Source: Ghiorsea bivora (GTDB lineage: Bacteria; Pseudomonadota; Zetaproteobacteria; Mariprofundales; Mariprofundaceae). Taken from it: a DNA stretch of 64,000 nt. The notes under the pieces were generated by a model, which saw only the letters and a program-made list of their open reading frames with translations, made no database searches and was not told where the DNA came from. The position numbers and the translations under genes were made by a program. Positions 1 to 64,000 of this stretch are shown here, in pieces. The stretch covers positions 62,001 through 126,000 of the forward strand of contig NZ_JQLW01000008.1 in the NCBI RefSeq assembly GCF_000744415.1, given 5' to 3'. Each line of letters opens with the position of its first letter. The first letter of the stretch is position 1.

Positions 1-192
1 CCAGTTTGGGCACTAGATATTCCAGTTTCAGAGCGTTTGGGAGAGGCTGCTAAATGGGTTCATTATCATTTGCCTGAATTGATGTTGTTTTTAATTGGCG
101 CGCACATCATAGGTGTGTTTGTAGCAATTAAACAACATGGCGAGGCTCTAGTGCAATCTATGTTTCATGGTTACAAAAGTAAAAAGAGTTAA
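1..192 (+). CDS. cytochrome b561-like protein, C-terminal fragment
   Basis: Frame 1 is open from the window edge to a TAA at 190-192, giving the last 63 residues of a protein that begins outside the window. The fragment holds one hydrophobic segment (LMLFLIGAHIIGVFVAI), preceded by HYHLPE and followed by KQHGEALVQSMFHG. A His-containing helix followed by a short basic tail resembles the last helix of bacterial b561-type cytochromes, which are inner-membrane haem proteins that pass electrons to or from quinones. The family call rests on this tail alone. Its stop codon directly abuts the stop codon of the convergent marR gene, so there is no intergenic terminator. Confidence 0.55.
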   Translation, partial: PVWALDIPVSERLGEAAKWVHYHLPELMLFLIGAHIIGVFVAIKQHGEALVQSMFHGYKSKKS

Positions 193-660
193 TTACTTAT
201 CACAGTAAGGCGCGTTGATGTTGTTTGTAATTTGATTCAAGGTGTTAATCATCTGTGTAAATTCAGTATCAGATATGCCTTGTAAAGTCATGTCGCTAAG
301 GGCGTGAAGCTTGGGTATGAATTGCTCAAATATGTTTTGACCTTTTGGCGTGATGTGCGCACGAATGATGCGGCGGTCTTCATGATCTTGAATGCGTTCT
401 ACGAGGTTGAATTGAACCAAACTGTTGAGTAAACGTGTAACTGAAGCTTTATCTTTCTCCAATATATGTGCCAACTTTGTTTGTGTAAGTCCTTCAAAAT
501 GTTGGATGATCATTAAAGCCTGTGCGGCTTCTGGTGTAATATCATAACCCAAATCTTTATATGCTTGACTGGTCTGCTGGCGCATAAAACACATCAACTG
601 TCCAATTAAGGGCATAATGGCAGCTAGTTTTATGTCTGTGCTTGGTTGGAAATCTTTCAT
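193..660 (-). CDS. MarR-family transcriptional regulator
   Basis: A 155-residue winged-helix repressor by family. The central region (GLTQTKLAHILEKDKASVTR, then the wing with DHEDRRIIRAHITPKG) matches the MarR DNA-binding domain: helix-turn-helix, then the D-x-R-D/R wing. The reading frame can be extended to an upstream ATG at 696, but that codon lies inside the gene's own promoter (-35 at 707-712, -10 at 684-689), so I start at the ATG at 660 (MKDFQPS). No strong Shine-Dalgarno is seen. The gene is divergent from the channel/RND pair, and both promoters overlap a perfect palindrome. This suggests an autoregulated repressor of the pump that is released by a small-molecule ligand. Confidence 0.85.
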   Translation of the reverse strand: MKDFQPSTDIKLAAIMPLIGQLMCFMRQQTSQAYKDLGYDITPEAAQALMIIQHFEGLTQTKLAHILEKDKASVTRLLNSLVQFNLVERIQDHEDRRIIRAHITPKGQNIFEQFIPKLHALSDMTLQGISDTEFTQMINTLNQITNNINAPYCDK

Positions 661-683
661 AGTGGCAAACGATAGGGTTATTG

Positions 684-712
684 TTGATAAAATCAATAGT
701 TGACCATGTCAA
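684..712 (-). promoter_or_regulatory. marR promoter
   Basis: On the minus strand TTGACA (707-712) is followed, after exactly 17 bases, by TATCAA (684-689): a perfect -35 and a 4/6 -10 element. The -35 lies within the palindrome at 694-718, so a bound repressor would block it. Transcription should begin near 677, leaving a short leader before the ATG at 660. Confidence 0.6.
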
Positions 713-718
713 CTATTG
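694..718. promoter_or_regulatory. palindromic operator, probably for the adjacent MarR protein
   Basis: CAATAGTTGAC (694-704), spacer CAT, then GTCAACTATTG (708-718) form a perfect 11-bp inverted repeat. The TAGTTGAC half-site resembles those of MarR-family operators. It overlaps the -35 elements of both divergent promoters, which would allow one site to control the repressor and the efflux operon together. The geometry is seen in the sequence; binding by this MarR protein is inferred. Confidence 0.75.
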
Positions 719-727
719 TTCTAATGT
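700..727 (+). promoter_or_regulatory. candidate promoter of the channel/RND operon
   Basis: TTGACC (700-705) and TAATGT (722-727) are separated by 16 bases, and the -35 lies inside the palindrome. A second -10-like sequence, TATAGT (761-766), lies nearer the gene but has no good -35, so the exact promoter is uncertain. Confidence 0.45.
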
Positions 728-788
728 TCGTCACATGTTTTTGTTTTCATGGAAATCTACTATAGTGAACAAGCAAAGAGGTGTCAGT

Positions 789-2267
789 GTGAACAAAGTA
801 GGAAAAATATGGATGACGACTTGTTTGTGTTTTGTGTTGCAAACACCAGTTCAGGCAAAAGTATTATCCTTATCGGATGTATTAAGCAATGTATTTGCAA
901 AAAGCCCAGACTTGCAAGCTTCAAATGTGCAGGTGCATATTCAACGTGCCAATAGCTTACAGCTTGATGGAGCACTCGATATGCAATATGGTGGAAGCAT
1001 TGGTTTGAGTAATGAAAGCGCACCAACAACCAATCCTTTTGCGCCTACAGAAACCAATGCGGCATTTGTTTCAGGTCAGGTGGTTCAGCCCTTTGAGGAT
1101 GGTAGTACATTAACAGGGACATTATTATATAATAGTGCCGAATTGATTTATCCAGCTTCAGTTATTCCTGAGTTTCAAAGTAAACCCAACCCGCAATATG
1201 AACACCAAATTGATTTGATTTACCGTTACCCGCTGGTTGCAGGCTCTGGGAATCCTAATTATACGTATCAAAAAGAAGCGAGCTTGGCAGAAGAGAAAGC
1301 AGCAAAACTTCGTATAGCTTTGCTTAAGGAGCAAATTGCAGGACAGGCGATTGGTATGTATGCCCAGTTTGTGTTGAGCGATTTATCTTTAAAACTTGCA
1401 AAAGATGCGGTGTTCCGTGCTGCTCAGCTTTTAGAGAATCAAAAGAAGCGGGAAAGTTTTGGTTTGGTGGAAAAGGCAGACCGCTACCAAACCGAGGCAT
1501 TGCTAGCTGCAAGAAAGCTGCAATTGGCACAAGCCAAAGCGGAGAAACGCGCTGCACAAACCGCACTCAATCGTTTGATGTATCAAGATGCTGGTACGCC
1601 GCTTGTTGTGAAATTTTCCTCACCCAAGGTTCAATTGCAATCCGTATCACAAATGTTGGCTAAAGCAGAGTCTAAACGCCCTGTTTTCCAAGTATTAGCG
1701 GCACAATATAAGGCTGCAGAAGCGCAGTTAAGTCTAGCACAAACATCGGATGATTATCAGTTGGACTTGATTGGGCAGGTGGGTACACGGGCTTTGAGTG
1801 GTAATGCTGGCACAGCTTTTACTAAAGGTTTTAACCCTGTACATGATAGATATATTGGCATCAGTGTTGAATTTAGTGATGTGTTGGACAACAAAAGTAG
1901 TCATGCGGCGGTGCAAAAGAGCGTGTTAGCGCTGGAGAGTATTAATATTGAACGTCGCAAAGCTGTGATGGATTTGCAGACAGAAATTGCCACGCTTTTG
2001 AATGACTTGCACAGTGCTAAAATCACGCTTAAAGCATCGAAAGCGCAAGTGAAAGCTGAAAAGAAGAAGTACCAAGCAGAAATGGAGCGTTATCAAAAAG
2101 GACGCGTGCCAACGTCTACTGTGATTCAGTTTGAAGGTGATTTAAGAGCAGCACAGCTTCGTGAAGCTATTCAGCGGGTTAGCCTTGGTTTGACAGAGTA
2201 TAAGTTGGCTTTAGCCGTGGGTGAGTTGCCTGAATTATTAAGACAAACACAAGGGGATGCGCAATGA
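789..2267 (+). CDS. TolC-family outer-membrane efflux channel
   Basis: A 492-residue protein. I start at GTG 789, which has AGAGGTG just upstream and yields a typical signal peptide (basic NKVGK, hydrophobic core, cleavage near VQA-K). The longer open frame from 681 would begin inside the promoter. Alanine-, lysine- and glutamine-rich helical stretches (about residues 165-270 and 380-470) match the paired coiled-coil hairpins of outer-membrane efflux proteins, which trimerise into a channel and periplasmic tunnel. The stop overlaps the RND start by four bases (ATGA), so the two are translationally coupled. No periplasmic adaptor gene accompanies them. Confidence 0.82.
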   Translation: MNKVGKIWMTTCLCFVLQTPVQAKVLSLSDVLSNVFAKSPDLQASNVQVHIQRANSLQLDGALDMQYGGSIGLSNESAPTTNPFAPTETNAAFVSGQVVQPFEDGSTLTGTLLYNSAELIYPASVIPEFQSKPNPQYEHQIDLIYRYPLVAGSGNPNYTYQKEASLAEEKAAKLRIALLKEQIAGQAIGMYAQFVLSDLSLKLAKDAVFRAAQLLENQKKRESFGLVEKADRYQTEALLAARKLQLAQAKAEKRAAQTALNRLMYQDAGTPLVVKFSSPKVQLQSVSQMLAKAESKRPVFQVLAAQYKAAEAQLSLAQTSDDYQLDLIGQVGTRALSGNAGTAFTKGFNPVHDRYIGISVEFSDVLDNKSSHAAVQKSVLALESINIERRKAVMDLQTEIATLLNDLHSAKITLKASKAQVKAEKKKYQAEMERYQKGRVPTSTVIQFEGDLRAAQLREAIQRVSLGLTEYKLALAVGELPELLRQTQGDAQ

Positions 2268-5200
2268 ATAATATGATTGCCTTTTTTGTAAGGCGCGGGC
2301 TTTTGGTGAATATGTTGTCGGGCATGTTACTGCTGGGTGGCATCTATGCAGCAATGAATATTCAGCGTGAAGCATTCCCTAGTGTGAACTTTGACTTGGT
2401 GGTGATTGGTGCGGCATATCCCGGTGCATCACCACAAGAGTTGGAGCAGTTGGTAACCATGCCAATTGAGCGTGAGCTTAAGGGTATTGATGGGATTAAG
2501 AAAACGACATCAACATCCTATCCGGGAACCATGGAGATTTTGATTCAAGTGGATCCAAATTACACAGACCGCTCGCGGTTTGTTTCTGATGTACAGCAAG
2601 CAGTTAATCGTGCGGTTTTACCTGATGATTTACCTGCAGACCCCTTTGTGAAAGAGATTAAATCAGAACAAACACCTGTGATTTCACTTTCAATTTTTGG
2701 GGATATTCCCGCATTAAAACTCAAACATATCGCCAATCAAATCGAAGATGATTTACTGGCATTGCCGGGTGTATCTAAGGTGAATGTGTTTGGGGATAGG
2801 AAGGAAGAGATTCGCATCACGCTTAAGCCAGAAAAAATGAAGCAATATCGTGTATCTACGGATGATGTGATTGGACTTATCAAAAGGTGGAATGTTAATG
2901 CACCTGGTGGGCAGCTGAATACACAAGAAGGTATTAAAACCATTCGAGTCAATGGTGAGTTTACATCAGCCAAGGATGCAGCTTCATTGGTAATACGTGC
3001 CAATGAGTTTGGTCAGGCATTGTATTTATCAGATATCGCTGATGTTACCCAAACATTGGAGAAACCTAGGCGGTATGTGGATGCCATGGGTGAACCTGCT
3101 ATTAATTTTACAGTCGTGAAAAAGGGGGATGCGGACATTATTGATGTTGTCGATCATGTGCGTGCCTATTTGCCCTTGATTCCTAAACATTATGGCGATG
3201 CCATTCAGGTCCGTGCATATAAAGACTTCTCAATCAATACACGCGTTCGTTTGAATGTGTTGACTAGTAATGGTGCGATTGGTTTGGTCTTAGTGCTGAT
3301 TACATTGTTTATGTTTTTGCGTCCTGCGGTGGCTGTGACGACGGCTTGGGGTTTACCCATTATCTTCTTTTCAGGTTTGTTGGTTTTATTTTTGATGGGT
3401 ACAACTTTAAATCTATTGACCATGTTTGGTTTTATCATTGTGTTGGGTTTAATGGTGGATGATGCCATTATTATTGGCGAGAATGCGACCTACCATATGG
3501 AGAAGGGTTTATCGCCTACAGATGCTGCGATTAAGGGAACGCAAGAGTTGTTGGGTCCTGTGACTGCGACAGTGTTGACAACAGTGGTGGCATTTTTACC
3601 GATGATGTTTATGGATGGTATTATTGGTAAATTTGTGTATTCGATTCCAGTTGTTGTGGTTATTTTGTTAATGTTTTCTTGGTTGGAAGCCATTTTTATC
3701 TTGCCAAACCACGTTGCAGACTTTGCCAACCCTAATAAACACCCCAAAGAGCGTAAGGTGCTTGTTTGGTTAACCAATATGTATGAATTCTTATTGCGTA
3801 AAGCTTTACGCTTGCGTTATGTGACAGTTGCTTTGACTGTGGCTGCGTTTATTGGTTCGATAGCTTTGGCTGGTGTGGTGAAGTTTCAGTTGTTTCCACC
3901 GGGTGCTGAAGATCAGTTTTATTTACAGGTTACCTTGCCTGCTGGTTCTTCGTTGTCTGAAACACGTCAAACATTACAGGCGCTTGATAAAGAAGTGCGA
4001 AAACATGTGCCAGAAGCGCTTTTAGAAACCACGGTGGGTGTGGCAGGGGATAATGCTGCCAATGAGCAAGAGTCACTTAAACAAATCGGAGATAGATTTG
4101 GTTACTTAAAAGTCATTCTAATATCTTTTGCGCATAGGGATATTTCCGCTTATGCGGTGATGGATGATGTCAAAGCAGGGCTGGTAGGGAAGTTTCCTGA
4201 TGTAGATATTAATTATGTCATGCTTAAAGGTGGTCCACCAACAGGGCGAGCTTTGCAAGTTGAAATTACAGGCACAGATACAGATAGAATGCAATCGGGT
4301 CAGGCATTAATGGCATTGTTGCAGAGTATTGATGGTGTACACTCTGTGGAAAGTGGGTTGCGCGAAGGTTCGCCCGAAATACATGTTGAAGTCGATCGGA
4401 AGCTGGCAGCTTATGCCAATATTGATTTGGCATCGATTGCAACAAGTGTTCGTGCTGCTTTTGATGGTATTCCAGTCTCAACCTTGAAGCAGGGGGTTGA
4501 AGAAGTGGATGTCACCATTCGTTTTCCTGAGCTGGCGCAACAAAATGTGCATACACTCGAACAGTTGTTGATTCCGAATCGCCTAGGCGGCCTTGTCCCC
4601 CTAGGAAAAGTGGCGACATTCAAGGAAGTATCAGGACTAACAAGTTTGAGGCATAAAGATGGTTTGCGTGTGTTAAATGTTACGGCAGAGGTGGATGAAG
4701 GTGTGATCACATCAAAAGCACTGAATGACTTGGTGAAAAGTAAAGATAGCGAGTGGTTAAGTTCGCAAGACCCTGCAAAGGTGAAGTATGTGATGGGTGG
4801 AGAACAAGAAAAAACCGATGAGTCTGTGCAAGGTTTGGTCTTTAGCTTTATTTTTGCATTGATTGGTATTTTTGTGATATTGGCGATTCAGTTTAATCGG
4901 ATTGCTTATCCGTTTTTGGTGATGTTTGCGATTCCCTTTGGGGTTATTGGTATTGTGGTGGGGCTGTTTTTACATGGGCAACCCTTGTCTTTTATGTCAT
5001 TGATGGGTTTTGTGGCACTAACAGGGGTAGTGGTGAACTCATCGCTGGTCTTGGCGGTTTTAATTCAACGTGAATTTGAGGATGGTAAGCCATGGTTTGA
5101 AGCGATTGTGTACGGCGGTAAGCGTCGCTTTCGGGCAGTTATGTTAACAGCAATCACCACTGTGGTGGGATTATTACCCACAGCTTATGGCTGGGGTGGT

Positions 5201-5347
5201 TTTGACCCCTTTGTGGCACCGATGGCTTTGGCATTATCATGGGGTTTGATTTTCTCAACCTTGATTACGTTATTTGCGATTCCAGCCACCTTGGCGATAG
5301 CTTTGGATGTTAAATCTTTGTTTCAAACAAGGCGTTCTGCAAGATGA
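2264..5347 (+). CDS. RND-family efflux pump, inner-membrane permease
   Basis: A 1027-residue protein, the full length of AcrB-type hydrophobe/amphiphile exporters that use proton influx to expel substrates from the periplasm. It shows the first membrane helix, a porter domain (YPGASPQELEQLVTMPIE), the helix-4 motif GLMVDDAIIIGEN with paired Asp at about residues 399-400, then the second half of the duplication. In helix 10, where AcrB has its essential Lys, this protein reads GVVVNSS (about 921-927). That is typical of a divergent RND subgroup, so proton relay must differ in detail. It is coupled to the channel gene and followed by a strong terminator at 5459-5486. Confidence 0.88.
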   Translation: MNNMIAFFVRRGLLVNMLSGMLLLGGIYAAMNIQREAFPSVNFDLVVIGAAYPGASPQELEQLVTMPIERELKGIDGIKKTTSTSYPGTMEILIQVDPNYTDRSRFVSDVQQAVNRAVLPDDLPADPFVKEIKSEQTPVISLSIFGDIPALKLKHIANQIEDDLLALPGVSKVNVFGDRKEEIRITLKPEKMKQYRVSTDDVIGLIKRWNVNAPGGQLNTQEGIKTIRVNGEFTSAKDAASLVIRANEFGQALYLSDIADVTQTLEKPRRYVDAMGEPAINFTVVKKGDADIIDVVDHVRAYLPLIPKHYGDAIQVRAYKDFSINTRVRLNVLTSNGAIGLVLVLITLFMFLRPAVAVTTAWGLPIIFFSGLLVLFLMGTTLNLLTMFGFIIVLGLMVDDAIIIGENATYHMEKGLSPTDAAIKGTQELLGPVTATVLTTVVAFLPMMFMDGIIGKFVYSIPVVVVILLMFSWLEAIFILPNHVADFANPNKHPKERKVLVWLTNMYEFLLRKALRLRYVTVALTVAAFIGSIALAGVVKFQLFPPGAEDQFYLQVTLPAGSSLSETRQTLQALDKEVRKHVPEALLETTVGVAGDNAANEQESLKQIGDRFGYLKVILISFAHRDISAYAVMDDVKAGLVGKFPDVDINYVMLKGGPPTGRALQVEITGTDTDRMQSGQALMALLQSIDGVHSVESGLREGSPEIHVEVDRKLAAYANIDLASIATSVRAAFDGIPVSTLKQGVEEVDVTIRFPELAQQNVHTLEQLLIPNRLGGLVPLGKVATFKEVSGLTSLRHKDGLRVLNVTAEVDEGVITSKALNDLVKSKDSEWLSSQDPAKVKYVMGGEQEKTDESVQGLVFSFIFALIGIFVILAIQFNRIAYPFLVMFAIPFGVIGIVVGLFLHGQPLSFMSLMGFVALTGVVVNSSLVLAVLIQREFEDGKPWFEAIVYGGKRRFRAVMLTAITTVVGLLPTAYGWGGFDPFVAPMALALSWGLIFSTLITLFAIPATLAIALDVKSLFQTRRSAR

Positions 5348-5403
5348 TTAAATCTTAATTTTTCTTTCACGCTAAAGTCATAGAGGGGTCTTATAGTTCG
5401 CAG

Positions 5404-5486
5404 GGTCTGGCGCTACCTCCCTCCCCTCCCTCCTCAGCGCCAGACAGATATTGATTAAGGGTCTCACTTTTGTGAGACCCTTTTTT
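5404..5486 (+). ncRNA. candidate small RNA with a CCUCC-rich loop
   Basis: A 9-bp perfect stem (GTCTGGCGC 5405-5413 with GCGCCAGAC 5437-5445) presents a 23-nt, almost purely pyrimidine loop made of repeated CCTCC units. A 13-nt linker leads to a perfect terminator hairpin and six T. A -10-like TATAGT at 5392-5397 would place the start at about 5404, exactly at the foot of the first stem, although no clear -35 is present. The loop is complementary to Shine-Dalgarno sequences, as in known anti-SD small RNAs such as the alphaproteobacterial CCUCCUCCC-loop family. It could be an independent RNA or a 3'-UTR product of the RND mRNA. Confidence 0.5.
5459..5486 (+). terminator. rho-independent terminator after the RND operon
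   Basis: GGGTCTCAC (5459-5467), loop TTTT, GTGAGACCC (5472-5480), then six T. This perfect 9-bp stem separates the efflux operon from the nuo operon. Confidence 0.92.
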
Positions 5487-5564
5487 ATGTTTTAAAACTT
5501 GTGTTTCCGAGCATTTTTATTGTTTTTACATGTATATTTTTAGCGTGTTGTATGTCACAAAAAA

Positions 5565-5593
5565 TTGACACAACCAAGTCTCTGCTTTAGCAA
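5565..5593 (+). promoter_or_regulatory. candidate nuo operon promoter
   Basis: A perfect TTGACA (5565-5570) lies 17 bases before TAGCAA (5588-5593), a poor -10. A better -10-like TATAGT at 5627-5632 has no convincing -35. The stretch 5487-5652 is otherwise AT-rich leader, ending in the nuoA ribosome-binding site GAGGGA at 5641-5646. Confidence 0.3.
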
Positions 5594-5652
5594 TCCGACC
5601 GCGAGAGAAGGTGTCTGTAGGAACATTATAGTTAAAATGTGAGGGAGATAGC

Positions 5653-6024
5653 ATGGGGCTCGATTATTTGGCCAGCAATTATGTGCCAATTTTTATATTT
5701 ATTTTAATAGCATTAGGCATGGGTATTATGCCTTTGATGCTAACTATGGTGGTCGCTGAACAGCGCCCAGATGCAGAAAAGCTTTCGGCATACGAATGTG
5801 GCTTTGAAGCTTTTGAAGATGCGCGCATGCATTTCGATGTTCGCTTTTACCTTGTAGCGATTCTTTTTGTGATTTTTGATTTAGAAACAGCATTTCTTTT
5901 CCCTTGGGCTGTGGTCTTGGATCAAATCGGTATTTTTGGATTTATCGAGATGATGTTGTTTTTACTGATTCTTTTGGTTGGATATATTTACGCCTGGAAC
6001 AAAGGGGCTTTGCAATGGGAATAG
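5653..6024 (+). CDS. nuoA: NADH-quinone oxidoreductase subunit A
   Basis: A 123-residue inner-membrane subunit of complex I with three helices. The conserved loop after helix 1 ([21 protein letters not shown]) carries the Cys and acidic residues that line the quinone-site entrance, and [16 protein letters not shown] is the family signature of helix 2. ATG 5653 follows GAGGGA by six bases. It is the first gene of the 14-gene nuo operon, and its 3' end overlaps nuoB by ten bases. Confidence 0.95.
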
Positions 6025-6491
6025 AAGGTCTTCTCGACAAAGGGTTTATCACAACAACAGCAGATAAACTTATTAATGGTGCGCGTGCAGGTTCATTGTG
6101 GCCGATGACATTTGGTTTGGCTTGTTGTGCTGTGGAAATGATGCATGCAGGTGCATCAAGGTATGATTTGGATAGATTTGGGATCGTATTCCGCCCAAGT
6201 CCGCGCCAATCCGATGTGATGGTGGTTGCGGGCACCTTATGTAATAAAATGGCGCCAGCTTTACGTAAGGTGTATGACCAGATGTCTGAGCCTCGCTGGG
6301 TAATTTCTATGGGTTCTTGTGCCAATGGTGGTGGTTATTACCATTATTCATATGCGATTACACGTGGTTGCGACCGTGTGGTACCTGTTGATATTTATGT
6401 GCCTGGTTGTCCGCCAACTGCTGAAGCTTTGTTGTATGGTTTTATTCAGCTGCAAGAAAAAATTAAACGTACCAATACGATTGCACGGTAA
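6015..6491 (+). CDS. nuoB: NADH-quinone oxidoreductase subunit B
   Basis: A 158-residue peripheral-arm subunit that holds cluster N2, the last iron-sulfur centre before quinone. The four ligands are visible: adjacent Cys37-Cys38 in LACCAVEM, Cys102 in [11 protein letters not shown] and Cys132 in [13 protein letters not shown] start at ATG 6015 ([10 protein letters not shown]), which matches the family; the frame is open further upstream but only inside nuoA. It overlaps nuoA by ten bases and nuoC by one (TAATG). Confidence 0.96.
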
Positions 6492-7093
6492 TGGTTATGA
6501 ATGAAAAATTAACACAAGAAAAGAATGTGCTGTCTGAGTTTTCATCACTGCAACAGAAGTTTGGTGAAGCGATTGCTCAGGTAAAAGAGGGTATTGATTG
6601 CCCATTATTAGTCATTGATAAAGATAGTATTGTTGAAGTGTGTCATGTGCTGAAATCAGAACTTGGTTATGAGCAAATGATTGATCTGTGTGGTGTGGAT
6701 ATGTCTGAGCACCCATCACATGATGAAAAAACACCTCGATTTGAAATTGTGTACCATTTGCTTTCCGTCTCGCAAAATAAGCGTTTGCGTGTGAAAGTTT
6801 TGGTGAATGAGCGTGAGATGTTGGATTCAGTGACGGAAGTGTGGTCAACAGCCAACTGGTTTGAGCGTGAAGCTTTTGATATGTATGGTGTGATTTTTAA
6901 TCATCATCCCGACTTGCGCCGCTTGTTAACCGACTATGGTTTTGAGGGTCACCCATTGCGTAAGGATTTCCCGTTGGTGGGGCATGCTGAGATTTTCTTC
7001 GATGAGGCGCAATGGCGCTGTGTATACAAACCAAACAAACTGGAAAACCGTGTGTTGATTCCAAGAACATGGCCGGGGGTTGACCGTGGCTGA
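6491..7093 (+). CDS. nuoC: NADH-quinone oxidoreductase subunit C
   Basis: A 200-residue, 30-kDa-type subunit of the complex I peripheral arm that packs against NuoD. The diagnostic block [20 protein letters not shown] is followed by [20 protein letters not shown]. The start is ATG 6491, overlapping the nuoB stop; a second in-frame ATG at 6497 is possible. It is separate from nuoD here, not fused as in E. coli. The C-terminus overlaps nuoD by eight bases. Confidence 0.95.
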
Positions 7094-8264
7094 GATTAAA
7101 AACTATACCTTAAACTTTGGACCACAACATCCATCAGCGCATGGTGTATTGCGCCTTGTGTTAGAGCTAGATGGTGAAGTAGTGGAACGTGCTGATCCGC
7201 ATATTGGTTTATTGCATCGTGGCACAGAAAAACTTTTTGAATACAAAACATACAATCAAAATATCCCGTATTTTGATAGATTAGATTATGTGTCCATGAT
7301 GGCAAATGAACATGCGTATGCTTTGGGCGTGGAGAAACTTTTGGGTATTACGCCACCCGAGCGTGCACAATATATTCGTGTGATGTATGCAGAGTTGACG
7401 CGTATTCTTAATCATACTTTATGGCTTGGTGCAGCAGCATTGGATATTGGCGCGATGACTGTGTTCTTATACTGCTTCCGTGAGCGTGAAGATATTTTTG
7501 ATTTTTATGAAGAAGTATCTGGTGCGCGTATGCATGCGGCATATATTCGTCCAGGTGGTGTGGCGCGTGATTTGCCTGAAGGGTTGTTGGAAAAAATTCA
7601 GGCTTTTACAGAGAGTTTTATTGTTCATGTGGATGAATATGAAACATTGCTCACAGAGAATCGTATTTGGAAGCAACGTACTGTAGATATTGGTGTTGTG
7701 GATAAAGAAGCTGCTTTGGACTGGGGTTTTACAGGTCCGATGATTCGTGGTTCGGGCGTGGCTTGGGATTTGCGAAAAACCCAGCCCTATGATGTTTACG
7801 ATAAAATGGATTTTGATATTCCAGTGGGTGCAACAGGCGATAGTTATGACCGCTATTTGATTCGTGTTGAAGAGATGCGTCAGGCTAACCGTATTATTCA
7901 GCAATGTGTGGCATGGTTAAAAGAGCATAATGGTCCGGTCAAGGTGGATGATTATAAATTGACCAATCCACCACGGGCAACCATCAAAGATGATATGGAA
8001 TCCTTGATTCACCACTTTAAGTTTTTCTCGGAAGGTTATCATGTGCCTGAAGGTGAAGTGTATGCAGCAGTGGAGCATCCTAAGGGTGAGTTTGGTGTTT
8101 ATATTGTTTCTGATGGTTCAAATAAACCATACAGAATGAAGGTTCGTGCGCCAGGGTTTGCACACTTGGAAGCTATGGATTACATGGCGAGAGGGCATAT
8201 GCTGGCAGATGTGGTAACCATTTTGGGTACGCAAGATATTGTGTTTGGTGAGGTGGATCGATGA
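7086..8264 (+). CDS. nuoD: NADH-quinone oxidoreductase subunit D
   Basis: A 392-residue, 49-kDa-type subunit that forms the quinone pocket with NuoB and is related to the large subunit of NiFe hydrogenases. The N-terminus reads [20 protein letters not shown] when begun at GTG 7086, which fits the family exactly; a TTG at 7080 is the only longer option. The quinone-site His sits in the GPQHPSAHG loop, and [14 protein letters not shown] and [11 protein letters not shown] are conserved. The stop overlaps nuoE by four bases. Confidence 0.96.
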
Positions 8265-8761
8265 GTGCTTCAGAGATGCCAAAGTTTAGCGAAGCGCGCT
8301 TGGCAGAAATTGATGCGTTGATAAAACGCTACCCGAGTGCAAAGTCTGCATTAATGCCTGTATTGTATATGGCGCAACAAGATTTTGGTTATTTAAGCAT
8401 GGAAACGCAGCAGATGGTTGCTGATGTTTTGAACTTGCGTTTAATGGAAGTGCGCGAAGTGGTTACTTTTTATACCATGTTTAAAGAACAGCCACATGGT
8501 AAATATTTGTTAGAAGTTTGTACCAATGCCAGCTGTATGCTCAATGGTGCAGATGAATTGTATGCACAAATGAAGGATATTTTGGGTATTGGTCCTGGTG
8601 AAATCACTGAAGACGGTCTGTTTTCGATTGCCGAAGTGGAATGTGCTGGTGCTTGTGCTGGTGCTCCTGTGGTACAGGTAAATAATGTTTATCACGAAAA
8701 GGTAACGGCTGAATCCATGGAAGCTTTAATTACGAAAGTGCGTGCAGGAGAGGCGATTTAA
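8261..8761 (+). CDS. nuoE: NADH-quinone oxidoreductase subunit E
   Basis: A 166-residue, 24-kDa-type subunit of the NADH dehydrogenase module with a thioredoxin-like fold. The [2Fe-2S] cluster N1a ligands are Cys87 and Cys92 (CTNASC) and Cys128 and Cys132 (CAGAC). [16 protein letters not shown] precedes the first pair, as is usual. It is coupled to nuoD by an ATGA overlap and followed by nuoF after two bases. Confidence 0.96.
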
Positions 8762-8763
8762 TT

Positions 8764-10053
8764 ATGATTTCTTCTGATCCTAAAAAAGTACAACGTATTT
8801 GTTTTGATAATATCGAAGTTGAAAATATGCATAAGCTTGAGGTGGCTAAAAAACATGGTGCTTATGCATTTTTACCTACTGTTTTAAAAGAGTTTGATGC
8901 GGAGAAAATCATTGATGAAGTGAAAACTTCAGGTCTTCGCGGTCGTGGTGGTGCAGGTTTCCCTACAGGTTTGAAGTGGTCGTTTGTGCCGCGTAATACA
9001 GGTAAACCGACGTATTTATTGTGCAATGCAGATGAAGGTGAGCCGGGCACATTTAAAGACCGTGATATTATGCGCTTTGACCCACATCTGTTGATTGAAG
9101 GCATGATTATGGCGGGGTTTGCGCTCGGCGTAAAAGATGCGTATATCTATGTGCGTGGTGAGTTTTTACACGAGTACAATGTGATGTGTGCAGCCATTGA
9201 AGAAGCTTATGCTGCCAATCTTTTGGGTGATAATATCTTGGGTACTGGTTTTTCCATGAATTTGCTGATGCACCGTGGCGCAGGAGCGTATATTTGTGGT
9301 GAAGAAACAGCTTTGATTGAGTCTTTGGAAGGCAAATCGGGTCGTCCTAGATTTAAACCACCATTTCCTGCAGTTGAAGGTTTTTATGGCTGCCCAACGG
9401 TGGTGAATAATGTGGAAACAATCGCGACTGTACCAGCAATTTTAGAGCATGGTGGAGCATGGCATGCAGCCATTGGTAAGCCAAACAATACAGGTTGCAA
9501 AATCTTTTCAGTATCAGGTCATGTGAATAAACCGGGTAACTATGAAGTGCCCATGGGTACTTCATTACGTACGTTGGTTGAAGACTTTTGTGGTGGTTTG
9601 CAGCATGGAACAGTGCCTAAAGTGATTATTCCTGGTGGTTCGTCAACGCCTTGGTTGATGGGCGAGCATTATGATGTGCCGCTAACTTATGATGATATTA
9701 TGAAAGCAGGTTCGTTTTTGGGTTCCGGTGCCATTATTATCATGGATGAAACGGCGGATGTTGTTGCTGTGACACGCAGACTGGCACATTTTTATGCCCA
9801 TGAATCTTGTGGTCAATGTACACCGTGCCGAGAAGGTACGGGTTGGGTAGAGCGTATTTTGACTCGCGTGGATGCTGGCGAAGGTACACACGCTGATATT
9901 CAAGTATTAAAAGATGCTTCAACACATATGGCAGGTCGCACAATCTGTGCCTTGGCTGAGGGAGCGGCAGCGCCAGTATTGTCTATGTTAAAACACTTCC
10001 CTGAAGAAGTTGAAGCAAAGCTTAAAGAAGAGCAGGCGGAGAAATCATCATGA
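8764..10053 (+). CDS. nuoF: NADH-quinone oxidoreductase subunit F, NADH- and FMN-binding
   Basis: A 429-residue, 51-kDa-type subunit where NADH delivers its electrons to FMN. GLRGRGGAGFPTGLKW is the glycine-rich NADH/FMN loop, NADEGEPGTFKDR and GAGAYICGEETALIESLEG follow, and ESCGQCTPCREGT supplies three ligands of the [4Fe-4S] cluster N3 with a later Cys in RTICALAEGAA. ATG 8764 lies two bases after the nuoE stop with AGGAGAGG just upstream. It overlaps nuoG by four bases. Confidence 0.97.
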   Translation: MISSDPKKVQRICFDNIEVENMHKLEVAKKHGAYAFLPTVLKEFDAEKIIDEVKTSGLRGRGGAGFPTGLKWSFVPRNTGKPTYLLCNADEGEPGTFKDRDIMRFDPHLLIEGMIMAGFALGVKDAYIYVRGEFLHEYNVMCAAIEEAYAANLLGDNILGTGFSMNLLMHRGAGAYICGEETALIESLEGKSGRPRFKPPFPAVEGFYGCPTVVNNVETIATVPAILEHGGAWHAAIGKPNNTGCKIFSVSGHVNKPGNYEVPMGTSLRTLVEDFCGGLQHGTVPKVIIPGGSSTPWLMGEHYDVPLTYDDIMKAGSFLGSGAIIIMDETADVVAVTRRLAHFYAHESCGQCTPCREGTGWVERILTRVDAGEGTHADIQVLKDASTHMAGRTICALAEGAAAPVLSMLKHFPEEVEAKLKEEQAEKSS

Positions 10054-12419
10054 CAGAGTTGTTTATTAATGACGAAGAAGTGACAGTTCCTGCGGGCACT
10101 AGCATTTTAGAAGCTTGTCGCGAACATGGTGTGGATGTTCCGTATTTTTGTTATCACCCCGAGTTATCCGTGGCTGCAAACTGTCGCATGTGTTTGGTTG
10201 AGGTTGAAGGCTGGCCGAAACCCGCCGCATCATGCTGTACACCCGTCGCTGAAGGTATGAAGGTGGTTACGCATTCTGAAGGTCTTGAGAAAGACCGTGC
10301 GATGATCATGGAATATTTGCTGATTAATCACCCATTGGATTGCCCTGTATGTGACCAAGGTGGGGCATGTAAATTGCAAGACTATGCCGTTGAACATGGT
10401 GAGGGCAAAGGTCGTTACACCGAGGCAAAACGCATTCCATCGGATAAAGATTTGGGTCCATTTGTGAATACTTGTATGACCCGCTGCATTCACTGTACGC
10501 GTTGTGTTCGTTTCGCTGATGAGATTGCTGGCACAGGTGATATGGGCGTATTAAATCGCGGTGATCATATGTTGATTGAAGGTATTGTTGAAGATGCCTT
10601 GGAATCAGAGCTTTCGGGTAATTTAAGTGATATTTGCCCTGTGGGTGCATTGTTGGATAAACCATCGCATGATGTGTCTCGCCCTTGGGAAATGAAAAAG
10701 CACAAGAGCACATGTACGCAGTGCCCACAAGGTTGCGATATTGAAATTGAATCTCGAAATGATGAGGTGATGCGTGTTCGCCCAGCTAAGGGTGGTGTGG
10801 AGCCATGGATTTGTGATCGTGGACGTTATGTTTATGATGCATTCCGCTCAGATAACCGCTTGTTAAAACCGCGTGTGCGCCAAGGAAAAGACTTGGCTGA
10901 TGCATCATGGGATGATGCGATTGAACAAGCTGTCTCACTTTTAAAAGGTAAACGTGTTGGCATTGTTTTTTCACCAGATTGGAGTGTGGAAGGATTAACA
11001 GCGATTCGTTTGCTACGTGACACAGCCTTTGCTGATGCACAAGTGGCTTTTGAGCTGCACCGTAGAGATACACGCCCCTTTGCTTTTGAGGAAGGTTTGT
11101 CGATGTCCACCAAGGCAATTGAAAAGGCTGACCAAGTCGTCATTCTTGGTTCGGATATACGTCAGCGCTTGCCAATTTTGATGCAACGTTTACGCAAGCG
11201 TGCCAATGCGGGCAATCCCATTACACGTATCGGTGCTATGCATTACCGTACCAATGCGGATATTGCTGTTGATGCTTTGATTCGTCCACGTGATTGGCAT
11301 GCTGTGATTGCCAGTGCCATGGTGCAGCTGACTGAGCTGGGTAAACTTGCTGCTGGCATGGATGCATGGGTTGCCAAAGTTGATGCTAGGCATGACGCAG
11401 GCAAGTTGTTGGCAGATGCTTTGATTGCGGATTCATGTGCTATGCTTGTCGGTGAAGAAATTCGTTGCCACGAGGATGCTGCGGCACTGATTCATGGTTT
11501 GGATTTATTGATGCGTGCTGCAGGCCATACTGAAGTTGGCAAAGATGGTCGCAATTTGTTGCCTGAGGGCATGAATGCGCAGTTATTATCTGATGTGTTT
11601 GGTGACGTTCGTACCTCTGCTGGTGCATTGTTTGATGCAGCAAGTCAAGGCGAGTTGGATACGTTGCTTCTTGTTGGCAGTGACCCTGTGGGTGATGGTT
11701 TGTTTTCTCGTCAGGCAAAAGCAGCTTTGGAAAAAGTTGACTTGGTTCAAGTGGCTGCGATTTCTGGAGATATGGGTCAGTATGCAAGCGTACAGTTGCC
11801 TGCTTCAGCGTATTCTGAAGTTGAAGGTACCTTTATCAACATGGAAGGTAGAGTAAGGGTTGCCGAGAGCCCCTTGCGTTCACTTGGTGAAGACCGTCCA
11901 ATGTGGAAAGTGATGATGCGTTTGGCACAAGCCTTGGGTCACGATGTTCCTGCAGTTAACTTGGATGAAGTCCGTGAGGCAATTACTCAGCGTGCACCGT
12001 CATGTGCTGCGCTAGCTGATGTTTGGGCTGGTGAGAGCGCCAAATCAGTATTCATTCCTTCACAGCGTAATAAAGGCGCAACATTACCGAACATGGCAAT
12101 TTTGAATGCAGCTAAAGCATTGGATGTGGTGAGTAGATATTCTATGTATCGCGAAGGAGCATGGGCGCGTGCTTCTGAATTATTAAGTGAAGCTGGTCGT
12201 ATTCATGCTTTGGATGATTTAATTGTACACCCTGAAACTTTAAAGGAACTTGGTTTGGAACAGGGTGAGTTAACTGTTTTGTCCAATACGGGTACCGAAT
12301 CTTTTGTGATTGGTACACGAGAAGATGTGTCCCCTGGTGTTTTGTTTGTGGCTAAGCGCGGTGTAGCGGGTGACTTGTCTGGTGAAACCAGTGTTGATTT
12401 GCAGGGAGGTCAATCATGA
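10050..12419 (+). CDS. nuoG: NADH-quinone oxidoreductase subunit G
   Basis: A 789-residue, 75-kDa-type subunit that carries electrons through several iron-sulfur clusters. The N-terminal ferredoxin domain has Cys34, Cys45, Cys48 and Cys62 for a [2Fe-2S] centre. [18 protein letters not shown] and [14 protein letters not shown] hold the two [4Fe-4S] centres. A further set, [12 protein letters not shown] plus WICDRGRY, heads the molybdopterin-oxidoreductase-like domain (about residue 220 onward), which in complex I no longer binds molybdenum. The C-terminal half is more divergent, as usual for this subunit. Confidence 0.95.
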
Positions 12420-13501
12420 CTTGGTTGGATATGGCCATTCAAGGTGGCATTTGGGCTCTAGAGATTTTGGCGATTGTTGTGCCTGTTGCACTCTCTGTTG
12501 CTTATATTACTTATGCTGAGCGTAGGATTATTGGTTGGATTCAAGTCCGTCAAGGCTGTAACCGTGTTGGACCTTATGGTTTGTTGCAACCATTAGCTGA
12601 TGGGTTGAAGCTTTTTTTGAAAGAAACGATTATCCCAACAAATGCGAATAAGTTCTTATTTGTGGCAGCACCCGTCATGGCTTTGATGCCTGCATTGTTG
12701 GCATTTGCTGTGGTTCCTTTTGGTGAGACAACAATGTTTGGCTTGTGGGAAACAGCACATGTGATGGCGATTGCCGATTTGAATGTTGGTGTATTGTATG
12801 TGATGGCGATTTCAAGTTTATCGATTTATGGTATTTTGATGGCGGGTTGGGCATCCAACTCGAAGTATGCATTGATTGGCGCGATTCGTTCGACATCACA
12901 AATGATTTCATATGAGATTTCGATGGGTTTTTCTATTGTATGTGTATTGATTCTAGCGGGAAGTTTGGGTTTAACAGATATTGTTCATGGACAACAGGGT
13001 GGTTTGTTGCATTGGTATTTTATTCCATTATTCCCTATGTTTATTGTATTCTTTATTTCAGGTGCTGCTGAAACCAACCGTTCACCCTTTGATTTACCTG
13101 AAGGTGAAGCTGAACTTGTAGCGGGTTTCTTTGTTGAGTATTCAGGCATGTGGTTTGCCACATTCTCTTTGGCTGAATATGGCGCTATGATTTTGATTTC
13201 ATTGATGACTTCGATTATGTTCTTAGGCGGCTGGTATCCACCTTTTGAATTCTTAGGCTTTATTCCTGGTACGGTATGGTTGTTGGCAAAAGCATCCTTT
13301 TTGATTTTTGTTTTTATTTGGTTCCGTGCGACCTTCCCGCGCTATCGTTATGACCAACTGATGCGTTTGGGTTGGAAAGTATTCCTACCATGGACTTTGT
13401 CATGGATTGCCGTTGTTGGTTTTGCCACGTATGCAGGTGATTTGAGTGAAAGCCTAAGTTTTATTAGTGATGCGATTGGCTTTTATCAGCCTTGGAGATA
13501 A
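12416..13501 (+). CDS. nuoH: NADH-quinone oxidoreductase subunit H
   Basis: A 361-residue membrane subunit with eight or nine helices that joins the quinone cavity to the proton-pumping arm. The family signatures are clear: [20 protein letters not shown] after the first helix, [13 protein letters not shown], and the loop [19 protein letters not shown] that lines the quinone path. The start overlaps the nuoG stop by four bases (ATGA). The charged E and R residues of the loops are intact. Confidence 0.96.
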
Positions 13502-13504
13502 GAG

Positions 13505-13993
13505 ATGAATTGGATTAAACGACAGTTAAAAACATGGTTGCTCTGGGAACTTGTGCTGGGTTTAGCACTTACAGGTCGCTATTTGTTTAAAAAGAAAATT
13601 ACGATTCAATACCCTGAAGAACGCACGCCATTGTCACCACGTTTCCGTGGTTTGCATGCTTTGCGTCGTTATGAAAGTGGTGAAGAACGTTGTATAGCTT
13701 GTAAGTTATGCGAAGTCACATGTCCAGCTTTGGCGATTACTATTGAATCGGAAGAGCGTGATGATGGTTCGCGCCGTACCACGCGTTACGATATTGATAT
13801 GACCAAATGTATTTTCTGCGGATTTTGCCAAGAAGCGTGTCCTGTGGATGCTATTGTAGAAACACAAGAGTTTGAGTATGCATCTGAAACTCGGGCTGCT
13901 TTGTATTACACTAAAGATATGTTGCTGGATGTTGGGGATAGATATGAACCTCAAATTGCACACAATTTAGCTGCTGATGCACGTTATCAATAA
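13505..13993 (+). CDS. nuoI: NADH-quinone oxidoreductase subunit I
   Basis: A 162-residue, 23-kDa-type ferredoxin subunit carrying clusters N6a and N6b that feed NuoB. The two CxxCxxCxxxCP motifs are Cys63/66/69/73 ([12 protein letters not shown]) and Cys102/105/108/112 ([12 protein letters not shown]). An amphipathic N-terminal segment with Trp residues anchors it on the membrane arm. It begins three bases after the nuoH stop. Confidence 0.96.
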
Positions 13994-14008
13994 GGGAGTG
14001 GAGATAAT

Positions 14009-14593
14009 ATGTTAGAACTTGCATTCTTTTATTTATTTGGCGGCTTGGCTGTGTTTGCTGCGTTGGGTGTGATTTTATCCGCCAACACTATGCATTCAGT
14101 GATGTGGCTTATTTTGTGTTTCTTTAATGCATCGGGTTTGTTCTTTTTGTTGGATGCTGAATTTTTGGGTATTATTCTTGTCCTCATTTATGTGGGTGCT
14201 GTGATGGTGCTCTTCATGTTTGTGGTGATGATGCTTGAGGTCAACCAAGCAGTGAAACGTGAGGGTTGGTTACAGTATTTACCCGTCGGTGGCATGATTG
14301 CTCTAATCTTGTTTGTTGAGTTGGTGGCAGCTTCGACAAGTGGTGTGTTTAGTAGTGGTGATATGGCAATGACAGGTCACCTTGGGGCAGAAGTGAATAA
14401 CACTGTTGAAATCGGTAAAGTATTGTATACGGAATATCTACTGGGTTTTGAGATTGCAGCGATTATTTTGTTGGTTGCTTTGGTGGGTGCGATTGTATTA
14501 ACGCTTCGTGAGCGTAAAGATGCAAAATACCAAAATATTTCAAAACAAGTGAATGTTCGCAAAGAAGATCGTTTAACTAAGGTGAGTATGTAA
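14009..14593 (+). CDS. nuoJ: NADH-quinone oxidoreductase subunit J
   Basis: A 194-residue membrane subunit with five helices. The conserved glycine-rich third helix reads [20 protein letters not shown], the region that carries the pi-bulge important for coupling in complex I. ATG 14009 has GGGAGTGGAG upstream. The C-terminal tail after the last helix is basic and cytoplasmic. The stop overlaps nuoK by one base (TAATG). Confidence 0.94.
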
Positions 14594-14898
14594 TGGTTCC
14601 TTTATCTAGTTTTCTCGTAGTTGGTGCAGCCTTATTTAGTATTGGCATTGTGGGTTTATTTTTGAACCGAAAGAACGTCATTACCATTTTAATGTGTATC
14701 GAATTAATGCTGCTTGCTGTGAATATTAATTTTGCAGCATTCTCACACTTTTTGGGTGATATTGGTGGTCAGATATTCGTATTTTTCGTTTTGACTGTTG
14801 CAGCATCAGAAGTTGCTGTTGGTTTGGCTATTTTGGTTGCGTATTATCGTCAACGTCGCTCGATTGCGATTGAAGACATCAATACGTTACAAGGATAA
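14593..14898 (+). CDS. nuoK: NADH-quinone oxidoreductase subunit K
   Basis: A 101-residue, three-helix membrane subunit of the usual family size. The buried Glu residues needed for proton transfer are present in [13 protein letters not shown] (helix 2) and in [13 protein letters not shown] (helix 3). It overlaps nuoJ by one base and precedes nuoL by 12. Confidence 0.95.
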
Positions 14899-14910
14899 GA
14901 GGGGAAGTTC

Positions 14911-16914
14911 ATGGTGTTAGAAACAACTCATATGACGTTGAATCAAGCGGAATTATTAGCAATTCCTTTGCTTCCCTTGATTGGCGCACTAGCAGCGGGT
15001 TTATTTGGATGGCTACTCAAGGATACGCTTAGCCATTTAGTTACATCAGGTTCTGTGATTTTATCGGCGATTCTGTCCATCGATGTTTTTATTAAAGTAT
15101 TAGCTGGTGCAGAGTTTTATGGTAATTTTTGGACATGGATAGCATCGGGTGATTTGGTTGTAAATATTGGCATGATGATTGATCCATTGACTGCAATCAT
15201 GATGGTTACAGTGACAGTGGTGTCGGCATGTGTGCATATTTATACCATTGGTTATATGCACGGCGACCCAGGCTATCCAAGGTTCTTCTCCTATATTTCT
15301 GCATTTACGTTCTCGATGTTGATTTTAGTGATGGGTAATAGCTTTTTCACTTTATTCTTCGGCTGGGAAGCTGTTGGTTTGTTCTCGTATTTATTGATTG
15401 GCTTTTGGTTTAAGCGCGAATCTGCAACTACGGCTGCAATGAAAGCATTTATTGTGAACCGTGTGGGTGACTTTGGTTTTGCGATTGGTATTTTGGCAGT
15501 GTGGTACTACTTTGGTACGGTGGATTACCGTGAAGTATTTGCCGCAGTTCCAGCATTGGTTGATTCTGCAGCTACCATGCACTTCTTGGGTTGGGAAATT
15601 GATACCATTACATTTGTTTGCTTGGCTTTGTTTGTGGGTGCTATGGGTAAATCAGGTCAAGTGCCGTTACATGTTTGGTTACCCGATTCCATGGAAGGTC
15701 CTACACCTATTTCGGCATTGATTCATGCTGCGACTATGGTAACTGCTGGTGTATTTATGGTGGCACGTTTATCACCGATGTTTGAATATTCAGAAACGGC
15801 TTTGGCAGTAGTGATTATTGTTGGTGCGATTACAGCCTTTATGTGTGCCACGATTGGTCTGGTACAAACAGATATTAAACGTGTGATTGCATACTCAACA
15901 TGTTCGCAACTGGGTTATATGTTTGTGGCATGTGGTGTGTCGGCTTATTCAGCAGGTATTTTCCACTTGATGACACATGCCTACTTTAAGGCACTGTTGT
16001 TTTTAGGTGCAGGTTCTGTGATTCATGCTGTGATGGCTAATCAAGATATTCGTAAAATGGGTCAATTGCGTAAGTATATGCCGATTACTTATATCACCAT
16101 GCTTCTTGCAGGTTTAGCACTATCTGGTATCCCTCCTTTTGGTGGTTTTTATTCTAAAGATTTAATCATTGAAGCTGCGGCAGTTCGCGATATGGGCTGG
16201 GTAAGTAATGTGGCATACTGGGCACTGATGTCAGGTGTGTTTATGACTGCCTTTTATACGTTCCGTATGTTCCTACTAACATTCCATAATAGTGACCGTG
16301 TGCCTGTTGAAACCAAAGCACATCTACATGAATCACCAAAAGTGATTACCGTGCCACTTTTAATATTGGCTGTAGGTGCGGTGGGTGCAGGTATGTGGGG
16401 TTATTATGTGTTAGATATGGCGAATCCTGAAATCATTCATGGCTTTTTCCGAGATGCATTGTTTGTAACAGAAGAGCATAACCCGCTATTGAAATTAGAG
16501 CTTCTTGAGGAAGATCATACCCATTCACACTTTTGGTTAGAGTATGGTGCGCTTGTTCTTGCACTATCTGGTATTGGTACTGCGTTTTATATGTACTTTA
16601 GAGAAAATAAGTTGCCTGCAAAATTGGCTGAAACATTTCCTGGTTTATATCAGTTCTTATTGAACAAATGGTACTGGGATGAGTTATATGATGTGATCAT
16701 TGTTCGCCCTGTTCGTGCACTTGGTACGTTCTTTTGGCAAAAATGTGATTTGGCTGTGATTGATAAGGGAATTATTCATGGTGGTATCATAGGTACAGTT
16801 AAAAACGGTTCAGCATTATTGAAAAATATCCAAACGGGTAGGGTTTATCATTATGCCTACGCTATGGTCATCGGAGTGTTCGGTTTACTAACATTCTTGA
16901 TGTTAAACGCGTAA
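14911..16914 (+). CDS. nuoL: NADH-quinone oxidoreductase subunit L, antiporter-like
   Basis: A 667-residue distal antiporter-like subunit with about 16 helices and a long amphipathic helix along the membrane arm. The key ionisable residues appear in FFGWEAVGLFSYLLIGFW (helix-5 Glu), in GKSGQVPLHVWLPDSMEGPT (helix-7 Lys region) and in DIKRVIAYSTCSQLGYM. ATG 14911 follows GAGGGGAAG; an ATG at 14932 is the only other likely start. The C-terminal region after about residue 520 forms the lateral helix. Confidence 0.95.
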   Translation: MVLETTHMTLNQAELLAIPLLPLIGALAAGLFGWLLKDTLSHLVTSGSVILSAILSIDVFIKVLAGAEFYGNFWTWIASGDLVVNIGMMIDPLTAIMMVTVTVVSACVHIYTIGYMHGDPGYPRFFSYISAFTFSMLILVMGNSFFTLFFGWEAVGLFSYLLIGFWFKRESATTAAMKAFIVNRVGDFGFAIGILAVWYYFGTVDYREVFAAVPALVDSAATMHFLGWEIDTITFVCLALFVGAMGKSGQVPLHVWLPDSMEGPTPISALIHAATMVTAGVFMVARLSPMFEYSETALAVVIIVGAITAFMCATIGLVQTDIKRVIAYSTCSQLGYMFVACGVSAYSAGIFHLMTHAYFKALLFLGAGSVIHAVMANQDIRKMGQLRKYMPITYITMLLAGLALSGIPPFGGFYSKDLIIEAAAVRDMGWVSNVAYWALMSGVFMTAFYTFRMFLLTFHNSDRVPVETKAHLHESPKVITVPLLILAVGAVGAGMWGYYVLDMANPEIIHGFFRDALFVTEEHNPLLKLELLEEDHTHSHFWLEYGALVLALSGIGTAFYMYFRENKLPAKLAETFPGLYQFLLNKWYWDELYDVIIVRPVRALGTFFWQKCDLAVIDKGIIHGGIIGTVKNGSALLKNIQTGRVYHYAYAMVIGVFGLLTFLMLNA

Positions 16915-16930
16915 GGGGAGCAGGTTAGTC

Positions 16931-18499
16931 ATGGAATTGTATAACGTACTCGATTTCCCAATTTTATCGTTGGCAATCTTTTTGCCAACATTTGGGGCAT
17001 TGATCATTTGGCTGTTTATTAAAAATGATAATATGGTTCGCTGGGCAGCATTGCTGACTTCAGTCGCAACATTTATTGTTACGCTACCCCTTATTTTCAG
17101 CTTTGATAAAACTACATCGCATATGCAGTTTGAAGAATTCCACCCTTGGATTTCAGCAGTAAACATCAATTATCATTTGGGTGTGGATGGTATTTCTATG
17201 CCGTTCATCGTGTTAACTGGTCTGTTGATTATTATTTGTATTGGGTCTGCTTGGAAATGTATTCAAACACGTGTGAAAGAATACATGATTTCATTCTTGA
17301 TTTTAGAAACAACCTTAATCGGTGTGTTTTCAGCATTGGATGTGATGTTGTTTTATTTCTTTTGGGAAGCATTACTTATTCCTATGTATCTAATGATTGG
17401 TGTGTGGGGCGGTAAAAACCGCGTTTATGCTACACTCAAGTTTTTCTTATATACCTTGGCTGGATCGGTATTGATGTTGGTTGCCTTGTTGGCGATGTAT
17501 TTTGAAGCTGGACACACATTCAGCATGCTAGACTTGATGAACTACAAGTTTGACTTCCAATGGCAGTTCTGGATTTTCATTGCGTTCTTTATTGCATTTG
17601 CGGTAAAAGTACCCATGTGGCCCGTGCATACATGGCTGCCTGATGCGCATACCGAAGCGCCGACAGCAGGTTCGGTGATTCTAGCTGGTATTTTATTGAA
17701 AATGGGTGCATATGGTTACCTACGTTTTTCACTGCCTATGCTTCCCGATGCCTCACAATATTTTGCACCTATGATGATTGGTTTAAGTTTGGTAGCGATT
17801 GTTTATATTTCATTGGTAGCGATGATGCAAAGGGATATGAAACGCCTGATTGCATATTCCTCTATCGCACATATGGGATTTGTGACACTGGGGACATTTG
17901 TGTTCACCCAACAAGCGTTAGAAGGTGCAGTAATAGGTATGATTTCTCATGGCTTTATTGCAGCAGCGCTCTTCCTTTGCGTGGGTGTAATGTACGACAG
18001 ACTGCATACGCGTGAAATCAGTGATTATGGCGGGGTTGCCAATGTCATGCCTGTATTCGCCGTGATTATGCTTCTTTTCTCTATGGCAAACATTGCATTA
18101 CCAGGTTCATCGGCATTTATTGGCGAAATTATGGTATTGATAGGCACATTCGCTGCAGACCCATCAGCTTTAGTGATTTCAGCCAAATGGATTGCGATTG
18201 CCGCAACAATAAGTGTTGTGTTATCTGCTTGTTATACACTTTGGATGTATAAACGTGTGATTATGGGTGATGCTATTAAGGACAGTGTGAAATCCATGAC
18301 AGATATTACATTCCGTGAGTTTTCACTGTTTGCACCGCTTATTATTTTAACAATATGGGTTGGTTTTTATCCACTTCCTGTTTTGGATTTATTGCATGAA
18401 TCAGTTGCTCATTTGGTTGAACAAGCAACAACAAGTAAACTTGATGCTGCAACAGCATTGATAGAACATTCAACGGCGTTAAACGCCGTAACACACTGA
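16931..18499 (+). CDS. nuoM: NADH-quinone oxidoreductase subunit M, antiporter-like
   Basis: A 522-residue middle antiporter-like proton-pumping subunit. FFWEALLIPMYLMIGVWGG carries the helix-5 Glu, VPMWPVHTWLPDAHTEAPT the helix-7 region, and DMKRLIAYSSIAHMGF the conserved Lys region of helix 8. The N-terminal LGVDGISMPFIVLTG is also typical. It starts 16 bases after nuoL behind GGGGAGCAGG and ends 13 bases before nuoN. Confidence 0.95.
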   Translation: MELYNVLDFPILSLAIFLPTFGALIIWLFIKNDNMVRWAALLTSVATFIVTLPLIFSFDKTTSHMQFEEFHPWISAVNINYHLGVDGISMPFIVLTGLLIIICIGSAWKCIQTRVKEYMISFLILETTLIGVFSALDVMLFYFFWEALLIPMYLMIGVWGGKNRVYATLKFFLYTLAGSVLMLVALLAMYFEAGHTFSMLDLMNYKFDFQWQFWIFIAFFIAFAVKVPMWPVHTWLPDAHTEAPTAGSVILAGILLKMGAYGYLRFSLPMLPDASQYFAPMMIGLSLVAIVYISLVAMMQRDMKRLIAYSSIAHMGFVTLGTFVFTQQALEGAVIGMISHGFIAAALFLCVGVMYDRLHTREISDYGGVANVMPVFAVIMLLFSMANIALPGSSAFIGEIMVLIGTFAADPSALVISAKWIAIAATISVVLSACYTLWMYKRVIMGDAIKDSVKSMTDITFREFSLFAPLIILTIWVGFYPLPVLDLLHESVAHLVEQATTSKLDAATALIEHSTALNAVTH

Positions 18500-18512
18500 G
18501 GTTTAATATATT

Positions 18513-19976
18513 ATGACTGAGGTCGTTTTTCCTTTCCCGTTTCCACAACATTTGGAGCTTATCCTTCCTGAAATTATTTTAGCAGTGATGGGTATGGTCA
18601 CATTAATGATGAGTGTGTTTATTTCCAAATCACGACAAAATATTGTGGCTTGGACAGCTATTGTCTCGCTTGTGGCTGTTGGTGCTACATTGCTTTCTGT
18701 GTCTGGTTCTGATCATCAGCATACATTCTATGGTTACTTTTTGTTGGATCCGCTTTCCACATACGCCAAGTTATTAATGATTACTGCTACAGTTTTTGGT
18801 ATGTTACTTTCATTGAACTATATTAAAGATTTAGCTAATGTCGGTGAATATTATACGCTGATGTTATTTGCACTCTTAGGTATGATGTTGATGGTGTCGG
18901 CAAATAACTTCGTGATTATGTATCTTGGTCTAGAACTAATGGCATTGTCGGTGTATGTCTTGGTGGGTTATCAACGTGATGTGCTTCGCTCTACAGAAGC
19001 TTCATTAAAATACTTTATCCTTGGCGCATTATCATCATGTATGTTGCTGTATGGTTTAACATTTTTATACGGGACAACAGGAAGTTTCTTCTTTGCAGAG
19101 ATGGGTGATATTATTGCAGGAACTGGTGATAATGAACGCCTAGCTGTATTAACTGGTATGTTGTTTGTTTTGGCTGGGTTGGCATTTAAAGTGTCTGTTG
19201 CACCATTTCACATGTGGACACCAGATGCTTATGAAGGAGCACCAACGCCAATTACAGCATTTATGTCGGTTGCACCCAAAGTTGCAGGTCTGATAGTCTT
19301 TATGCGAATTGTGGAAGAAGTTTTTCAAAGTTTGCAGGCTGAATATACACCGATCCTTATCTTCTTTGCTGTATTGTCTATGGCAGTGGGTAATATTGCT
19401 GCGATTGTCCAGCGTAATATCAAACGCATGTTGGCATACTCTACCATTGGCCATGTTGGTTTCATTCTTTTGGGTATGATTGCTGGCACAATACAGGGTT
19501 ACACAGCGATTATGACTTATATGACCATTTATTTGTTTATGACCATGGGTGTATTTGCCATTATCATCATGATGCGTCGGGATGATATTCAAGGTGAATT
19601 ATTGGATGACTTTGCAGGTTTATCGAAAGTACGTCCAGGTTACGCATTAGCTATGGGACTATTGATGTTCTCTATGGCAGGTATTCCATTCCTTGGTGGT
19701 TTCTGGGCAAAATACGCAGTATTTATGGCTGTGGTTGAACAAGGTCATATTGTACTGGCGACTTTGGGTGTGTTGTTCTCAGCCATTGGTGCATTTTATT
19801 ATATCCGTATTGTTAAATACATGTACTTTGATGAAGAGCGGGTAAGTTTTAATTTTGCAAAGAGTGTTCCATTGCAAGCCACTGTCGTATTTTCAACCAT
19901 TGTTATTGTTGCCATTGGTTTGTACCCAGACCCTGTGATGCAAATATGCAAATTGGCACTGGCTGGTTTCGTTTAA
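18513..19976 (+). CDS. nuoN: NADH-quinone oxidoreductase subunit N, antiporter-like
   Basis: A 487-residue inner antiporter-like subunit, the last gene of the operon. LGLELMALSVYVLVGYQR has the helix-5 Glu, FKVSVAPFHMWTPDAYEGAPT the helix-7 Lys, and NIKRMLAYSTIGHVGF the helix-8 motif. All 14 separate subunits (A to N) are thus present in standard order with no insertion. A strong terminator begins 20 bases after the stop. Confidence 0.95.
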   Translation: MTEVVFPFPFPQHLELILPEIILAVMGMVTLMMSVFISKSRQNIVAWTAIVSLVAVGATLLSVSGSDHQHTFYGYFLLDPLSTYAKLLMITATVFGMLLSLNYIKDLANVGEYYTLMLFALLGMMLMVSANNFVIMYLGLELMALSVYVLVGYQRDVLRSTEASLKYFILGALSSCMLLYGLTFLYGTTGSFFFAEMGDIIAGTGDNERLAVLTGMLFVLAGLAFKVSVAPFHMWTPDAYEGAPTPITAFMSVAPKVAGLIVFMRIVEEVFQSLQAEYTPILIFFAVLSMAVGNIAAIVQRNIKRMLAYSTIGHVGFILLGMIAGTIQGYTAIMTYMTIYLFMTMGVFAIIIMMRRDDIQGELLDDFAGLSKVRPGYALAMGLLMFSMAGIPFLGGFWAKYAVFMAVVEQGHIVLATLGVLFSAIGAFYYIRIVKYMYFDEERVSFNFAKSVPLQATVVFSTIVIVAIGLYPDPVMQICKLALAGFV

Positions 19977-19996
19977 TTTCATATTTATGCTTATAT

Positions 19997-20030
19997 GACC
20001 GACATGAGGATCTCATGTCGGTCTTTTTTT
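19997..20030 (+). terminator. rho-independent terminator of the nuo operon
   Basis: GACCGACATGAG (19997-20008), loop GAT, CTCATGTCGGTC (20012-20023), then seven T. It is a perfect 12-bp stem. The ribosome-binding site of the next gene starts immediately after the T-run, so any readthrough would be translated at once. Confidence 0.95.
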
Positions 20031-20041
20031 GAGGTGTAACT

Positions 20042-20401
20042 TTGTTTCATCTATACAAAGACCGTATTGTTTTACTGTTGTATTGCGGGTTTATATTTTA
20101 TTTATCCCATCAACCAACGTTGCCCATGCCAATGTTATTCGAGCATCAAGACAAAATCATTCATATGACAGCATATGCCATCATGGGTCTTTTGGTTTGG
20201 CGGGTGTTTGTATACAAGTTTAAAGTGAAGCTTTGGCTTGCTTTGTTTTCAGTGCTTTTTTGTAGTTTATATGGTGTGTCTGATGAGTATCATCAATCGT
20301 TTATTGATGGGCGTGATGCCGATGTTTGGGATTGGTTTGCTGATACCATAGGCGCAGGGCTCATGGTGCTGGTTTTAAGCCGTGTTGAGTATAAGTTATG
20401 A
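20042..20401 (+). CDS. VanZ-like membrane protein
   Basis: A 119-residue protein with about four hydrophobic segments. The signature GVSDEYHQSFIDGRDADVWD, followed by a last helix beginning ADTIGAGL, matches the VanZ family; VanZ confers low-level teicoplanin resistance by an unknown route, and most members have no assigned function. The start is TTG 20042, with GAGGTG five bases upstream. It overlaps rnhB by four bases (ATGA), so the two are coupled. Confidence 0.8.
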   Translation: MFHLYKDRIVLLLYCGFIFYLSHQPTLPMPMLFEHQDKIIHMTAYAIMGLLVWRVFVYKFKVKLWLALFSVLFCSLYGVSDEYHQSFIDGRDADVWDWFADTIGAGLMVLVLSRVEYKL

Positions 20402-20976
20402 TTGCTGGTGTGGATGAAGTAGGACGTGGTCCATTGGCGGGACCAGTGGTTACAGCAGCGGTCATTTTATCGCCAGATGACCCATATTACGGGCAATACC
20501 GAGATTCCAAGAAGGTATCAGAAAAAAAACGACTCAAGCTCTATCACCATATTAAACATTATGCGGTGAGTTATGCTGTGGCACAGGCAAGTTTAAGTGA
20601 AATCGATGAGTTAAATATTTTGCATGCAACCATGAAAGCTATGCGTAAAGCCGTGTTAGCTTTGGATGTGCATCCTACAAGCATAGAAGTGGATGGCAAT
20701 CGCGTGCCTAATCATATGCCGGCACCCACCACAGCCATTATTGGTGGTGATGATAGTGTGCAACATATAGCCGCAGCATCTATCATGGCAAAAGTTGTGC
20801 GAGATCGCCTGATGCGAGCTTATGATTATCAGTATCCAGAATACCAATTCGCCAAACACAAAGGTTATGGCACCAAAACGCATATGGATGCACTCAAACA
20901 ATATGGTGTTTGCCCTATTCATCGCAAAACATTTGCGCCGATTGCTAAGCTACTTGCACAGCCATCCTTATTTTAA
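20398..20976 (+). CDS. rnhB: ribonuclease HII
   Basis: A 192-residue cytoplasmic nuclease that cuts RNA at RNA-DNA junctions and removes single ribonucleotides from DNA. The N-terminus AGVDEVGRGPLAGPVVTAAV carries the catalytic Asp-Glu pair, VDGN the third acidic residue and SIMAKVVRDRLM the fourth. DSKKVSEKKR is the usual substrate-binding segment. It is coupled to the VanZ-like gene. The 196 bases that follow contain a short palindrome (ATGGTT-A-AACCAT, 21024-21036) and the trhO promoter. Confidence 0.95.
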   Translation: MIAGVDEVGRGPLAGPVVTAAVILSPDDPYYGQYRDSKKVSEKKRLKLYHHIKHYAVSYAVAQASLSEIDELNILHATMKAMRKAVLALDVHPTSIEVDGNRVPNHMPAPTTAIIGGDDSVQHIAAASIMAKVVRDRLMRAYDYQYPEYQFAKHKGYGTKTHMDALKQYGVCPIHRKTFAPIAKLLAQPSLF

Positions 20977-21110
20977 CGGCTTCTTTTATTACGCTGAATG
21001 TCATTTCTTTGATAAATTCTAATATGGTTAAACCATTCTACGTAACGAATTAAGCAGCTATATTTGTAAGTTGTTAATTTGGTAATACCTAGGTCAATGA
21101 ACTACAGTTT

Positions 21111-21138
21111 TAGACAAGCGGAAATGACATGTTAATAT
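21111..21138 (+). promoter_or_regulatory. candidate trhO promoter
   Basis: TAGACA (21111-21116, 5/6 to the -35 consensus), a 16-base spacer, then TAATAT (21133-21138, 4/6). It would start transcription near 21145, about 28 bases before the ATG at 21173. Confidence 0.45.
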
Positions 21139-21172
21139 TACCCGCCTCGATTTATGGATTAAAGGTGAACCA

Positions 21173-22177
21173 ATGAAAACCGTAGTAGCTGCACTTTATC
21201 ATTTTGCGACTTTAGAAGACTTTAGGGATATGCGTGAGCCATTGCAGGTATTTTGTGATGGGCATGGTATTAAAGGCTCGTTGTTGCTGGCTAATGAAGG
21301 CATCAACGGCACGGTGGCTGGTTCAAGGCAGGATATTGATGAGTTGTTGGTTTATTTACGCAGTGACCCACGTTTAGAAGCCTTGGAACACAAAGAATCA
21401 TACACAGATGATAAACCTTTTTATCGTATGAAGGTGAAGCTGAAAAAAGAAATTGTGACCATTGGTATTGATGGGGTGAACCCCAATGTATGCGTGGGTA
21501 CGTATGTTGACCCTGAGGATTGGAATGCGATTATCTCTGACCCTGATGTACTGGTGTTGGACACGCGTAATGACTATGAATATGAAATTGGTACATTTAA
21601 AGGTGCGATTGATCCCAAAACAGACACCTTTCGTGAGTTTCCCGAATATGTGGAAAAAAATTGTGACCCACAAAAACATAAAAAAGTGGCGATGTTTTGT
21701 ACAGGCGGCATCCGCTGTGAAAAAGCATCTTCATTTATGTTGCAGCAAGGTTACGAAGAGGTTTATCACCTCAAAGGTGGTATTCTTAAATATTTGGAAG
21801 AAGTACCCGAAGAAGAAAGTTTATGGGAAGGTGAATGTTTCGTATTTGATGACAGAACAGCCGTTAAACATAGGCTAAAACAAGGTGAACACCAGCTTTG
21901 TCGCGGCTGCCGATGGCCACTAAGCACTAAAGATAGGCAGAGTGGACATTATCGCGAAGGTGTATGTTGCTCGCGTTGTTATGATGTGCTTACGCCAGAA
22001 AAACAACGCCGTTTGGAAGAACGGCACAAACAAGAACAGCTTGCCAAAGAACGTGGGGAAGTCCATTTGGGCATGTCGCTTAAAGATGCACAGCGCAAGA
22101 AGTTGGAAAAAAAACGCGCTTTGGGGGCAAAAGTTCCCAATCATTTGTTGAAACACGGAAAAAAACAGTACCGTTAA
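21173..22177 (+). CDS. trhO: tRNA uridine(34) hydroxylase, rhodanese-type
   Basis: A 334-residue YceA/TrhO family protein, the oxygen-dependent enzyme that forms 5-hydroxyuridine at the tRNA wobble position. An N-terminal acylphosphatase-like domain ([20 protein letters not shown]) leads to a rhodanese domain with [18 protein letters not shown] and the catalytic loop [10 protein letters not shown] (Cys176). A Cys-rich C-terminal part ([14 protein letters not shown]) and a basic tail complete it. ATG 21173 follows AAAGGTGAA. It is convergent with the export operon, and the stop codons overlap by four bases. Confidence 0.93.
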
Positions 22178-23202
22178 AAATAGATTTGGTAATCCAAAGC
22201 ATACAATTTAGGGTAAGTCGTAAACTCAGAGAGTGTTTTACCTGATGGTAATAAAATGGACACGTTAAGCGTACTTTCATTGGACAATGAATAGTTGATG
22301 TATGCTGTACCCAGTTGGGATTGGTCATTTATGTTTTTGATAATGCTGAAATTGCCTAGGAGTAGGGGGGTGAACTGGCAGTTTAACGCCAATGCTAGGT
22401 ATTGTTTACCTGTGTAGGGCAAATGTGGTGTTGGAAAGGCAGCGCCATGATTAAACCATTCTCCACTTAATGTGATGTCAGAGGATAAACGCTGTTCCAA
22501 ACCCAACACCCATTCGGCTGAAGTTTTCTTGTTTTGGGTGCTTACATGTCCTTCGGCGCGAATGCCAAGGTTGCCCAGATCCGTTTGTATGCTACCGCCC
22601 AAGACTTGTTGGGTTGGTAAAGAAGTCTGATGAATTTCACCTGCCAATACCATCCAACTGATGTTGGAAAAGACAGATTCAAAGCGTAATATGGATGAGG
22701 CGGGTATATCTTCATCACGGTTGTTAACCCATACAGCAGAGAGCTGAGAAAGTTCACCCAACGGTGTTTCGGCATACAAAGCATCTACACCCTGTTTGAA
22801 ATCACGGTTTAGACTTTGGATAGTGAAAGGTGCAAAAAAATCATTGGGGCTAAAAAAGAAGGTGGTGGTAAGGCTAATGGCTTGTCGCCCAGCTTTGAGG
22901 TAGACGTTATCATTGCTGTAGCTGATATTAAGTCGGTCTGCTTTGGTTTGGTATGTATCGATGTTGGCAAAAAATGTCTGTTGCCATATTTGTTGGTATT
23001 CGACATGCCAGTTGTCGGCATTGATGTCATACATCAATCGTGTGGATAAGAAGTGTGAAGTATCCGAATCTATCACGCCGCTGCCAAGCAAGAGTAAACC
23101 ACGCGCTTCTTGGCTGAGCATGTCATTTTCTGAAACATAAAACGCATAACTCGCAGAAATATGGGTGATAATCAAGGCAATCAAGATAGATATACGAAAC
23201 AT
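22174..23202 (-). CDS. putative outer-membrane beta-barrel protein of an export operon
   Basis: A 342-residue protein with a signal peptide ([20 protein letters not shown]). It then shows alternating polar/hydrophobic strands rich in aromatic and Asn residues, such as [20 protein letters not shown], and ends in aromatic YQIYF, as expected for a barrel inserted by the Bam machinery. I do not recognise a named family; the GRQ segment recalls porin-like alginate or DUF1302-type barrels. It is the last gene of a five-gene minus-strand operon and overlaps the ATPase gene by one base. It may be the outer-membrane exit or acceptor for the cargo. Confidence 0.6.
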
Positions 23203-23909
23203 TATGCTGTGGTATCACTTGCGATTTTTCCATCATGTACCTGAATTATGCGGCGTGCTTTATCCATCACTTGTTGGTCGTGGGTGGAGAATAAAAAAGT
23301 GATACCTTGCTTTTCGTTTAAATCTGCCATCATTTGCAGTAGCGATTTGGCTGTTTCTGAGTCCACATTGGCTGTGGGTTCATCAGCAAGCACAATAGCA
23401 GGGTGGGTGACGATGGCTCTAGCAATGGCAACACGCTGCTGCTGTCCGCCAGACATTTCATCGGGTCTGCGTTGTTCAAGACCTTCAAGCCCTACATCTT
23501 TGAGCACCTGCATCACGAAATGGTGTTTTTCTGCTTCAGCAACATCTTGTAAATCAAGCACAAAGGCAGCATTTTCATAAGCTGTCATCACAGGAATCAG
23601 GTTGTACGCCTGAAACACAAAACCAATACGGTTTTTTCGAACTTCGGCAAGTTCGGTACGGCTTAATGATGCTAAGTCCACACCATCGACCCATACACTG
23701 CCTGCATCAGGCACATCCAATCCACCAATAAGATTGAGCAAGCTAGTTTTGCCTGAACCAGAAGGACCGCAAAGTGCGGTGAAGTCACCTTTTTGAATAT
23801 CCAGTGAAACATCGTTGACGGCATGAACCTTCACTTTGCCCTGTAAATAGCTCTTGCTCACATGTTCCAAGCGAACAATGGGTTGTTCTTTGCCTAAAAT
23901 ATCGGACAT
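23202..23909 (-). CDS. ABC transporter ATP-binding protein, LolD/MacB type
   Basis: A 235-residue cytoplasmic ATPase. Walker A is GPSGSGKTSL, the Q-loop is FVFQAYNLIP, the signature MSGGQQQRVAIARAI and Walker B IVLADEPT, with the switch His in STHDQQ. The start is ATG 23909, five bases after AGGAG; the GTG two codons upstream overlaps that ribosome-binding site. The close match to LolD/MacB-type ATPases and the two FtsX-type permeases beside it suggest a mechanotransmission ABC system that moves a substrate within the periplasm, not across the inner membrane. Confidence 0.92.
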   Translation of the reverse strand: MSDILGKEQPIVRLEHVSKSYLQGKVKVHAVNDVSLDIQKGDFTALCGPSGSGKTSLLNLIGGLDVPDAGSVWVDGVDLASLSRTELAEVRKNRIGFVFQAYNLIPVMTAYENAAFVLDLQDVAEAEKHHFVMQVLKDVGLEGLEQRRPDEMSGGQQQRVAIARAIVTHPAIVLADEPTANVDSETAKSLLQMMADLNEKQGITFLFSTHDQQVMDKARRIIQVHDGKIASDTTA

Positions 23910-23920
23910 ATTCACTCCTG

Positions 23921-25159
23921 TTAAATCGTTTTTAGGCTTTCAATGGGTGGTGTCCTGCCTGCTTTCCAAGCGGGATATGCGCCAGCAAGCATGGCAAGCG
24001 TAAATACCGAACCTAAGATGAAAACAACGCTTTCGGGGAACAATCGCGCCTTGAATAGAGGGTCAATCAAGACACCACCATAGGTGAAGTCATTGCTCAT
24101 GCTTGTACTTAAATCAATGCCGTAATGGTAAAGAAAATAATACCATGGTGCGGTGATGATGATGCCAAAAATAAGCCCCAATAATGCCAGCCAAAAACAT
24201 TCGACCATGACCAGTCTGAATAAGGTGTTGGGTGATAAACCCACTGCCATCATCATGCCAAACTCATGCCGGCGCTCCAATACACCCATGAGCATGGTAT
24301 TGAATATGCCAGCGGCAATAAGTAAACCAACCAACAATTGACTGATATAATTGATGCTTTTGTCCATAGCAATCATACCTGCCAAATCAGGCAGGCTTTC
24401 ATGCCAGCTAAGTACAGTATAATTTTGGACGCTGGGTAATATGCGAATCATGTCGCGAGCAAGGTTTGCTTTGCGTTGGTCATGAATCAATATGGCAATC
24501 AAAGATACTTCATCTGTGGTGTAACCCAAAGCGCGCTGGGTGCTTTTTAAAGGCATAAGCACCATGTTACCATCAATAGCATCCACACCTGTATGAAAAA
24601 CACCCGTGACCCTTGCAATATGGCTGATGATTTCACCATCCACACCGGTGGTGGTGTAAACCAGCTTTTTACCCAATTTGAGGCGTAGATTTTTGGCAAG
24701 TTTGTTGCCCACGACAATGCCGCGTTTGCTGTTCGCAGTAAATATTTTTCCTTTCACCAAACTTTTGATGAACAAATTGTTGTTGGCATGTTCAAGTGCA
24801 GGGTTGATGGCAATAAAAGCACCACCAATGCTTTTGTTGGCGCTGGCAAACATGGCTTGGCCCACGATACGTGGTACAGCACTGGCAACAGCATCCAAAG
24901 TGCGTGTTTGTTGCAAGATTTCGTCAATGTGATGCAGGCGTTTATCTAGCGTAGGTTTATTTTGATACTCTTGTGGCTCAATGGTGACATGTCCCATGCC
25001 CATTTTGGCACCTGAATCAATCATATTGGTGTAGGTGTAATCACCAGTGCCTGTGAATGTTACCGATAACATCACACCAAAAGCCACAGAAAATGCCGTG
25101 ATAAAGGTACGGCGCTTGCGGCGGAAGATATTACGAAATGCCAGTTGATTGAGTTTCAT
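23921..25159 (-). CDS. ABC transporter permease, FtsX/LolC-type
   Basis: A 412-residue protein with the LolC/MacB layout: an N-terminal helix after the basic RNIFRRKRRT segment, a periplasmic domain of about 220 residues, then three C-terminal helices with the FtsX motif (LERRHEFGMMMAVGLSP). The end PAWKAGRTPPIESLK is the usual cytoplasmic tail. The second permease gene encodes a protein with the same plan but only moderate likeness, so the pair probably works as a heterodimer. It lies 9 bases after that gene and 11 before the ATPase ATG. Confidence 0.9.
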   Translation of the reverse strand: MKLNQLAFRNIFRRKRRTFITAFSVAFGVMLSVTFTGTGDYTYTNMIDSGAKMGMGHVTIEPQEYQNKPTLDKRLHHIDEILQQTRTLDAVASAVPRIVGQAMFASANKSIGGAFIAINPALEHANNNLFIKSLVKGKIFTANSKRGIVVGNKLAKNLRLKLGKKLVYTTTGVDGEIISHIARVTGVFHTGVDAIDGNMVLMPLKSTQRALGYTTDEVSLIAILIHDQRKANLARDMIRILPSVQNYTVLSWHESLPDLAGMIAMDKSINYISQLLVGLLIAAGIFNTMLMGVLERRHEFGMMMAVGLSPNTLFRLVMVECFWLALLGLIFGIIITAPWYYFLYHYGIDLSTSMSNDFTYGGVLIDPLFKARLFPESVVFILGSVFTLAMLAGAYPAWKAGRTPPIESLKTI

Positions 25160-25168
25160 GGTAACCCC

Positions 25169-26392
25169 TTAGCGGTAATGCAACGCATCGATGGGTTTCA
25201 TCCATGCGGCTTTCCATGCGGGATACATCACGGCAACCATCGCCATGGCAATCAAAAATACAATGGGGGTAAATAAAGATTCATAGGTGACGTAAGTGTA
25301 CCAAACAGGGTCAAAGGCAAGCCCACCCATAGATATAGAGCCGTCCATGATGGCTGACATATCAATACCGTGTATGGAAAAATAATGGGCGACCCACCAG
25401 CCAGCTATCAGCGCAATGGCAGATGCCAACAATGTTTGAATCAGAGTTTCGGCATAAATCAGACGCACAATCTGCCAAGGGCGCACACCGATGGCTTTCA
25501 TGATGCCAAACTCATGCATGCGCTCAAATACAGTCATTAGCATGGCATTAAGAATGATGGTCGCCACAGCGATATAGGTTATACTCATCATAATCAAACT
25601 TTGAATATCAGCGGTCTCCAACAAACGTGCGATAGCAGGCATCAGCTCTTTCCAGTTTTTAACTTCATATTCAGGTACAAGATTTTGTACTTGCGTGGTG
25701 AGTTGTGTTAAATCGGTTTGTGGGCTGGGGCGGCGCAACACGATTTCATGCGCCCCACTGGGGATTGCCATGAGTTCACGAAAAGTTTGTTCTGCCATAA
25801 ATACTGCCGAACGGTCGATATCATCCGATACCACTTTAAGAATACCTTGCACGAAGAAAATATCATTCGCCATAAAACCATCAGCACTTTGCCCGACAAA
25901 AATTAGCTCATCACCAATGGTTACCCCCAAAGTCGCAGCGATTTTTTTGCCCAAAACCACAGCTTTAGGTTTGGCTTCATCCAACCAGCTACCCACAGCC
26001 ACATGTTGATACAGTTTGGTTACCGTTTTTTCACGTTGCATATCAATGCCACGAATATGTGCGCCTGAAGATGTACCATGGGTTGCCATCAGTCCAAAAG
26101 CATACAACCGAGGTGCGGCTCTGATGCCTTGTTGCGCCAACTGTTGCAAGATATGTGCGGTATCGGTGATACGTTTATAAATATCAGGGTCATCACGATA
26201 ACCTTGCTGATGAATTTGAATGTCCCCCATATTCATTTCAACAATTTGTCGTTCACTGCCTTGAATCATGCCTGCCATCATGCTGGAGAACAAAATCATA
26301 ATGGCACAAGCAAATGCCATGGATAACACGGTGACTGCTGTGCGTTGTTTATTTCGCCCTGTATTACGCAGTGATAATTGCAGGATATGCAT
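25169..26392 (-). CDS. ABC transporter permease, FtsX/LolC-type
   Basis: A 407-residue permease of the same plan as its neighbour: an N-terminal helix after RNTGRNKQRT, a periplasmic domain, then C-terminal helices with FERMHEFGIMKAIGVRP and the tail PAWKAAWMKPIDALHYR. It starts two bases after the stop of the LolA-like gene, which implies close coupling of the periplasmic carrier and the permease. Substrate unknown. Confidence 0.9.
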   Translation of the reverse strand: MHILQLSLRNTGRNKQRTAVTVLSMAFACAIMILFSSMMAGMIQGSERQIVEMNMGDIQIHQQGYRDDPDIYKRITDTAHILQQLAQQGIRAAPRLYAFGLMATHGTSSGAHIRGIDMQREKTVTKLYQHVAVGSWLDEAKPKAVVLGKKIAATLGVTIGDELIFVGQSADGFMANDIFFVQGILKVVSDDIDRSAVFMAEQTFRELMAIPSGAHEIVLRRPSPQTDLTQLTTQVQNLVPEYEVKNWKELMPAIARLLETADIQSLIMMSITYIAVATIILNAMLMTVFERMHEFGIMKAIGVRPWQIVRLIYAETLIQTLLASAIALIAGWWVAHYFSIHGIDMSAIMDGSISMGGLAFDPVWYTYVTYESLFTPIVFLIAMAMVAVMYPAWKAAWMKPIDALHYR

Positions 26393-26394
26393 AT

Positions 26395-27147
26395 TTAGCG
26401 TTTGTGCCGCTTGAGTGCTGATTTGTTAAAAAAACTATCATTTATAGGTACATTTAAGGTTAATGTTTCAAAGATAAACTCCGTGAATTCATCGGGTTTG
26501 TCCGCTGGCACGATGTGCATAATAGAAGGTCGAATTTTACCTGCCATTTTTTTTAAGCCAGTGAAGGTAAATGTGCGGGATACCTGCATGTCTTCATCAT
26601 AAAAGATTTCACGAATGGGCAAATGGCGTTCTGCTTCGACTTCTAGTATAATTTTACCCCATACCACAGCCGCAGCTTCTTTGGGTAAAAGTGTGAATTC
26701 AATGATGTTCTGCCCGTTTCGTTTGCCCTCAAAGCTGATTTCTGCATCAAAATCATCTTCCAAACGTGATTCTTTAACCAAATCATCATTGGTGAGATGA
26801 CTACCCATCCAAGCCCCCATCATCATGCCGCTACTCAAACGAATGGTACGGTCTGTTTTGGGAAGGTAAGTATAAATATAATTACCTGACTTGAGAGTGA
26901 TGGTGCCTTTTTCGCGCAAAGGTTTGAGTACCTTGGTCAGACTCTTTTCCTTGCCCTTAGACCATAATTCCAAAGTCATGGTTCGGCTGTAATGCTGGGT
27001 TTGTATTTTTAAGGTGGCAATCGCATGTGATGATGAACCACGCCACAAGTTATCTACTTCCGCTAATATAACACTGGTACGGCTGTTATTTGCCCATGCT
27101 GTATTTGCGATAATAAGTGCAAATAGAATACCCCAGAAAAAACGCAT
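26395..27147 (-). CDS. LolA-like periplasmic carrier (outer-membrane lipoprotein-sorting family)
   Basis: A 250-residue protein with a signal peptide (MRFFWGILFALIIANTAWA). The mature part resembles the outer-membrane lipoprotein-sorting group related to LolA, with an open hydrophobic beta-sheet: LWSKGKEKSLTKVLKP, then SGNYIYTYLPKTDRTIRLSS and MMMGAWMGSHLTNDDLV. Such proteins ferry lipidic cargo across the periplasm. It is the first gene of the operon, with an excellent ribosome-binding site (AGGAGG, 5 bases before ATG). An inverted repeat lies directly upstream. Confidence 0.8.
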   Translation of the reverse strand: MRFFWGILFALIIANTAWANNSRTSVILAEVDNLWRGSSSHAIATLKIQTQHYSRTMTLELWSKGKEKSLTKVLKPLREKGTITLKSGNYIYTYLPKTDRTIRLSSGMMMGAWMGSHLTNDDLVKESRLEDDFDAEISFEGKRNGQNIIEFTLLPKEAAAVVWGKIILEVEAERHLPIREIFYDEDMQVSRTFTFTGLKKMAGKIRPSIMHIVPADKPDEFTEFIFETLTLNVPINDSFFNKSALKRHKR

Positions 27148-27156
27148 GTCGCCTCC

Positions 27157-27173
27157 TGACTATCAAGTAGTCA
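27157..27173 (-). promoter_or_regulatory. inverted repeat at the head of the export operon
   Basis: TGACTA (27157-27162), five bases, TAGTCA (27168-27173) directly abuts the AGGAGG of the LolA-like gene. It is either an operator for a dimeric repressor or a small leader hairpin next to the ribosome-binding site. No regulator gene is adjacent. The rest of the 186-base gap to ppiD is AT-rich, and I could not assign the two divergent promoters. Confidence 0.35.
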
Positions 27174-27333
27174 GCATATATGAAACTTTTAAATATTAAA
27201 ATAGATTCATGTGTTTTTTCTTGATATGTCATAAAAGAATTACATTTTGCTCCGTGGATTAGGGGAATTACCTTGCGAAATATAGCTTGCTTCTTTACCT
27301 TGCGCCTTCACAGAATTTTTACTGGGGTTTTAG

Positions 27334-29253
27334 ATGCTTGAATCAATGCGTAAACATGCACAAGGCTGGATGGCTAAGGTTATTCTTGGTGCAATTATTT
27401 TATCCTTTGCTTTGTGGGGAATTGGTGATTATTTCACAGGAAACCAAGTTGAAGCGGTTGCTGAAATTGATGGTGAAGCCATTTATGATGTAGATTTTGC
27501 GACTACATATCAACGTCAGCTAGCAACATATGCCAATATGTTGGGAGACAAGTTTAGCAAAGAATTGGCTGAGCAGTTGGGCGTTAAAAATGAAACCATT
27601 CAAACCATGGTAAACCGCCGTTTGATGTTACTTGAAGCGCAAAACCTTGGTTTGGTTGTGCCTGATGAAGCAGTGTTGGCAACGGTGCAAAGTAACCCTG
27701 CATTTCGTGAATCCAATCAGTTTAGCACAGGGCGTTATGAAGCTTTAGTACGTCAAATGGGTTTCGCTTCAGCACGTGATTATGAAAAGTATCTGCGCCA
27801 AAGTATTATGATTGATACTTTGCAAAAGGCGATTGTTGAATCGGCTTCAGTGAGTGATGCCGAAGTAAAAGCGAGGTTTAATGCCTCTTTTGAGAAGCGG
27901 GTGTTGGCTGCATTGATTGTAAACCCTGAATCTTTGAAACCTGCAATCAAAGTGAGTGATGAACAAGCAAGAGAATGGTATGACTCGCATACCTCAGCAT
28001 ATCAGTCACCATTAAAGGTTGAATTGCAAGTTGTAGATATTAATGCAAAAGATTTGATGGATGAAGTAAGTATTAGTGATGAAGATGTGGCGCAAGCTTA
28101 TGCCGAGCGGCAATCTGAATTTGGTACGCCAGAAAAACGTAAAGCATCACATATTTTGGTGCGTGTAGCCAAAGATGCTTCTCAAGGCGTGCTTGAAGTT
28201 GCACAAGCAAAAATTGAAGCTGCCAAGAAGCGTATTGATGCAGGTGAAAGCTTTGCTGCTGTGGCAAAAGATGTTTCTGATGACGTGACAGCTTCGCAGG
28301 GTGGCGATTTGGGCTATTTCTCACGTGGTGCCATGGTTCCTGAATTTGATAAAGTGGTATTTGACCAGTTGAAGGTTGGTGAAGTCAGCGATGTGGTACG
28401 CACCCAGTTTGGGCTTCATTTGATTCAATTGAATGATGTGAAAGCTGCAGATGTGAAACCGCTTTCAGAAGTGAGTGCGAAACTAAAAGATGAATTGCGT
28501 AGAGAAGCAGCGGTAGATGAAGCTTACCGTTTATCGCAAGACCTAGACAATGCGTTGGGTATGGAAGACTCGCTGCAAGCTGCTGCTGCAAGTGTAAACC
28601 TACCTGTACAAAAACTAGGGCAGTTGAGCACGGAAAATGTATTGGCGAATCCTCTATTGGGCGCATATGATGAACTGAAGAAAAAGGCTTTCACTGCCAT
28701 GCCTGGTGATGCGATTGAAATTACAGAAGTAGACAATGGTCACTTTGTTGCTTTAGAGGTTCTTAAGCGTATCAATCCGAAAACCATGGATTATGCAGAA
28801 GTGGTCAAACGTGTTTATGCGGATGTAACCAATGATTTAGCTGCAAAACAGGCGCAAGACCTAGCAGAAAACATTTTACGTGCAGCACAAGAAGGTAAAA
28901 ACATTCAAGCTTTGGCACAAGAGTTTGGACAACCTATGTTCACATCTAAACCCGTGCGTAGCAACGGTGATGGTGATGCTGCTGCATGGCTAAGTAGTTC
29001 TGTTTTGCGCGCTTCATTTGGTATACCTGAAGGACAGTGGGTGAACCATGTTATCCCTACATCTGCAGGTATTTCTGTGGTATTTGTAAAACAAGTTGAA
29101 CATGCGGATGATCAAGTGTTTGCAGCTGAGTCTGGTAAGGTGCGTGATGAGACGCTTAAAGCCAAAGGAGCTGTGCGCTTTGCGCGTTGGATAGCAAGCG
29201 TGCGTGACCGCCATGAAATCACTATCAATGAACGCGTATTGGATCGTTTCTAA
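27334..29253 (+). CDS. ppiD: periplasmic folding factor PpiD, parvulin domain
   Basis: A 639-residue protein anchored by one N-terminal helix (MAKVILGAIILSFALWGIGDY) with the rest in the periplasm. A SurA/PpiD-type chaperone part (DGEAIYDVDFATTYQRQL, VNRRLMLLEAQ) is followed by a parvulin domain at about residues 268-366: RKASHILVRV, then GGDLGYFSRGAMVPEFDKVVF and FGLHLIQL. PpiD sits near the Sec translocon and helps newly exported proteins fold. A C-terminal parvulin-like, degenerate region follows. Ten bases separate it from bioD. Confidence 0.92.
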   Translation: MLESMRKHAQGWMAKVILGAIILSFALWGIGDYFTGNQVEAVAEIDGEAIYDVDFATTYQRQLATYANMLGDKFSKELAEQLGVKNETIQTMVNRRLMLLEAQNLGLVVPDEAVLATVQSNPAFRESNQFSTGRYEALVRQMGFASARDYEKYLRQSIMIDTLQKAIVESASVSDAEVKARFNASFEKRVLAALIVNPESLKPAIKVSDEQAREWYDSHTSAYQSPLKVELQVVDINAKDLMDEVSISDEDVAQAYAERQSEFGTPEKRKASHILVRVAKDASQGVLEVAQAKIEAAKKRIDAGESFAAVAKDVSDDVTASQGGDLGYFSRGAMVPEFDKVVFDQLKVGEVSDVVRTQFGLHLIQLNDVKAADVKPLSEVSAKLKDELRREAAVDEAYRLSQDLDNALGMEDSLQAAAASVNLPVQKLGQLSTENVLANPLLGAYDELKKKAFTAMPGDAIEITEVDNGHFVALEVLKRINPKTMDYAEVVKRVYADVTNDLAAKQAQDLAENILRAAQEGKNIQALAQEFGQPMFTSKPVRSNGDGDAAAWLSSSVLRASFGIPEGQWVNHVIPTSAGISVVFVKQVEHADDQVFAAESGKVRDETLKAKGAVRFARWIASVRDRHEITINERVLDRF

Positions 29254-29262
29254 GCGGTATTA

Positions 29263-29916
29263 GTGTCACGCTCTATCTTTATTACAGCAACCGATACTGG
29301 TGCTGGTAAAACATGGGTAACAGCAAACCTATTGAAACATTTGCTGGCTCAGGGTGTGTCTGCACAAGCTTTGAAACCCATTGCCAGTGGTGTGCAGGCA
29401 ACAGGGGTGAATGAAGACGTTCAGCTGCTGATGGATGCTGGAAACTCAACTGAACAAGCTGTTAATTTTCATACCTTTCAAACACCCGTTGCGCCAGCGT
29501 TGGCAGGGCAAAAAGAAGCATGCCCTTTATCTCCTGAAAAACTTTTGGCTTGGATAACGCAGCGGGAAACAGAAAAACAAACAACTTTGATTGAAGGTGT
29601 TGGTGGTTTAATGGCACCGCTTGTATTACATGAGCAGCAGTGGTTAGTGAGTGATTGGTTGCAAGCGATGCCGCATGTTGAAGTGATGTTGGTGATACCC
29701 TTGCGTTTGGGCTGCATGAGTCAGGCTTTGGTACATTGTGCATATCTTGCGTCGATTCAGCGCGCACCCCAATGGATTGTTCTGAATGATTTGGAACATC
29801 ATCAAACAGGTGAGGAAACCATGCGTATAATATCACCGTATCTATCCAATATTTTTGATAAAATGCCATCTTTGGCTGTGGTGAGGCAAACTTCCGATTT
29901 AGTGTCTATACTGTAA
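29263..29916 (+). CDS. bioD: dethiobiotin synthetase
   Basis: A 217-residue ATP-dependent enzyme that closes the ureido ring of 7,8-diaminopelargonate with CO2, the penultimate step of biotin synthesis. The P-loop is ATDTGAGKTWV near the N-terminus, followed by the KPIASGV substrate lysine and the GVGGLMAPL motif. It starts at GTG 29263. No other bio gene is in the window, and the pairing with ppiD looks incidental. The residues around the nucleotide base site near the C-terminus are divergent. Confidence 0.9.
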   Translation: MSRSIFITATDTGAGKTWVTANLLKHLLAQGVSAQALKPIASGVQATGVNEDVQLLMDAGNSTEQAVNFHTFQTPVAPALAGQKEACPLSPEKLLAWITQRETEKQTTLIEGVGGLMAPLVLHEQQWLVSDWLQAMPHVEVMLVIPLRLGCMSQALVHCAYLASIQRAPQWIVLNDLEHHQTGEETMRIISPYLSNIFDKMPSLAVVRQTSDLVSIL

Positions 29917-29968
29917 ACATCCAAAAATATTTACTTTCGAGGATTCTTGAAAGAAGATAGAGGTTGTT

Positions 29969-31579
29969 ATGACGACACCAGAGAATAAAAGAGAAGTTCA
30001 ATCCGCTTTAGCATCCGATTTGCGTTTGCATCCCCAACGTCTGGATTTGGGGCAAGCCGAAATGCTTACCGATGTGTTGCTGAATCGATTTGAGGATTTA
30101 GAGCAGCGTTTAAACACTTACTTTTCAGGCTCTGCGGCAGGCCCTGAGTTGCGTAAAAGTATGCAAGCATATTTGTCACGTTTGAACTCCAATCCGCTTA
30201 TTCCATTGCATTTTCGTCTCAAAGTATTGCATAGATTCGAAGAACGGCTGGATTTGTTTGATGCAGAAATGACAGCTGCTGTTTTGAACGCACATAAAAT
30301 CGGTGTGGACATGGTGCAAAAAGAAGCACTTCAAGACCCAGAATATTATCGGATTTTGGTGGATATGGTTGCGCATGCTATTAATTTAGCCGGTAGTTTG
30401 ATGAAGGATACACTGGGCAGTTACCATGCGCCTGCAGTGATTACTGTACGCCAAGTGTTTGATTTGATGCGTCTGGGTATGATTGTTGTACCTGAATTGG
30501 GTGAAGGGGCTGAGGAAGAAACCAAACGTTTACACTTGTCGATTGTTCGCTACGAGCTGTTGCGGGGGTTAGATTTCTTTAGTAAAACCATTGAAGCACA
30601 AGGCATGATGATGGATGAGCTGCAGCATCATGTGGATGAGTTAACGCCACATTATTTGCCCAAAGATGGTCTCAAAAGCTCGGAGATGAAGGGTTATAGT
30701 CTTCTGGTGACGAATATGAGTCGTCCCAATGATACAGCGCAAGTGGTCACTTTTGCACCGCAACCAACAACTTCAGATTATATCATTATTCCCATGGATG
30801 ATTTCATTGATAAATTGGTGATGGCGATTGATAGAGCGGAAAAAGTGATTAACAACCCTGTGTTGCAGAGTAATGACTTGCAAATTGAAGCGTCTTTACA
30901 AACGACGGTATTGGGTGGGAATGCCATACTTGATGCTTTACGTACCAAATCACGTGATACCGAGCGCCAAGAATACGGCAATGCAAAATTGGTGGTGGAC
31001 TGGTCTTTGCAGCATAGTATTTCAGTGTTGCAAAGTACGCTTGCGTCCAAAGAGAATATTTTAAGCAAACAGACAGAAACAGAAGATGAAAATGATGTGG
31101 CTCCTGCCCATGCTTGGACAGTGATAAATATTAGCCGTCAAGGCATGGCGGTTGAACGACTGAGTGCTGTTCCGCCAGAAAGGGAAGTGAATGCCTTGGT
31201 GGGGTTGCATTGGAAGCCACATCGTGGTGAGCCATGTTTTGCTTTTATCCGTTGGATTCGTTATCCCAAAGAAGGTGAGCAACAGGTAGGTTTGCAGTTT
31301 TATTTGCGTGATTTTGTACCTGTAAATGCCACCATGTTATCCATTGGGGATACCAAAGAACATCGCAAGTGGTCCTTGTTGGCAACTTTTGAGGCTGATG
31401 GTGAGCATGTGATTGTGTTTCCCGACCCTACTGTGTTCAAAGGCATGGTTTTTAGCGTAGAAGAAGCCAGTCATGGTGGGTATTATAAAGTGGTTCAGGT
31501 GCAAGAAGTGGGCTCAAATTATGCTATTTGTGTTGCCCAAGTTGCATCAGAGTTGGATACCAAGCATATTGATGGTTAG
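29969..31579 (+). CDS. protein of unknown function with a PilZ-like C-terminal segment
   Basis: A 536-residue, probably cytoplasmic protein with no signal peptide or membrane segment. Residues 1-370 are largely helical and acidic, and I recognise no family. The segment at about residues 385-450 (WTVINISRQGMAVERL, then a beta-rich stretch ending QQVGLQFY) has the N-x-S-x-x-G pattern of PilZ domains, but I see no RxxxR c-di-GMP motif before it, so it may not bind the nucleotide. ATG 29969 is preceded by a weak AGAGG. It stands 52 bases after bioD and 38 before hemE. Confidence 0.55.
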   Translation: MTTPENKREVQSALASDLRLHPQRLDLGQAEMLTDVLLNRFEDLEQRLNTYFSGSAAGPELRKSMQAYLSRLNSNPLIPLHFRLKVLHRFEERLDLFDAEMTAAVLNAHKIGVDMVQKEALQDPEYYRILVDMVAHAINLAGSLMKDTLGSYHAPAVITVRQVFDLMRLGMIVVPELGEGAEEETKRLHLSIVRYELLRGLDFFSKTIEAQGMMMDELQHHVDELTPHYLPKDGLKSSEMKGYSLLVTNMSRPNDTAQVVTFAPQPTTSDYIIIPMDDFIDKLVMAIDRAEKVINNPVLQSNDLQIEASLQTTVLGGNAILDALRTKSRDTERQEYGNAKLVVDWSLQHSISVLQSTLASKENILSKQTETEDENDVAPAHAWTVINISRQGMAVERLSAVPPEREVNALVGLHWKPHRGEPCFAFIRWIRYPKEGEQQVGLQFYLRDFVPVNATMLSIGDTKEHRKWSLLATFEADGEHVIVFPDPTVFKGMVFSVEEASHGGYYKVVQVQEVGSNYAICVAQVASELDTKHIDG

Positions 31580-31617
31580 GGTAGGCGTTTCTTACGACTA
31601 TCGAAAAAGGATTTACA

Positions 31618-32688
31618 ATGTCTGAATTAAAGAATGATTTGTTTTTACGCGCATGTTTGCGTCAAGATGTGGAGCGCACGCCAGTATGGATGATGCGCCA
31701 AGCAGGGCGTTACTTGCCTGAGTATAGGGCGACACGCGCGCGCGCTGGTGGTTTCTTAAACCTATGCCGTTCACCAGAAATGTGCAGTGAAGTGACCCTG
31801 CAGCCCATCGATATTTTGGATGCTGATGCGGCAATTTTATTCTCAGATATTTTGGTTGTACCTGAAGCCATGGGTATGGAGCTTACATTTGGCACGGGTG
31901 AAGGTCCTAAGTTTCCAGACCCTATTGCTTGCAAAGCAGATGTTGAAAAACTTCCTGTGTTGGATGACCCCACGCGTGAGTTGGGTTATGTGATGGATGC
32001 GGTGAGCACAATTCGCCGCGATTTAAATGGTCGCGTACCTTTGATTGGTTTTGCGGGTAGCCCTTGGACATTGGCTACATATATGGTTGAAGGCGGCGGC
32101 TCGAAAAATTTCTCGAAAGTCAAAGCCATGATGTTTAATGAGCCTGAAACCATGCACTTGTTGTTGGAAAAGTTAGCTGATTCCGTGGCTGCATACTTGA
32201 ATGGTCAAATTGCAGCAGGTGCACAAGCGGTGCAAATCTTTGATACTTGGGGTGGCATCCTTAATACCCGCGATTATAAAGATTTCTCATTGCAGTATAT
32301 GCAAAGAATTGTATCGCAACTCACCCGTGAACATGATGGTCGTAAAGTGCCTGTGATTTTATATTCCAAAGGCGGCATGGGCTGGCTTGAAGCCATGGCA
32401 GATACAGGTTGTGATGTGCTTGGTTTGGATTGGTCGATTGATATTGATGAAGCACGTCGTCGTGTGGGTGATAAAGTAGCATTACAAGGCAATATGGATC
32501 CAACCATGTTATATGCCAACCCTGAAAAAATCCGTGCTGAAGTGAAAGATATTTTAGCGAAATTTGGGCATGGCAATGGGCATGTGTTTAACCTTGGACA
32601 CGGTATCACACCTGATGTGCCACCTGAACATGCGATTGAATTCTTCAAAGCGGTACGTGAAGAATCTGTGAAATATCACGCCAAGTAA
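31618..32688 (+). CDS. hemE: uroporphyrinogen decarboxylase
   Basis: A 356-residue cytoplasmic enzyme that removes four carboxyl groups from uroporphyrinogen III to give coproporphyrinogen III in haem synthesis. The N-terminal [18 protein letters not shown] contains the substrate-binding Arg residues, and [14 protein letters not shown] the catalytic Asp. [19 protein letters not shown] and the C-terminal NLGHGI are all conserved. AAAGGA precedes ATG 31618. It is followed after six bases by the riboflavin synthase gene, so haem and flavin synthesis share a transcript here. Confidence 0.97.
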
Positions 32689-32694
32689 CCACAG

Positions 32695-33321
32695 GTGTTT
32701 ACAGGTATTGTTCAAGATGTGGGGCGTATTGAAACGCTAAAACATCAAGAAAACCAATCATTATTTGTGTTTGCAACCAAGCTGGATATGTCCGCTTGGC
32801 AGCTTGGTGATTCCGTGGCTGTAGATGGCTGCTGTTTAACCATTACGGATTTTCCTGACCAAAAGCACAGCTTTTGGGCTGCAACATTGTCACCGGAAAC
32901 GATTAAACTTACGCGTTTTTCAGAGGTGCATAAGGGTGATAAGGTCAACTTAGAACCTGCACTGCGTATGGGTGATGCCTTGGGTGGTCATATGGTGAGT
33001 GGCCATATTGATGATGTGGCACGTGTTGTTGCCATCAAAGATGTGGGTGAGCATAAGCAAATGACTTTTGAAGTACCTGAAAAGCTCAAGCAATATGTGG
33101 TGGTCAAAGGCTCAGTCACACTGAATGGGGTGAGCTTAACTGTGAACACAGTGGAGAACACATGTTTTACGGTAAATTTAATTCCGCATACTTTAGAACA
33201 TACCAACCTGCATCTTTTGCAAAAAGGTGATAGGGTGAACCTTGAAACTGACCTTCTGGGTCGGTATGTTGAACGTATTTTAAGCTGCCAAAGCAGTGGC
33301 AATACACAGGAGAAGACATGA
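32695..33321 (+). CDS. ribE: riboflavin synthase, alpha subunit
   Basis: A 208-residue enzyme that dismutates two 6,7-dimethyl-8-ribityllumazine molecules to riboflavin. Two lumazine-binding barrels are visible: MFTGIVQDVGRIE with GDSVAVDGCCLTIT (domain 1), and GHMVSGHIDDVA with GSVTLNGVSLTVN (domain 2). The start is GTG 32695, six bases after the hemE stop, with no strong ribosome-binding site, so translation probably depends on coupling. It overlaps ribBA by four bases. Confidence 0.95.
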   Translation: MFTGIVQDVGRIETLKHQENQSLFVFATKLDMSAWQLGDSVAVDGCCLTITDFPDQKHSFWAATLSPETIKLTRFSEVHKGDKVNLEPALRMGDALGGHMVSGHIDDVARVVAIKDVGEHKQMTFEVPEKLKQYVVVKGSVTLNGVSLTVNTVENTCFTVNLIPHTLEHTNLHLLQKGDRVNLETDLLGRYVERILSCQSSGNTQEKT

Positions 33322-34550
33322 GTCTCGACCCTTGCGAAGAACTGATTGAAGAATTACGCGCTGGGCGCATGATTATCCTTGCCGATGATGAAGATAGGGA
33401 AAATGAAGGCGATTTGGTGATGGCTGCAGAGTGGGTCACGCCTGAAGCGGTGAACTTTATGGCAACCCATGGTCGAGGTTTGATTTGTTTAACCCTTGAA
33501 GAAGAGCAAGTGGATAGACTTGGTTTACCTTTGATGACCCAAAATATCAACTCGAAGTTTAAAACCAATTTCACAGTGTCGATTGAAGCGGCAGAGGGCG
33601 TAACCACGGGTATTTCTGCCTTTGATAGAGCGCACACGATTCGTACAGCGATTAAAGATGATGTGACGGCTGAAGATATTCATACGCCAGGGCATATATT
33701 TCCACTGAAAGGTCAAGAAGGTGGTGTTTTGGTGCGCGCTGGGCATACCGAAGCCAGTATTGATTTGGCGCGATTGGCAGGGTTGAAACCTGCAGGTGTG
33801 ATTTGCGAAATCATGAATGAAGATGGCTCTATGGCGCGGATGCCAGAGCTGAAAAAGTTTGCTAAGAAACATGGCATCAAGATTGGTTGTATTGCCGATT
33901 TGATTTCTCATCGCCTCAAACATGATTCTTTGGTGAAACGTGAAGTCGAAGTGCGTTTGCCAACAGAATTTGGTGATTTTCAAATGGTTGGTTTTAGTAA
34001 TCTTGTGGATGATGCCGAACATGTAGCATTGGTGATGGGTGAACCCACGGCGGAAGAACCATGTTTGGTGCGTGTGCACTCTGAGTGTTTAACAGGTGAT
34101 GTGTTTACCTCACGTCGTTGTGATTGCGGCTCTCAACTTCATGCGGCGATGAAACAAATTGCCGAAGCAGGTTCTGGTGTATTGTTGTATTTGCGCCAAG
34201 AAGGGCGCGGCATTGGTTTATTTAATAAATTGCGGGCTTACTCGCTGCAAGATGCAGGACATGATACAGTGGAAGCCAATCAGAAACTGGGCTTTAAGGC
34301 AGATTTAAGGGATTATGGTATTGGTGCACAAATTTTACGTTCATTGGGTTTACGCAAGCTCAAATTATTGACTAATAATCCGAAGAAAATTATTGCCTTG
34401 GATGGTTATGGTTTGGAGGTGGTCGAGCGGGTGCAGTTGGCAGCGTTTGCCCACGAAGACAATATTCATTATTTAACCACCAAACGTGATAAAATGGGGC
34501 ATTTGTTTGATGTTTTAGATCATAAAAGTGGAGAAGCCAATGAGTCTTGA
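33318..34550 (+). CDS. ribBA: bifunctional DHBP synthase / GTP cyclohydrolase II
   Basis: A 410-residue fusion. The N-terminal half makes 3,4-dihydroxy-2-butanone 4-phosphate from ribulose 5-phosphate (ADDEDRENEGDLVMAAE and GHTEASIDLARLAG). The C-terminal half opens GTP in the first step of riboflavin synthesis. Its zinc ligands are intact in HSECLTGDVFTSRRCDCGSQ, and the RQEGRGIG loop is present, so both activities look functional. ATG 33318 follows GGAGAAG. It overlaps ribH by 11 bases. Confidence 0.96.
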   Translation: MSLDPCEELIEELRAGRMIILADDEDRENEGDLVMAAEWVTPEAVNFMATHGRGLICLTLEEEQVDRLGLPLMTQNINSKFKTNFTVSIEAAEGVTTGISAFDRAHTIRTAIKDDVTAEDIHTPGHIFPLKGQEGGVLVRAGHTEASIDLARLAGLKPAGVICEIMNEDGSMARMPELKKFAKKHGIKIGCIADLISHRLKHDSLVKREVEVRLPTEFGDFQMVGFSNLVDDAEHVALVMGEPTAEEPCLVRVHSECLTGDVFTSRRCDCGSQLHAAMKQIAEAGSGVLLYLRQEGRGIGLFNKLRAYSLQDAGHDTVEANQKLGFKADLRDYGIGAQILRSLGLRKLKLLTNNPKKIIALDGYGLEVVERVQLAAFAHEDNIHYLTTKRDKMGHLFDVLDHKSGEANES

Positions 34551-35034
34551 TGCACCAACACTGGATGGTACAGTCGATGCAACGGGTTTACGTATCGGCA
34601 TTGTGGCAGCTCGTTTTAATGAAGACATTACCAATGCTTTGACCGATGGTGCAATTGAGGCATTAAAAAAACACGGGGCAAGTAATGAAAATATTACCGT
34701 TGTTCGTGTGGCTGGTGCATTAGAAATTGGCACGATTGCGCAGCGTATGGCAAAGGCACATGTTTATGATGTTATTGTATGTTTGGGCTGTGTGATTCGT
34801 GGTGGTACAGCGCATTTTGATTATGTATGTCAAGGTGCGATGGATGCAATCAATCATATTGCAGAGCGCGGTGATATTGGTGTCGGGAATGGTGTATTGA
34901 CGGTGGATACATTGGAACAAGCGCAAGCGCGTACAGGTGGTACGCACGGACATAAAGGTGCTGAGGCAGCCTTAACAGCAGTCGAAGTCGCCCAAGCATT
35001 AAAGAATTTAGAACCCATGGTGGAGCAAGCGTGA
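34540..35034 (+). CDS. ribH: 6,7-dimethyl-8-ribityllumazine synthase
   Basis: A 164-residue enzyme that condenses DHBP with the pyrimidine dione to form lumazine, usually as a 60-mer shell. GIVAARFNEDITNAL contains the pyrimidine-binding Phe, VAGALEIGTIAQRMA and LGCVIRGGTAHFDYV the phosphate and DHBP site, and GVLTVDTLEQAQAR the C-terminal part. ATG 34540 follows GGAGAAG; a GTG at 34528 would overlap that site and is less likely. Confidence 0.95.
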   Translation: MSLDAPTLDGTVDATGLRIGIVAARFNEDITNALTDGAIEALKKHGASNENITVVRVAGALEIGTIAQRMAKAHVYDVIVCLGCVIRGGTAHFDYVCQGAMDAINHIAERGDIGVGNGVLTVDTLEQAQARTGGTHGHKGAEAALTAVEVAQALKNLEPMVEQA

Positions 35035-35486
35035 GTCAAAGAACTAAACAAAAAAAACCAAATCGTCATTTGGCACGAGAATCTGCAATTGAAGCTTTGT
35101 ATGCTTGGCATAATGGTGGCAATGATGCAGCAATGATTCCTGCAATTTTGGCAGACCGTATTCAGCAAGAAGAACGTCAAGCACAAGATGAAGCCTATTT
35201 TCGCGAAATGGTGATGGGTGTGACTGAACAAGTTGATGCTTTGGATGCTTTGATTGCAAAAGCAGTGCAAGGTAGAAGTTTACGCAGTATTGCCCATGTT
35301 GAATTAAATATTTTGCGTATGGCAACATGGGAGTTGCAAACACGTTTGGAAATTCCTTATAAAGTAATTATCAATGAAGCATTGGAGCTAACGCGAGATT
35401 ATGCTGATGAACCTTCACGTGGTTTTATCAATGGTGTATTAGATAAAATAGCGCAATCGCTTCGTGTGCAGGAAATCAAAGCTTAA
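35031..35486 (+). CDS. nusB: transcription antitermination factor NusB
   Basis: A 151-residue, all-helical RNA-binding protein that joins NusE (S10) on boxA of rRNA operons to suppress rho-dependent termination. The N-terminal LARESAIEALYAWHNGG, central RSIAHVELNILRMATWEL and C-terminal KVIINEALELTRDYADE with FINGVLDKIAQ are family hallmarks. The start is GTG 35031, overlapping the ribH stop (GTGA). The ribH-nusB order is common in proteobacteria. Confidence 0.95.
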   Translation: MSQRTKQKKPNRHLARESAIEALYAWHNGGNDAAMIPAILADRIQQEERQAQDEAYFREMVMGVTEQVDALDALIAKAVQGRSLRSIAHVELNILRMATWELQTRLEIPYKVIINEALELTRDYADEPSRGFINGVLDKIAQSLRVQEIKA

Positions 35487-35526
35487 TTTTTGAAGACAAT
35501 ACAGCTTTGATGTAAGGGGAGAAGCT

Positions 35527-36243
35527 ATGGAATACATTCAATGTACGCATTGTGGCAAACGTTATGAAGTTTCTGAGCAAATAAGGGCTGCTGCTGGTCA
35601 GTTTACAACTTGTAAAGCGTGTCATGAAAAGTTTTTGATTGTGGTACATAGCGCGAAAAAACTAGAAGAAACAAAAGATGAAGGTCTGGTTTCAACAGGA
35701 GGTTGGGATCCTTCGCTGACCATGCCTGAAGATGATCAAAATGATGCAAAAGCAGAAGATCAAGCTGTAGAAGATTATTTGGGTGATGAAGATGATGATG
35801 GGGCGCAAGTATTGGCTGCATTGCAGGCAAAACGTAAAAAACAGCAGATGTTTTATGCGCTCATTGCGGTGGTTGTTTGTGGCATGATTGCTGGGGCTTG
35901 GTTTTTTTTACAACAGGATGATAACTTGCCGGCCACGACGGTGAATCAGAAAGCAGCAACAAAAGTTCAGTTAAGTGCCAAAGAAATGGATATGAAAAAC
36001 GTAGCTTGCCGTCAAGCTGCAGCGGTGAAATGGTTGTTGGATAGTAAAGTGATGCATAGCCAATATTCAGCGGATACTTTTGTGCGTATGTTGAAGTTGA
36101 GTGAAGAGCAATCAGCAGAAGTACGTAAAATCTGTAAAAATCCCCAAGTGATTCAAGAGATTATAAAAGCAGCAACCAATCAAGTGAAACCAGATTGGTT
36201 TAAGGCAGAAATTGAAACCATTCAAAGTCGTCGTCAGCATTAA
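35527..36243 (+). CDS. zinc-ribbon (MJ0042-type) protein with one membrane helix
   Basis: A 238-residue protein. The N-terminus holds a CxxC...CxxC zinc ribbon (CTHCGKRYEV, then TTCKACHEKF) of the MJ0042 type. An acidic, low-complexity linker of about 60 residues (EDDQNDAKAEDQ, GDEDDDG) leads to one membrane helix at about residues 108-128 and a C-terminal domain of about 100 residues with two Cys. That predicts a cytoplasmic ribbon and a periplasmic tail. Function unknown. GGGGAG precedes ATG 35527. It lies between nusB and the heat-shock promoter of dnaK. Confidence 0.7.
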   Translation: MEYIQCTHCGKRYEVSEQIRAAAGQFTTCKACHEKFLIVVHSAKKLEETKDEGLVSTGGWDPSLTMPEDDQNDAKAEDQAVEDYLGDEDDDGAQVLAALQAKRKKQQMFYALIAVVVCGMIAGAWFFLQQDDNLPATTVNQKAATKVQLSAKEMDMKNVACRQAAAVKWLLDSKVMHSQYSADTFVRMLKLSEEQSAEVRKICKNPQVIQEIIKAATNQVKPDWFKAEIETIQSRRQH

Positions 36244-36285
36244 ATCAGAATTTTAGGCTGAATCATTAAATATGATGATTGGGGG

Positions 36286-36311
36286 TTGAAAAGCCTTTTT
36301 GTTGCCCCTAT
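36286..36311 (+). promoter_or_regulatory. sigma-32-type heat-shock promoter of dnaK
   Basis: TTGAAA (36286-36291), a 13-base spacer, then CCCCTAT (36305-36311) match the RpoH consensus TTGAAA / CCCCAT. Transcription would start near 36320, about 45 bases before dnaK. Confidence 0.75.
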
Positions 36312-36364
36312 CTAGTTTAGTAAGTGAAGCATACTACGAGACTAGATGTAAGTTGGAGTGAAAA

Positions 36365-38293
36365 ATGGCAAAAGTAATTGGTATTGATTTAGGAACCACA
36401 AACTCATGTGTGGCAGTGATGGAAGGGGATACGGCGAAAGTTATCCCAAACAGCGAAGGCGATAATACAACACCTTCAGTTGTTGGTTTTACTGCAGATG
36501 AGCGCCTTGTAGGTGCTGCAGCAAAACGTCAAATGGTAACCAACCCAGAAAAAACATTTCATGCGGTTAAACGTTTGATTGGTCGTAAGTTTGATTCAGA
36601 AGAAACCAAACATCATAAATCGTTGGTGTCTTACCCTATTGTTGCAGCGGATAATGGTGATGCATGGGTTGAAGTTGATGGCAAAAAAATGAGTCCACAA
36701 GAGATTTCAGCTATCACTTTGCAAAAAATGAAATCAACTGCGGAAGATTATTTGGGTGAAACCGTGACAGATGCTGTGATTACAGTACCTGCATATTTTA
36801 ACGATTCACAACGCCAAGCAACCAAAGATGCAGGTGCTATTGCGGGCCTAAATGTATTGCGTATTGTAAACGAACCAACGGCTGCAGCATTGGCATATGG
36901 TTTGGATAAAACCGAAGAAAACCACTTGATTGCAGTGTATGACCTTGGTGGTGGTACATTCGATATTTCCATCTTGGAAATCGGTGATGGTGTGTTTGAA
37001 GTGAAAGCAACCAATGGTGATACATTCCTTGGTGGTGAAGATTTTGACCAAGTATTGATTCAATATTTGGCTGATGAATTCAAAAAAGAGCATGGTGTTG
37101 ACTTAACAACAGATACTTTGGCATTGCAACGGTTGCGTGAAGCAGCAGAGAAAGCGAAAATTGAGTTGTCTTCAAGTCAACAAACTGAAGTAAACTTACC
37201 GTTTATCACGGCTGATGCTTCAGGCCCTAAACACTTGTTGATTAAAGTGTCGCGTGCAAAATTTGAATCATTGGTTGGTGATTTGGTTCAAAATTCACTT
37301 AAACCATGTGCGCAAGCATTAAAAGATGCTGGCGTATCTGCTTCTGATATCCATGAAGTGGTATTGGTTGGTGGTCAAACGCGTATGCCTTTGGTTCAAG
37401 AAAAAGTGAAAGAATTTTTTGGTACTGAACCACATAAAGGTGTAAACCCTGATGAAGTGGTAGCGATTGGTGCTGCGATTCAAGGTGCAATTTTGACAGG
37501 TGATGTGAAAGATGTGTTGTTACTTGATGTAACACCATTATCACTTGGTATTGAAGTGGAAGGTGGTTTGTTCAATAAAATTATTGAGAAAAACACCACA
37601 ATCCCAACCAAAAAATCACAGACCTATACCACGGCTGCGGACAATCAAACTGCGGTAACGATTAAAGTGGCACAAGGTGAGCGTGAAATCTTCTCGGCAA
37701 ACAAAGAACTTGGTTTGTTTAACCTTGAAGGTATTGCACCTGCACCTCGCGGCACACCACAGATTGAAGTGACTTTTGATATTGATGCCAATGGTATCAT
37801 TCATGTGCATGCCAAAGATAAAGGTACGGGTAAAGAAACTTCAATTCGCATTGAGTCTGGTTCAGGCTTGAGCGAAGAAGAAATTGAAAAAATGAAACAA
37901 GATGCTGAAGCGCATGCGGAAGAAGATGCGAAGTTGAAAGAGAATATCGAAGCGAAAAACCGAGCTGACCAGCTTGTGTTTGCCACTGAGAAATCTCTGG
38001 AAGAGCATGCTGACGCTGTCGATGAAGCAACAGTGACTGCGATTAAAGAAGCTTTGGAAGTATTAAAAGAAGCGCTCAAAGGTGACGACTTTGATGCTAT
38101 CAAAGCTGCTGAAGAAGATTTGGCGAAGAAATCGCAAAAACTTGGCGAAGCTGTGTACCAAAAAATGCAAGCTGAACAAGGTGAGCAGGAGGCTGGTACA
38201 GCCGAAGCCCCAGAAGCCTCAGCAAAAAATGATGTTCAGGATGCTGAAATTGTTGATGCTGAAGTGGTGGATGATAGTAACAGTAAAAAATAA
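36365..38293 (+). CDS. dnaK: chaperone DnaK (Hsp70)
   Basis: A 642-residue ATP-driven chaperone. The nucleotide-binding domain ([43 protein letters not shown]) ends at the linker [12 protein letters not shown], followed by the substrate-binding domain and a helical lid. The C-terminal tail is acidic and ends DDSNSKK, a variant of the usual EEVKDKK. GGAG precedes ATG 36365. It is preceded by a sigma-32-like promoter and followed by a terminator before dnaJ; no grpE is seen. Confidence 0.98.
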
Positions 38294-38320
38294 GCCCCTG
38301 TTATTGGGTGCGTAGGCATA

Positions 38321-38360
38321 AGGAGCGGGGCTGAAAAGCTCTGCTCCTTTTGTGTTTTAT
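38321..38360 (+). terminator. terminator between dnaK and dnaJ
   Basis: AGGAGCGGGGCT (38321-38332), loop GAAA, AGCTCTGCTCCT (38337-38348), then a T-rich tail interrupted by G. The 12-bp stem includes two G-T pairs. It should lower dnaJ expression relative to dnaK. Confidence 0.75.
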
Positions 38361-38416
38361 ATGTTTTTATGATGAATTGTGTCATGATGGTTTAGAATAA
38401 GTTTTAGGAGTGTAGG

Positions 38417-39562
38417 GTGAGTAAAAGAGATTATTACGATGTACTGGGTGTTGATAAGAGCGCAGATAAGAATGATATTAAACGCGCATACCGTAAACTT
38501 GCGATGAAATACCACCCTGACCGCAACCCAGACGATGAAAAAGCTGCAGCTTCTTTTCGTGAAGTCACAGAAGCATATGAAATATTAGCAGATGAGGAAA
38601 AACGCGCACGTTATGATCAATATGGTCATGCTGGTGTGGATGATCAAATGGGTGGTTTTGGCGCAGGCGGTTTCCAAAACTCACATGCTTACCAAGATTT
38701 TGGTGACTTGTTTGGCAGCGTGTTTGGTGATGCCTTTGGTTTTGGTGGCGGTGGCGGCGGTCAACAGCACAATCAAGGTGCAGACTTGCGTTACAATTTG
38801 ACCATTACTTTAGAAGAGGCTGCCAAAGGTAAGGAAGTAGAACTCGAAATCCCTAAACATGAATCATGTGATACTTGCAGTGGCTCTGGTGCTAGACCCG
38901 GCACAAATCCTGTGCCGTGTTCGACTTGTGGTGGACATGGGCAAGTGCAAATGCAGCAAGGTTTCTTCGCGGTGCGTAGAACATGCCCTAGCTGTCAGGG
39001 TGCGGGTAAAAAAATTGAGTCGCCATGTGTTTCTTGCGGTGGAACAGGTCGCAAGAAAGTGAAGAAAAATTTGAAAGTGAAAATCCCTGCGGGTGTGTAT
39101 GATGGGGCACAAGTTCGTGTAGGTGGCGAAGGTGAGGCTGGTACACAAGGTGGTGCACCAGGGGATTTGTTTATTGTTGTTCGCATCAAAGAACATGCTA
39201 TTTTTGAGCGTGATGGTGCAGATTTGCATTGTGAAATGCCGATTACCTTCCCGCAAGCAACCTTGGGTGCAGAAGTTGATGCGCCAACATTGGATGGCAA
39301 AGTGAAAATCCGAATTCCAGCAGGCACGGAAAGTGGTCGTGTGTTCCGCTTGCGTGGGCATGGGGTGAAAGATGTTCGTGTGCATCAAAAAGGTGATTTG
39401 TTTGTACGCGTACAGATTGCTGTGCCTAAAAAGCTGACAGCAAAACAAGAAGAGTTGCTTAAAGCTTTTGCCAAAGAAACAGGTGATGAAGTTTATCCAG
39501 AGCGCTCTTCGTTTTTGGGTAAAGCGAAAAAATTGTGGGATGACTTAGCAGGCGAGAACTAA
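38417..39562 (+). CDS. dnaJ: co-chaperone DnaJ (Hsp40)
   Basis: A 381-residue type I J-protein. The J-domain has the YHPDRNP loop that stimulates DnaK ATPase, then a Gly/Phe-rich region (GGFGAGGF, FGFGGGGGG). The zinc domain has all four CxxCxGxG motifs (CDTCSGSG, CSTCGGHG, CPSCQGAG, CVSCGGTG), and the C-terminal substrate-binding beta domains are complete. The start is GTG 38417, six bases after AGGAG. dapB follows closely. Confidence 0.97.
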   Translation: MSKRDYYDVLGVDKSADKNDIKRAYRKLAMKYHPDRNPDDEKAAASFREVTEAYEILADEEKRARYDQYGHAGVDDQMGGFGAGGFQNSHAYQDFGDLFGSVFGDAFGFGGGGGGQQHNQGADLRYNLTITLEEAAKGKEVELEIPKHESCDTCSGSGARPGTNPVPCSTCGGHGQVQMQQGFFAVRRTCPSCQGAGKKIESPCVSCGGTGRKKVKKNLKVKIPAGVYDGAQVRVGGEGEAGTQGGAPGDLFIVVRIKEHAIFERDGADLHCEMPITFPQATLGAEVDAPTLDGKVKIRIPAGTESGRVFRLRGHGVKDVRVHQKGDLFVRVQIAVPKKLTAKQEELLKAFAKETGDEVYPERSSFLGKAKKLWDDLAGEN

Positions 39563-39578
39563 GTAAAGGGAGTTGGTT

Positions 39579-40394
39579 ATGCGCGTAATCATTTCAGGTG
39601 CATCAGGACGAATGGGACAAATGCTTATCCGTGCGGTAGCGCAAGCAGAAGGTGTGCAGCTTGTGGGAGCAACCGAGCGTCAAGGCTCATCTTCCATTGG
39701 TAAAGATGCTGGTTTGCTTGTTGGGCTAGAAGCATTGAATGTACATGTGCAAGACCACTTAAACCTTTGCGATGAAGCGGATGTGTTGATTGATTTCACT
39801 GCCCCTGAAGCATGTTTAAATCATGCGAAAGTGGTGGCGGAACGTGGCATGGCAATGGTGATTGGGACAACGGGTTTTGATGCAAATCAACAAACCGAAT
39901 TGGATAAGATATTGAAAAACACACCAACGGTGGTCGCAGCCAATTATTCTGTGGGTGTAAATCTTGCATTAAATCTTATCCAACAAGCCGCAGCAGTGCT
40001 AAATGCTGATTATGATGCTGAAATTTATGAAGCACACCATAAACATAAAGTAGATGCCCCATCGGGCACTGCTTTGGCTATGGGTAAAGCGCTTGCAGCA
40101 GGGCGTGATGTGAAGCTTGATGACGTGGCAGTGTATAGTCGTGAAGGTATTACGGGGGCACGTGAAGCGGGCACGATTGGTTTTTCTGTGGTGCGAGGCG
40201 GTAATATTGTTGGTGACCATAAAGCGATGTTTATTGCTGATGAAGAGCGCATTGAAATCAATCACTTTGCTTCAGACCGTATGGTGTTTGCCAAAGGTGC
40301 TGTGCGTGCAGCTTCGTGGTTGATTGATAAACCAGCGGGGCGTTATGATATGCAGGATGTTTTGGGGCTTAAGGAAGGTCTGAACAAGTCATGA
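39579..40394 (+). CDS. dapB: 4-hydroxy-tetrahydrodipicolinate reductase
   Basis: A 271-residue enzyme of the lysine/diaminopimelate pathway that reduces the dihydropyridine product of DapA with NAD(P)H. The Rossmann motif ISGASGRMGQML opens the protein, and EAHHKHKVDAPSGTALAMG holds the catalytic His and Lys. ATG 39579 follows AAAGGGAG by six bases; a TTG two codons upstream lacks that spacing. The stop overlaps a 49-codon ORF by four bases (ATGA). Confidence 0.96.
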   Translation: MRVIISGASGRMGQMLIRAVAQAEGVQLVGATERQGSSSIGKDAGLLVGLEALNVHVQDHLNLCDEADVLIDFTAPEACLNHAKVVAERGMAMVIGTTGFDANQQTELDKILKNTPTVVAANYSVGVNLALNLIQQAAAVLNADYDAEIYEAHHKHKVDAPSGTALAMGKALAAGRDVKLDDVAVYSREGITGAREAGTIGFSVVRGGNIVGDHKAMFIADEERIEINHFASDRMVFAKGAVRAASWLIDKPAGRYDMQDVLGLKEGLNKS

Positions 40395-40540
40395 ACTCGC
40401 ATCTTGTGCCCAGTGTACCCAAACTCTGCGTTGTGCGTTTAAGCAATAGCCGAGCTATTACTTGCGACACACGCCTAGATTTTGAGTACGCTGAACAACA
40501 ATCTGCTTTGTTCAGACGTATTCAGACCTTCCTTAAATAA
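40391..40540 (+). CDS. 49-codon ORF bridging dapB and gspI, possibly a coupling ORF or part of a repeat element
   Basis: It begins with ATG overlapping the dapB stop (ATGA) and ends with TAA three bases before the gspI-like ATG, which has no ribosome-binding site of its own. That geometry would let ribosomes pass from dapB to gspI. The product (MNSHLVPSVPKLCVVRLSN..., ending FRRIQTFLK) is basic, lacks a membrane helix and matches no family I know. The same DNA contains two hairpins and partial likeness to 41535-41571, so it may be an inserted repeat whose open frame is secondary. Confidence 0.35.
   Translation: MNSHLVPSVPKLCVVRLSNSRAITCDTRLDFEYAEQQSALFRRIQTFLK
40430..40515 (+). repeat. hairpin-bearing element, better-preserved copy
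   Basis: Hairpin 1 is AATAGC-CGA-GCTATT (40445-40459), extendable by three pairs beyond one mismatch. Hairpin 2 is CTGAACAA (40491-40498) with TTGTTCAG (40508-40515) around nine bases. The 21 bases at 40430-40450 match 41535-41555 at 16 positions, and all five differences are transitions. CTGAACAA also recurs at 41564-41571. Confidence 0.4.
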
Positions 40541-40543
40541 ACC

Positions 40544-40906
40544 ATGAAAACTCGGGCGGCTGAGCAAGGTTTTACATTGATTGAAACCTTGGTGGCTTTG
40601 GGTATTGCAGCAGTGGCTTTGACTGCTCTCGCTGGGCGACTGGGGCTGTCTGCGGATACACAGCGCAGCTTGTTGGCGCATTCCACTATGCTTGAAGTGG
40701 CAACCAATGTTTTGGAGCAACAGCGTGTTGGTGCTACAACCAACCTTGCCGAAAGAGAAGGTGAAGTGGATGCTCGAGGTATGCATATGACATGGAAACT
40801 TTCACTGGAGAAAACCGATTTGGATCAGTTTGTGCGGCAAAATGTGGTGGTTTCATATGTTGGCGAACCCGATGTCTCATTGTTTTTGTATCACGTAAAA
40901 CCATGA
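40544..40906 (+). CDS. type II secretion minor pseudopilin, GspI-like
   Basis: A 120-residue prepilin-like protein. The leader MKTRAAEQG is cut after Gly before FTLIETLVALGIAAVALTAL, the methylated Phe and membrane helix of class III signal peptides with Glu at +5. The size and the C-terminal beta-rich part fit GspI, which with GspJ and GspK caps the pseudopilus of the type II secretion system. There is no ribosome-binding site; it lies three bases after the bridging ORF and overlaps the next gene by four. Confidence 0.78.
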   Translation: MKTRAAEQGFTLIETLVALGIAAVALTALAGRLGLSADTQRSLLAHSTMLEVATNVLEQQRVGATTNLAEREGEVDARGMHMTWKLSLEKTDLDQFVRQNVVVSYVGEPDVSLFLYHVKP

Positions 40907-41466
40907 TGAAAGGTTTTACTTTGATTGAAGTTTTACTGGCAATCGTGGTTTTTTCCTTGATTGCAGCGGTAACCTTTTCTGCACTTGGCCCTGCAGGTGA
41001 AGGTTTTATGATGATTAAAGAGCATAGAACACAGTTGGAAGAACAGCAGTGGTTGGGTAAACAATTGCGCCGAGATGTGAGTTACCTAAGCACGTCAGAA
41101 GATAAAAACAAAGCGGTTGTTGTGTTGAAAAATGATAGCCGAGGTGAAAACGCTTTTGATGAATTACAGCTGCTGATTCGAGACCCCATGTACCCTGGTT
41201 TGACTTTGGTGCGTTACTTGATTGATGAAGATACACATAAGCTGAAGCGAGAAGCATTGAGCCCATGGGCAAGGACGCATGCAGAACCTATTCGTTGGGA
41301 GTTGGTAAAGTTAGATTCCTTTAATGTGGAAGTCTTGGATGCAAAAGTAAGTTGGAAAAATGTGTGGAATCAAGCTGCACCACCCTACGTTAAACCCTTG
41401 GCTATACGTGTGACTATTCGTGATAATTTGGGTGAAATGTCTTGGGACTTACCTGTGTTGCAATAG
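40903..41466 (+). CDS. type II secretion minor pseudopilin, GspJ-like
   Basis: A 187-residue prepilin-like protein beginning MMKG with cleavage before FTLIEVLLAIVVFSLIAAVTF. It starts at ATG 40903, overlapping the gspI stop (ATGA); the next codon is also ATG. The length and the following segment (EHRTQLEEQQWLGKQLRRDV) fit GspJ. No gspK and no other gsp gene follow, so the rest of the secretion system must be elsewhere, or this pair acts with a type IV-like machine. Confidence 0.75.
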   Translation: MMKGFTLIEVLLAIVVFSLIAAVTFSALGPAGEGFMMIKEHRTQLEEQQWLGKQLRRDVSYLSTSEDKNKAVVVLKNDSRGENAFDELQLLIRDPMYPGLTLVRYLIDEDTHKLKREALSPWARTHAEPIRWELVKLDSFNVEVLDAKVSWKNVWNQAAPPYVKPLAIRVTIRDNLGEMSWDLPVLQ

Positions 41467-41484
41467 GTAAAATGTTTTTTTTGT

Positions 41485-41511
41485 TTGACATGAGCAGGGG
41501 CGACTTATAGC
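41485..41511 (+). promoter_or_regulatory. candidate rho promoter
   Basis: A perfect TTGACA (41485-41490) precedes TATAGC (41506-41511), but the 15-base spacer is short. It sits in the 198-base gap before rho, so the leader would be about 145 bases long, as is common for autoregulated rho genes. Confidence 0.35.
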
Positions 41512-41534
41512 AATCGCTTGTAGTTATATACATG

Positions 41535-41571
41535 GTTGTGCGCTTGAATAACAGCAGCCGTATCTGAACAA
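41535..41571 (+). repeat. degenerate, shortened copy of the 40430-40515 element
   Basis: It begins GTTGTGCG, shares 16 of 21 positions with 40430-40450 and contains CTGAACAA (41564-41571), but lacks the intervening hairpin 1 and the partner arm TTGTTCAG. It lies in the rho leader, downstream of the pseudopilin genes. Confidence 0.3.
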
Positions 41572-41664
41572 ACCTTTTATTTTCCTTGGTCATATAAAAA
41601 AAGCAGCATATTGTAATGTACGCTGATATCGGGAATACAATAACCTTTTGGAGTTTTAATATTT

Positions 41665-43473
41665 ATGTCTTCTGATGAAACCACTGAACCATTATCCATG
41701 CCGGCAGAAAACGCTGAAGATAAACCCGTGAAAAAAACGGTGCGAAAACCACGCGCAACCAAAAAGAAAGTAGCAGAGAGTACAGCCGAAGGCGATGTGG
41801 TAGAAAAAGTTGCTGCGCCGAAAAAAAGAGTGCGTAAGAAAAAGGTTGAGGAAAGCACTTTGACCAGTGATGGGGCAGATACTGTTGTAGAGAAACCCAA
41901 ACCTAAACGCACACGGCGTGTTAAAAAAGATGCGGAGCCGAAGGCTGAAGAAAAAGTACTAGACAAAACAACAGAAAAAACAGTTAAGGAAGCAGCTGAG
42001 GAAGAAAAAACAGGTGCTACTGCCGATGCCTCAACAGCTACAGAGAAGAAACAAACAGATTCGGACGAAACAAAGTCAGAGCAACAACAACGCCCGCAAC
42101 GCAATGCCCATAAAAACAATCGCAATGGGCAGAAAAACAATCGTAATGGTCATAAAAATAACCGCCGCAAAGATCAGCAAGAAGAACCGATTTCCAATGA
42201 GTTTGAAGGTATTACCCTGCATTTACGCGAAGTATCGGCGATGTCTCAAGCTGAGCTTTTAGAAAAAGCAGATGAGTTGGGTATTGAAAATATGGCGGGC
42301 AAACGTCGGCAAGCCCAAGTGTTTGCGATTCTTAAAGAACATAGCCTGAGAGGTGGCACGGTTATTTCTGAGGGTGTGCTGGAGCTTTTACCTGATGGTT
42401 ATGGTTTCTTACGCACAGCAGATGATAACTATGTGTCGGGCACGGATGATATTTATGTATCCAATCAACAAATTCGTCGTGGTTATTTGCGTAAAGGTGA
42501 TTTGATTGCAGGTGAGGTGCGTGCACCGCGTAGCCGTGAAAAGTATTTTGCGCTCAAAAGTGTTATCTCTATCAATGATGAAGCACCCGAAGTGGCAAGA
42601 AACAAGGTGTTGTTTGAAAACTTAACACCCGTTTATCCTGATGAACGTATCAAAATGGAAATCGAAGACCCAACACGCAAAGACATGACAGGGCGTGTGA
42701 TTGATTTGGTGTCGCCGATTGGTAAAGGACAGCGTGGTATTTTGGTTGCGCCACCACGCACGGGTAAAACCGTGATGATGCAAGCCATCGCGCATGCTAT
42801 TGAAGTGAACCACCCTGAAATTCATTTGATGGTACTTTTGATTGATGAGCGCCCTGAAGAAGTGACAGATATGAAGCGCTCAGTAAAAGGTGAAGTGGTT
42901 TCTTCAACATTTGATGAGCCACCACAGCGCCATGTTCAGGTGGCAGAAATGTTGATTGAACGTGCCAAACGTTTGGTTGAACATGGTAAAGATGTGGTCA
43001 TTTTGTTGGATTCGATTACGCGTTTGGCACGGGCTTACAATATTGTGTCACCATCTTCAGGGAAGGTATTGTCAGGCGGTGTGGATGCCAATGCATTGCA
43101 CAGACCCAAGCGTTTCTTTGGTGCAGCGCGTAATATTGAAGGTGGCGGCAGTTTAACCATTATTGCCACAGCCTTGGTGGATACGGGTAGCCGTATGGAC
43201 GAAGTGATTTTTGAAGAGTTTAAAGGCACGGGTAATATGGAGATTCATCTGAATCGTCAGCTTGTTGCCAAGCGTACATTCCCTGCGGTTGATGTGGCAT
43301 CCAGTGGTACGCGTAAAGAAGAACTGCTGATTGAACCTGCGGAATTGTCTAAAATGTGGGTATTGCGTCGTATTATTTCACCTATGGATACGGTGGGAGC
43401 AATGGAGTTCTTGTTGGATAAACTCAAGACGACCAAAAATAATGCAGAATTTTTTGAATCGATGAATAAATAA
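41665..43473 (+). CDS. rho: transcription termination factor Rho, with long N-terminal extension
   Basis: A 602-residue hexameric RNA helicase that ends transcription at rut sites. From about residue 183 it follows the 419-residue E. coli protein closely: an N-terminal RNA-binding domain ([17 protein letters not shown]), Walker [22 protein letters not shown] and [13 protein letters not shown]. The first 180 or so residues are extra: Lys, Glu, Ala and Thr-rich, then an Asn/Arg/Lys-rich repeat ([18 protein letters not shown]) just before the core. This is probably disordered and RNA-binding. ATG 41665 is preceded by TTTGGAG. Confidence 0.95.
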
Positions 43474-43564
43474 TATGCATAGCAGGCGTAGCTAGGGCTA
43501 TGCTTGCTATCATGGGTTATGAAGTTATCATGCCCACGTTTTATGTTGGGATAAGGAGATTGGA

Positions 43565-44314
43565 ATGGGTGGTTCAACACAGTTTATTATTGCTGGCAAT
43601 TGGAAAATGAATGGTTTGCTTCAAGAAAGTTTAGCCTTTGTGGATGCATTAACAGCCAACCCCAATCCAGATGCCGTCGAAATGGTAATCTGTCCTCCTT
43701 ATACCTTGCTTCACCCATTGGCAAAACCCTTTGCTGATAAGGGTGTAACATTGGGTGCTGAAAATATGTACTTTGAAGAAAGCGGTGCATTTACGGGTTC
43801 GATTTCACCGTTGATGTTGAAGGATGCGGGTTGTCACTATGTGATTTTAGGGCACTCTGAGCGTAGAGATATTATGCATGAAGGCAATACACTGCTGCGT
43901 AAGAAACTTGATGCTGCTTGGGATGTAGGGTTAACGCCTATGTTTTGTATTGGTGAACACTTGGAAGAACGTGAAGCAGGTGCGACCAATGATGTTTTAA
44001 AGCAGCAGTTATCGGTATTGGCGGGCACGGATGCAAACCTACCTTTAGTGGTTGCTTATGAGCCTGTATGGGCGATTGGAACAGGTAAAACGGCATCGCC
44101 AGAACAAGTCGCTGAAACACATGCTTTTGTGCATGAAGAATTGGCGCGTTTAGGGCGCAAATGTAAAGTATTGTACGGTGGTAGCGTAAACCCTGGTAAT
44201 GCAGAAAGCTTAATGGCTTGCGAAGGTGTTGACGGTGCTTTGGTTGGTGGAGCTAGCTTAAAAGCTGACTCATTTATGGAAATTGTTGCAGCTGCGGCTC
44301 GCGTGGCAGCATAG
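43565..44314 (+). CDS. tpiA: triosephosphate isomerase
   Basis: A 249-residue glycolytic enzyme that interconverts DHAP and glyceraldehyde 3-phosphate. NWKMNG holds the catalytic Lys, GHSERR the His and YEPVWAIGTGKTA the Glu plus the mobile loop; VLYGGSVNPGN and DGALVGGASL bind phosphate. AAGGAG precedes ATG 43565. The 91-base gap from rho has a 7-bp hairpin without a T-run (43477-43503), so I do not call a terminator there. Confidence 0.97.
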   Translation: MGGSTQFIIAGNWKMNGLLQESLAFVDALTANPNPDAVEMVICPPYTLLHPLAKPFADKGVTLGAENMYFEESGAFTGSISPLMLKDAGCHYVILGHSERRDIMHEGNTLLRKKLDAAWDVGLTPMFCIGEHLEEREAGATNDVLKQQLSVLAGTDANLPLVVAYEPVWAIGTGKTASPEQVAETHAFVHEELARLGRKCKVLYGGSVNPGNAESLMACEGVDGALVGGASLKADSFMEIVAAAARVAA

Positions 44315-44322
44315 GAGAAAAA

Positions 44323-44697
44323 ATGACAACGGTATTATTAACTATACACATTATTGTCGCTATTTTGTTGATTGTTGTTGTATTAATGCAGCGTGGACAA
44401 GAAGGCGGTATGGGTGGCATGGGTGGCGGAAGCTCACAAACTTTGTTTGGTGCATCAGGTTCAGGTGGGTTTCTTGTGAAGGCCACAGGTGTGTTGGCGA
44501 CTATCTTTATGACCACAAGTTTAAGTTTGGCTTTCTTTTCGCAACAAGAGGCGGGTTCGGGGGTGAATAAAAGTTTATCTACGAATGTATTGCAAGAGCA
44601 GTCAGTGCCTGCTGCTGGTCAGTCTGCAGGTAATGCAGTGTTTGATAGCAAACAACTTGAGAAAAAATCAGCGGAAAACTTGCCCTCAGCTGAATAA
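44323..44697 (+). CDS. secG: protein translocase subunit SecG
   Basis: A 124-residue inner-membrane subunit of the Sec translocon with two helices (TVLLTIHIIVAILLIVVVLM, and the one after GGFLVKAT). The loop between them, QRGQEGGMGGMGGGSSQTLFG, is the family signature. The C-terminal tail beyond about residue 75 is polar and variable. AGGAGA precedes ATG 44323. tRNA-Leu starts only 13 bases after its stop, so the two are co-transcribed, as in many proteobacteria. Confidence 0.95.
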   Translation: MTTVLLTIHIIVAILLIVVVLMQRGQEGGMGGMGGGSSQTLFGASGSGGFLVKATGVLATIFMTTSLSLAFFSQQEAGSGVNKSLSTNVLQEQSVPAAGQSAGNAVFDSKQLEKKSAENLPSAE

Positions 44698-44710
44698 TTA
44701 TTTTTACATT

Positions 44711-44795
44711 GCCGGGGTGGTGAAATTGGTAGACACGCTACCTTGAGGGGGTAGTGGAGCAATCCGTGCTGGTTCGAGTCCAGTCCCCGGTACCA
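44711..44795 (+). tRNA. tRNA-Leu, anticodon GAG
   Basis: The acceptor stem GCCGGGG pairs with CCCCGGT (the first pair is G-T), followed by the encoded ACCA end. The anticodon stem CTACC/GGTAG encloses the loop TTGAGGG, with GAG at positions 34-36. A class II variable arm follows, then GGTTCGAGTCC as the T-loop. At 85 bases it has the expected length. It reads CUC and CUU leucine codons. Confidence 0.95.
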
Positions 44796-44801
44796 GCAAT
44801 T

Positions 44802-44831
44802 AAAAAAAAGCGACTCAATGTCGCTTTTTTT
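44802..44831 (+). terminator. first terminator after tRNA-Leu
   Basis: AGCGAC, loop TCAAT, GTCGCT, then a T-run, with eight A before the stem, so it can act in both directions. It is the first unit of the tandem array at 44807-44996. Confidence 0.85.
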
Positions 44832-44996
44832 ATGCGATAGTTTAAGAAGTAATCAAAGCGACTCAATGTCGCTTTTTTTATGCGATAGTTTAAGAAGTAA
44901 TCAAAGCGACTCAATGTCACTTCTTTATGTACTAGTCCCAGTAAGAATCAGAATGACTCAATGTTATCTTTTTTATATATTGATATGAGTAAAACA
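44807..44996 (+). repeat. four tandem 47-48-base units carrying a terminator, decaying with distance
   Basis: Units 1 (44807-44854) and 2 (44855-44902) are identical over 48 bases. Unit 3 (44903-44949) keeps AAAGCGACTCAATGTC, but the stem is broken (GTCAC) and its second half is diverged. Unit 4 (about 44950-44996) retains only ATGACTCAATGTTAT and the T-run. The rest of the gap to 45172 is AT-rich, with a CRP/FNR-like site at its end. Confidence 0.85.
44855..44879 (+). terminator. second, duplicated terminator
   Basis: An exact copy of the first stem, loop and T-run, 48 bases downstream. It gives a back-up stop for the tpiA-secG-tRNA transcript. Confidence 0.8.
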
Positions 44997-45118
44997 AGTC
45001 GTTATATATTCTTTTCTTATAGGTGAGCAGCTGTTCGCGGATAAGTAATTTTACATTGTATCCGATTTAATCTTGAAAACAGAAGTATATTGCTTCAAAC
45101 TCCGTTCAGCTTTTTAAA

Positions 45119-45134
45119 AGTGATTTGCATCACA
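45119..45134. promoter_or_regulatory. CRP/FNR-like palindrome
   Basis: GTGA-TTTGCA-TCAC (45120-45133) has the half-sites and six-base spacing of CRP/FNR-family operators. It lies about 40 bases before the ATG at 45173. A weak -35/-10 pair (TTGCTT 45090, TTTAAA 45113) would put it over the start site. Confidence 0.35.
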
Positions 45135-45172
45135 ATGGTATCGAATCACTAGGGAGTGCGAATAAACAATAC

Positions 45173-46003
45173 ATGAATATTCCAGTAATGTTACGTCAAG
45201 CGCGAAAAGCTGTTGCGCAAGAGAACTTTGTTGAAGCAGAGCAATTGTATGCGCTTGTGCTGCAAGATGAAGCGATGCAAGACATGATTGATATTAAAAT
45301 TCGTCACGCATTTTGCCTTGAGAAAATAGAAAAGACAACTGAAGCTATCGTTGTTTATCAAGATGTGGTGCGGATATACCAAGCGCAAGACGAAGTCGGT
45401 GCTGCCAAGGCGCTGACATTGAAAATTACGATTCTTGAGAACTTTTTACGGCAGGCATCTAAACTTACAGGCGATATACATATTGAGATGGCAACGGCGC
45501 AACATGAGCTGGGTGTTATGTATGAAGATGATGAGACAACAAACTTTGGAGATATAGATCTGTTTGATTTAGGTACGCATGAAATTACGCCTATATCAGA
45601 ACAGGAAAATACGACTGAGGTAGATACGCATGTGGCATTAGATTTGGTTCCTCTAGAAGAGGAGGGTCATGTGATGGAGGATAAGTATATTTCTACAGTT
45701 GAACTTATCGTCGAACATGAGAAGGTTATTACAGAGCAAAAGTCAGTGGAGAAAACTTCTAAGAAACCAACCGTCAAACAGCAAGGTGAGACAGAAACTT
45801 TTGTTGTTATTCAAGATATGATCAAACAAGGCATACACCAGAATGTAGCGCATAAGTCGAATGTTGAAGACGTGGATGTTGAGTTTACCGATATTGGTGA
45901 TTTTACACCAAGTTTATCAGCTGATGATATGCCAGAACAAATGAACAACCAGGCTGTTGAGTTGAATCTGAAGCATAAGGCTGGAAAGTTATTTGGGGAG
46001 TAA
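45173..46003 (+). CDS. acidic protein of unknown function with a helical, TPR-like N-terminus
   Basis: A 276-residue soluble protein. Residues 1-100 resemble TPR-type helix pairs (ARKAVAQENFVEAEQLYALV, KIEKTTEAIVVYQDVVRIY), implying protein-protein contacts. The rest is acidic and low in order (YEDDETTNFGDIDLFD, then many Glu, Val and Thr) with no motif I know. I chose ATG 45173 because the only upstream start, TTG 45125, falls inside a CRP/FNR-like palindrome; neither has a well-placed ribosome-binding site. After it, 46004-46189 is AT-rich with no clear terminator. Confidence 0.55.
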   Translation: MNIPVMLRQARKAVAQENFVEAEQLYALVLQDEAMQDMIDIKIRHAFCLEKIEKTTEAIVVYQDVVRIYQAQDEVGAAKALTLKITILENFLRQASKLTGDIHIEMATAQHELGVMYEDDETTNFGDIDLFDLGTHEITPISEQENTTEVDTHVALDLVPLEEEGHVMEDKYISTVELIVEHEKVITEQKSVEKTSKKPTVKQQGETETFVVIQDMIKQGIHQNVAHKSNVEDVDVEFTDIGDFTPSLSADDMPEQMNNQAVELNLKHKAGKLFGE

Positions 46004-46189
46004 AAGGCAGCTTTTATTCTTTGCTTAAACTGACTATTCTAGCCCTTTTAGGTTTGAAAAAATAGAATGAACTTGTGCTGTGTAATGGTATTGCTTATGC
46101 TGTGGAATGTAACTGATTTGTAAGCTTTAAAAGTATTTTTGCTTTTGTGTTGTTTGTTGTGTTTTTAATATCATATTTAAGGTGTTTTT

Positions 46190-47596
46190 ATGTCATTCAA
46201 TTTAGAGTCCATGTATATTTCTGGCAAAGAGGTTTTGCCACTGATTGAAGGTGGTAAAGGTGTGGGTGTTTCCACAGGTTTAACCTCTGGTGAGTGGGCA
46301 AAAGCTGGCGGCATAGGCACAGTATCGGCGGTGAATGCCAGTCGTCTTGATGAACAAGGCAAGATTATCCCCGTGGAATACAAAGGACGAAATCGTAAAG
46401 AACGTTTTAGAGAATTGGTTCAATTTGGCATTGAAGGCGGCTTGACTCAGCTGCGTCAAGCGCATGATATTGCAGGTGGAAATGGTCGCTTGCATGTGAA
46501 TGTACTTTGGGAAATGGGTGGTGCACAAGAGATTCTCCATGGTATTCTCAAGGAAGCCAAAGGTATTGTAAATGGGGTAACATGTGGCGCAGGTATGCCA
46601 TTTAAATTGGCTGAAATTGCGGCTCAATATGGTGTGCATTATTATCCGATTGTGTCTTCAGGTCGTGCATTTCGTGCGTTGTGGTTGCGTTCGTATCGTA
46701 AAGCACCCGATTTATTGGGTGGTGTGGTATATGAAGACCCTTGGTTGGCTGGTGGGCATAATGGTTTGTCGAATACGGAGCGTTTTGACCAGCCAGAAGA
46801 TCCGTATCCACGTGTAAAAGAATTGCGTGCAACCATGAATAAGTTTGGCTTGGAAAACACGCCTATTATTATGGCGGGTGGTGTGTGGTATTTGCGTGAT
46901 TGGACAGATTGGATGAATAACCCTGAAATTGGTCCAATTGCTTTCCAATTTGGTACGCGCCCATTGTTAACCCAAGAAAGCCCAGTTCGTGACTCATGGG
47001 GACCAACACTGTTGAGCTTGAAAGAAGGGGATGTTGCACTGAATCCTTTTTCACCAACAGGTTTTTATTCATCAGCGGTACGCAATACTTTCCTTGATGA
47101 ACTTTATGCGCGTACAGAGCGCCAGGTTGCATTTACTGACCACCCTGAAGAAGCCGATGGGCATGTTGTTCCATTCACTTATGGACCAAGAAACCGCGAA
47201 GTATATTTAACTGCGCATGGTAAAGAGAGTGCGGATAAGTGGATTGCACAAGGTTTCACCAAACCTTTGGCGACACCGGATTCAACTTTTGTTTTTGTGA
47301 CGGAAGAGAAAGCTGCTGAAATTCGTAAAGACCAATTGGATTGTATGGGTTGCTTGTCACAATGTAAGTTTAGTAATTGGGCTGATAACGAGAAAGGTAC
47401 CACTGGGCATAAAGCAGACCCAAGAAGTTATTGTATTCAAAAAACACTGTTAAATTCGGCCTATGGTGATGCACCTGAACATAACTTGATGTTTTCAGGA
47501 CATGCCGCTTATAAGTTTGCCCAAGACCCTTTCTATAAAGATGGTTTTATTCCTACTGTGAAGCAGCTGGTTGAGCGCATTGCTACGGGTGATTAA
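46190..47596 (+). CDS. nitronate monooxygenase-family flavoprotein
   Basis: A 468-residue TIM-barrel FMN enzyme of the 2-nitropropane dioxygenase/nitronate monooxygenase family, which also includes enoyl reductases. GVSTGLTSGEWAKAGGIGTV, GIVNGVTCGAGMPFKLAEIA and the segment PIIMAGGVWYLRD hold the FMN-phosphate loops. A C-terminal Cys cluster (CMGCLSQCKFSNWAD) is unusual for short nitronate monooxygenases and suggests a distinct subgroup, perhaps metal-binding. AAGGTG precedes ATG 46190. It ends 12 bases before the polysaccharide cluster, with no terminator between. Confidence 0.75.
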   Translation: MSFNLESMYISGKEVLPLIEGGKGVGVSTGLTSGEWAKAGGIGTVSAVNASRLDEQGKIIPVEYKGRNRKERFRELVQFGIEGGLTQLRQAHDIAGGNGRLHVNVLWEMGGAQEILHGILKEAKGIVNGVTCGAGMPFKLAEIAAQYGVHYYPIVSSGRAFRALWLRSYRKAPDLLGGVVYEDPWLAGGHNGLSNTERFDQPEDPYPRVKELRATMNKFGLENTPIIMAGGVWYLRDWTDWMNNPEIGPIAFQFGTRPLLTQESPVRDSWGPTLLSLKEGDVALNPFSPTGFYSSAVRNTFLDELYARTERQVAFTDHPEEADGHVVPFTYGPRNREVYLTAHGKESADKWIAQGFTKPLATPDSTFVFVTEEKAAEIRKDQLDCMGCLSQCKFSNWADNEKGTTGHKADPRSYCIQKTLLNSAYGDAPEHNLMFSGHAAYKFAQDPFYKDGFIPTVKQLVERIATGD

Positions 47597-47608
47597 GCGC
47601 TTTTACTG

Positions 47609-48550
47609 ATGAAGCAAAACCGTATGCCTGAAACTGTTGCACCACTGTATGATGTGGTGTCGCGGTTGAAGCGAATAATTTTTAACAAGGCATACCCTTT
47701 GGCTGCGCCACTATCGCAAAGTCCCTTTTTTATCATTGGCTCCGGGCGCTGTGGTTCTACACTGCTGCGTCGCATGCTGCAGGCAAACCCTGATATTCAT
47801 ATCCCCCCAGAGTCTTATGTGTTGGGTGAAGTGGGGCGTTTGTTTATGCGAAATCGTCAAATGGATTGGCATCATTTGGTTAATCTTGTCTTATCTACAT
47901 TTGAGTACCAGCGCGAGTTTGATAAGTTTGATATGGATATGCGTGCGCTAGTGCATCAGCTGTGGGAACTGCCCGAACAAGAGCGCAGTTTGGCTGTTAT
48001 TTTAGATGCTTTGTACTGTTATCATGGGCAACAAACAGGGCAAAGCTTTACGCTTTGGGGTGATAAAACACCCAAAAATACGTTTGAGCTGGATATGCTT
48101 ATTCGCATTTTCCCACAAGCGAAGTTTGTACACTTGTTGCGTGATGGCGTGGATGTGGCGGCATCATTTGTATCACGCGGGTTGATGGATGATATGCTCT
48201 CTGCTGCAAAACATTGGCAAACATCGGTGTTGCTAAGCAGACATTTTATGCAGCAATATCCCAAGCAATGTATGGAAGTGCGTTATGAAGACTTGGTTGC
48301 ATCACCTGAGCAAACACTGCAAGGCTTGTGTTCTTTCCTCAATATTTCATTTCAACCTAACATGATTGCATCCTTGCAACATGTGCAACACATGGGAGAT
48401 TTGAATGCTTATACCCATTATGAAAAGGTTTTAGAGCCTGTTTCTACGCGTAATATTGGTCTGGGGCGTTCAAGTTTGTCTGAGCACGATAAACAGCTTA
48501 TACAACAGCATATTGGCGCAACATTATCGCAATTGGGTTATTCGCTGTAA
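47609..48550 (+). CDS. sulfotransferase, PAPS-dependent
   Basis: A 313-residue sulfotransferase-family protein. GSGRCGSTLLRR (about residues 44-55) is the 5'-phosphosulfate loop, and FVHLLRDGVDVAASFVSRG (about 170-190) the 3'-phosphate motif with its Arg and Ser. No signal peptide is seen, so it acts in the cytoplasm on a lipid-linked sugar or a small acceptor. It is the first gene of the polysaccharide cluster. ATG 47609 has no strong ribosome-binding site, and an ATG at 47624 is an alternative. Confidence 0.82.
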   Translation: MKQNRMPETVAPLYDVVSRLKRIIFNKAYPLAAPLSQSPFFIIGSGRCGSTLLRRMLQANPDIHIPPESYVLGEVGRLFMRNRQMDWHHLVNLVLSTFEYQREFDKFDMDMRALVHQLWELPEQERSLAVILDALYCYHGQQTGQSFTLWGDKTPKNTFELDMLIRIFPQAKFVHLLRDGVDVAASFVSRGLMDDMLSAAKHWQTSVLLSRHFMQQYPKQCMEVRYEDLVASPEQTLQGLCSFLNISFQPNMIASLQHVQHMGDLNAYTHYEKVLEPVSTRNIGLGRSSLSEHDKQLIQQHIGATLSQLGYSL

Positions 48551-48576
48551 TGCAACACGGACATCGGTTTTTTTAA

Positions 48577-50124
48577 GTGTCTATCGCTAAAAAAGTCTTG
48601 AGAAATACAATGTTTGGTGCATTGGGTCGTGTCTGGCTGATTCTGGTTGGTTTCTTATTAACACCACTGATTTTATCCTATTTAGGTAATGATAGGTTTG
48701 CTTTATGGGCTATTTTTTGGTCAGTGACAGCATATATTATGCTGATGGACTTGGGCATGGGTGTTTCCTTGGTGCGTCAGGTCGCCCAATCTTTGGAAAA
48801 GCAGGAACATGCGCGTATCAACCAAGCGGTTGTAAGTGTATTGTTGCTTATGTTTTGTGTTGCCTCGGTTGTTTGGTTTCTTATTTGGGTTTTGAGTGTT
48901 TGGTTGTTGCCTGTAACAGGGGTGAGTAGCACGATACAGCAGGATATCACTCACCTTGTCACTTGGGGCCCCTTGGTCTTTTTGTTGATTGCGTTTTTGC
49001 GCGTATTTGATGCGGTATTGCGCGGGTTACAACGTTTTGACTTGATTCTCGGGGCGACACTCGCAACGTCTGTAGTAAATGTGCTGGGTATTTATTTTAC
49101 CTTAGGTTGGGGGTTGGGTGTTTTGGGTTTGATGTGGGCAACGGTGGCGAGTTATGCCTTTCAAATGTTCGCTTTATATGTTTCCACGAAAAAAATATTA
49201 CCACAATTCTCAACCTGCCATCGTCATTTTAATTACCCACTGTTAAAATCGATGTTGCCGTTGGGTGCACGGATTCAGGTGGCAAAAGTTGCGGAGCTTG
49301 CCAGCTACCAAACAGATAAATTGTTATTGGCATTTTTTATGCCTTTATCTTTTGTTACATTTTATGATTTGGGTTCCAAGATTGCAGCCATGATGCGTGA
49401 TGCTGTTTATACCTTTACCACAGCCATTTTCCCTGTGGCATCACAAATTCAAGCCAGTGGTGACCATGAACGATTGTGGTTGCTTTATGCGCGAGGAAGC
49501 AAGTATTTATTGATGTTTTCTTTGCCCGCCTTAGCAATGTTGCTGCTTACTGCACCCATGTTGATTGGGGCTTGGTTGGGTCATGTGTCGGATTTTGTAT
49601 TGCAAGCCGTGTTGGTATTAGGGGTGGCATATTGGGTGATTGTAAGTATGGCCATGGCATTTAATGTAGGTACTGCTTTGAATTGGTCCAAGCCAATTAT
49701 GCGGGGGTCTATATTGCAGGCGGTGTTAAATGTTAGCCTTTCAGCATTGCTTATCAGTCAGATGGGTTTTATGGGTGCGCTTTGGGGAACTTTGGTTGCG
49801 GTGGTTGTTTCAAAAGCCTATGTGATGCGTTGTTTTTATCGTGATTTTGAACGCAGTATTTGGGATGATACCCGTTTGTTTTTGCATGTGCTGCTGAGTA
49901 ATATGCCTTCTGTGTTCATAAGTTTACCTTTGGTGATGTGGTTGGGTGAGCAGTTGGACTTTAATCAGCGGGGGGATGCTGCTTTAGCGTGGTTGGTTTC
50001 AGTTGTTGTATATGTTTTTGTTTATCTCGCATCAATCCGTGTGTTTGGTTTATTGGATGCTACAGATATGCAGATGTTGGGCAGCCATATTCCAGGCATG
50101 CGATATTTGGTGAAAAAAGTATGA
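48577..50124 (+). CDS. Wzx-type polysaccharide flippase
   Basis: A 515-residue polytopic membrane protein with 12 to 14 predicted helices of the MOP/polysaccharide transporter family. It would move the undecaprenyl-linked repeat unit to the periplasm. The N-terminus KVLRNTMFGALGRVWLILVG with LGNDRFALWAIFWSV is typical. It starts at GTG 48577 and overlaps the following glycosyltransferase by four bases. No Wzy-type polymerase is seen nearby. Confidence 0.85.
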   Translation: MSIAKKVLRNTMFGALGRVWLILVGFLLTPLILSYLGNDRFALWAIFWSVTAYIMLMDLGMGVSLVRQVAQSLEKQEHARINQAVVSVLLLMFCVASVVWFLIWVLSVWLLPVTGVSSTIQQDITHLVTWGPLVFLLIAFLRVFDAVLRGLQRFDLILGATLATSVVNVLGIYFTLGWGLGVLGLMWATVASYAFQMFALYVSTKKILPQFSTCHRHFNYPLLKSMLPLGARIQVAKVAELASYQTDKLLLAFFMPLSFVTFYDLGSKIAAMMRDAVYTFTTAIFPVASQIQASGDHERLWLLYARGSKYLLMFSLPALAMLLLTAPMLIGAWLGHVSDFVLQAVLVLGVAYWVIVSMAMAFNVGTALNWSKPIMRGSILQAVLNVSLSALLISQMGFMGALWGTLVAVVVSKAYVMRCFYRDFERSIWDDTRLFLHVLLSNMPSVFISLPLVMWLGEQLDFNQRGDAALAWLVSVVVYVFVYLASIRVFGLLDATDMQMLGSHIPGMRYLVKKV

Positions 50125-51041
50125 GTGCAGCTTTGGTTTCGATTATTATCCCGACATACAATTACGCAGCTTATATTGGTAAAGCTGTGGATAGTGCTTT
50201 CAATCAAACCTATGCAAATATTGAAATCATTGTCGTGGATGATGGCTCGACCGATAACACCAAAGATGTGTTAAAAAAGTATGAGGATAAGCTTGTTTAT
50301 ATCCAACAAAACAACCAAGGGGCTGCTGCAGCCCGTAATCGTGGTCTAAAAGAAGCCAGTGGTGATTATATTTGTTTTTTGGATGCCGATGATACGTATT
50401 ACCCTGATAACATTGCTGAAAAGGTGCGTTTTTTAGCGGCGGATGAGTCATTGGACTGGTGTTATTCCAACTGGGTGTGGGTGGATGAAGCGGGCAATGA
50501 AATAATGCGTGGCGATGAGCCTGAGGTCTCGCTGGCACATATCAAAGCAGAAGGTGATGTGTTGGCTTTGGCATTGCAGGGTTATCGTTTGGGCACCAAT
50601 GTTTTTATGTTTCGCAAGGCGTTGGCGGATCAACTGCACGGTTTTGATGTCCGTCTCAAAGTATTGGAAGATTATGATTATTATCTGCGTGCAGCAGCTT
50701 TAGGTAAGTTGGGTTATATCGAAAAAGTATTGTGCGCGATTTATCAGCATCAAGATTCGCTGGGCACAGGTTGTGACAAGGCAGTGGCATACCGCAATCG
50801 CTGGCGTATGCATAAAAAAATGCAACGTATGTTTGGTGAAACCTTGCAACAACCTGCCGTATTGCAGGCATGGCGCAAACAACAGGCAGACTTGTATCGA
50901 AACTTGGCAGACATCATGTTGGCGCAAGGTTATGTGCGGAGAGCCAAAGTTTTTCTTGGGGTTTCCTTGGCGAATGATTGCAGGCAATGGGGGGCTTTGT
51001 TACTGTGGTGGAAAATCGTATGGGCGAGGGTGAAGCTGTGA
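50121..51041 (+). CDS. family 2 glycosyltransferase
   Basis: A 306-residue inverting GT-A enzyme. VSIIIPTYNYAAYIGKAVDS opens the fold, and IIVVDDGSTDN and CFLDADDTYYP hold the nucleotide- and metal-binding Asp residues. LEDYDYYLRAAALG contains the probable catalytic Asp (ED motif). I start at ATG 50121, overlapping the flippase stop. The donor and acceptor sugars cannot be told from sequence. Confidence 0.9.
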   Translation: MSAALVSIIIPTYNYAAYIGKAVDSAFNQTYANIEIIVVDDGSTDNTKDVLKKYEDKLVYIQQNNQGAAAARNRGLKEASGDYICFLDADDTYYPDNIAEKVRFLAADESLDWCYSNWVWVDEAGNEIMRGDEPEVSLAHIKAEGDVLALALQGYRLGTNVFMFRKALADQLHGFDVRLKVLEDYDYYLRAAALGKLGYIEKVLCAIYQHQDSLGTGCDKAVAYRNRWRMHKKMQRMFGETLQQPAVLQAWRKQQADLYRNLADIMLAQGYVRRAKVFLGVSLANDCRQWGALLLWWKIVWARVKL

Positions 51042-51580
51042 AGCGAATATTGGATATGGGCTGTGGTTTTAGCAAAGTCGAAGGCAGTATTGGCATTGAT
51101 ATGATTGCAGGTTCGGATGCCGATGTGTTGGTAGATTTGGCGCATAATCCGTTGCCGTTTGCCGACAATACATTTGATACCATTTATTGTAATGATGTGA
51201 TGGAGCATTTGCCTGATGTCATTGGCACGATGGAAGAGATTTATCGTATTGGTAAACCCGATGCCGATGTTTTTATTGTATCCCCTTCCATGAGCAGCGC
51301 CCATTATCACAATGACCCTACTCATTTACGAGCGTTCACCTCGCGCAGTTTTGATTATTTTATCGAAGGCGAGAAACTGTTTAAATATGGTTATTCGCAA
51401 GCCAGATTTAAGAAAGAATCGGTGATTTATGATAAAGAATCACGCAAAGACCGCAATTTTTACGACCGCTGGATGGCAGCTTTTGCCACCAAACGCCCAT
51501 TGCTTTATGAACATAGATTGGCCTTTATTTTCCCGCTTTGGGACATCAGTTTTCATTTAAAAGTAGATAAAAAGCCATGA
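51038..51580 (+). CDS. SAM-dependent methyltransferase, short class I
   Basis: A 180-residue class I methyltransferase. ILDMGCGFSKVEGSIGID is motif I with its acidic residue for SAM ribose, and LPFADNTFDTIYCNDVMEHL motifs II-III. I start at GTG 51038, which has GAGGGTG eight bases upstream and overlaps the previous stop (GTGA); an ATG at 51020 is possible. By context it may methylate a sugar of the polysaccharide. Confidence 0.85.
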   Translation: MKRILDMGCGFSKVEGSIGIDMIAGSDADVLVDLAHNPLPFADNTFDTIYCNDVMEHLPDVIGTMEEIYRIGKPDADVFIVSPSMSSAHYHNDPTHLRAFTSRSFDYFIEGEKLFKYGYSQARFKKESVIYDKESRKDRNFYDRWMAAFATKRPLLYEHRLAFIFPLWDISFHLKVDKKP

Positions 51581-52236
51581 AATCATGGTTGTGCCGCAAA
51601 CGCTTAGAACATCATGCCAAAAAACAAGGTGTAAACCTGCAATTGCATGGTGTGGTTGATATGCCAAGTCTATCGTTTGATTTGTATCAAGACGCAGCTT
51701 GGTTGATGGCACAAGGTTCAAACATGGGCAAAGATGCCGTGATTGTGCTAGGTCAACAGGCTACGTTTAACATGGGCAAACAAAGCCTTATTGGGCGCAG
51801 GTTGCTGCTCAAAATGGTGGAAAGCGCGCAAGGGGCAAAGATTCAGCTTGGGGCTAATTGTCGCTTAGAAGATGATATTAAATTGATTACTTTTGGCACA
51901 GGAAGAATCGATATTGGTGATGACTGTTTTATCGGCTGGGGCAGCATGATTGCAGCCCATGAGCATATCAGCATTGGTGAGGGCACGGCGATTGCCGAAT
52001 ATGTATCGATTCGCGACCACAACCACGTATCAGGTCAGACAAAAGCTGTGCATTTATCGGCGATGGATATTAAGCCTGTAAACATTGGCAAACATGTATG
52101 GATTGGGGCAAAAGTGACCATTATTGCAGGTGTTACTATTGGTGATAACGCTGTGATTGGGGCGAACGCAGTGGTCACCAAAGATGTGCCAGCGGGTGCA
52201 AAAGTGGTTGGTGTGCCTGCCCGCCCGATTGGATAG
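51577..52236 (+). CDS. hexapeptide-repeat O-acetyltransferase
   Basis: A 219-residue left-handed beta-helix protein of the LbetaH/WbbJ type. Imperfect hexapeptide repeats run from about residue 85 to 210 (IDIGDDCFIGWGSMI, ISIGEGTAIAEYVSI, VNIGKHVWIGAKVTI, ending VVGVPARPIG). The DHNH segment contains the catalytic His. It likely transfers acetyl from acetyl-CoA to a sugar hydroxyl. It overlaps the methyltransferase stop by four bases. Confidence 0.88.
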   Translation: MKSWLCRKRLEHHAKKQGVNLQLHGVVDMPSLSFDLYQDAAWLMAQGSNMGKDAVIVLGQQATFNMGKQSLIGRRLLLKMVESAQGAKIQLGANCRLEDDIKLITFGTGRIDIGDDCFIGWGSMIAAHEHISIGEGTAIAEYVSIRDHNHVSGQTKAVHLSAMDIKPVNIGKHVWIGAKVTIIAGVTIGDNAVIGANAVVTKDVPAGAKVVGVPARPIG

Positions 52237-52239
52237 CTC

Positions 52240-53319
52240 ATGCCTTCGTTGGTTGCTATTGTTGGTGATATTCAAGATGGGCGCACAGGTGGCGAGCAAT
52301 ATGATGCGCGATTGATTGAGGCGGCAAAAGCGGCGGGTTTAGATGTGCAGCAGCTTACATGGTCGGATGTTATCAGTGATGCCTTGTTGCGATTGCCTGT
52401 ATTATGGCGGTTGGCGCATATGTGGCGAAGTGTACGTTTAAGCTTTCAGCTTTGGCGAACCTCGGGTGATGTGTTGATTGATGTTTGGGCTGCACCATAT
52501 CTTCAGTTTTGGGCAAAACATACCTCACGTCATATCTTATTGATGGTACATCATTTGCGCGGTGAGTTGGAGCAGGATGAGCGACTAAAAACAGCAGAAA
52601 AAACACTGATTCAAGCGGCAAATCGAATTTTGACGGTGAGTCAAAGCAGTAAAACACAAATTCAGGCATATTTAAGCACAGAATCGAACAAAGATATTCC
52701 TATTTCCATTATTCCACCCGGTTTTACCCCGCCGAATAGCACAGTGAAACATAAGGCTTCAGTCAGCGATGTGTCTTTGTTGTTTGTTGGGCATATTACA
52801 CGCGCCAAAGGTGTGTTGGATTTGCTGCAGGCAGTGGTGAGTTTGCATGTCAAAGAAATATGGCAGTTACATATAGTGGGTAGCACATCGGCAGAGCCTG
52901 AAACCAATCAACAATTACAAACGATGATAAAAAAACACGGTTTACAAGATAAGGTGAAGCTGCATGGCAGGGTGAGCAATGCGGATTTGGCGCATTTGTA
53001 TGCCGATGCAGATATATTTGTGCTGCCTTCTTACTGGGAAGGTTATGGCATTGTATTTTTAGAAGCCATGTATGTTGGGTTGCCCGTGGTGGCAACAACT
53101 GCGGGGGCTATTCCCGAAGTGGTGCAACATGAAGAAACGGGGCTGTTGGTCAATGCGGGTGATGTGGACGCATTACAAGCTGCATTGGCAACACTTATCA
53201 GATCACCAGAACAGAGAAGAAGTTACGCGCAGCAAGCTCAGGTGTTTGCAAAACAAGCACTTGATTGGCAGGCAGTAGAACAAAAGTTTCAAGCTTGGTG
53301 GGATGCGTATGTTGGCTAA
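52240..53319 (+). CDS. family 4 glycosyltransferase
   Basis: A 359-residue retaining GT-B enzyme. The C-terminal domain has LFVGHITRAKGVLDLLQAV, KLHGRVSNADLAHLYADAD and the E-x7-E donor motif EGYGIVFLEAMYVGLPVVA. The N-terminal half is divergent, as usual for acceptor domains. ATG 52240 lies three bases after the acetyltransferase stop, and the 3' end overlaps the next gene by 17 bases. Confidence 0.9.
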   Translation: MPSLVAIVGDIQDGRTGGEQYDARLIEAAKAAGLDVQQLTWSDVISDALLRLPVLWRLAHMWRSVRLSFQLWRTSGDVLIDVWAAPYLQFWAKHTSRHILLMVHHLRGELEQDERLKTAEKTLIQAANRILTVSQSSKTQIQAYLSTESNKDIPISIIPPGFTPPNSTVKHKASVSDVSLLFVGHITRAKGVLDLLQAVVSLHVKEIWQLHIVGSTSAEPETNQQLQTMIKKHGLQDKVKLHGRVSNADLAHLYADADIFVLPSYWEGYGIVFLEAMYVGLPVVATTAGAIPEVVQHEETGLLVNAGDVDALQAALATLIRSPEQRRSYAQQAQVFAKQALDWQAVEQKFQAWWDAYVG

Positions 53320-54400
53320 AATCAAACTATTTTTTATTCGCAGGTTGATGAAAAAACTTGCCAAAAAACATCAGCCACAAACCATGCCCACGCAGGTGAA
53401 AAACATTGTCGTTTGGCAATTTGGTGGTTTGGGCGATATGTTGCTGGCAACCCCAGTGCTTATAGCTTTGGCGAACAAGTTTCCTGATGCTGATATTCAT
53501 GTGTGGTGTTCTCACCCGCAGTTTGCAGACTTTTTATTGCGTTTGCCGCAAGTGCAAAGTGTAAACCCGTTTCCAGTGTATGATTTTGATACTCGCACAT
53601 TGGAGAAGAAACAGGTGCGTTATGCTTTGAATACATGTGTTGCTGCCATGGATAGGCAAAAGGTTGAAGTATTGGTCAATCTGCACAGACCCAAGCTGCT
53701 GGATTGGTGGATGGTGGAGTGGCAGGTGATGGCACATTTGAAACCTGCGCTAAGCTTGGGTTTTCAGCCTAATGATATTCAAGGCTCGTTGTTGGATGTG
53801 TCTTTGCCTGAAAACATCGTGCCAACCCAACATTATACACAAAGTTATCAGCAATTATTGCAACAAGCCGATATAAGTTGTGATAAGCAAACCCGTTTCC
53901 CAATCATTGAAGACGAAAAACAAGCGGCAAGTGAATGGTTATGCGCAGTGGTTGAAAAACCTTGGTTTTGTTTGCATATGGGTGGTCGCCGCTTGGCTTT
54001 GGAAGATAAGTTATGGTCGGTTGCATCCTTTGTGAAACTTACACAGCAATTGGTTCAAGATGGTTTCACGCCTGTGTTATTGGGTGTGGAAAGCGAAGCA
54101 GAAGTTGGACAAAACTTGTGTGATGAAGTGCCGAAAACATTAAACCTCATCGGCAAAACCAGTATGGGTGAGATGGCAGCCGTGATTGCTCAAGCCCCCT
54201 TATTGATTGGGCATGATTCAGGGCCATTTCATTTGGCTGTTGCGGTGCAAACACCTGTGGTGGTGATTTGTCCGCGTCATGATGCTGAGCCTGAATATTT
54301 GGATTATGATGTGGATAGTGTACACATATTACGGGGTGAGAATCCTGATGCGATTGATGTGACAGCGGTGCACAAGGCTGCCAAAGGGTTGCTAGCATGA
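53303..54400 (+). CDS. family 9 (heptosyltransferase-like) glycosyltransferase
   Basis: A 365-residue GT-B enzyme related to ADP-heptose:LPS heptosyltransferases. NIVVWQFGGLGDMLLATPVL is the N-terminal motif, and LLIGHDSGPFHLAVAVQTPVV the C-terminal donor site. A basic N-terminal segment (KLFFIRRLMKKLAKK) suits binding to the membrane face. The start could be ATG 53303 or ATG 53309. In a capsule or EPS cluster the donor need not be heptose. Confidence 0.88.
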   Translation: MRMLAKIKLFFIRRLMKKLAKKHQPQTMPTQVKNIVVWQFGGLGDMLLATPVLIALANKFPDADIHVWCSHPQFADFLLRLPQVQSVNPFPVYDFDTRTLEKKQVRYALNTCVAAMDRQKVEVLVNLHRPKLLDWWMVEWQVMAHLKPALSLGFQPNDIQGSLLDVSLPENIVPTQHYTQSYQQLLQQADISCDKQTRFPIIEDEKQAASEWLCAVVEKPWFCLHMGGRRLALEDKLWSVASFVKLTQQLVQDGFTPVLLGVESEAEVGQNLCDEVPKTLNLIGKTSMGEMAAVIAQAPLLIGHDSGPFHLAVAVQTPVVVICPRHDAEPEYLDYDVDSVHILRGENPDAIDVTAVHKAAKGLLA

Positions 54401-55506
54401 GAGTGATGTTGGTGGTCAATGAGTTTCCACCTGAGAAAATTGCAGGCACAGCCATGGCAACCAAAGCGTTGGCAGAGCATTTAAGTGGACGAGGGCATAA
54501 TGTTTGTGTGTTGGTGACCACACCTTGCCCGCCTGAAAAACAACAGGCTATTGCAGCCCATGATTATCAATTGGTGTGGTGTAAAAAAATCCCCTTGCGT
54601 GGCTTGGGTTGGTTGTGGCGTTTGATGCAAACGCTTCAACATGCCAAAGCCTTTCAACCTGATGTGATTCAAGGGCAAGCTGTATCCTGTGGTTTGTTGG
54701 CAGGTGTGGCGGGGCGTGTGTTTGGGGTGGCGAGTATTTGTTATGCCCAAGGTTATGATGTGTACCAAGCAAGTTGGTGGCAAAAGAAAACGGAAATTCG
54801 TTGGGGCTGTCGTTTGCCTACACGATGTTTGGCAGTAACACAAAACTTGAAACAAGCCATTTTAGATATTGTTGATGTACCCGTATCGCTGATGCCCCAT
54901 GCTTTTACGCTACCCGCATTATCACAAAGCAGAGCACAACTGAGACAACAATATGGGCTGCAAGATGATGCCAAATTGGTGCTCAATGTGGCACGTTTGG
55001 AAGATTTTAAAGGGCAAGATGTATTGCTCAAGGCGTGGGTGGCTATTGTGGCTGAAAATCCCAAGGCAAAGCTGTGGATAGCAGGTATTGGAAGCTTAGA
55101 AAAAACATTGAAGCAAATAGTGGTAACACTTGGTTTGCAGGAAAATGTGAAGTTTTTGGGTTTTGTATCGCAAGCCCAAGTGCATGCTTTGATGGAAGCG
55201 GCGGACTTGTTTGTACTGCCAAGCAGGGAAGAGCCTTTTGGCATTGTTTTGCTTGAAGCCATGGCACATGGATTACCTATTGTGGCAAGCAAGGTGGGTG
55301 GTATCCCCGAAGTCTTGCCGAGCAATGATGATGTGGCACTGGTCGCAGCAGACGATGTGCGAGCTTTGACACAAGCCATGTTAATAATGTTGGCAAACAA
55401 CCGATTGTGTGATGATAACCGTGTATATGCGCTTGATTTTTCATGGGATAAACAAGTGCAGCGTTTTGAAGGTTTGTATACTAGTTTATTGGAGCGAAAG
55501 CAGTGA
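54397..55506 (+). CDS. family 4 glycosyltransferase
   Basis: A 369-residue retaining GT-B enzyme. MLVVNEFPPEKIAGTAMATK is the N-terminal glycine loop, LNVARLEDFKGQDVLLKAW and the donor motif EEPFGIVLLEAMAHGLPIVA with KVGGIPEVLP lie in the C-terminal domain. It overlaps the genes on both sides by four bases. It is distinct from the GT4 at 52240, so each probably forms a different linkage. Confidence 0.92.
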   Translation: MRVMLVVNEFPPEKIAGTAMATKALAEHLSGRGHNVCVLVTTPCPPEKQQAIAAHDYQLVWCKKIPLRGLGWLWRLMQTLQHAKAFQPDVIQGQAVSCGLLAGVAGRVFGVASICYAQGYDVYQASWWQKKTEIRWGCRLPTRCLAVTQNLKQAILDIVDVPVSLMPHAFTLPALSQSRAQLRQQYGLQDDAKLVLNVARLEDFKGQDVLLKAWVAIVAENPKAKLWIAGIGSLEKTLKQIVVTLGLQENVKFLGFVSQAQVHALMEAADLFVLPSREEPFGIVLLEAMAHGLPIVASKVGGIPEVLPSNDDVALVAADDVRALTQAMLIMLANNRLCDDNRVYALDFSWDKQVQRFEGLYTSLLERKQ

Positions 55507-56366
55507 AACCCGACTTTATTTGTATTGGCCCTGAAAAAACGGCAACCACTTGGTTGTTTCGTGTATTGGAAACCCATCCTGATGTATGGCTGCCACCCTA
55601 TAAAGAATTACGTTTTTTGAATGAAGGTAACACTGTGCCTGCTCATAGCATATCCACGTTATTTTTTAGCTCACATTGGCATTACAAAGAACTACGCCGT
55701 ATTTTATTGCGTAGCACAGTAAAACTTTTATTGGGTAGAAAAACGGGTTATTTCTCGGCGTGGCAGGCATACCGATGGGTGTTGTATTATATGTTTCGCA
55801 AACACACATTTGTTTGGTATGATGGTTTGTTTGACCATGATTCAGGTAAGTTGACGGGTGATGTGACCCCCAATTATTATGATATTCCTGAGTCACGCAT
55901 ACAGCAGTTGGCGCAATCTCACCCCGATGTGAAGATTCTATTGTTTGTGCGCAATCCTATTGCGCGGGCATGGTCTAAGGCGTTGATGTTGGGTTGCAAT
56001 CATGCAGGGCGCAAGTTTGAAGATGTGCAGGAAGAAGAGTGGATTGCGGTGCTTGATGCGATTTATCGGGAATGGACACCATACCCTGAAGCGATTGGAC
56101 GCTGGAAAAAGTATTTCCCAGGTATGCATATCGCATATTTTGACCAGCTTCAAGAGAACCCTGATGGTTTTATGCAAGATGTGACGCATTATTTGGGTTT
56201 ATCCATGCCGCAAAGTGAAAAAGTGAACAGCATTGTGGGTAAAGGTGTGGGTAAAGTGATGCCTGAAAAAGTTCGCCTACATTTGCAGCAGCAGTATGCC
56301 GATGAAATCCAAGCAATGATTGCCATGGGTGATTCTGGGTATCCAAAGGGTTGGGTCAAAGGCTAA
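55503..56366 (+). CDS. second sulfotransferase, divergent from the first
   Basis: A 287-residue sulfotransferase-family protein. ICIGPEKTATTWLFRVLETH gives the 5'-phosphosulfate loop (PEKTATTWL instead of GRCGSTLL), and ILLFVRNPIARAWSKAL the 3'-phosphate motif. This pattern is nearer to the heparan N-/O-sulfotransferase type than the first sulfotransferase, so the two may act at different positions. It starts at GTG 55503, overlapping the GT4 stop. Confidence 0.82.
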   Translation: MKPDFICIGPEKTATTWLFRVLETHPDVWLPPYKELRFLNEGNTVPAHSISTLFFSSHWHYKELRRILLRSTVKLLLGRKTGYFSAWQAYRWVLYYMFRKHTFVWYDGLFDHDSGKLTGDVTPNYYDIPESRIQQLAQSHPDVKILLFVRNPIARAWSKALMLGCNHAGRKFEDVQEEEWIAVLDAIYREWTPYPEAIGRWKKYFPGMHIAYFDQLQENPDGFMQDVTHYLGLSMPQSEKVNSIVGKGVGKVMPEKVRLHLQQQYADEIQAMIAMGDSGYPKGWVKG

Positions 56367-56369
56367 AGC

Positions 56370-57380
56370 ATGTTTGGGTTTTATCGCACATTTTTGGCGC
56401 TCATGGTGGTTGCCTTGCATATTGGTGGCATCCCTTGGTTGGGGAATTATGCGGTGTATGGTTTTTATATGCTCAGTGGTTATTTGATGACCATGATTAT
56501 GCAGCGAACGTATGGTTATAGTTTGCAAGGTGTAACGGCGTATTTATTCAACCGGTTTTTGCGTATTTATCCATTGTATTGGCTGTCGATTGGTTTGAGT
56601 TTGCTTTTGTTTGTTTGGTTGGGTGAGTCATATATGTCGGCGTATCACAAAGAAATGATATTTCCGCAAACATGGCAAGATATTGTTAAAAACGTCTTTT
56701 TATTGTTTCCAAACCTTGAAACAGCAAGGTTAACCCCACCAGCATGGGCATTAACGGTGGAGCTTTGTTTTTATGTGCTTATTGCTTTGGGTTTATCAAA
56801 ACATGTGAAAATAACACTGTTTTGGCTTGGTGTGAGTGTGGTTTATCATATTGTGGCGCAGTTTTTGGGCTGGGATAGGTACTTTTCTGTATTCGCAGCC
56901 TCGCTTCCTTTTGCTTTGGGTTCAGTTTTGTATTTTTATCGCAATGACTTGTTGCAGAAACTGTTTGGCAAACAAGAAACTTTGGCGGGTTATTTGCCCG
57001 TATTGATATTATTTTTGATGTTTATCAATTGGTATGTGGGTTATTTGCTTACCCGTTCGCATGAACTGTTTTTTTATACCAATATTTTATTATGTGCGTT
57101 GATGTTATTGGTCTTATCCAACTATAAATCTTTACCTTTGTTAAGCAAAAAAGCAGATAGTTCATGGGGTGATTTTAGTTACCCTATTTATCTTATGCAT
57201 TACCAAGTGGCACTGGTGGTATTGGTGGTTCTTCAAGCTTGGGGTATAGATATTCAACGTCCAGATATACTGCTGATGTGGGTCACGATTCCTTTTGTAT
57301 TTTTGGCGGCATGGCTGCTTGTGATTGCTATTGAACGACCAATTGAGCAATTGCGGGCTAAGGTGAAAGAAAAACTGTAG
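56370..57380 (+). CDS. membrane acyltransferase, OafA/family 3
   Basis: A 336-residue protein with about ten helices of the acyltransferase-3 family, which acylate (often acetylate) surface glycans from the membrane. FYRTFLALMVVALHIGGIPW contains the family His after helix 1, and LFNRFLRIYPLYWLSI the conserved R-x10-H-like basic loop. It lacks the extra C-terminal SGNH domain. It lies three bases after the second sulfotransferase gene. Confidence 0.85.
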   Translation: MFGFYRTFLALMVVALHIGGIPWLGNYAVYGFYMLSGYLMTMIMQRTYGYSLQGVTAYLFNRFLRIYPLYWLSIGLSLLLFVWLGESYMSAYHKEMIFPQTWQDIVKNVFLLFPNLETARLTPPAWALTVELCFYVLIALGLSKHVKITLFWLGVSVVYHIVAQFLGWDRYFSVFAASLPFALGSVLYFYRNDLLQKLFGKQETLAGYLPVLILFLMFINWYVGYLLTRSHELFFYTNILLCALMLLVLSNYKSLPLLSKKADSSWGDFSYPIYLMHYQVALVVLVVLQAWGIDIQRPDILLMWVTIPFVFLAAWLLVIAIERPIEQLRAKVKEKL

Positions 57381-57411
57381 TCATGTTCGGTGAACTGCTA
57401 AGGTTTTGGGT

Positions 57412-58371
57412 ATGAAGATTTTAGTTACAGGTGCGGCTGGTTTTATTGGTGCGCATGTCAGCCAAGCTTTGTTGCGGACAGGGCATACGGTTGTGGGTAT
57501 AGACAACCTGAATGATTATTACGATGTACAACTTAAACACGATAGACTGCAATGGTTTGGTGATGCATCGGATTTTACCTTTATCAAACTAGACTTGGCA
57601 GACAGAGCGGGCATGGAAACCTTGTTTGCAGAAAATGATTTTGATGTGGTGATTAACCTTGCTGCACAAGCTGGTGTGCGTTATTCCATCGACCATCCTC
57701 ATGCGTATGCAGATAGTAATTTGGTGGGTTTTTTGCATGTGTTGGAAGGTTGTAGGCAGGGTAAGATTGGGCACTTGTTGTTTGCTTCATCCTCATCGGT
57801 GTATGGCGAGAATAAAAAAGTACCTTTTGCGGTAGAAGATAGGGTAGATAACCCAATTTCTTTGTATGCAGCCACCAAAAAGTCTAACGAACTGATGGCG
57901 CATGCTTATGCCCATCTGTATGATTTTAAGGTGACAGGGCTACGATTTTTTACCGTTTACGGTCCTTGGGGTCGCCCTGATATGGCGTATTTTAAGTTTA
58001 CTAAAGCCATTGCTGAGAATCAAAGCATTGATGTATATAATCATGGCAAAATGCAGCGGGATTTCACTTATATTGATGATGTGGTGGAAGCTGTAACGCG
58101 GTTAACTGAGCAAACACCCAAACATGATTATAAGATTTATAATATCGGCAATCATTCGCCTGAAACCTTGGAAGATTTCATAACTGCCATTGAACAAGCC
58201 ATGGGCAAAAAAGCTGAGAAAAATTATTTGCCTATGCAAGCAGGTGATGTGCCTACGACGTATGCGGATGTGCAAGATTTGATGCAAGATGTAAATTTTA
58301 AACCAGACACAACGTTGCAAACGGGAATCAATCAATTTGTGGCATGGTATAAGGACTATTATGAAACGTGA
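57412..58371 (+). CDS. NAD-dependent sugar-nucleotide epimerase, likely UDP-glucuronate 4-epimerase
   Basis: A 319-residue extended SDR enzyme. ILVTGAAGFIGAHVSQALL binds NAD, GIDNLNDYYDVQLKHDRL is typical of UDP-glucuronate epimerases, and ASSSSVYGENKKVPF plus SLYAATKKSNELMAHAY give the catalytic Ser and YxxxK. With the UDP-glucose dehydrogenase downstream, the likely product is UDP-galacturonate. ATG 57412 follows AAGG by eight bases; a TTG two codons earlier is less likely. Confidence 0.88.
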   Translation: MKILVTGAAGFIGAHVSQALLRTGHTVVGIDNLNDYYDVQLKHDRLQWFGDASDFTFIKLDLADRAGMETLFAENDFDVVINLAAQAGVRYSIDHPHAYADSNLVGFLHVLEGCRQGKIGHLLFASSSSVYGENKKVPFAVEDRVDNPISLYAATKKSNELMAHAYAHLYDFKVTGLRFFTVYGPWGRPDMAYFKFTKAIAENQSIDVYNHGKMQRDFTYIDDVVEAVTRLTEQTPKHDYKIYNIGNHSPETLEDFITAIEQAMGKKAEKNYLPMQAGDVPTTYADVQDLMQDVNFKPDTTLQTGINQFVAWYKDYYET

Positions 58372-59326
58372 TTTTGAAGAACTGTTTGCTAAAGCGGAAT
58401 GGTTCAAACCTGATTTGAATGGTAAGTTTGCACGGGATTGGGTGCGTTATCGCAATGATGATAATCCAACGGGTGTATGTTGGTTTGTGCCTGCGGAAAA
58501 TGAAAAACCTGTGTTGTCGGTGATTATCCCGACTGCTGATGCAGACCGTGGTGGTTATTTCGTTAAACTGATGCAATCGCTTACCCAGCAAGATATGCAG
58601 GACTTTGAATTGGTTGTGATTAAGGGTGATAAACGCCAAGGACGCGGCATCAATATTGCGATTGCCAAAGCCAAGGGTAAATATGTATTGACGGTGGATG
58701 ATGATTCTTCGCTGCCAGACCCACAAACATTCAGTAAAATGATAAAAGCCATGGATGAACACCCTGATATTGGCATGGCAGGTGGCAATAATACTGTGCC
58801 TGATTGGGCGACACCTTTTGTGAAACGAGTGATGACACAAGTGCCTAGACGCAGTTGGCAGCCGGTGTCTGAAATTGTGGATTCCGATTTGGCAGAGCAT
58901 CCATGTCTTATCATGCGCGCTGATTTGTTTCGTGAAGTTGGTGGTGAGAACGAAGTCATCCCACGCGGGCTAGACCCATACTTGCGGCAGGTGTTTCGTG
59001 AGGCTGGGGCTCGTGTGGTCGTGCTTCCTGATATTATTTATCACCACCTTCCCCCTGAAACATGGGGTGGTTTGCTTGGGCAAATGTATCGCAATGGTTA
59101 TCAAGCGGCGTATGCCAATTTACATTCGCCTGAATGGGTTATTGAAACACCTGCTGAACATGGTGATTTTACCTTGCGCGTGCCGCTGTGGAAACGCATT
59201 TTGCGTTATCCATTTCGTATGCTGAAAAGCCTGTTTTCAGGGCAATGGTTGTGGGTGATTTGCCAAACATGGTATGCAGTGGGGTTTGTGCGGGGCTGGT
59301 TCACAGAAAGGGGTAAAAAAGCATGA
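58361..59326 (+). CDS. family 2 glycosyltransferase
   Basis: A 321-residue GT-A enzyme. VLSVIIPTADADRGGYFVKL, DDDSSLPDPQTF and RGLDPYLRQVFREAG give the donor, metal and catalytic regions. A C-terminal part with a hydrophobic, basic segment (RILRYPFRMLKSLFSGQWLW) suggests membrane association. ATG 58361 has AAGGA at 58351; the frame is open further into the epimerase but without a better start. Both ends overlap neighbours. Confidence 0.85.
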   Translation: MKRDFEELFAKAEWFKPDLNGKFARDWVRYRNDDNPTGVCWFVPAENEKPVLSVIIPTADADRGGYFVKLMQSLTQQDMQDFELVVIKGDKRQGRGINIAIAKAKGKYVLTVDDDSSLPDPQTFSKMIKAMDEHPDIGMAGGNNTVPDWATPFVKRVMTQVPRRSWQPVSEIVDSDLAEHPCLIMRADLFREVGGENEVIPRGLDPYLRQVFREAGARVVVLPDIIYHHLPPETWGGLLGQMYRNGYQAAYANLHSPEWVIETPAEHGDFTLRVPLWKRILRYPFRMLKSLFSGQWLWVICQTWYAVGFVRGWFTERGKKA

Positions 59327-60177
59327 TGGAACAACAAGATAAGGGTAATAAAGATTGGGCGCAGTCGGAGAAGTTTTTTTCACGCTCTTGGACACATATT
59401 TTCTATTTTTGGAAACTTCGCCAAATCATGTTGGGCAAAACGGTGCATGATATTTTGGCAAAGTCGGATCAAAACCAAGTCAAACGTGTGGTGGATTTGG
59501 GTTGTGGACCAGGCACCAACTTGTTTGATGTGTATGATGCCAGTGAACATTTTGAAAACGTACAATGGTTTGGTTTGGATTTAAACCAACGTGAAGCAGC
59601 AGATGGTGCGTCAAGAAGTGCTTATCGGGTGAAAGAACGGGGCAAAAAACCTGTCCATTTTATGTCGGGTGACATTTTTAAGCTGCCTTTTGCCGACAAC
59701 AGCATTGATATTTTAATTTCATCGGAGGTCGTTGAACATTTGCCCGATCCTGTGCCTGCACTGGCTGAAATGCAGCGTGTTTTAAAACCCAATGGTTATG
59801 CCATGGTGACTACACCCAACCCAAGAAACTTGCCTGAAATGGTAGGTTATGCCTTGGATAAAATCACCTTTGGCGGCTTTAAAAAGTTGTATTGGAAAGG
59901 GCAAGATGAAGTGTCTGCGCCGCCGCTAACAGCACAAGTCGGTTTTGGGCATGTCTCGGTTCATCCATTTCCTGTATGGCGTGATTGGTTTAAACAAGTG
60001 GGCTTGCCTGTGGTCAAACATGTGCGTGGCCCTATGCTTTTTGGCAGCCCATTTTTTGATAGGCATAGGTTTCTATCGGGCATGATTATCATGCTTGACC
60101 CTATCATGGACAAGCTTCCCTTTCGTTTTTCGACCACAACCAACCTTGGCATGTTATGTCAGAAAAAGGAGCGTTAA
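59323..60177 (+). CDS. SAM-dependent methyltransferase, class I
   Basis: A 284-residue methyltransferase. VVDLGCGPGTNLFDVY is motif I, VQWFGLDLNQREA carries the SAM-ribose acidic residue, and LPFADNSIDILISSEVVEHL with LKPNGYAMVTTPNPRNL completes the core. The N-terminal 50 residues are extra and aromatic-rich, perhaps for acceptor binding. It is unlike the shorter methyltransferase at 51038. ATG 59323 overlaps the previous stop. Confidence 0.87.
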   Translation: MMEQQDKGNKDWAQSEKFFSRSWTHIFYFWKLRQIMLGKTVHDILAKSDQNQVKRVVDLGCGPGTNLFDVYDASEHFENVQWFGLDLNQREAADGASRSAYRVKERGKKPVHFMSGDIFKLPFADNSIDILISSEVVEHLPDPVPALAEMQRVLKPNGYAMVTTPNPRNLPEMVGYALDKITFGGFKKLYWKGQDEVSAPPLTAQVGFGHVSVHPFPVWRDWFKQVGLPVVKHVRGPMLFGSPFFDRHRFLSGMIIMLDPIMDKLPFRFSTTTNLGMLCQKKER

Positions 60178-61494
60178 ATGAAGCTTTGTGTGGTGGGTAG
60201 TGGTTATGTAGGGCTGGTGACAGCGGCTTGCATGGCGGAAGTGGGGCATCATGTGGTTGGTATTGATATTAATGCTAACAAAGTGGATATGCTCAATGAT
60301 GGTGGCATCCCGATTTATGAGCCGGGCTTGGATAAATTGGTCTTAAAAAACCGTGAGCAAGGGCGATTGTTTTTTACTACGGATTATTCGGTGTGTGCCG
60401 ATGCAGATGCCGTGTTTATTGCCGTAGGTACACCGCCCGATGAAGATGGTTCGGCAGATTTGCAATATGTGATTGCAGCCGCAACCACTGCGGCGAAACA
60501 TATGCCTGATGGTTGTTTGGTGGTGGTGAAATCAACCGTTCCCGTGGGCACGACAGATGCTGTTGCAGAAGAAGTGAATCAAGTGATGCAAGGGCGCGGC
60601 GTATCGGCTTTGGTGGCGTTTAACCCTGAGTTTTTACGCGAAGGTAATGCCGTGGGTGATTTCTTAAAGCCAGATCGCATTATTGTGGGCGTTGAAGATG
60701 TTGCCAGTGAGAAAAAACTCAAGCGCATGTATGCCGCCTTTAATCGCAATCGTGACCGCATGATTATGATGGACAGACGTTCTGCGGAGCTGACCAAATA
60801 TGCTGCCAACTGTATGTTAGCCACGCGCATTTCATTCATGAATGATTTATCGCGTTTGTGTGATGTGGTGGATGGTGATATTGAAAGCATTCGCCGTGGC
60901 ATTGGTGCCGATGAACGCATTGGTTCGCACTTTTTGTATGCAGGTATTGGTTATGGGGGTTCATGTTTCCCCAAAGATGTACAAGCACTACTGGCAACGG
61001 GTGAGAAGTATGGTGTGGACTTGCCTGTGGTTTCAGCAGCTTGGCAAGCCAATAAAATTCAGCGACAATGGTTTATTGCGCGTTTGTTAAACGTGGTAAA
61101 AGCTAAGGATGTGAAACAAGTTGCTGTGTGGGGCTTGGCATTCAAACCTGGCACAGATGACATGCGCGAAGCGCCAAGCATTGATGTGATTGATGCGCTG
61201 CTTGATGCAGGTGTGAAAGTGACAGCATGTGACCCTGCCGCAGCCGAAGAAGCCAAACATATTTGGGGCAATCAAATTACATATCAAGATTCACCCGAAG
61301 CAACATGCAAAGATGCGGACATCTTGGTGGTGCTCACCGAATGGTTAATGTTCCGCGAACCCGATTGGGCAAGCATTGCAGACTTGATGCATGGCACAGA
61401 CATTTTTGATGCGCGAAACCTTTATGTACAAGAAGAATTGGCACAACATGGCTTGAACTGCATCGCTGTTGGGCGAGGCAAGTCTTGCCTGTAA
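60178..61494 (+). CDS. ugd: UDP-glucose 6-dehydrogenase
   Basis: A 438-residue enzyme that oxidises UDP-glucose twice with NAD to UDP-glucuronate. The Rossmann motif is VVGSGYVGLVTAACMAEVGH, followed by KSTVPVGTT and NPEFLREGNAVGDFLKPDRI. The catalytic Cys263 lies in GYGGSCFPKDVQAL, and WGLAFKPGTDDMREAPS heads the C-terminal domain. It starts directly after the methyltransferase stop. It supplies the acidic sugar precursor, and with the epimerase at 57412 also UDP-galacturonate. Confidence 0.96.
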   Translation: MKLCVVGSGYVGLVTAACMAEVGHHVVGIDINANKVDMLNDGGIPIYEPGLDKLVLKNREQGRLFFTTDYSVCADADAVFIAVGTPPDEDGSADLQYVIAAATTAAKHMPDGCLVVVKSTVPVGTTDAVAEEVNQVMQGRGVSALVAFNPEFLREGNAVGDFLKPDRIIVGVEDVASEKKLKRMYAAFNRNRDRMIMMDRRSAELTKYAANCMLATRISFMNDLSRLCDVVDGDIESIRRGIGADERIGSHFLYAGIGYGGSCFPKDVQALLATGEKYGVDLPVVSAAWQANKIQRQWFIARLLNVVKAKDVKQVAVWGLAFKPGTDDMREAPSIDVIDALLDAGVKVTACDPAAAEEAKHIWGNQITYQDSPEATCKDADILVVLTEWLMFREPDWASIADLMHGTDIFDARNLYVQEELAQHGLNCIAVGRGKSCL

Positions 61495-61503
61495 TACGCT
61501 GAT

Positions 61504-63381
61504 ATGTGTGGCTTTGTAAGCATATTGGGCAAAACGGATGCCGTAGAATTAAAGGCAATGGCTGCGGCTGTGGCTGCGCGCGGTCCTGATGGGCAAGGCG
61601 AGTTTATGTCGTCTGATTTTTCAGCTATTCATCATAGGCTTGCCATTATCGGCCCTGATGCGCGGGGCAATCAGCCCATGCAAATTGATGATGTGGTGGT
61701 GGTGTTTAATGGCTGTATTTACAATTACAAAGTTTTAAGAGAAAAGCTTGAAGCAGATGGTGTGACCTTTCAATCGGATTCGGATACGGAAGTGATTCCT
61801 CATTTGTACCGCCGTTTTGGTTTGGGTGTATTCAATTTACTTGAAGGTATGTTTTCTATCGTATTGTGGGATAAACGCGAGCAGATTTGTTTGGTTGCTA
61901 GGGATGTATTTGGCGAAAAACCATTGTTTGTGTGTGAGCAAGATGGGCGATTGGGTTTTGCCTCATCGCAAAATGCTTTTGAGAAAGGCAAATGGTCGCT
62001 TACTCCAAATTTAAACAGCGTGTATCAGATTTTAACCCGCATGCGCGCAGAAGCACCGCAAAGTATGTATGAGGAAGTTTCACAAATTCCTGCGGGCTGT
62101 TATGCGATTGCAAGAGCTGGGCAACCGTTGCAAATTCGCCGCTATTTCTTTTTGCCTGAACCCGATCAACCCCAAGATTTGACTGCCGATGAAATCAAAC
62201 CCGAAGTAAAATCTATGTTGGTTCAATCTATCACCGCCAAAACGGTATCGGATAAACCTTTGGGTGTGTTTTTATCAGGTGGTGTGGACTCATCTTTGAT
62301 TGCAGGCGTGCTCAAACAAGATGCAGGGCAGGATGTGCATAGTTTTTGTGTGCGGTTTATGGATGCCCCCAAGGATTATGATGAAAGTGTGTATGCGCAA
62401 CAAGTGGCAGACCATTTGGGTACGACGCATCAAACATTGGAAGTGAATGCTACGGCGCACCAAGCCTTGGACGATTTGGCAAGCGCATTTGATATGCCTG
62501 TCACCAATTCCGCAGCTTTGCCCACCTATTTGATTAGCCGAGAAGCCAAGAAACATGTGGATGTGGCATTATCGGGTGTGGGTGGTGATGAATTGTTTGG
62601 TGGTTACCCCCGCTATTTGGGCTTAAAGTGGCATGAGAAATTGCAGGGTTTACCAGCGCGGAGCATGGCACTAAAACTATTGGAAAGCTTGGGTGATAGC
62701 GCGTCTAGTCGTAATTTGAGAGGGCGTTTGCGTAGGTTCTTAAAAGGTTTGAATGATAATCCTGCCGATGCCTATCGCCGTTGGACATCCACCACTGATG
62801 CAGCGTGGTCGGATATGTTTGTCGGTATGCAATTATCACAACCAAAACATGCTTGGCAGAATATGTCGCAAATATCAAGCGGTTTACAGGGTTTGATGCA
62901 ACAGTATGGCGTGGTGAATGGTGCGATGATTGATGATGTGATTCATTATGTAGGTGATGATTTATTGGCAGTGGGCGACCGCATGAGTATGGCAAATGGG
63001 TTGGAGCTGCGCGCACCATTATTGGATGCTGGGCTATTCTCATTTATGGCAACTTTGGATGATAGTTGGAAGGTGGAAGGTTTGCCGTGGCAAGAAAAGC
63101 TGAAAGTGTTGCTTAAAGAAATCACATGCGATTATTTGCCAAGAGAAATGGTGTATCGCCCCAAACAAGGCTTTATGGCACCCATCAAACATTGGATGAA
63201 AGCTGATTTTAAGGATGACATTCATGCTATGATTGCCGATAAACCTTTGGGCGGTTTGGTGCGGGAATCGTTTGTGCAAGAGCAGTGGGATAGGCATCAG
63301 AAGGGTGAAGATAAATCGGATATTTTGTGGGGTTTGTTGCTGATGAACCGTTGGATGCAGCAGCATGGGTGGAGGTTCTAA
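61504..63381 (+). CDS. asnB: glutamine-dependent asparagine synthetase (AsnB type), possibly a sugar amidotransferase
   Basis: A 625-residue two-domain amidotransferase. The N-terminal glutaminase begins MCGFVSILGK with the catalytic Cys2. The synthetase domain has the ATP-pyrophosphate loop GVFLSGGVDSSLIAGVL, with SGVGGDELFGGYPRYLG further on, so both sites look active. AsnB-like enzymes inside O-antigen and EPS clusters often amidate uronic acids; its position nine bases after ugd fits that use. It could also simply make asparagine. It is the last gene of the cluster. 63382-63487 has no gene and no clear terminator. Confidence 0.88.
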   Translation: MCGFVSILGKTDAVELKAMAAAVAARGPDGQGEFMSSDFSAIHHRLAIIGPDARGNQPMQIDDVVVVFNGCIYNYKVLREKLEADGVTFQSDSDTEVIPHLYRRFGLGVFNLLEGMFSIVLWDKREQICLVARDVFGEKPLFVCEQDGRLGFASSQNAFEKGKWSLTPNLNSVYQILTRMRAEAPQSMYEEVSQIPAGCYAIARAGQPLQIRRYFFLPEPDQPQDLTADEIKPEVKSMLVQSITAKTVSDKPLGVFLSGGVDSSLIAGVLKQDAGQDVHSFCVRFMDAPKDYDESVYAQQVADHLGTTHQTLEVNATAHQALDDLASAFDMPVTNSAALPTYLISREAKKHVDVALSGVGGDELFGGYPRYLGLKWHEKLQGLPARSMALKLLESLGDSASSRNLRGRLRRFLKGLNDNPADAYRRWTSTTDAAWSDMFVGMQLSQPKHAWQNMSQISSGLQGLMQQYGVVNGAMIDDVIHYVGDDLLAVGDRMSMANGLELRAPLLDAGLFSFMATLDDSWKVEGLPWQEKLKVLLKEITCDYLPREMVYRPKQGFMAPIKHWMKADFKDDIHAMIADKPLGGLVRESFVQEQWDRHQKGEDKSDILWGLLLMNRWMQQHGWRF

Positions 63382-63487
63382 ATGTTCAGCTTATTGGAGG
63401 AAGTTCAGATCCTTTTAAATTACCCTGTTTGCTATTAAGAGGCAGATACTTTCTTGATTCGCGGATTCACCTGTTCAGGGCCCTTTT

Positions 63488-64000
63488 TCATTTTTGAAGA
63501 TTTTCGAGTTTGCGTACAAATACCAATATCTTTTTTGCTGTAGCGATTATGTTCGCAACGTTATCTGTATTCTTCATGTGAAGCATTAAGGCATCTCCTT
63601 TTAAAACCAAAGGTTTATTGCGGAAATTGATGATAAGCTCGTTGCTGATGCGGTGCCATGTGCTTTGTAAATCGGTATATCGAGCGCGTAATAATTCTCT
63701 ATTCTCCTTGGGTCCTTCCATATTGAGTAATAAAATTTCTCTAGCCAAATAATCCATCCACTCTATATCTCGTTTTTGTAGGTTAGGGTAGTTGGTAACG
63801 CGTATCATCGAGGCGGTTAGCTGATTGGCAGCTATAGCCACACCAATCCATGCTTGCTGTTTAATATCTATGGAAATAATACGCGTCCATGAATATGCCA
63901 TTAGCAACTCTCTTGAACGCCTTTCATCAAAAGCTTGTGCACTTAATTTATTATGTAAAACATCAATACTTTGTTGAATGTTTTTATTGATACTCTCCAG
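63488..64000 (-). CDS. protein of unknown function, N-terminus beyond the window
   Basis: The minus-strand frame is open from the window edge to the stop at 63488, so at least 170 C-terminal residues are present; a TTG or ATG near 63905 need not be the start. The visible part is helical and charged, with no membrane segment except a mild hydrophobic stretch (AWIGVAIAANQLTASMI). Its end, IATAKKILVFVRKLENLQK, looks coiled-coil-like. I recognise no family. It is convergent with the polysaccharide cluster. Confidence 0.6.
   Translation of the reverse strand: MESINKNIQQSIDVLHNKLSAQAFDERRSRELLMAYSWTRIISIDIKQQAWIGVAIAANQLTASMIRVTNYPNLQKRDIEWMDYLAREILLLNMEGPKENRELLRARYTDLQSTWHRISNELIINFRNKPLVLKGDALMLHMKNTDNVANIIATAKKILVFVRKLENLQK

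Follow-up and report, generated by a model that had tools for sequence, protein, structure and literature searches.

The window, by which we mean the whole stretch of 64,000 nucleotides of Ghiorsea bivora DNA that was analysed, carries between an RND efflux transporter gene and nuoA, the first gene of the nuo operon, a short element composed of a hairpin with a pyrimidine-rich loop, a linker and an intrinsic terminator (Table 1). In the upstream region (193-5347), a gene for a MarR-type regulator is divergent from this RND gene and from another gene, which encodes an outer-membrane efflux protein. On the other side, the closest relatives of the NuoA protein belong to Mariprofundus and Mariprofundaceae, which places the genome in the Zetaproteobacteria.

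The layout described in the first-pass annotation, namely a 9-bp stem, a 23-nt pyrimidine loop, a linker and a perfect terminator, agrees with the sequence: GTCTGGCGC and GCGCCAGAC form a perfect stem of 9 bp around a loop of 23 nt which, once a U-A closing pair is included, become a stem of 10 bp and a CCUCC-repeat loop of 21 nt. The terminator stem is also perfect, with 11 bp (5457-5467/5472-5482), and is followed by a T run up to 5486. The fold energy is -39.1 kcal/mol, as compared with a mean of -16.4 for shuffled sequences (z = -8.1; 0 of 200 shuffles). That annotation had also placed the start of the RNA at the stem by means of a TATAGT hexamer, which indeed predicts a start at about 5404-5405, and the placement holds for the relatives, since TAnnnT is found at -13 ± 1 in 54 of 59 copies. 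The genome of G. bivora has a single copy of the element.

Table 1. Features of the sRNA locus and its flanking genes (positions in the window)
Feature	Position	Strand	Evidence or remark
RND efflux transporter gene	2264..5347	+	ORF; in most genera of Zetaproteobacteria, one sRNA copy follows it
Operator, four direct-repeat half-sites, 11-bp period	5345..5381	+	In register in 57/59 copies; putative activator site
Operator cores	TGA 5345-5347, TAA 5356-5358, TCA 5367-5369, TCA 5378-5380	+	
-10 hexamer TATAGT	5392..5397	+	11 nt past the last TCA; no -35 box
sRNA gene	5404..5486	+	Predicted RNA of about 82 nt; covariance models, conservation
Stem 1, 5' arm GTCTGGCGCT	5405..5414	+	Both-side changes in 6/10 helix pairs, 54 copies
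Anti-Shine-Dalgarno C/U loop ACCTCCCTCCCCTCCCTCCTC	5415..5435	+	92% pyrimidine; CCTCC in 53/54 copies
Stem 1, 3' arm AGCGCCAGAC	5436..5445	+	Covariation in alignments
A/T-rich linker, single-stranded	5446..5456	+	Unpaired in the minimum-energy fold except for a weak 3-bp helix
Intrinsic terminator, stem AAGGGTCTCAC/GTGAGACCCTT and T run 5481-5486	5457..5486	+	Covariation, fold
nuoA, first gene of the nuo operon	5653..6024	+	ORF; NuoA relatives

A hairpin conserved throughout the class

Conservation of the loop and stem in related genomes, set beforehand as the test of the proposal, was strongly borne out. Two covariance models, an early one and a later one trained on 54 copies, match the small RNA (sRNA) in 72 of 78 Zetaproteobacteria genomes, a figure that includes sequences which match by construction the model that they helped to build. 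The matches extend to four deep-branching genomes (G037-G040) outside the model-building set, where the same promoter is present at four of the five copies read. As for the six genomes that give no match, the locus is absent in three, and in a fourth it is truncated where the contig stops. By a DNA search, in turn, the element was recovered from 11 of the 15 congeneric genomes; three of the other four lack a nuoA match, and in the last one this match spans only residues 35-123, apparently cut by the end of a contig.

In the alignment of 54 sequences, 99.3% of the cells pair, versus 32-53% when the partners are slid, and both-side changes occur in 13 of the 18 pairs (128 cells; 0 of 500 shuffles), although this alignment was fitted to the structure of the model and is thus biased towards it. 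The first alignment, which was unfitted, contains six pairs with changes on both sides. Within the 54-copy alignment the terminator contributes both-side changes in seven of its eight modelled pairs. The sequences of stem and terminator vary while the loop keeps its anti-Shine-Dalgarno character, with 66% C and 26% U over a length of 16-31 nt, and CCTCC occurs in none of the 54 linkers. The existence of a family is sustained by covariation, by genomes unused in the models and by a promoter that lies outside them. A chance origin of the hairpin is ruled out, given that it has been kept together with its promoter throughout the class, with compensatory changes, far beyond chance; there is hardly any doubt that the hairpin at 5405-5486 represents a genuine gene for a small regulatory RNA, whose transcript is predicted from these sequence comparisons.

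Many genomes carry several sRNA copies, part of them in tandem. Beyond the Zetaproteobacteria, weak matches came from 19 of the 320 other genomes of a phylum sample, none of them convincing as a homologue: of five matches inspected four were spurious, and the fifth (L201:737-831, in G379) is a hairpin with a C/U-rich loop and a terminator, devoid of the operator and possibly convergent. A second and weaker type of hairpin, with a C-rich loop (AGATC(T/C)GG...TCGGATCT) and a terminator, lies near the sRNA in some genomes of genus g9, also without the operator (L149:1695-1783, L167:657-745, L169:721-802 and L168:272-360).

Operator, promoter and genomic context

Upstream of the stem, four conserved cores (TNA, T(A/C)A, TCA and TCA) lie at -60, -49, -38 and -27 from it; of the 59 copies compared, 57 have the four of them in register, whereas no shifted control does. 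The arrangement TCA-N11-TAnnnT is present in 52 of the 59 copies, and a -35-like hexamer in only four. At the locus described here the first core overlaps the stop codon of the RND gene, and wherever the copies are in tandem each of them has its own operator and promoter. When about 464 kb of the G. bivora genome was scanned with an operator matrix, the sRNA promoter scored 41.7 bits and the next match 18.9; with a strict operator pattern, it was the only intergenic site of these 464 kb to fit. A search of four genomes with the operator pattern alone recovered the sRNA genes together with a divergent copy (L185) that had been missed before, and the remaining matches read look like chance. No good operator site was found at the regulator loci examined. 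Direct repeats at such a spacing are typical of activators of the OmpR/PhoB family, and the geometry of the operator points to a protein of this type; a dedicated regulator seems to turn on the sRNA promoter.

The gene that follows the RND-linked copy varies, being nuoA here and others elsewhere, and further copies adjoin unrelated genes. At six nuoA loci of other genera (L031-L036) a strong sRNA match is absent, and with it any linkage between the sRNA and nuoA. The combination of an RND-linked copy with a changing downstream neighbour and of copies beside unrelated genes speaks for a gene that stands by itself, and against a nuo leader or an RND tail. Could the hairpin, nonetheless, lack its own promoter and merely close the RND mRNA as its 3' end and terminator, or be an RNA derived from its 3'-UTR? 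The position of the RND gene, which precedes the sRNA in most genera, would fit such an origin. However, the conserved operator and -10 hexamer sit between the RND stop codon and the hairpin, they are repeated at every tandem copy, and they are retained by copies placed beside unrelated genes (e.g., L153, L158 and L170), all of which makes this origin very improbable. The same signals bear on the strand of the functional RNA. Read on the minus strand, the loop becomes GAGGAGGGAGGGGAGGGAGG and could evoke a GGA-rich sponge for CsrA, but the conserved operator, the -10 and the T run all belong to the plus strand. In addition, 29 of the 54 copies have a G-U at one position of the stem, which pairs only in the plus-strand RNA and whose minus-strand counterpart would be a mismatched A-C; a sponge of this kind can practically be set aside.

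Loop complementarity and related RNAs

A target search against ribosome-binding sites, suggested in the first-pass annotation, gave a divided answer: the loop complement is enriched at gene starts, but no individual target is supported. In 20 stretches of 20 kb, which make up part of the G. bivora genome, at least seven contiguous bases of the loop complement are found at 26 of 420 gene starts versus 2 of 1260 internal windows, an enrichment expected of any anti-Shine-Dalgarno sequence and inflated by the simple ORF caller, which prefers strong Shine-Dalgarno sequences. Target specificity by duplex energy was rejected, as shuffled loops reach equal energies: duplexes of -12 kcal/mol or lower are predicted with 98 genes for the real loop and with a mean of 111 for shuffled loops of the same composition. 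Since the latter do equally well, the pairing potential would derive from composition, with support for no specific target. The nuo operon was likewise considered and discarded as a target, because its enrichment in this genome (p = 0.011) came from a post hoc choice and was not replicated in two relatives. On complementarity, the loop would be able to reach ribosome-binding sites.

Models of Hfq (TIGR02383) and ProQ (PF04352) recovered the E. coli controls and gave no match among the 78 genomes of the class, although such searches could miss a highly divergent homologue. Being both undetected, the sRNA would have to act without Hfq. Helicobacter pylori RepG (HPnc5490) is also an RNA with a C/U-rich loop in a bacterium devoid of Hfq, but it differs in its target, which is the G homopolymer in the tlpB leader and not Shine-Dalgarno sites generally.

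Rfam 15, searched with the window region at E values up to 5, returned only weak terminator-like matches far below the gathering score, and only a tRNA for the loci of nine relatives; no sRNA of Zetaproteobacteria was described in the literature searched. The proposed likeness to the CCUCCUCCC RNAs of Alphaproteobacteria was correct insofar as the CCUCC motif is held in a hairpin loop, and so was the opinion that the layout falls outside known families, in view of the Rfam result and of the three hairpins of NfeR1/alphar14, each with an identical CCUCCUCCC loop, in Sinorhizobium meliloti (PMC10746234). In this family, which includes SmelA075 (PMC3927594), the anti-Shine-Dalgarno CCUCC motif is also displayed in unpaired hairpin loops (here in 53 of 54) on stems that diverge, repression in trans takes place at start regions, as would be the case for the zetaproteobacterial sRNA, and the promoter is controlled by regulators, the nutrient-stress proteins LsrB and NtrC (PMC10746234). 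Nevertheless, the 54 aligned copies all have one hairpin with a longer C/U loop of 16-31 nt plus a terminator, and a four-repeat operator in Zetaproteobacteria stands in place of the LsrB/NtrC sites of Alphaproteobacteria. The element shares a conserved C-rich loop on a stable stem with sX13 of Xanthomonas and with 6C. The C-rich loops of sX13 were shown experimentally to repress, independently of Hfq, at G-rich regions near start codons; that RNA has, in contrast, three stem-loops with 4C/5C motifs, lies downstream of polA and is restricted to Xanthomonadaceae (PMC3771888). The mycobacterial 6C and B11 bind several mRNAs through C-rich loops (PMC10470900 and its reference 42), and 6C is reported not to require an RNA chaperone (PMC10470900), but they are actinobacterial, have two such loops, and no relation to the present sRNA was detected by sequence or in Rfam. 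Judging from these comparisons, the element is a new RNA family of the known C-rich or anti-Shine-Dalgarno loop type, outside NfeR1/alphar14, sX13 and 6C. New here is the four-repeat operator, which was missed in the first-pass annotation together with the class-wide distribution with tandem copies and the absence of detectable Hfq and ProQ.

A proposed regulatory mechanism

Taken as a whole, we consider it probable that this is a regulated, chaperone-independent sRNA which blocks Shine-Dalgarno sites, where we infer transcription, the class of the regulator, the pairing of loop and mRNA, and repression. A response regulator of the OmpR/PhoB family would bind the four half-sites at their 11-bp spacing and recruit RNA polymerase to a promoter that lacks a -35 box. 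The resulting independent sRNA, of about 82 nt, would end at its own terminator, and its rigid stem would keep open a C/U loop of about 21 nt with the repeated anti-Shine-Dalgarno sequence. This loop would pair with G/A-rich ribosome-binding sites, so that the translation of many mRNAs would fall, most strongly where 7-10 contiguous pairs form, without the help of Hfq or ProQ.

Two other explanations accept the gene and change, respectively, its activity and its regulator. The loop, by mimicking the 3' end of 16S rRNA or by serving as a C/U-rich ligand, could titrate a protein (e.g., S1 or a cold-shock protein) or some other translation factor, with no mRNA targets in trans. Some loops (g4 copies) end in CCTCCTTA, resembling the 16S 3' end, and for the predicted pairing the composition of the loop outweighs its order; yet those hairpins with C-rich loops that have been tested pair with G-rich mRNA sites (PMC3771888, PMC10746234), and we regard titration as distinctly improbable. 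Somewhat less remote, but still unlikely, is that PhoB itself would be the direct regulator, making of the same molecule a phosphate-starvation sRNA. This was the initial idea, raised by the 11-bp repeats, whose period and spacing to the -10 equal those of PhoB promoters such as E. coli phoA, and the genome does have a PhoB/PhoR-like pair, pstS and olsF. PhoB is disfavoured, however, because the boxes adjoining phoB in 12 class genomes read TGTCAY-N5-TGTCAY, a Pho box that the sRNA operator does not contain, its half-sites being TTAAT, TTCAY and NTCA; the idea was downgraded once the Pho boxes of the same genomes proved different. Moreover, the phoB and pstS loci give no score with the operator matrix.

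Other loci with repeats deserve to be recorded. The canonical boxes of the 12 genomes (L221-L232) lie where the genes of the PhoB/PhoR-like pair diverge from a neighbour, which in G. bivora encodes a putative outer-membrane protein. At L119:1087-3333 (G000:C8), pstS and a gene for an ornithine lipid synthase of the OlsF type are divergent, and the interval that separates them contains Pho-box-like repeats, an arrangement that suggests lipid replacement under phosphate control. Two paralogous short genes, at L249 (minus strand, around 9132) and L242:12350, carry TCA-N8-TCA-like repeats and a similarly spaced -10, and may share a regulator family with the sRNA.

The regulated sRNA that we favour constitutes an independent instance of the anti-Shine-Dalgarno loop strategy. 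The family is class-wide, often present in multiple copies and equipped with an operator of its own, its hosts seemingly lack both major sRNA chaperones, and its regulator and target set become directly testable. The Zetaproteobacteria are iron-oxidising bacteria, and nearly all the genomes searched have this sRNA. More tentatively, and as a possibility to which we give limited credence, in a class without Hfq and ProQ an anti-Shine-Dalgarno RNA family tuned by gene dosage may act as a global brake on translation, under one response regulator whose strongest sites would be almost exclusively these RNA genes.
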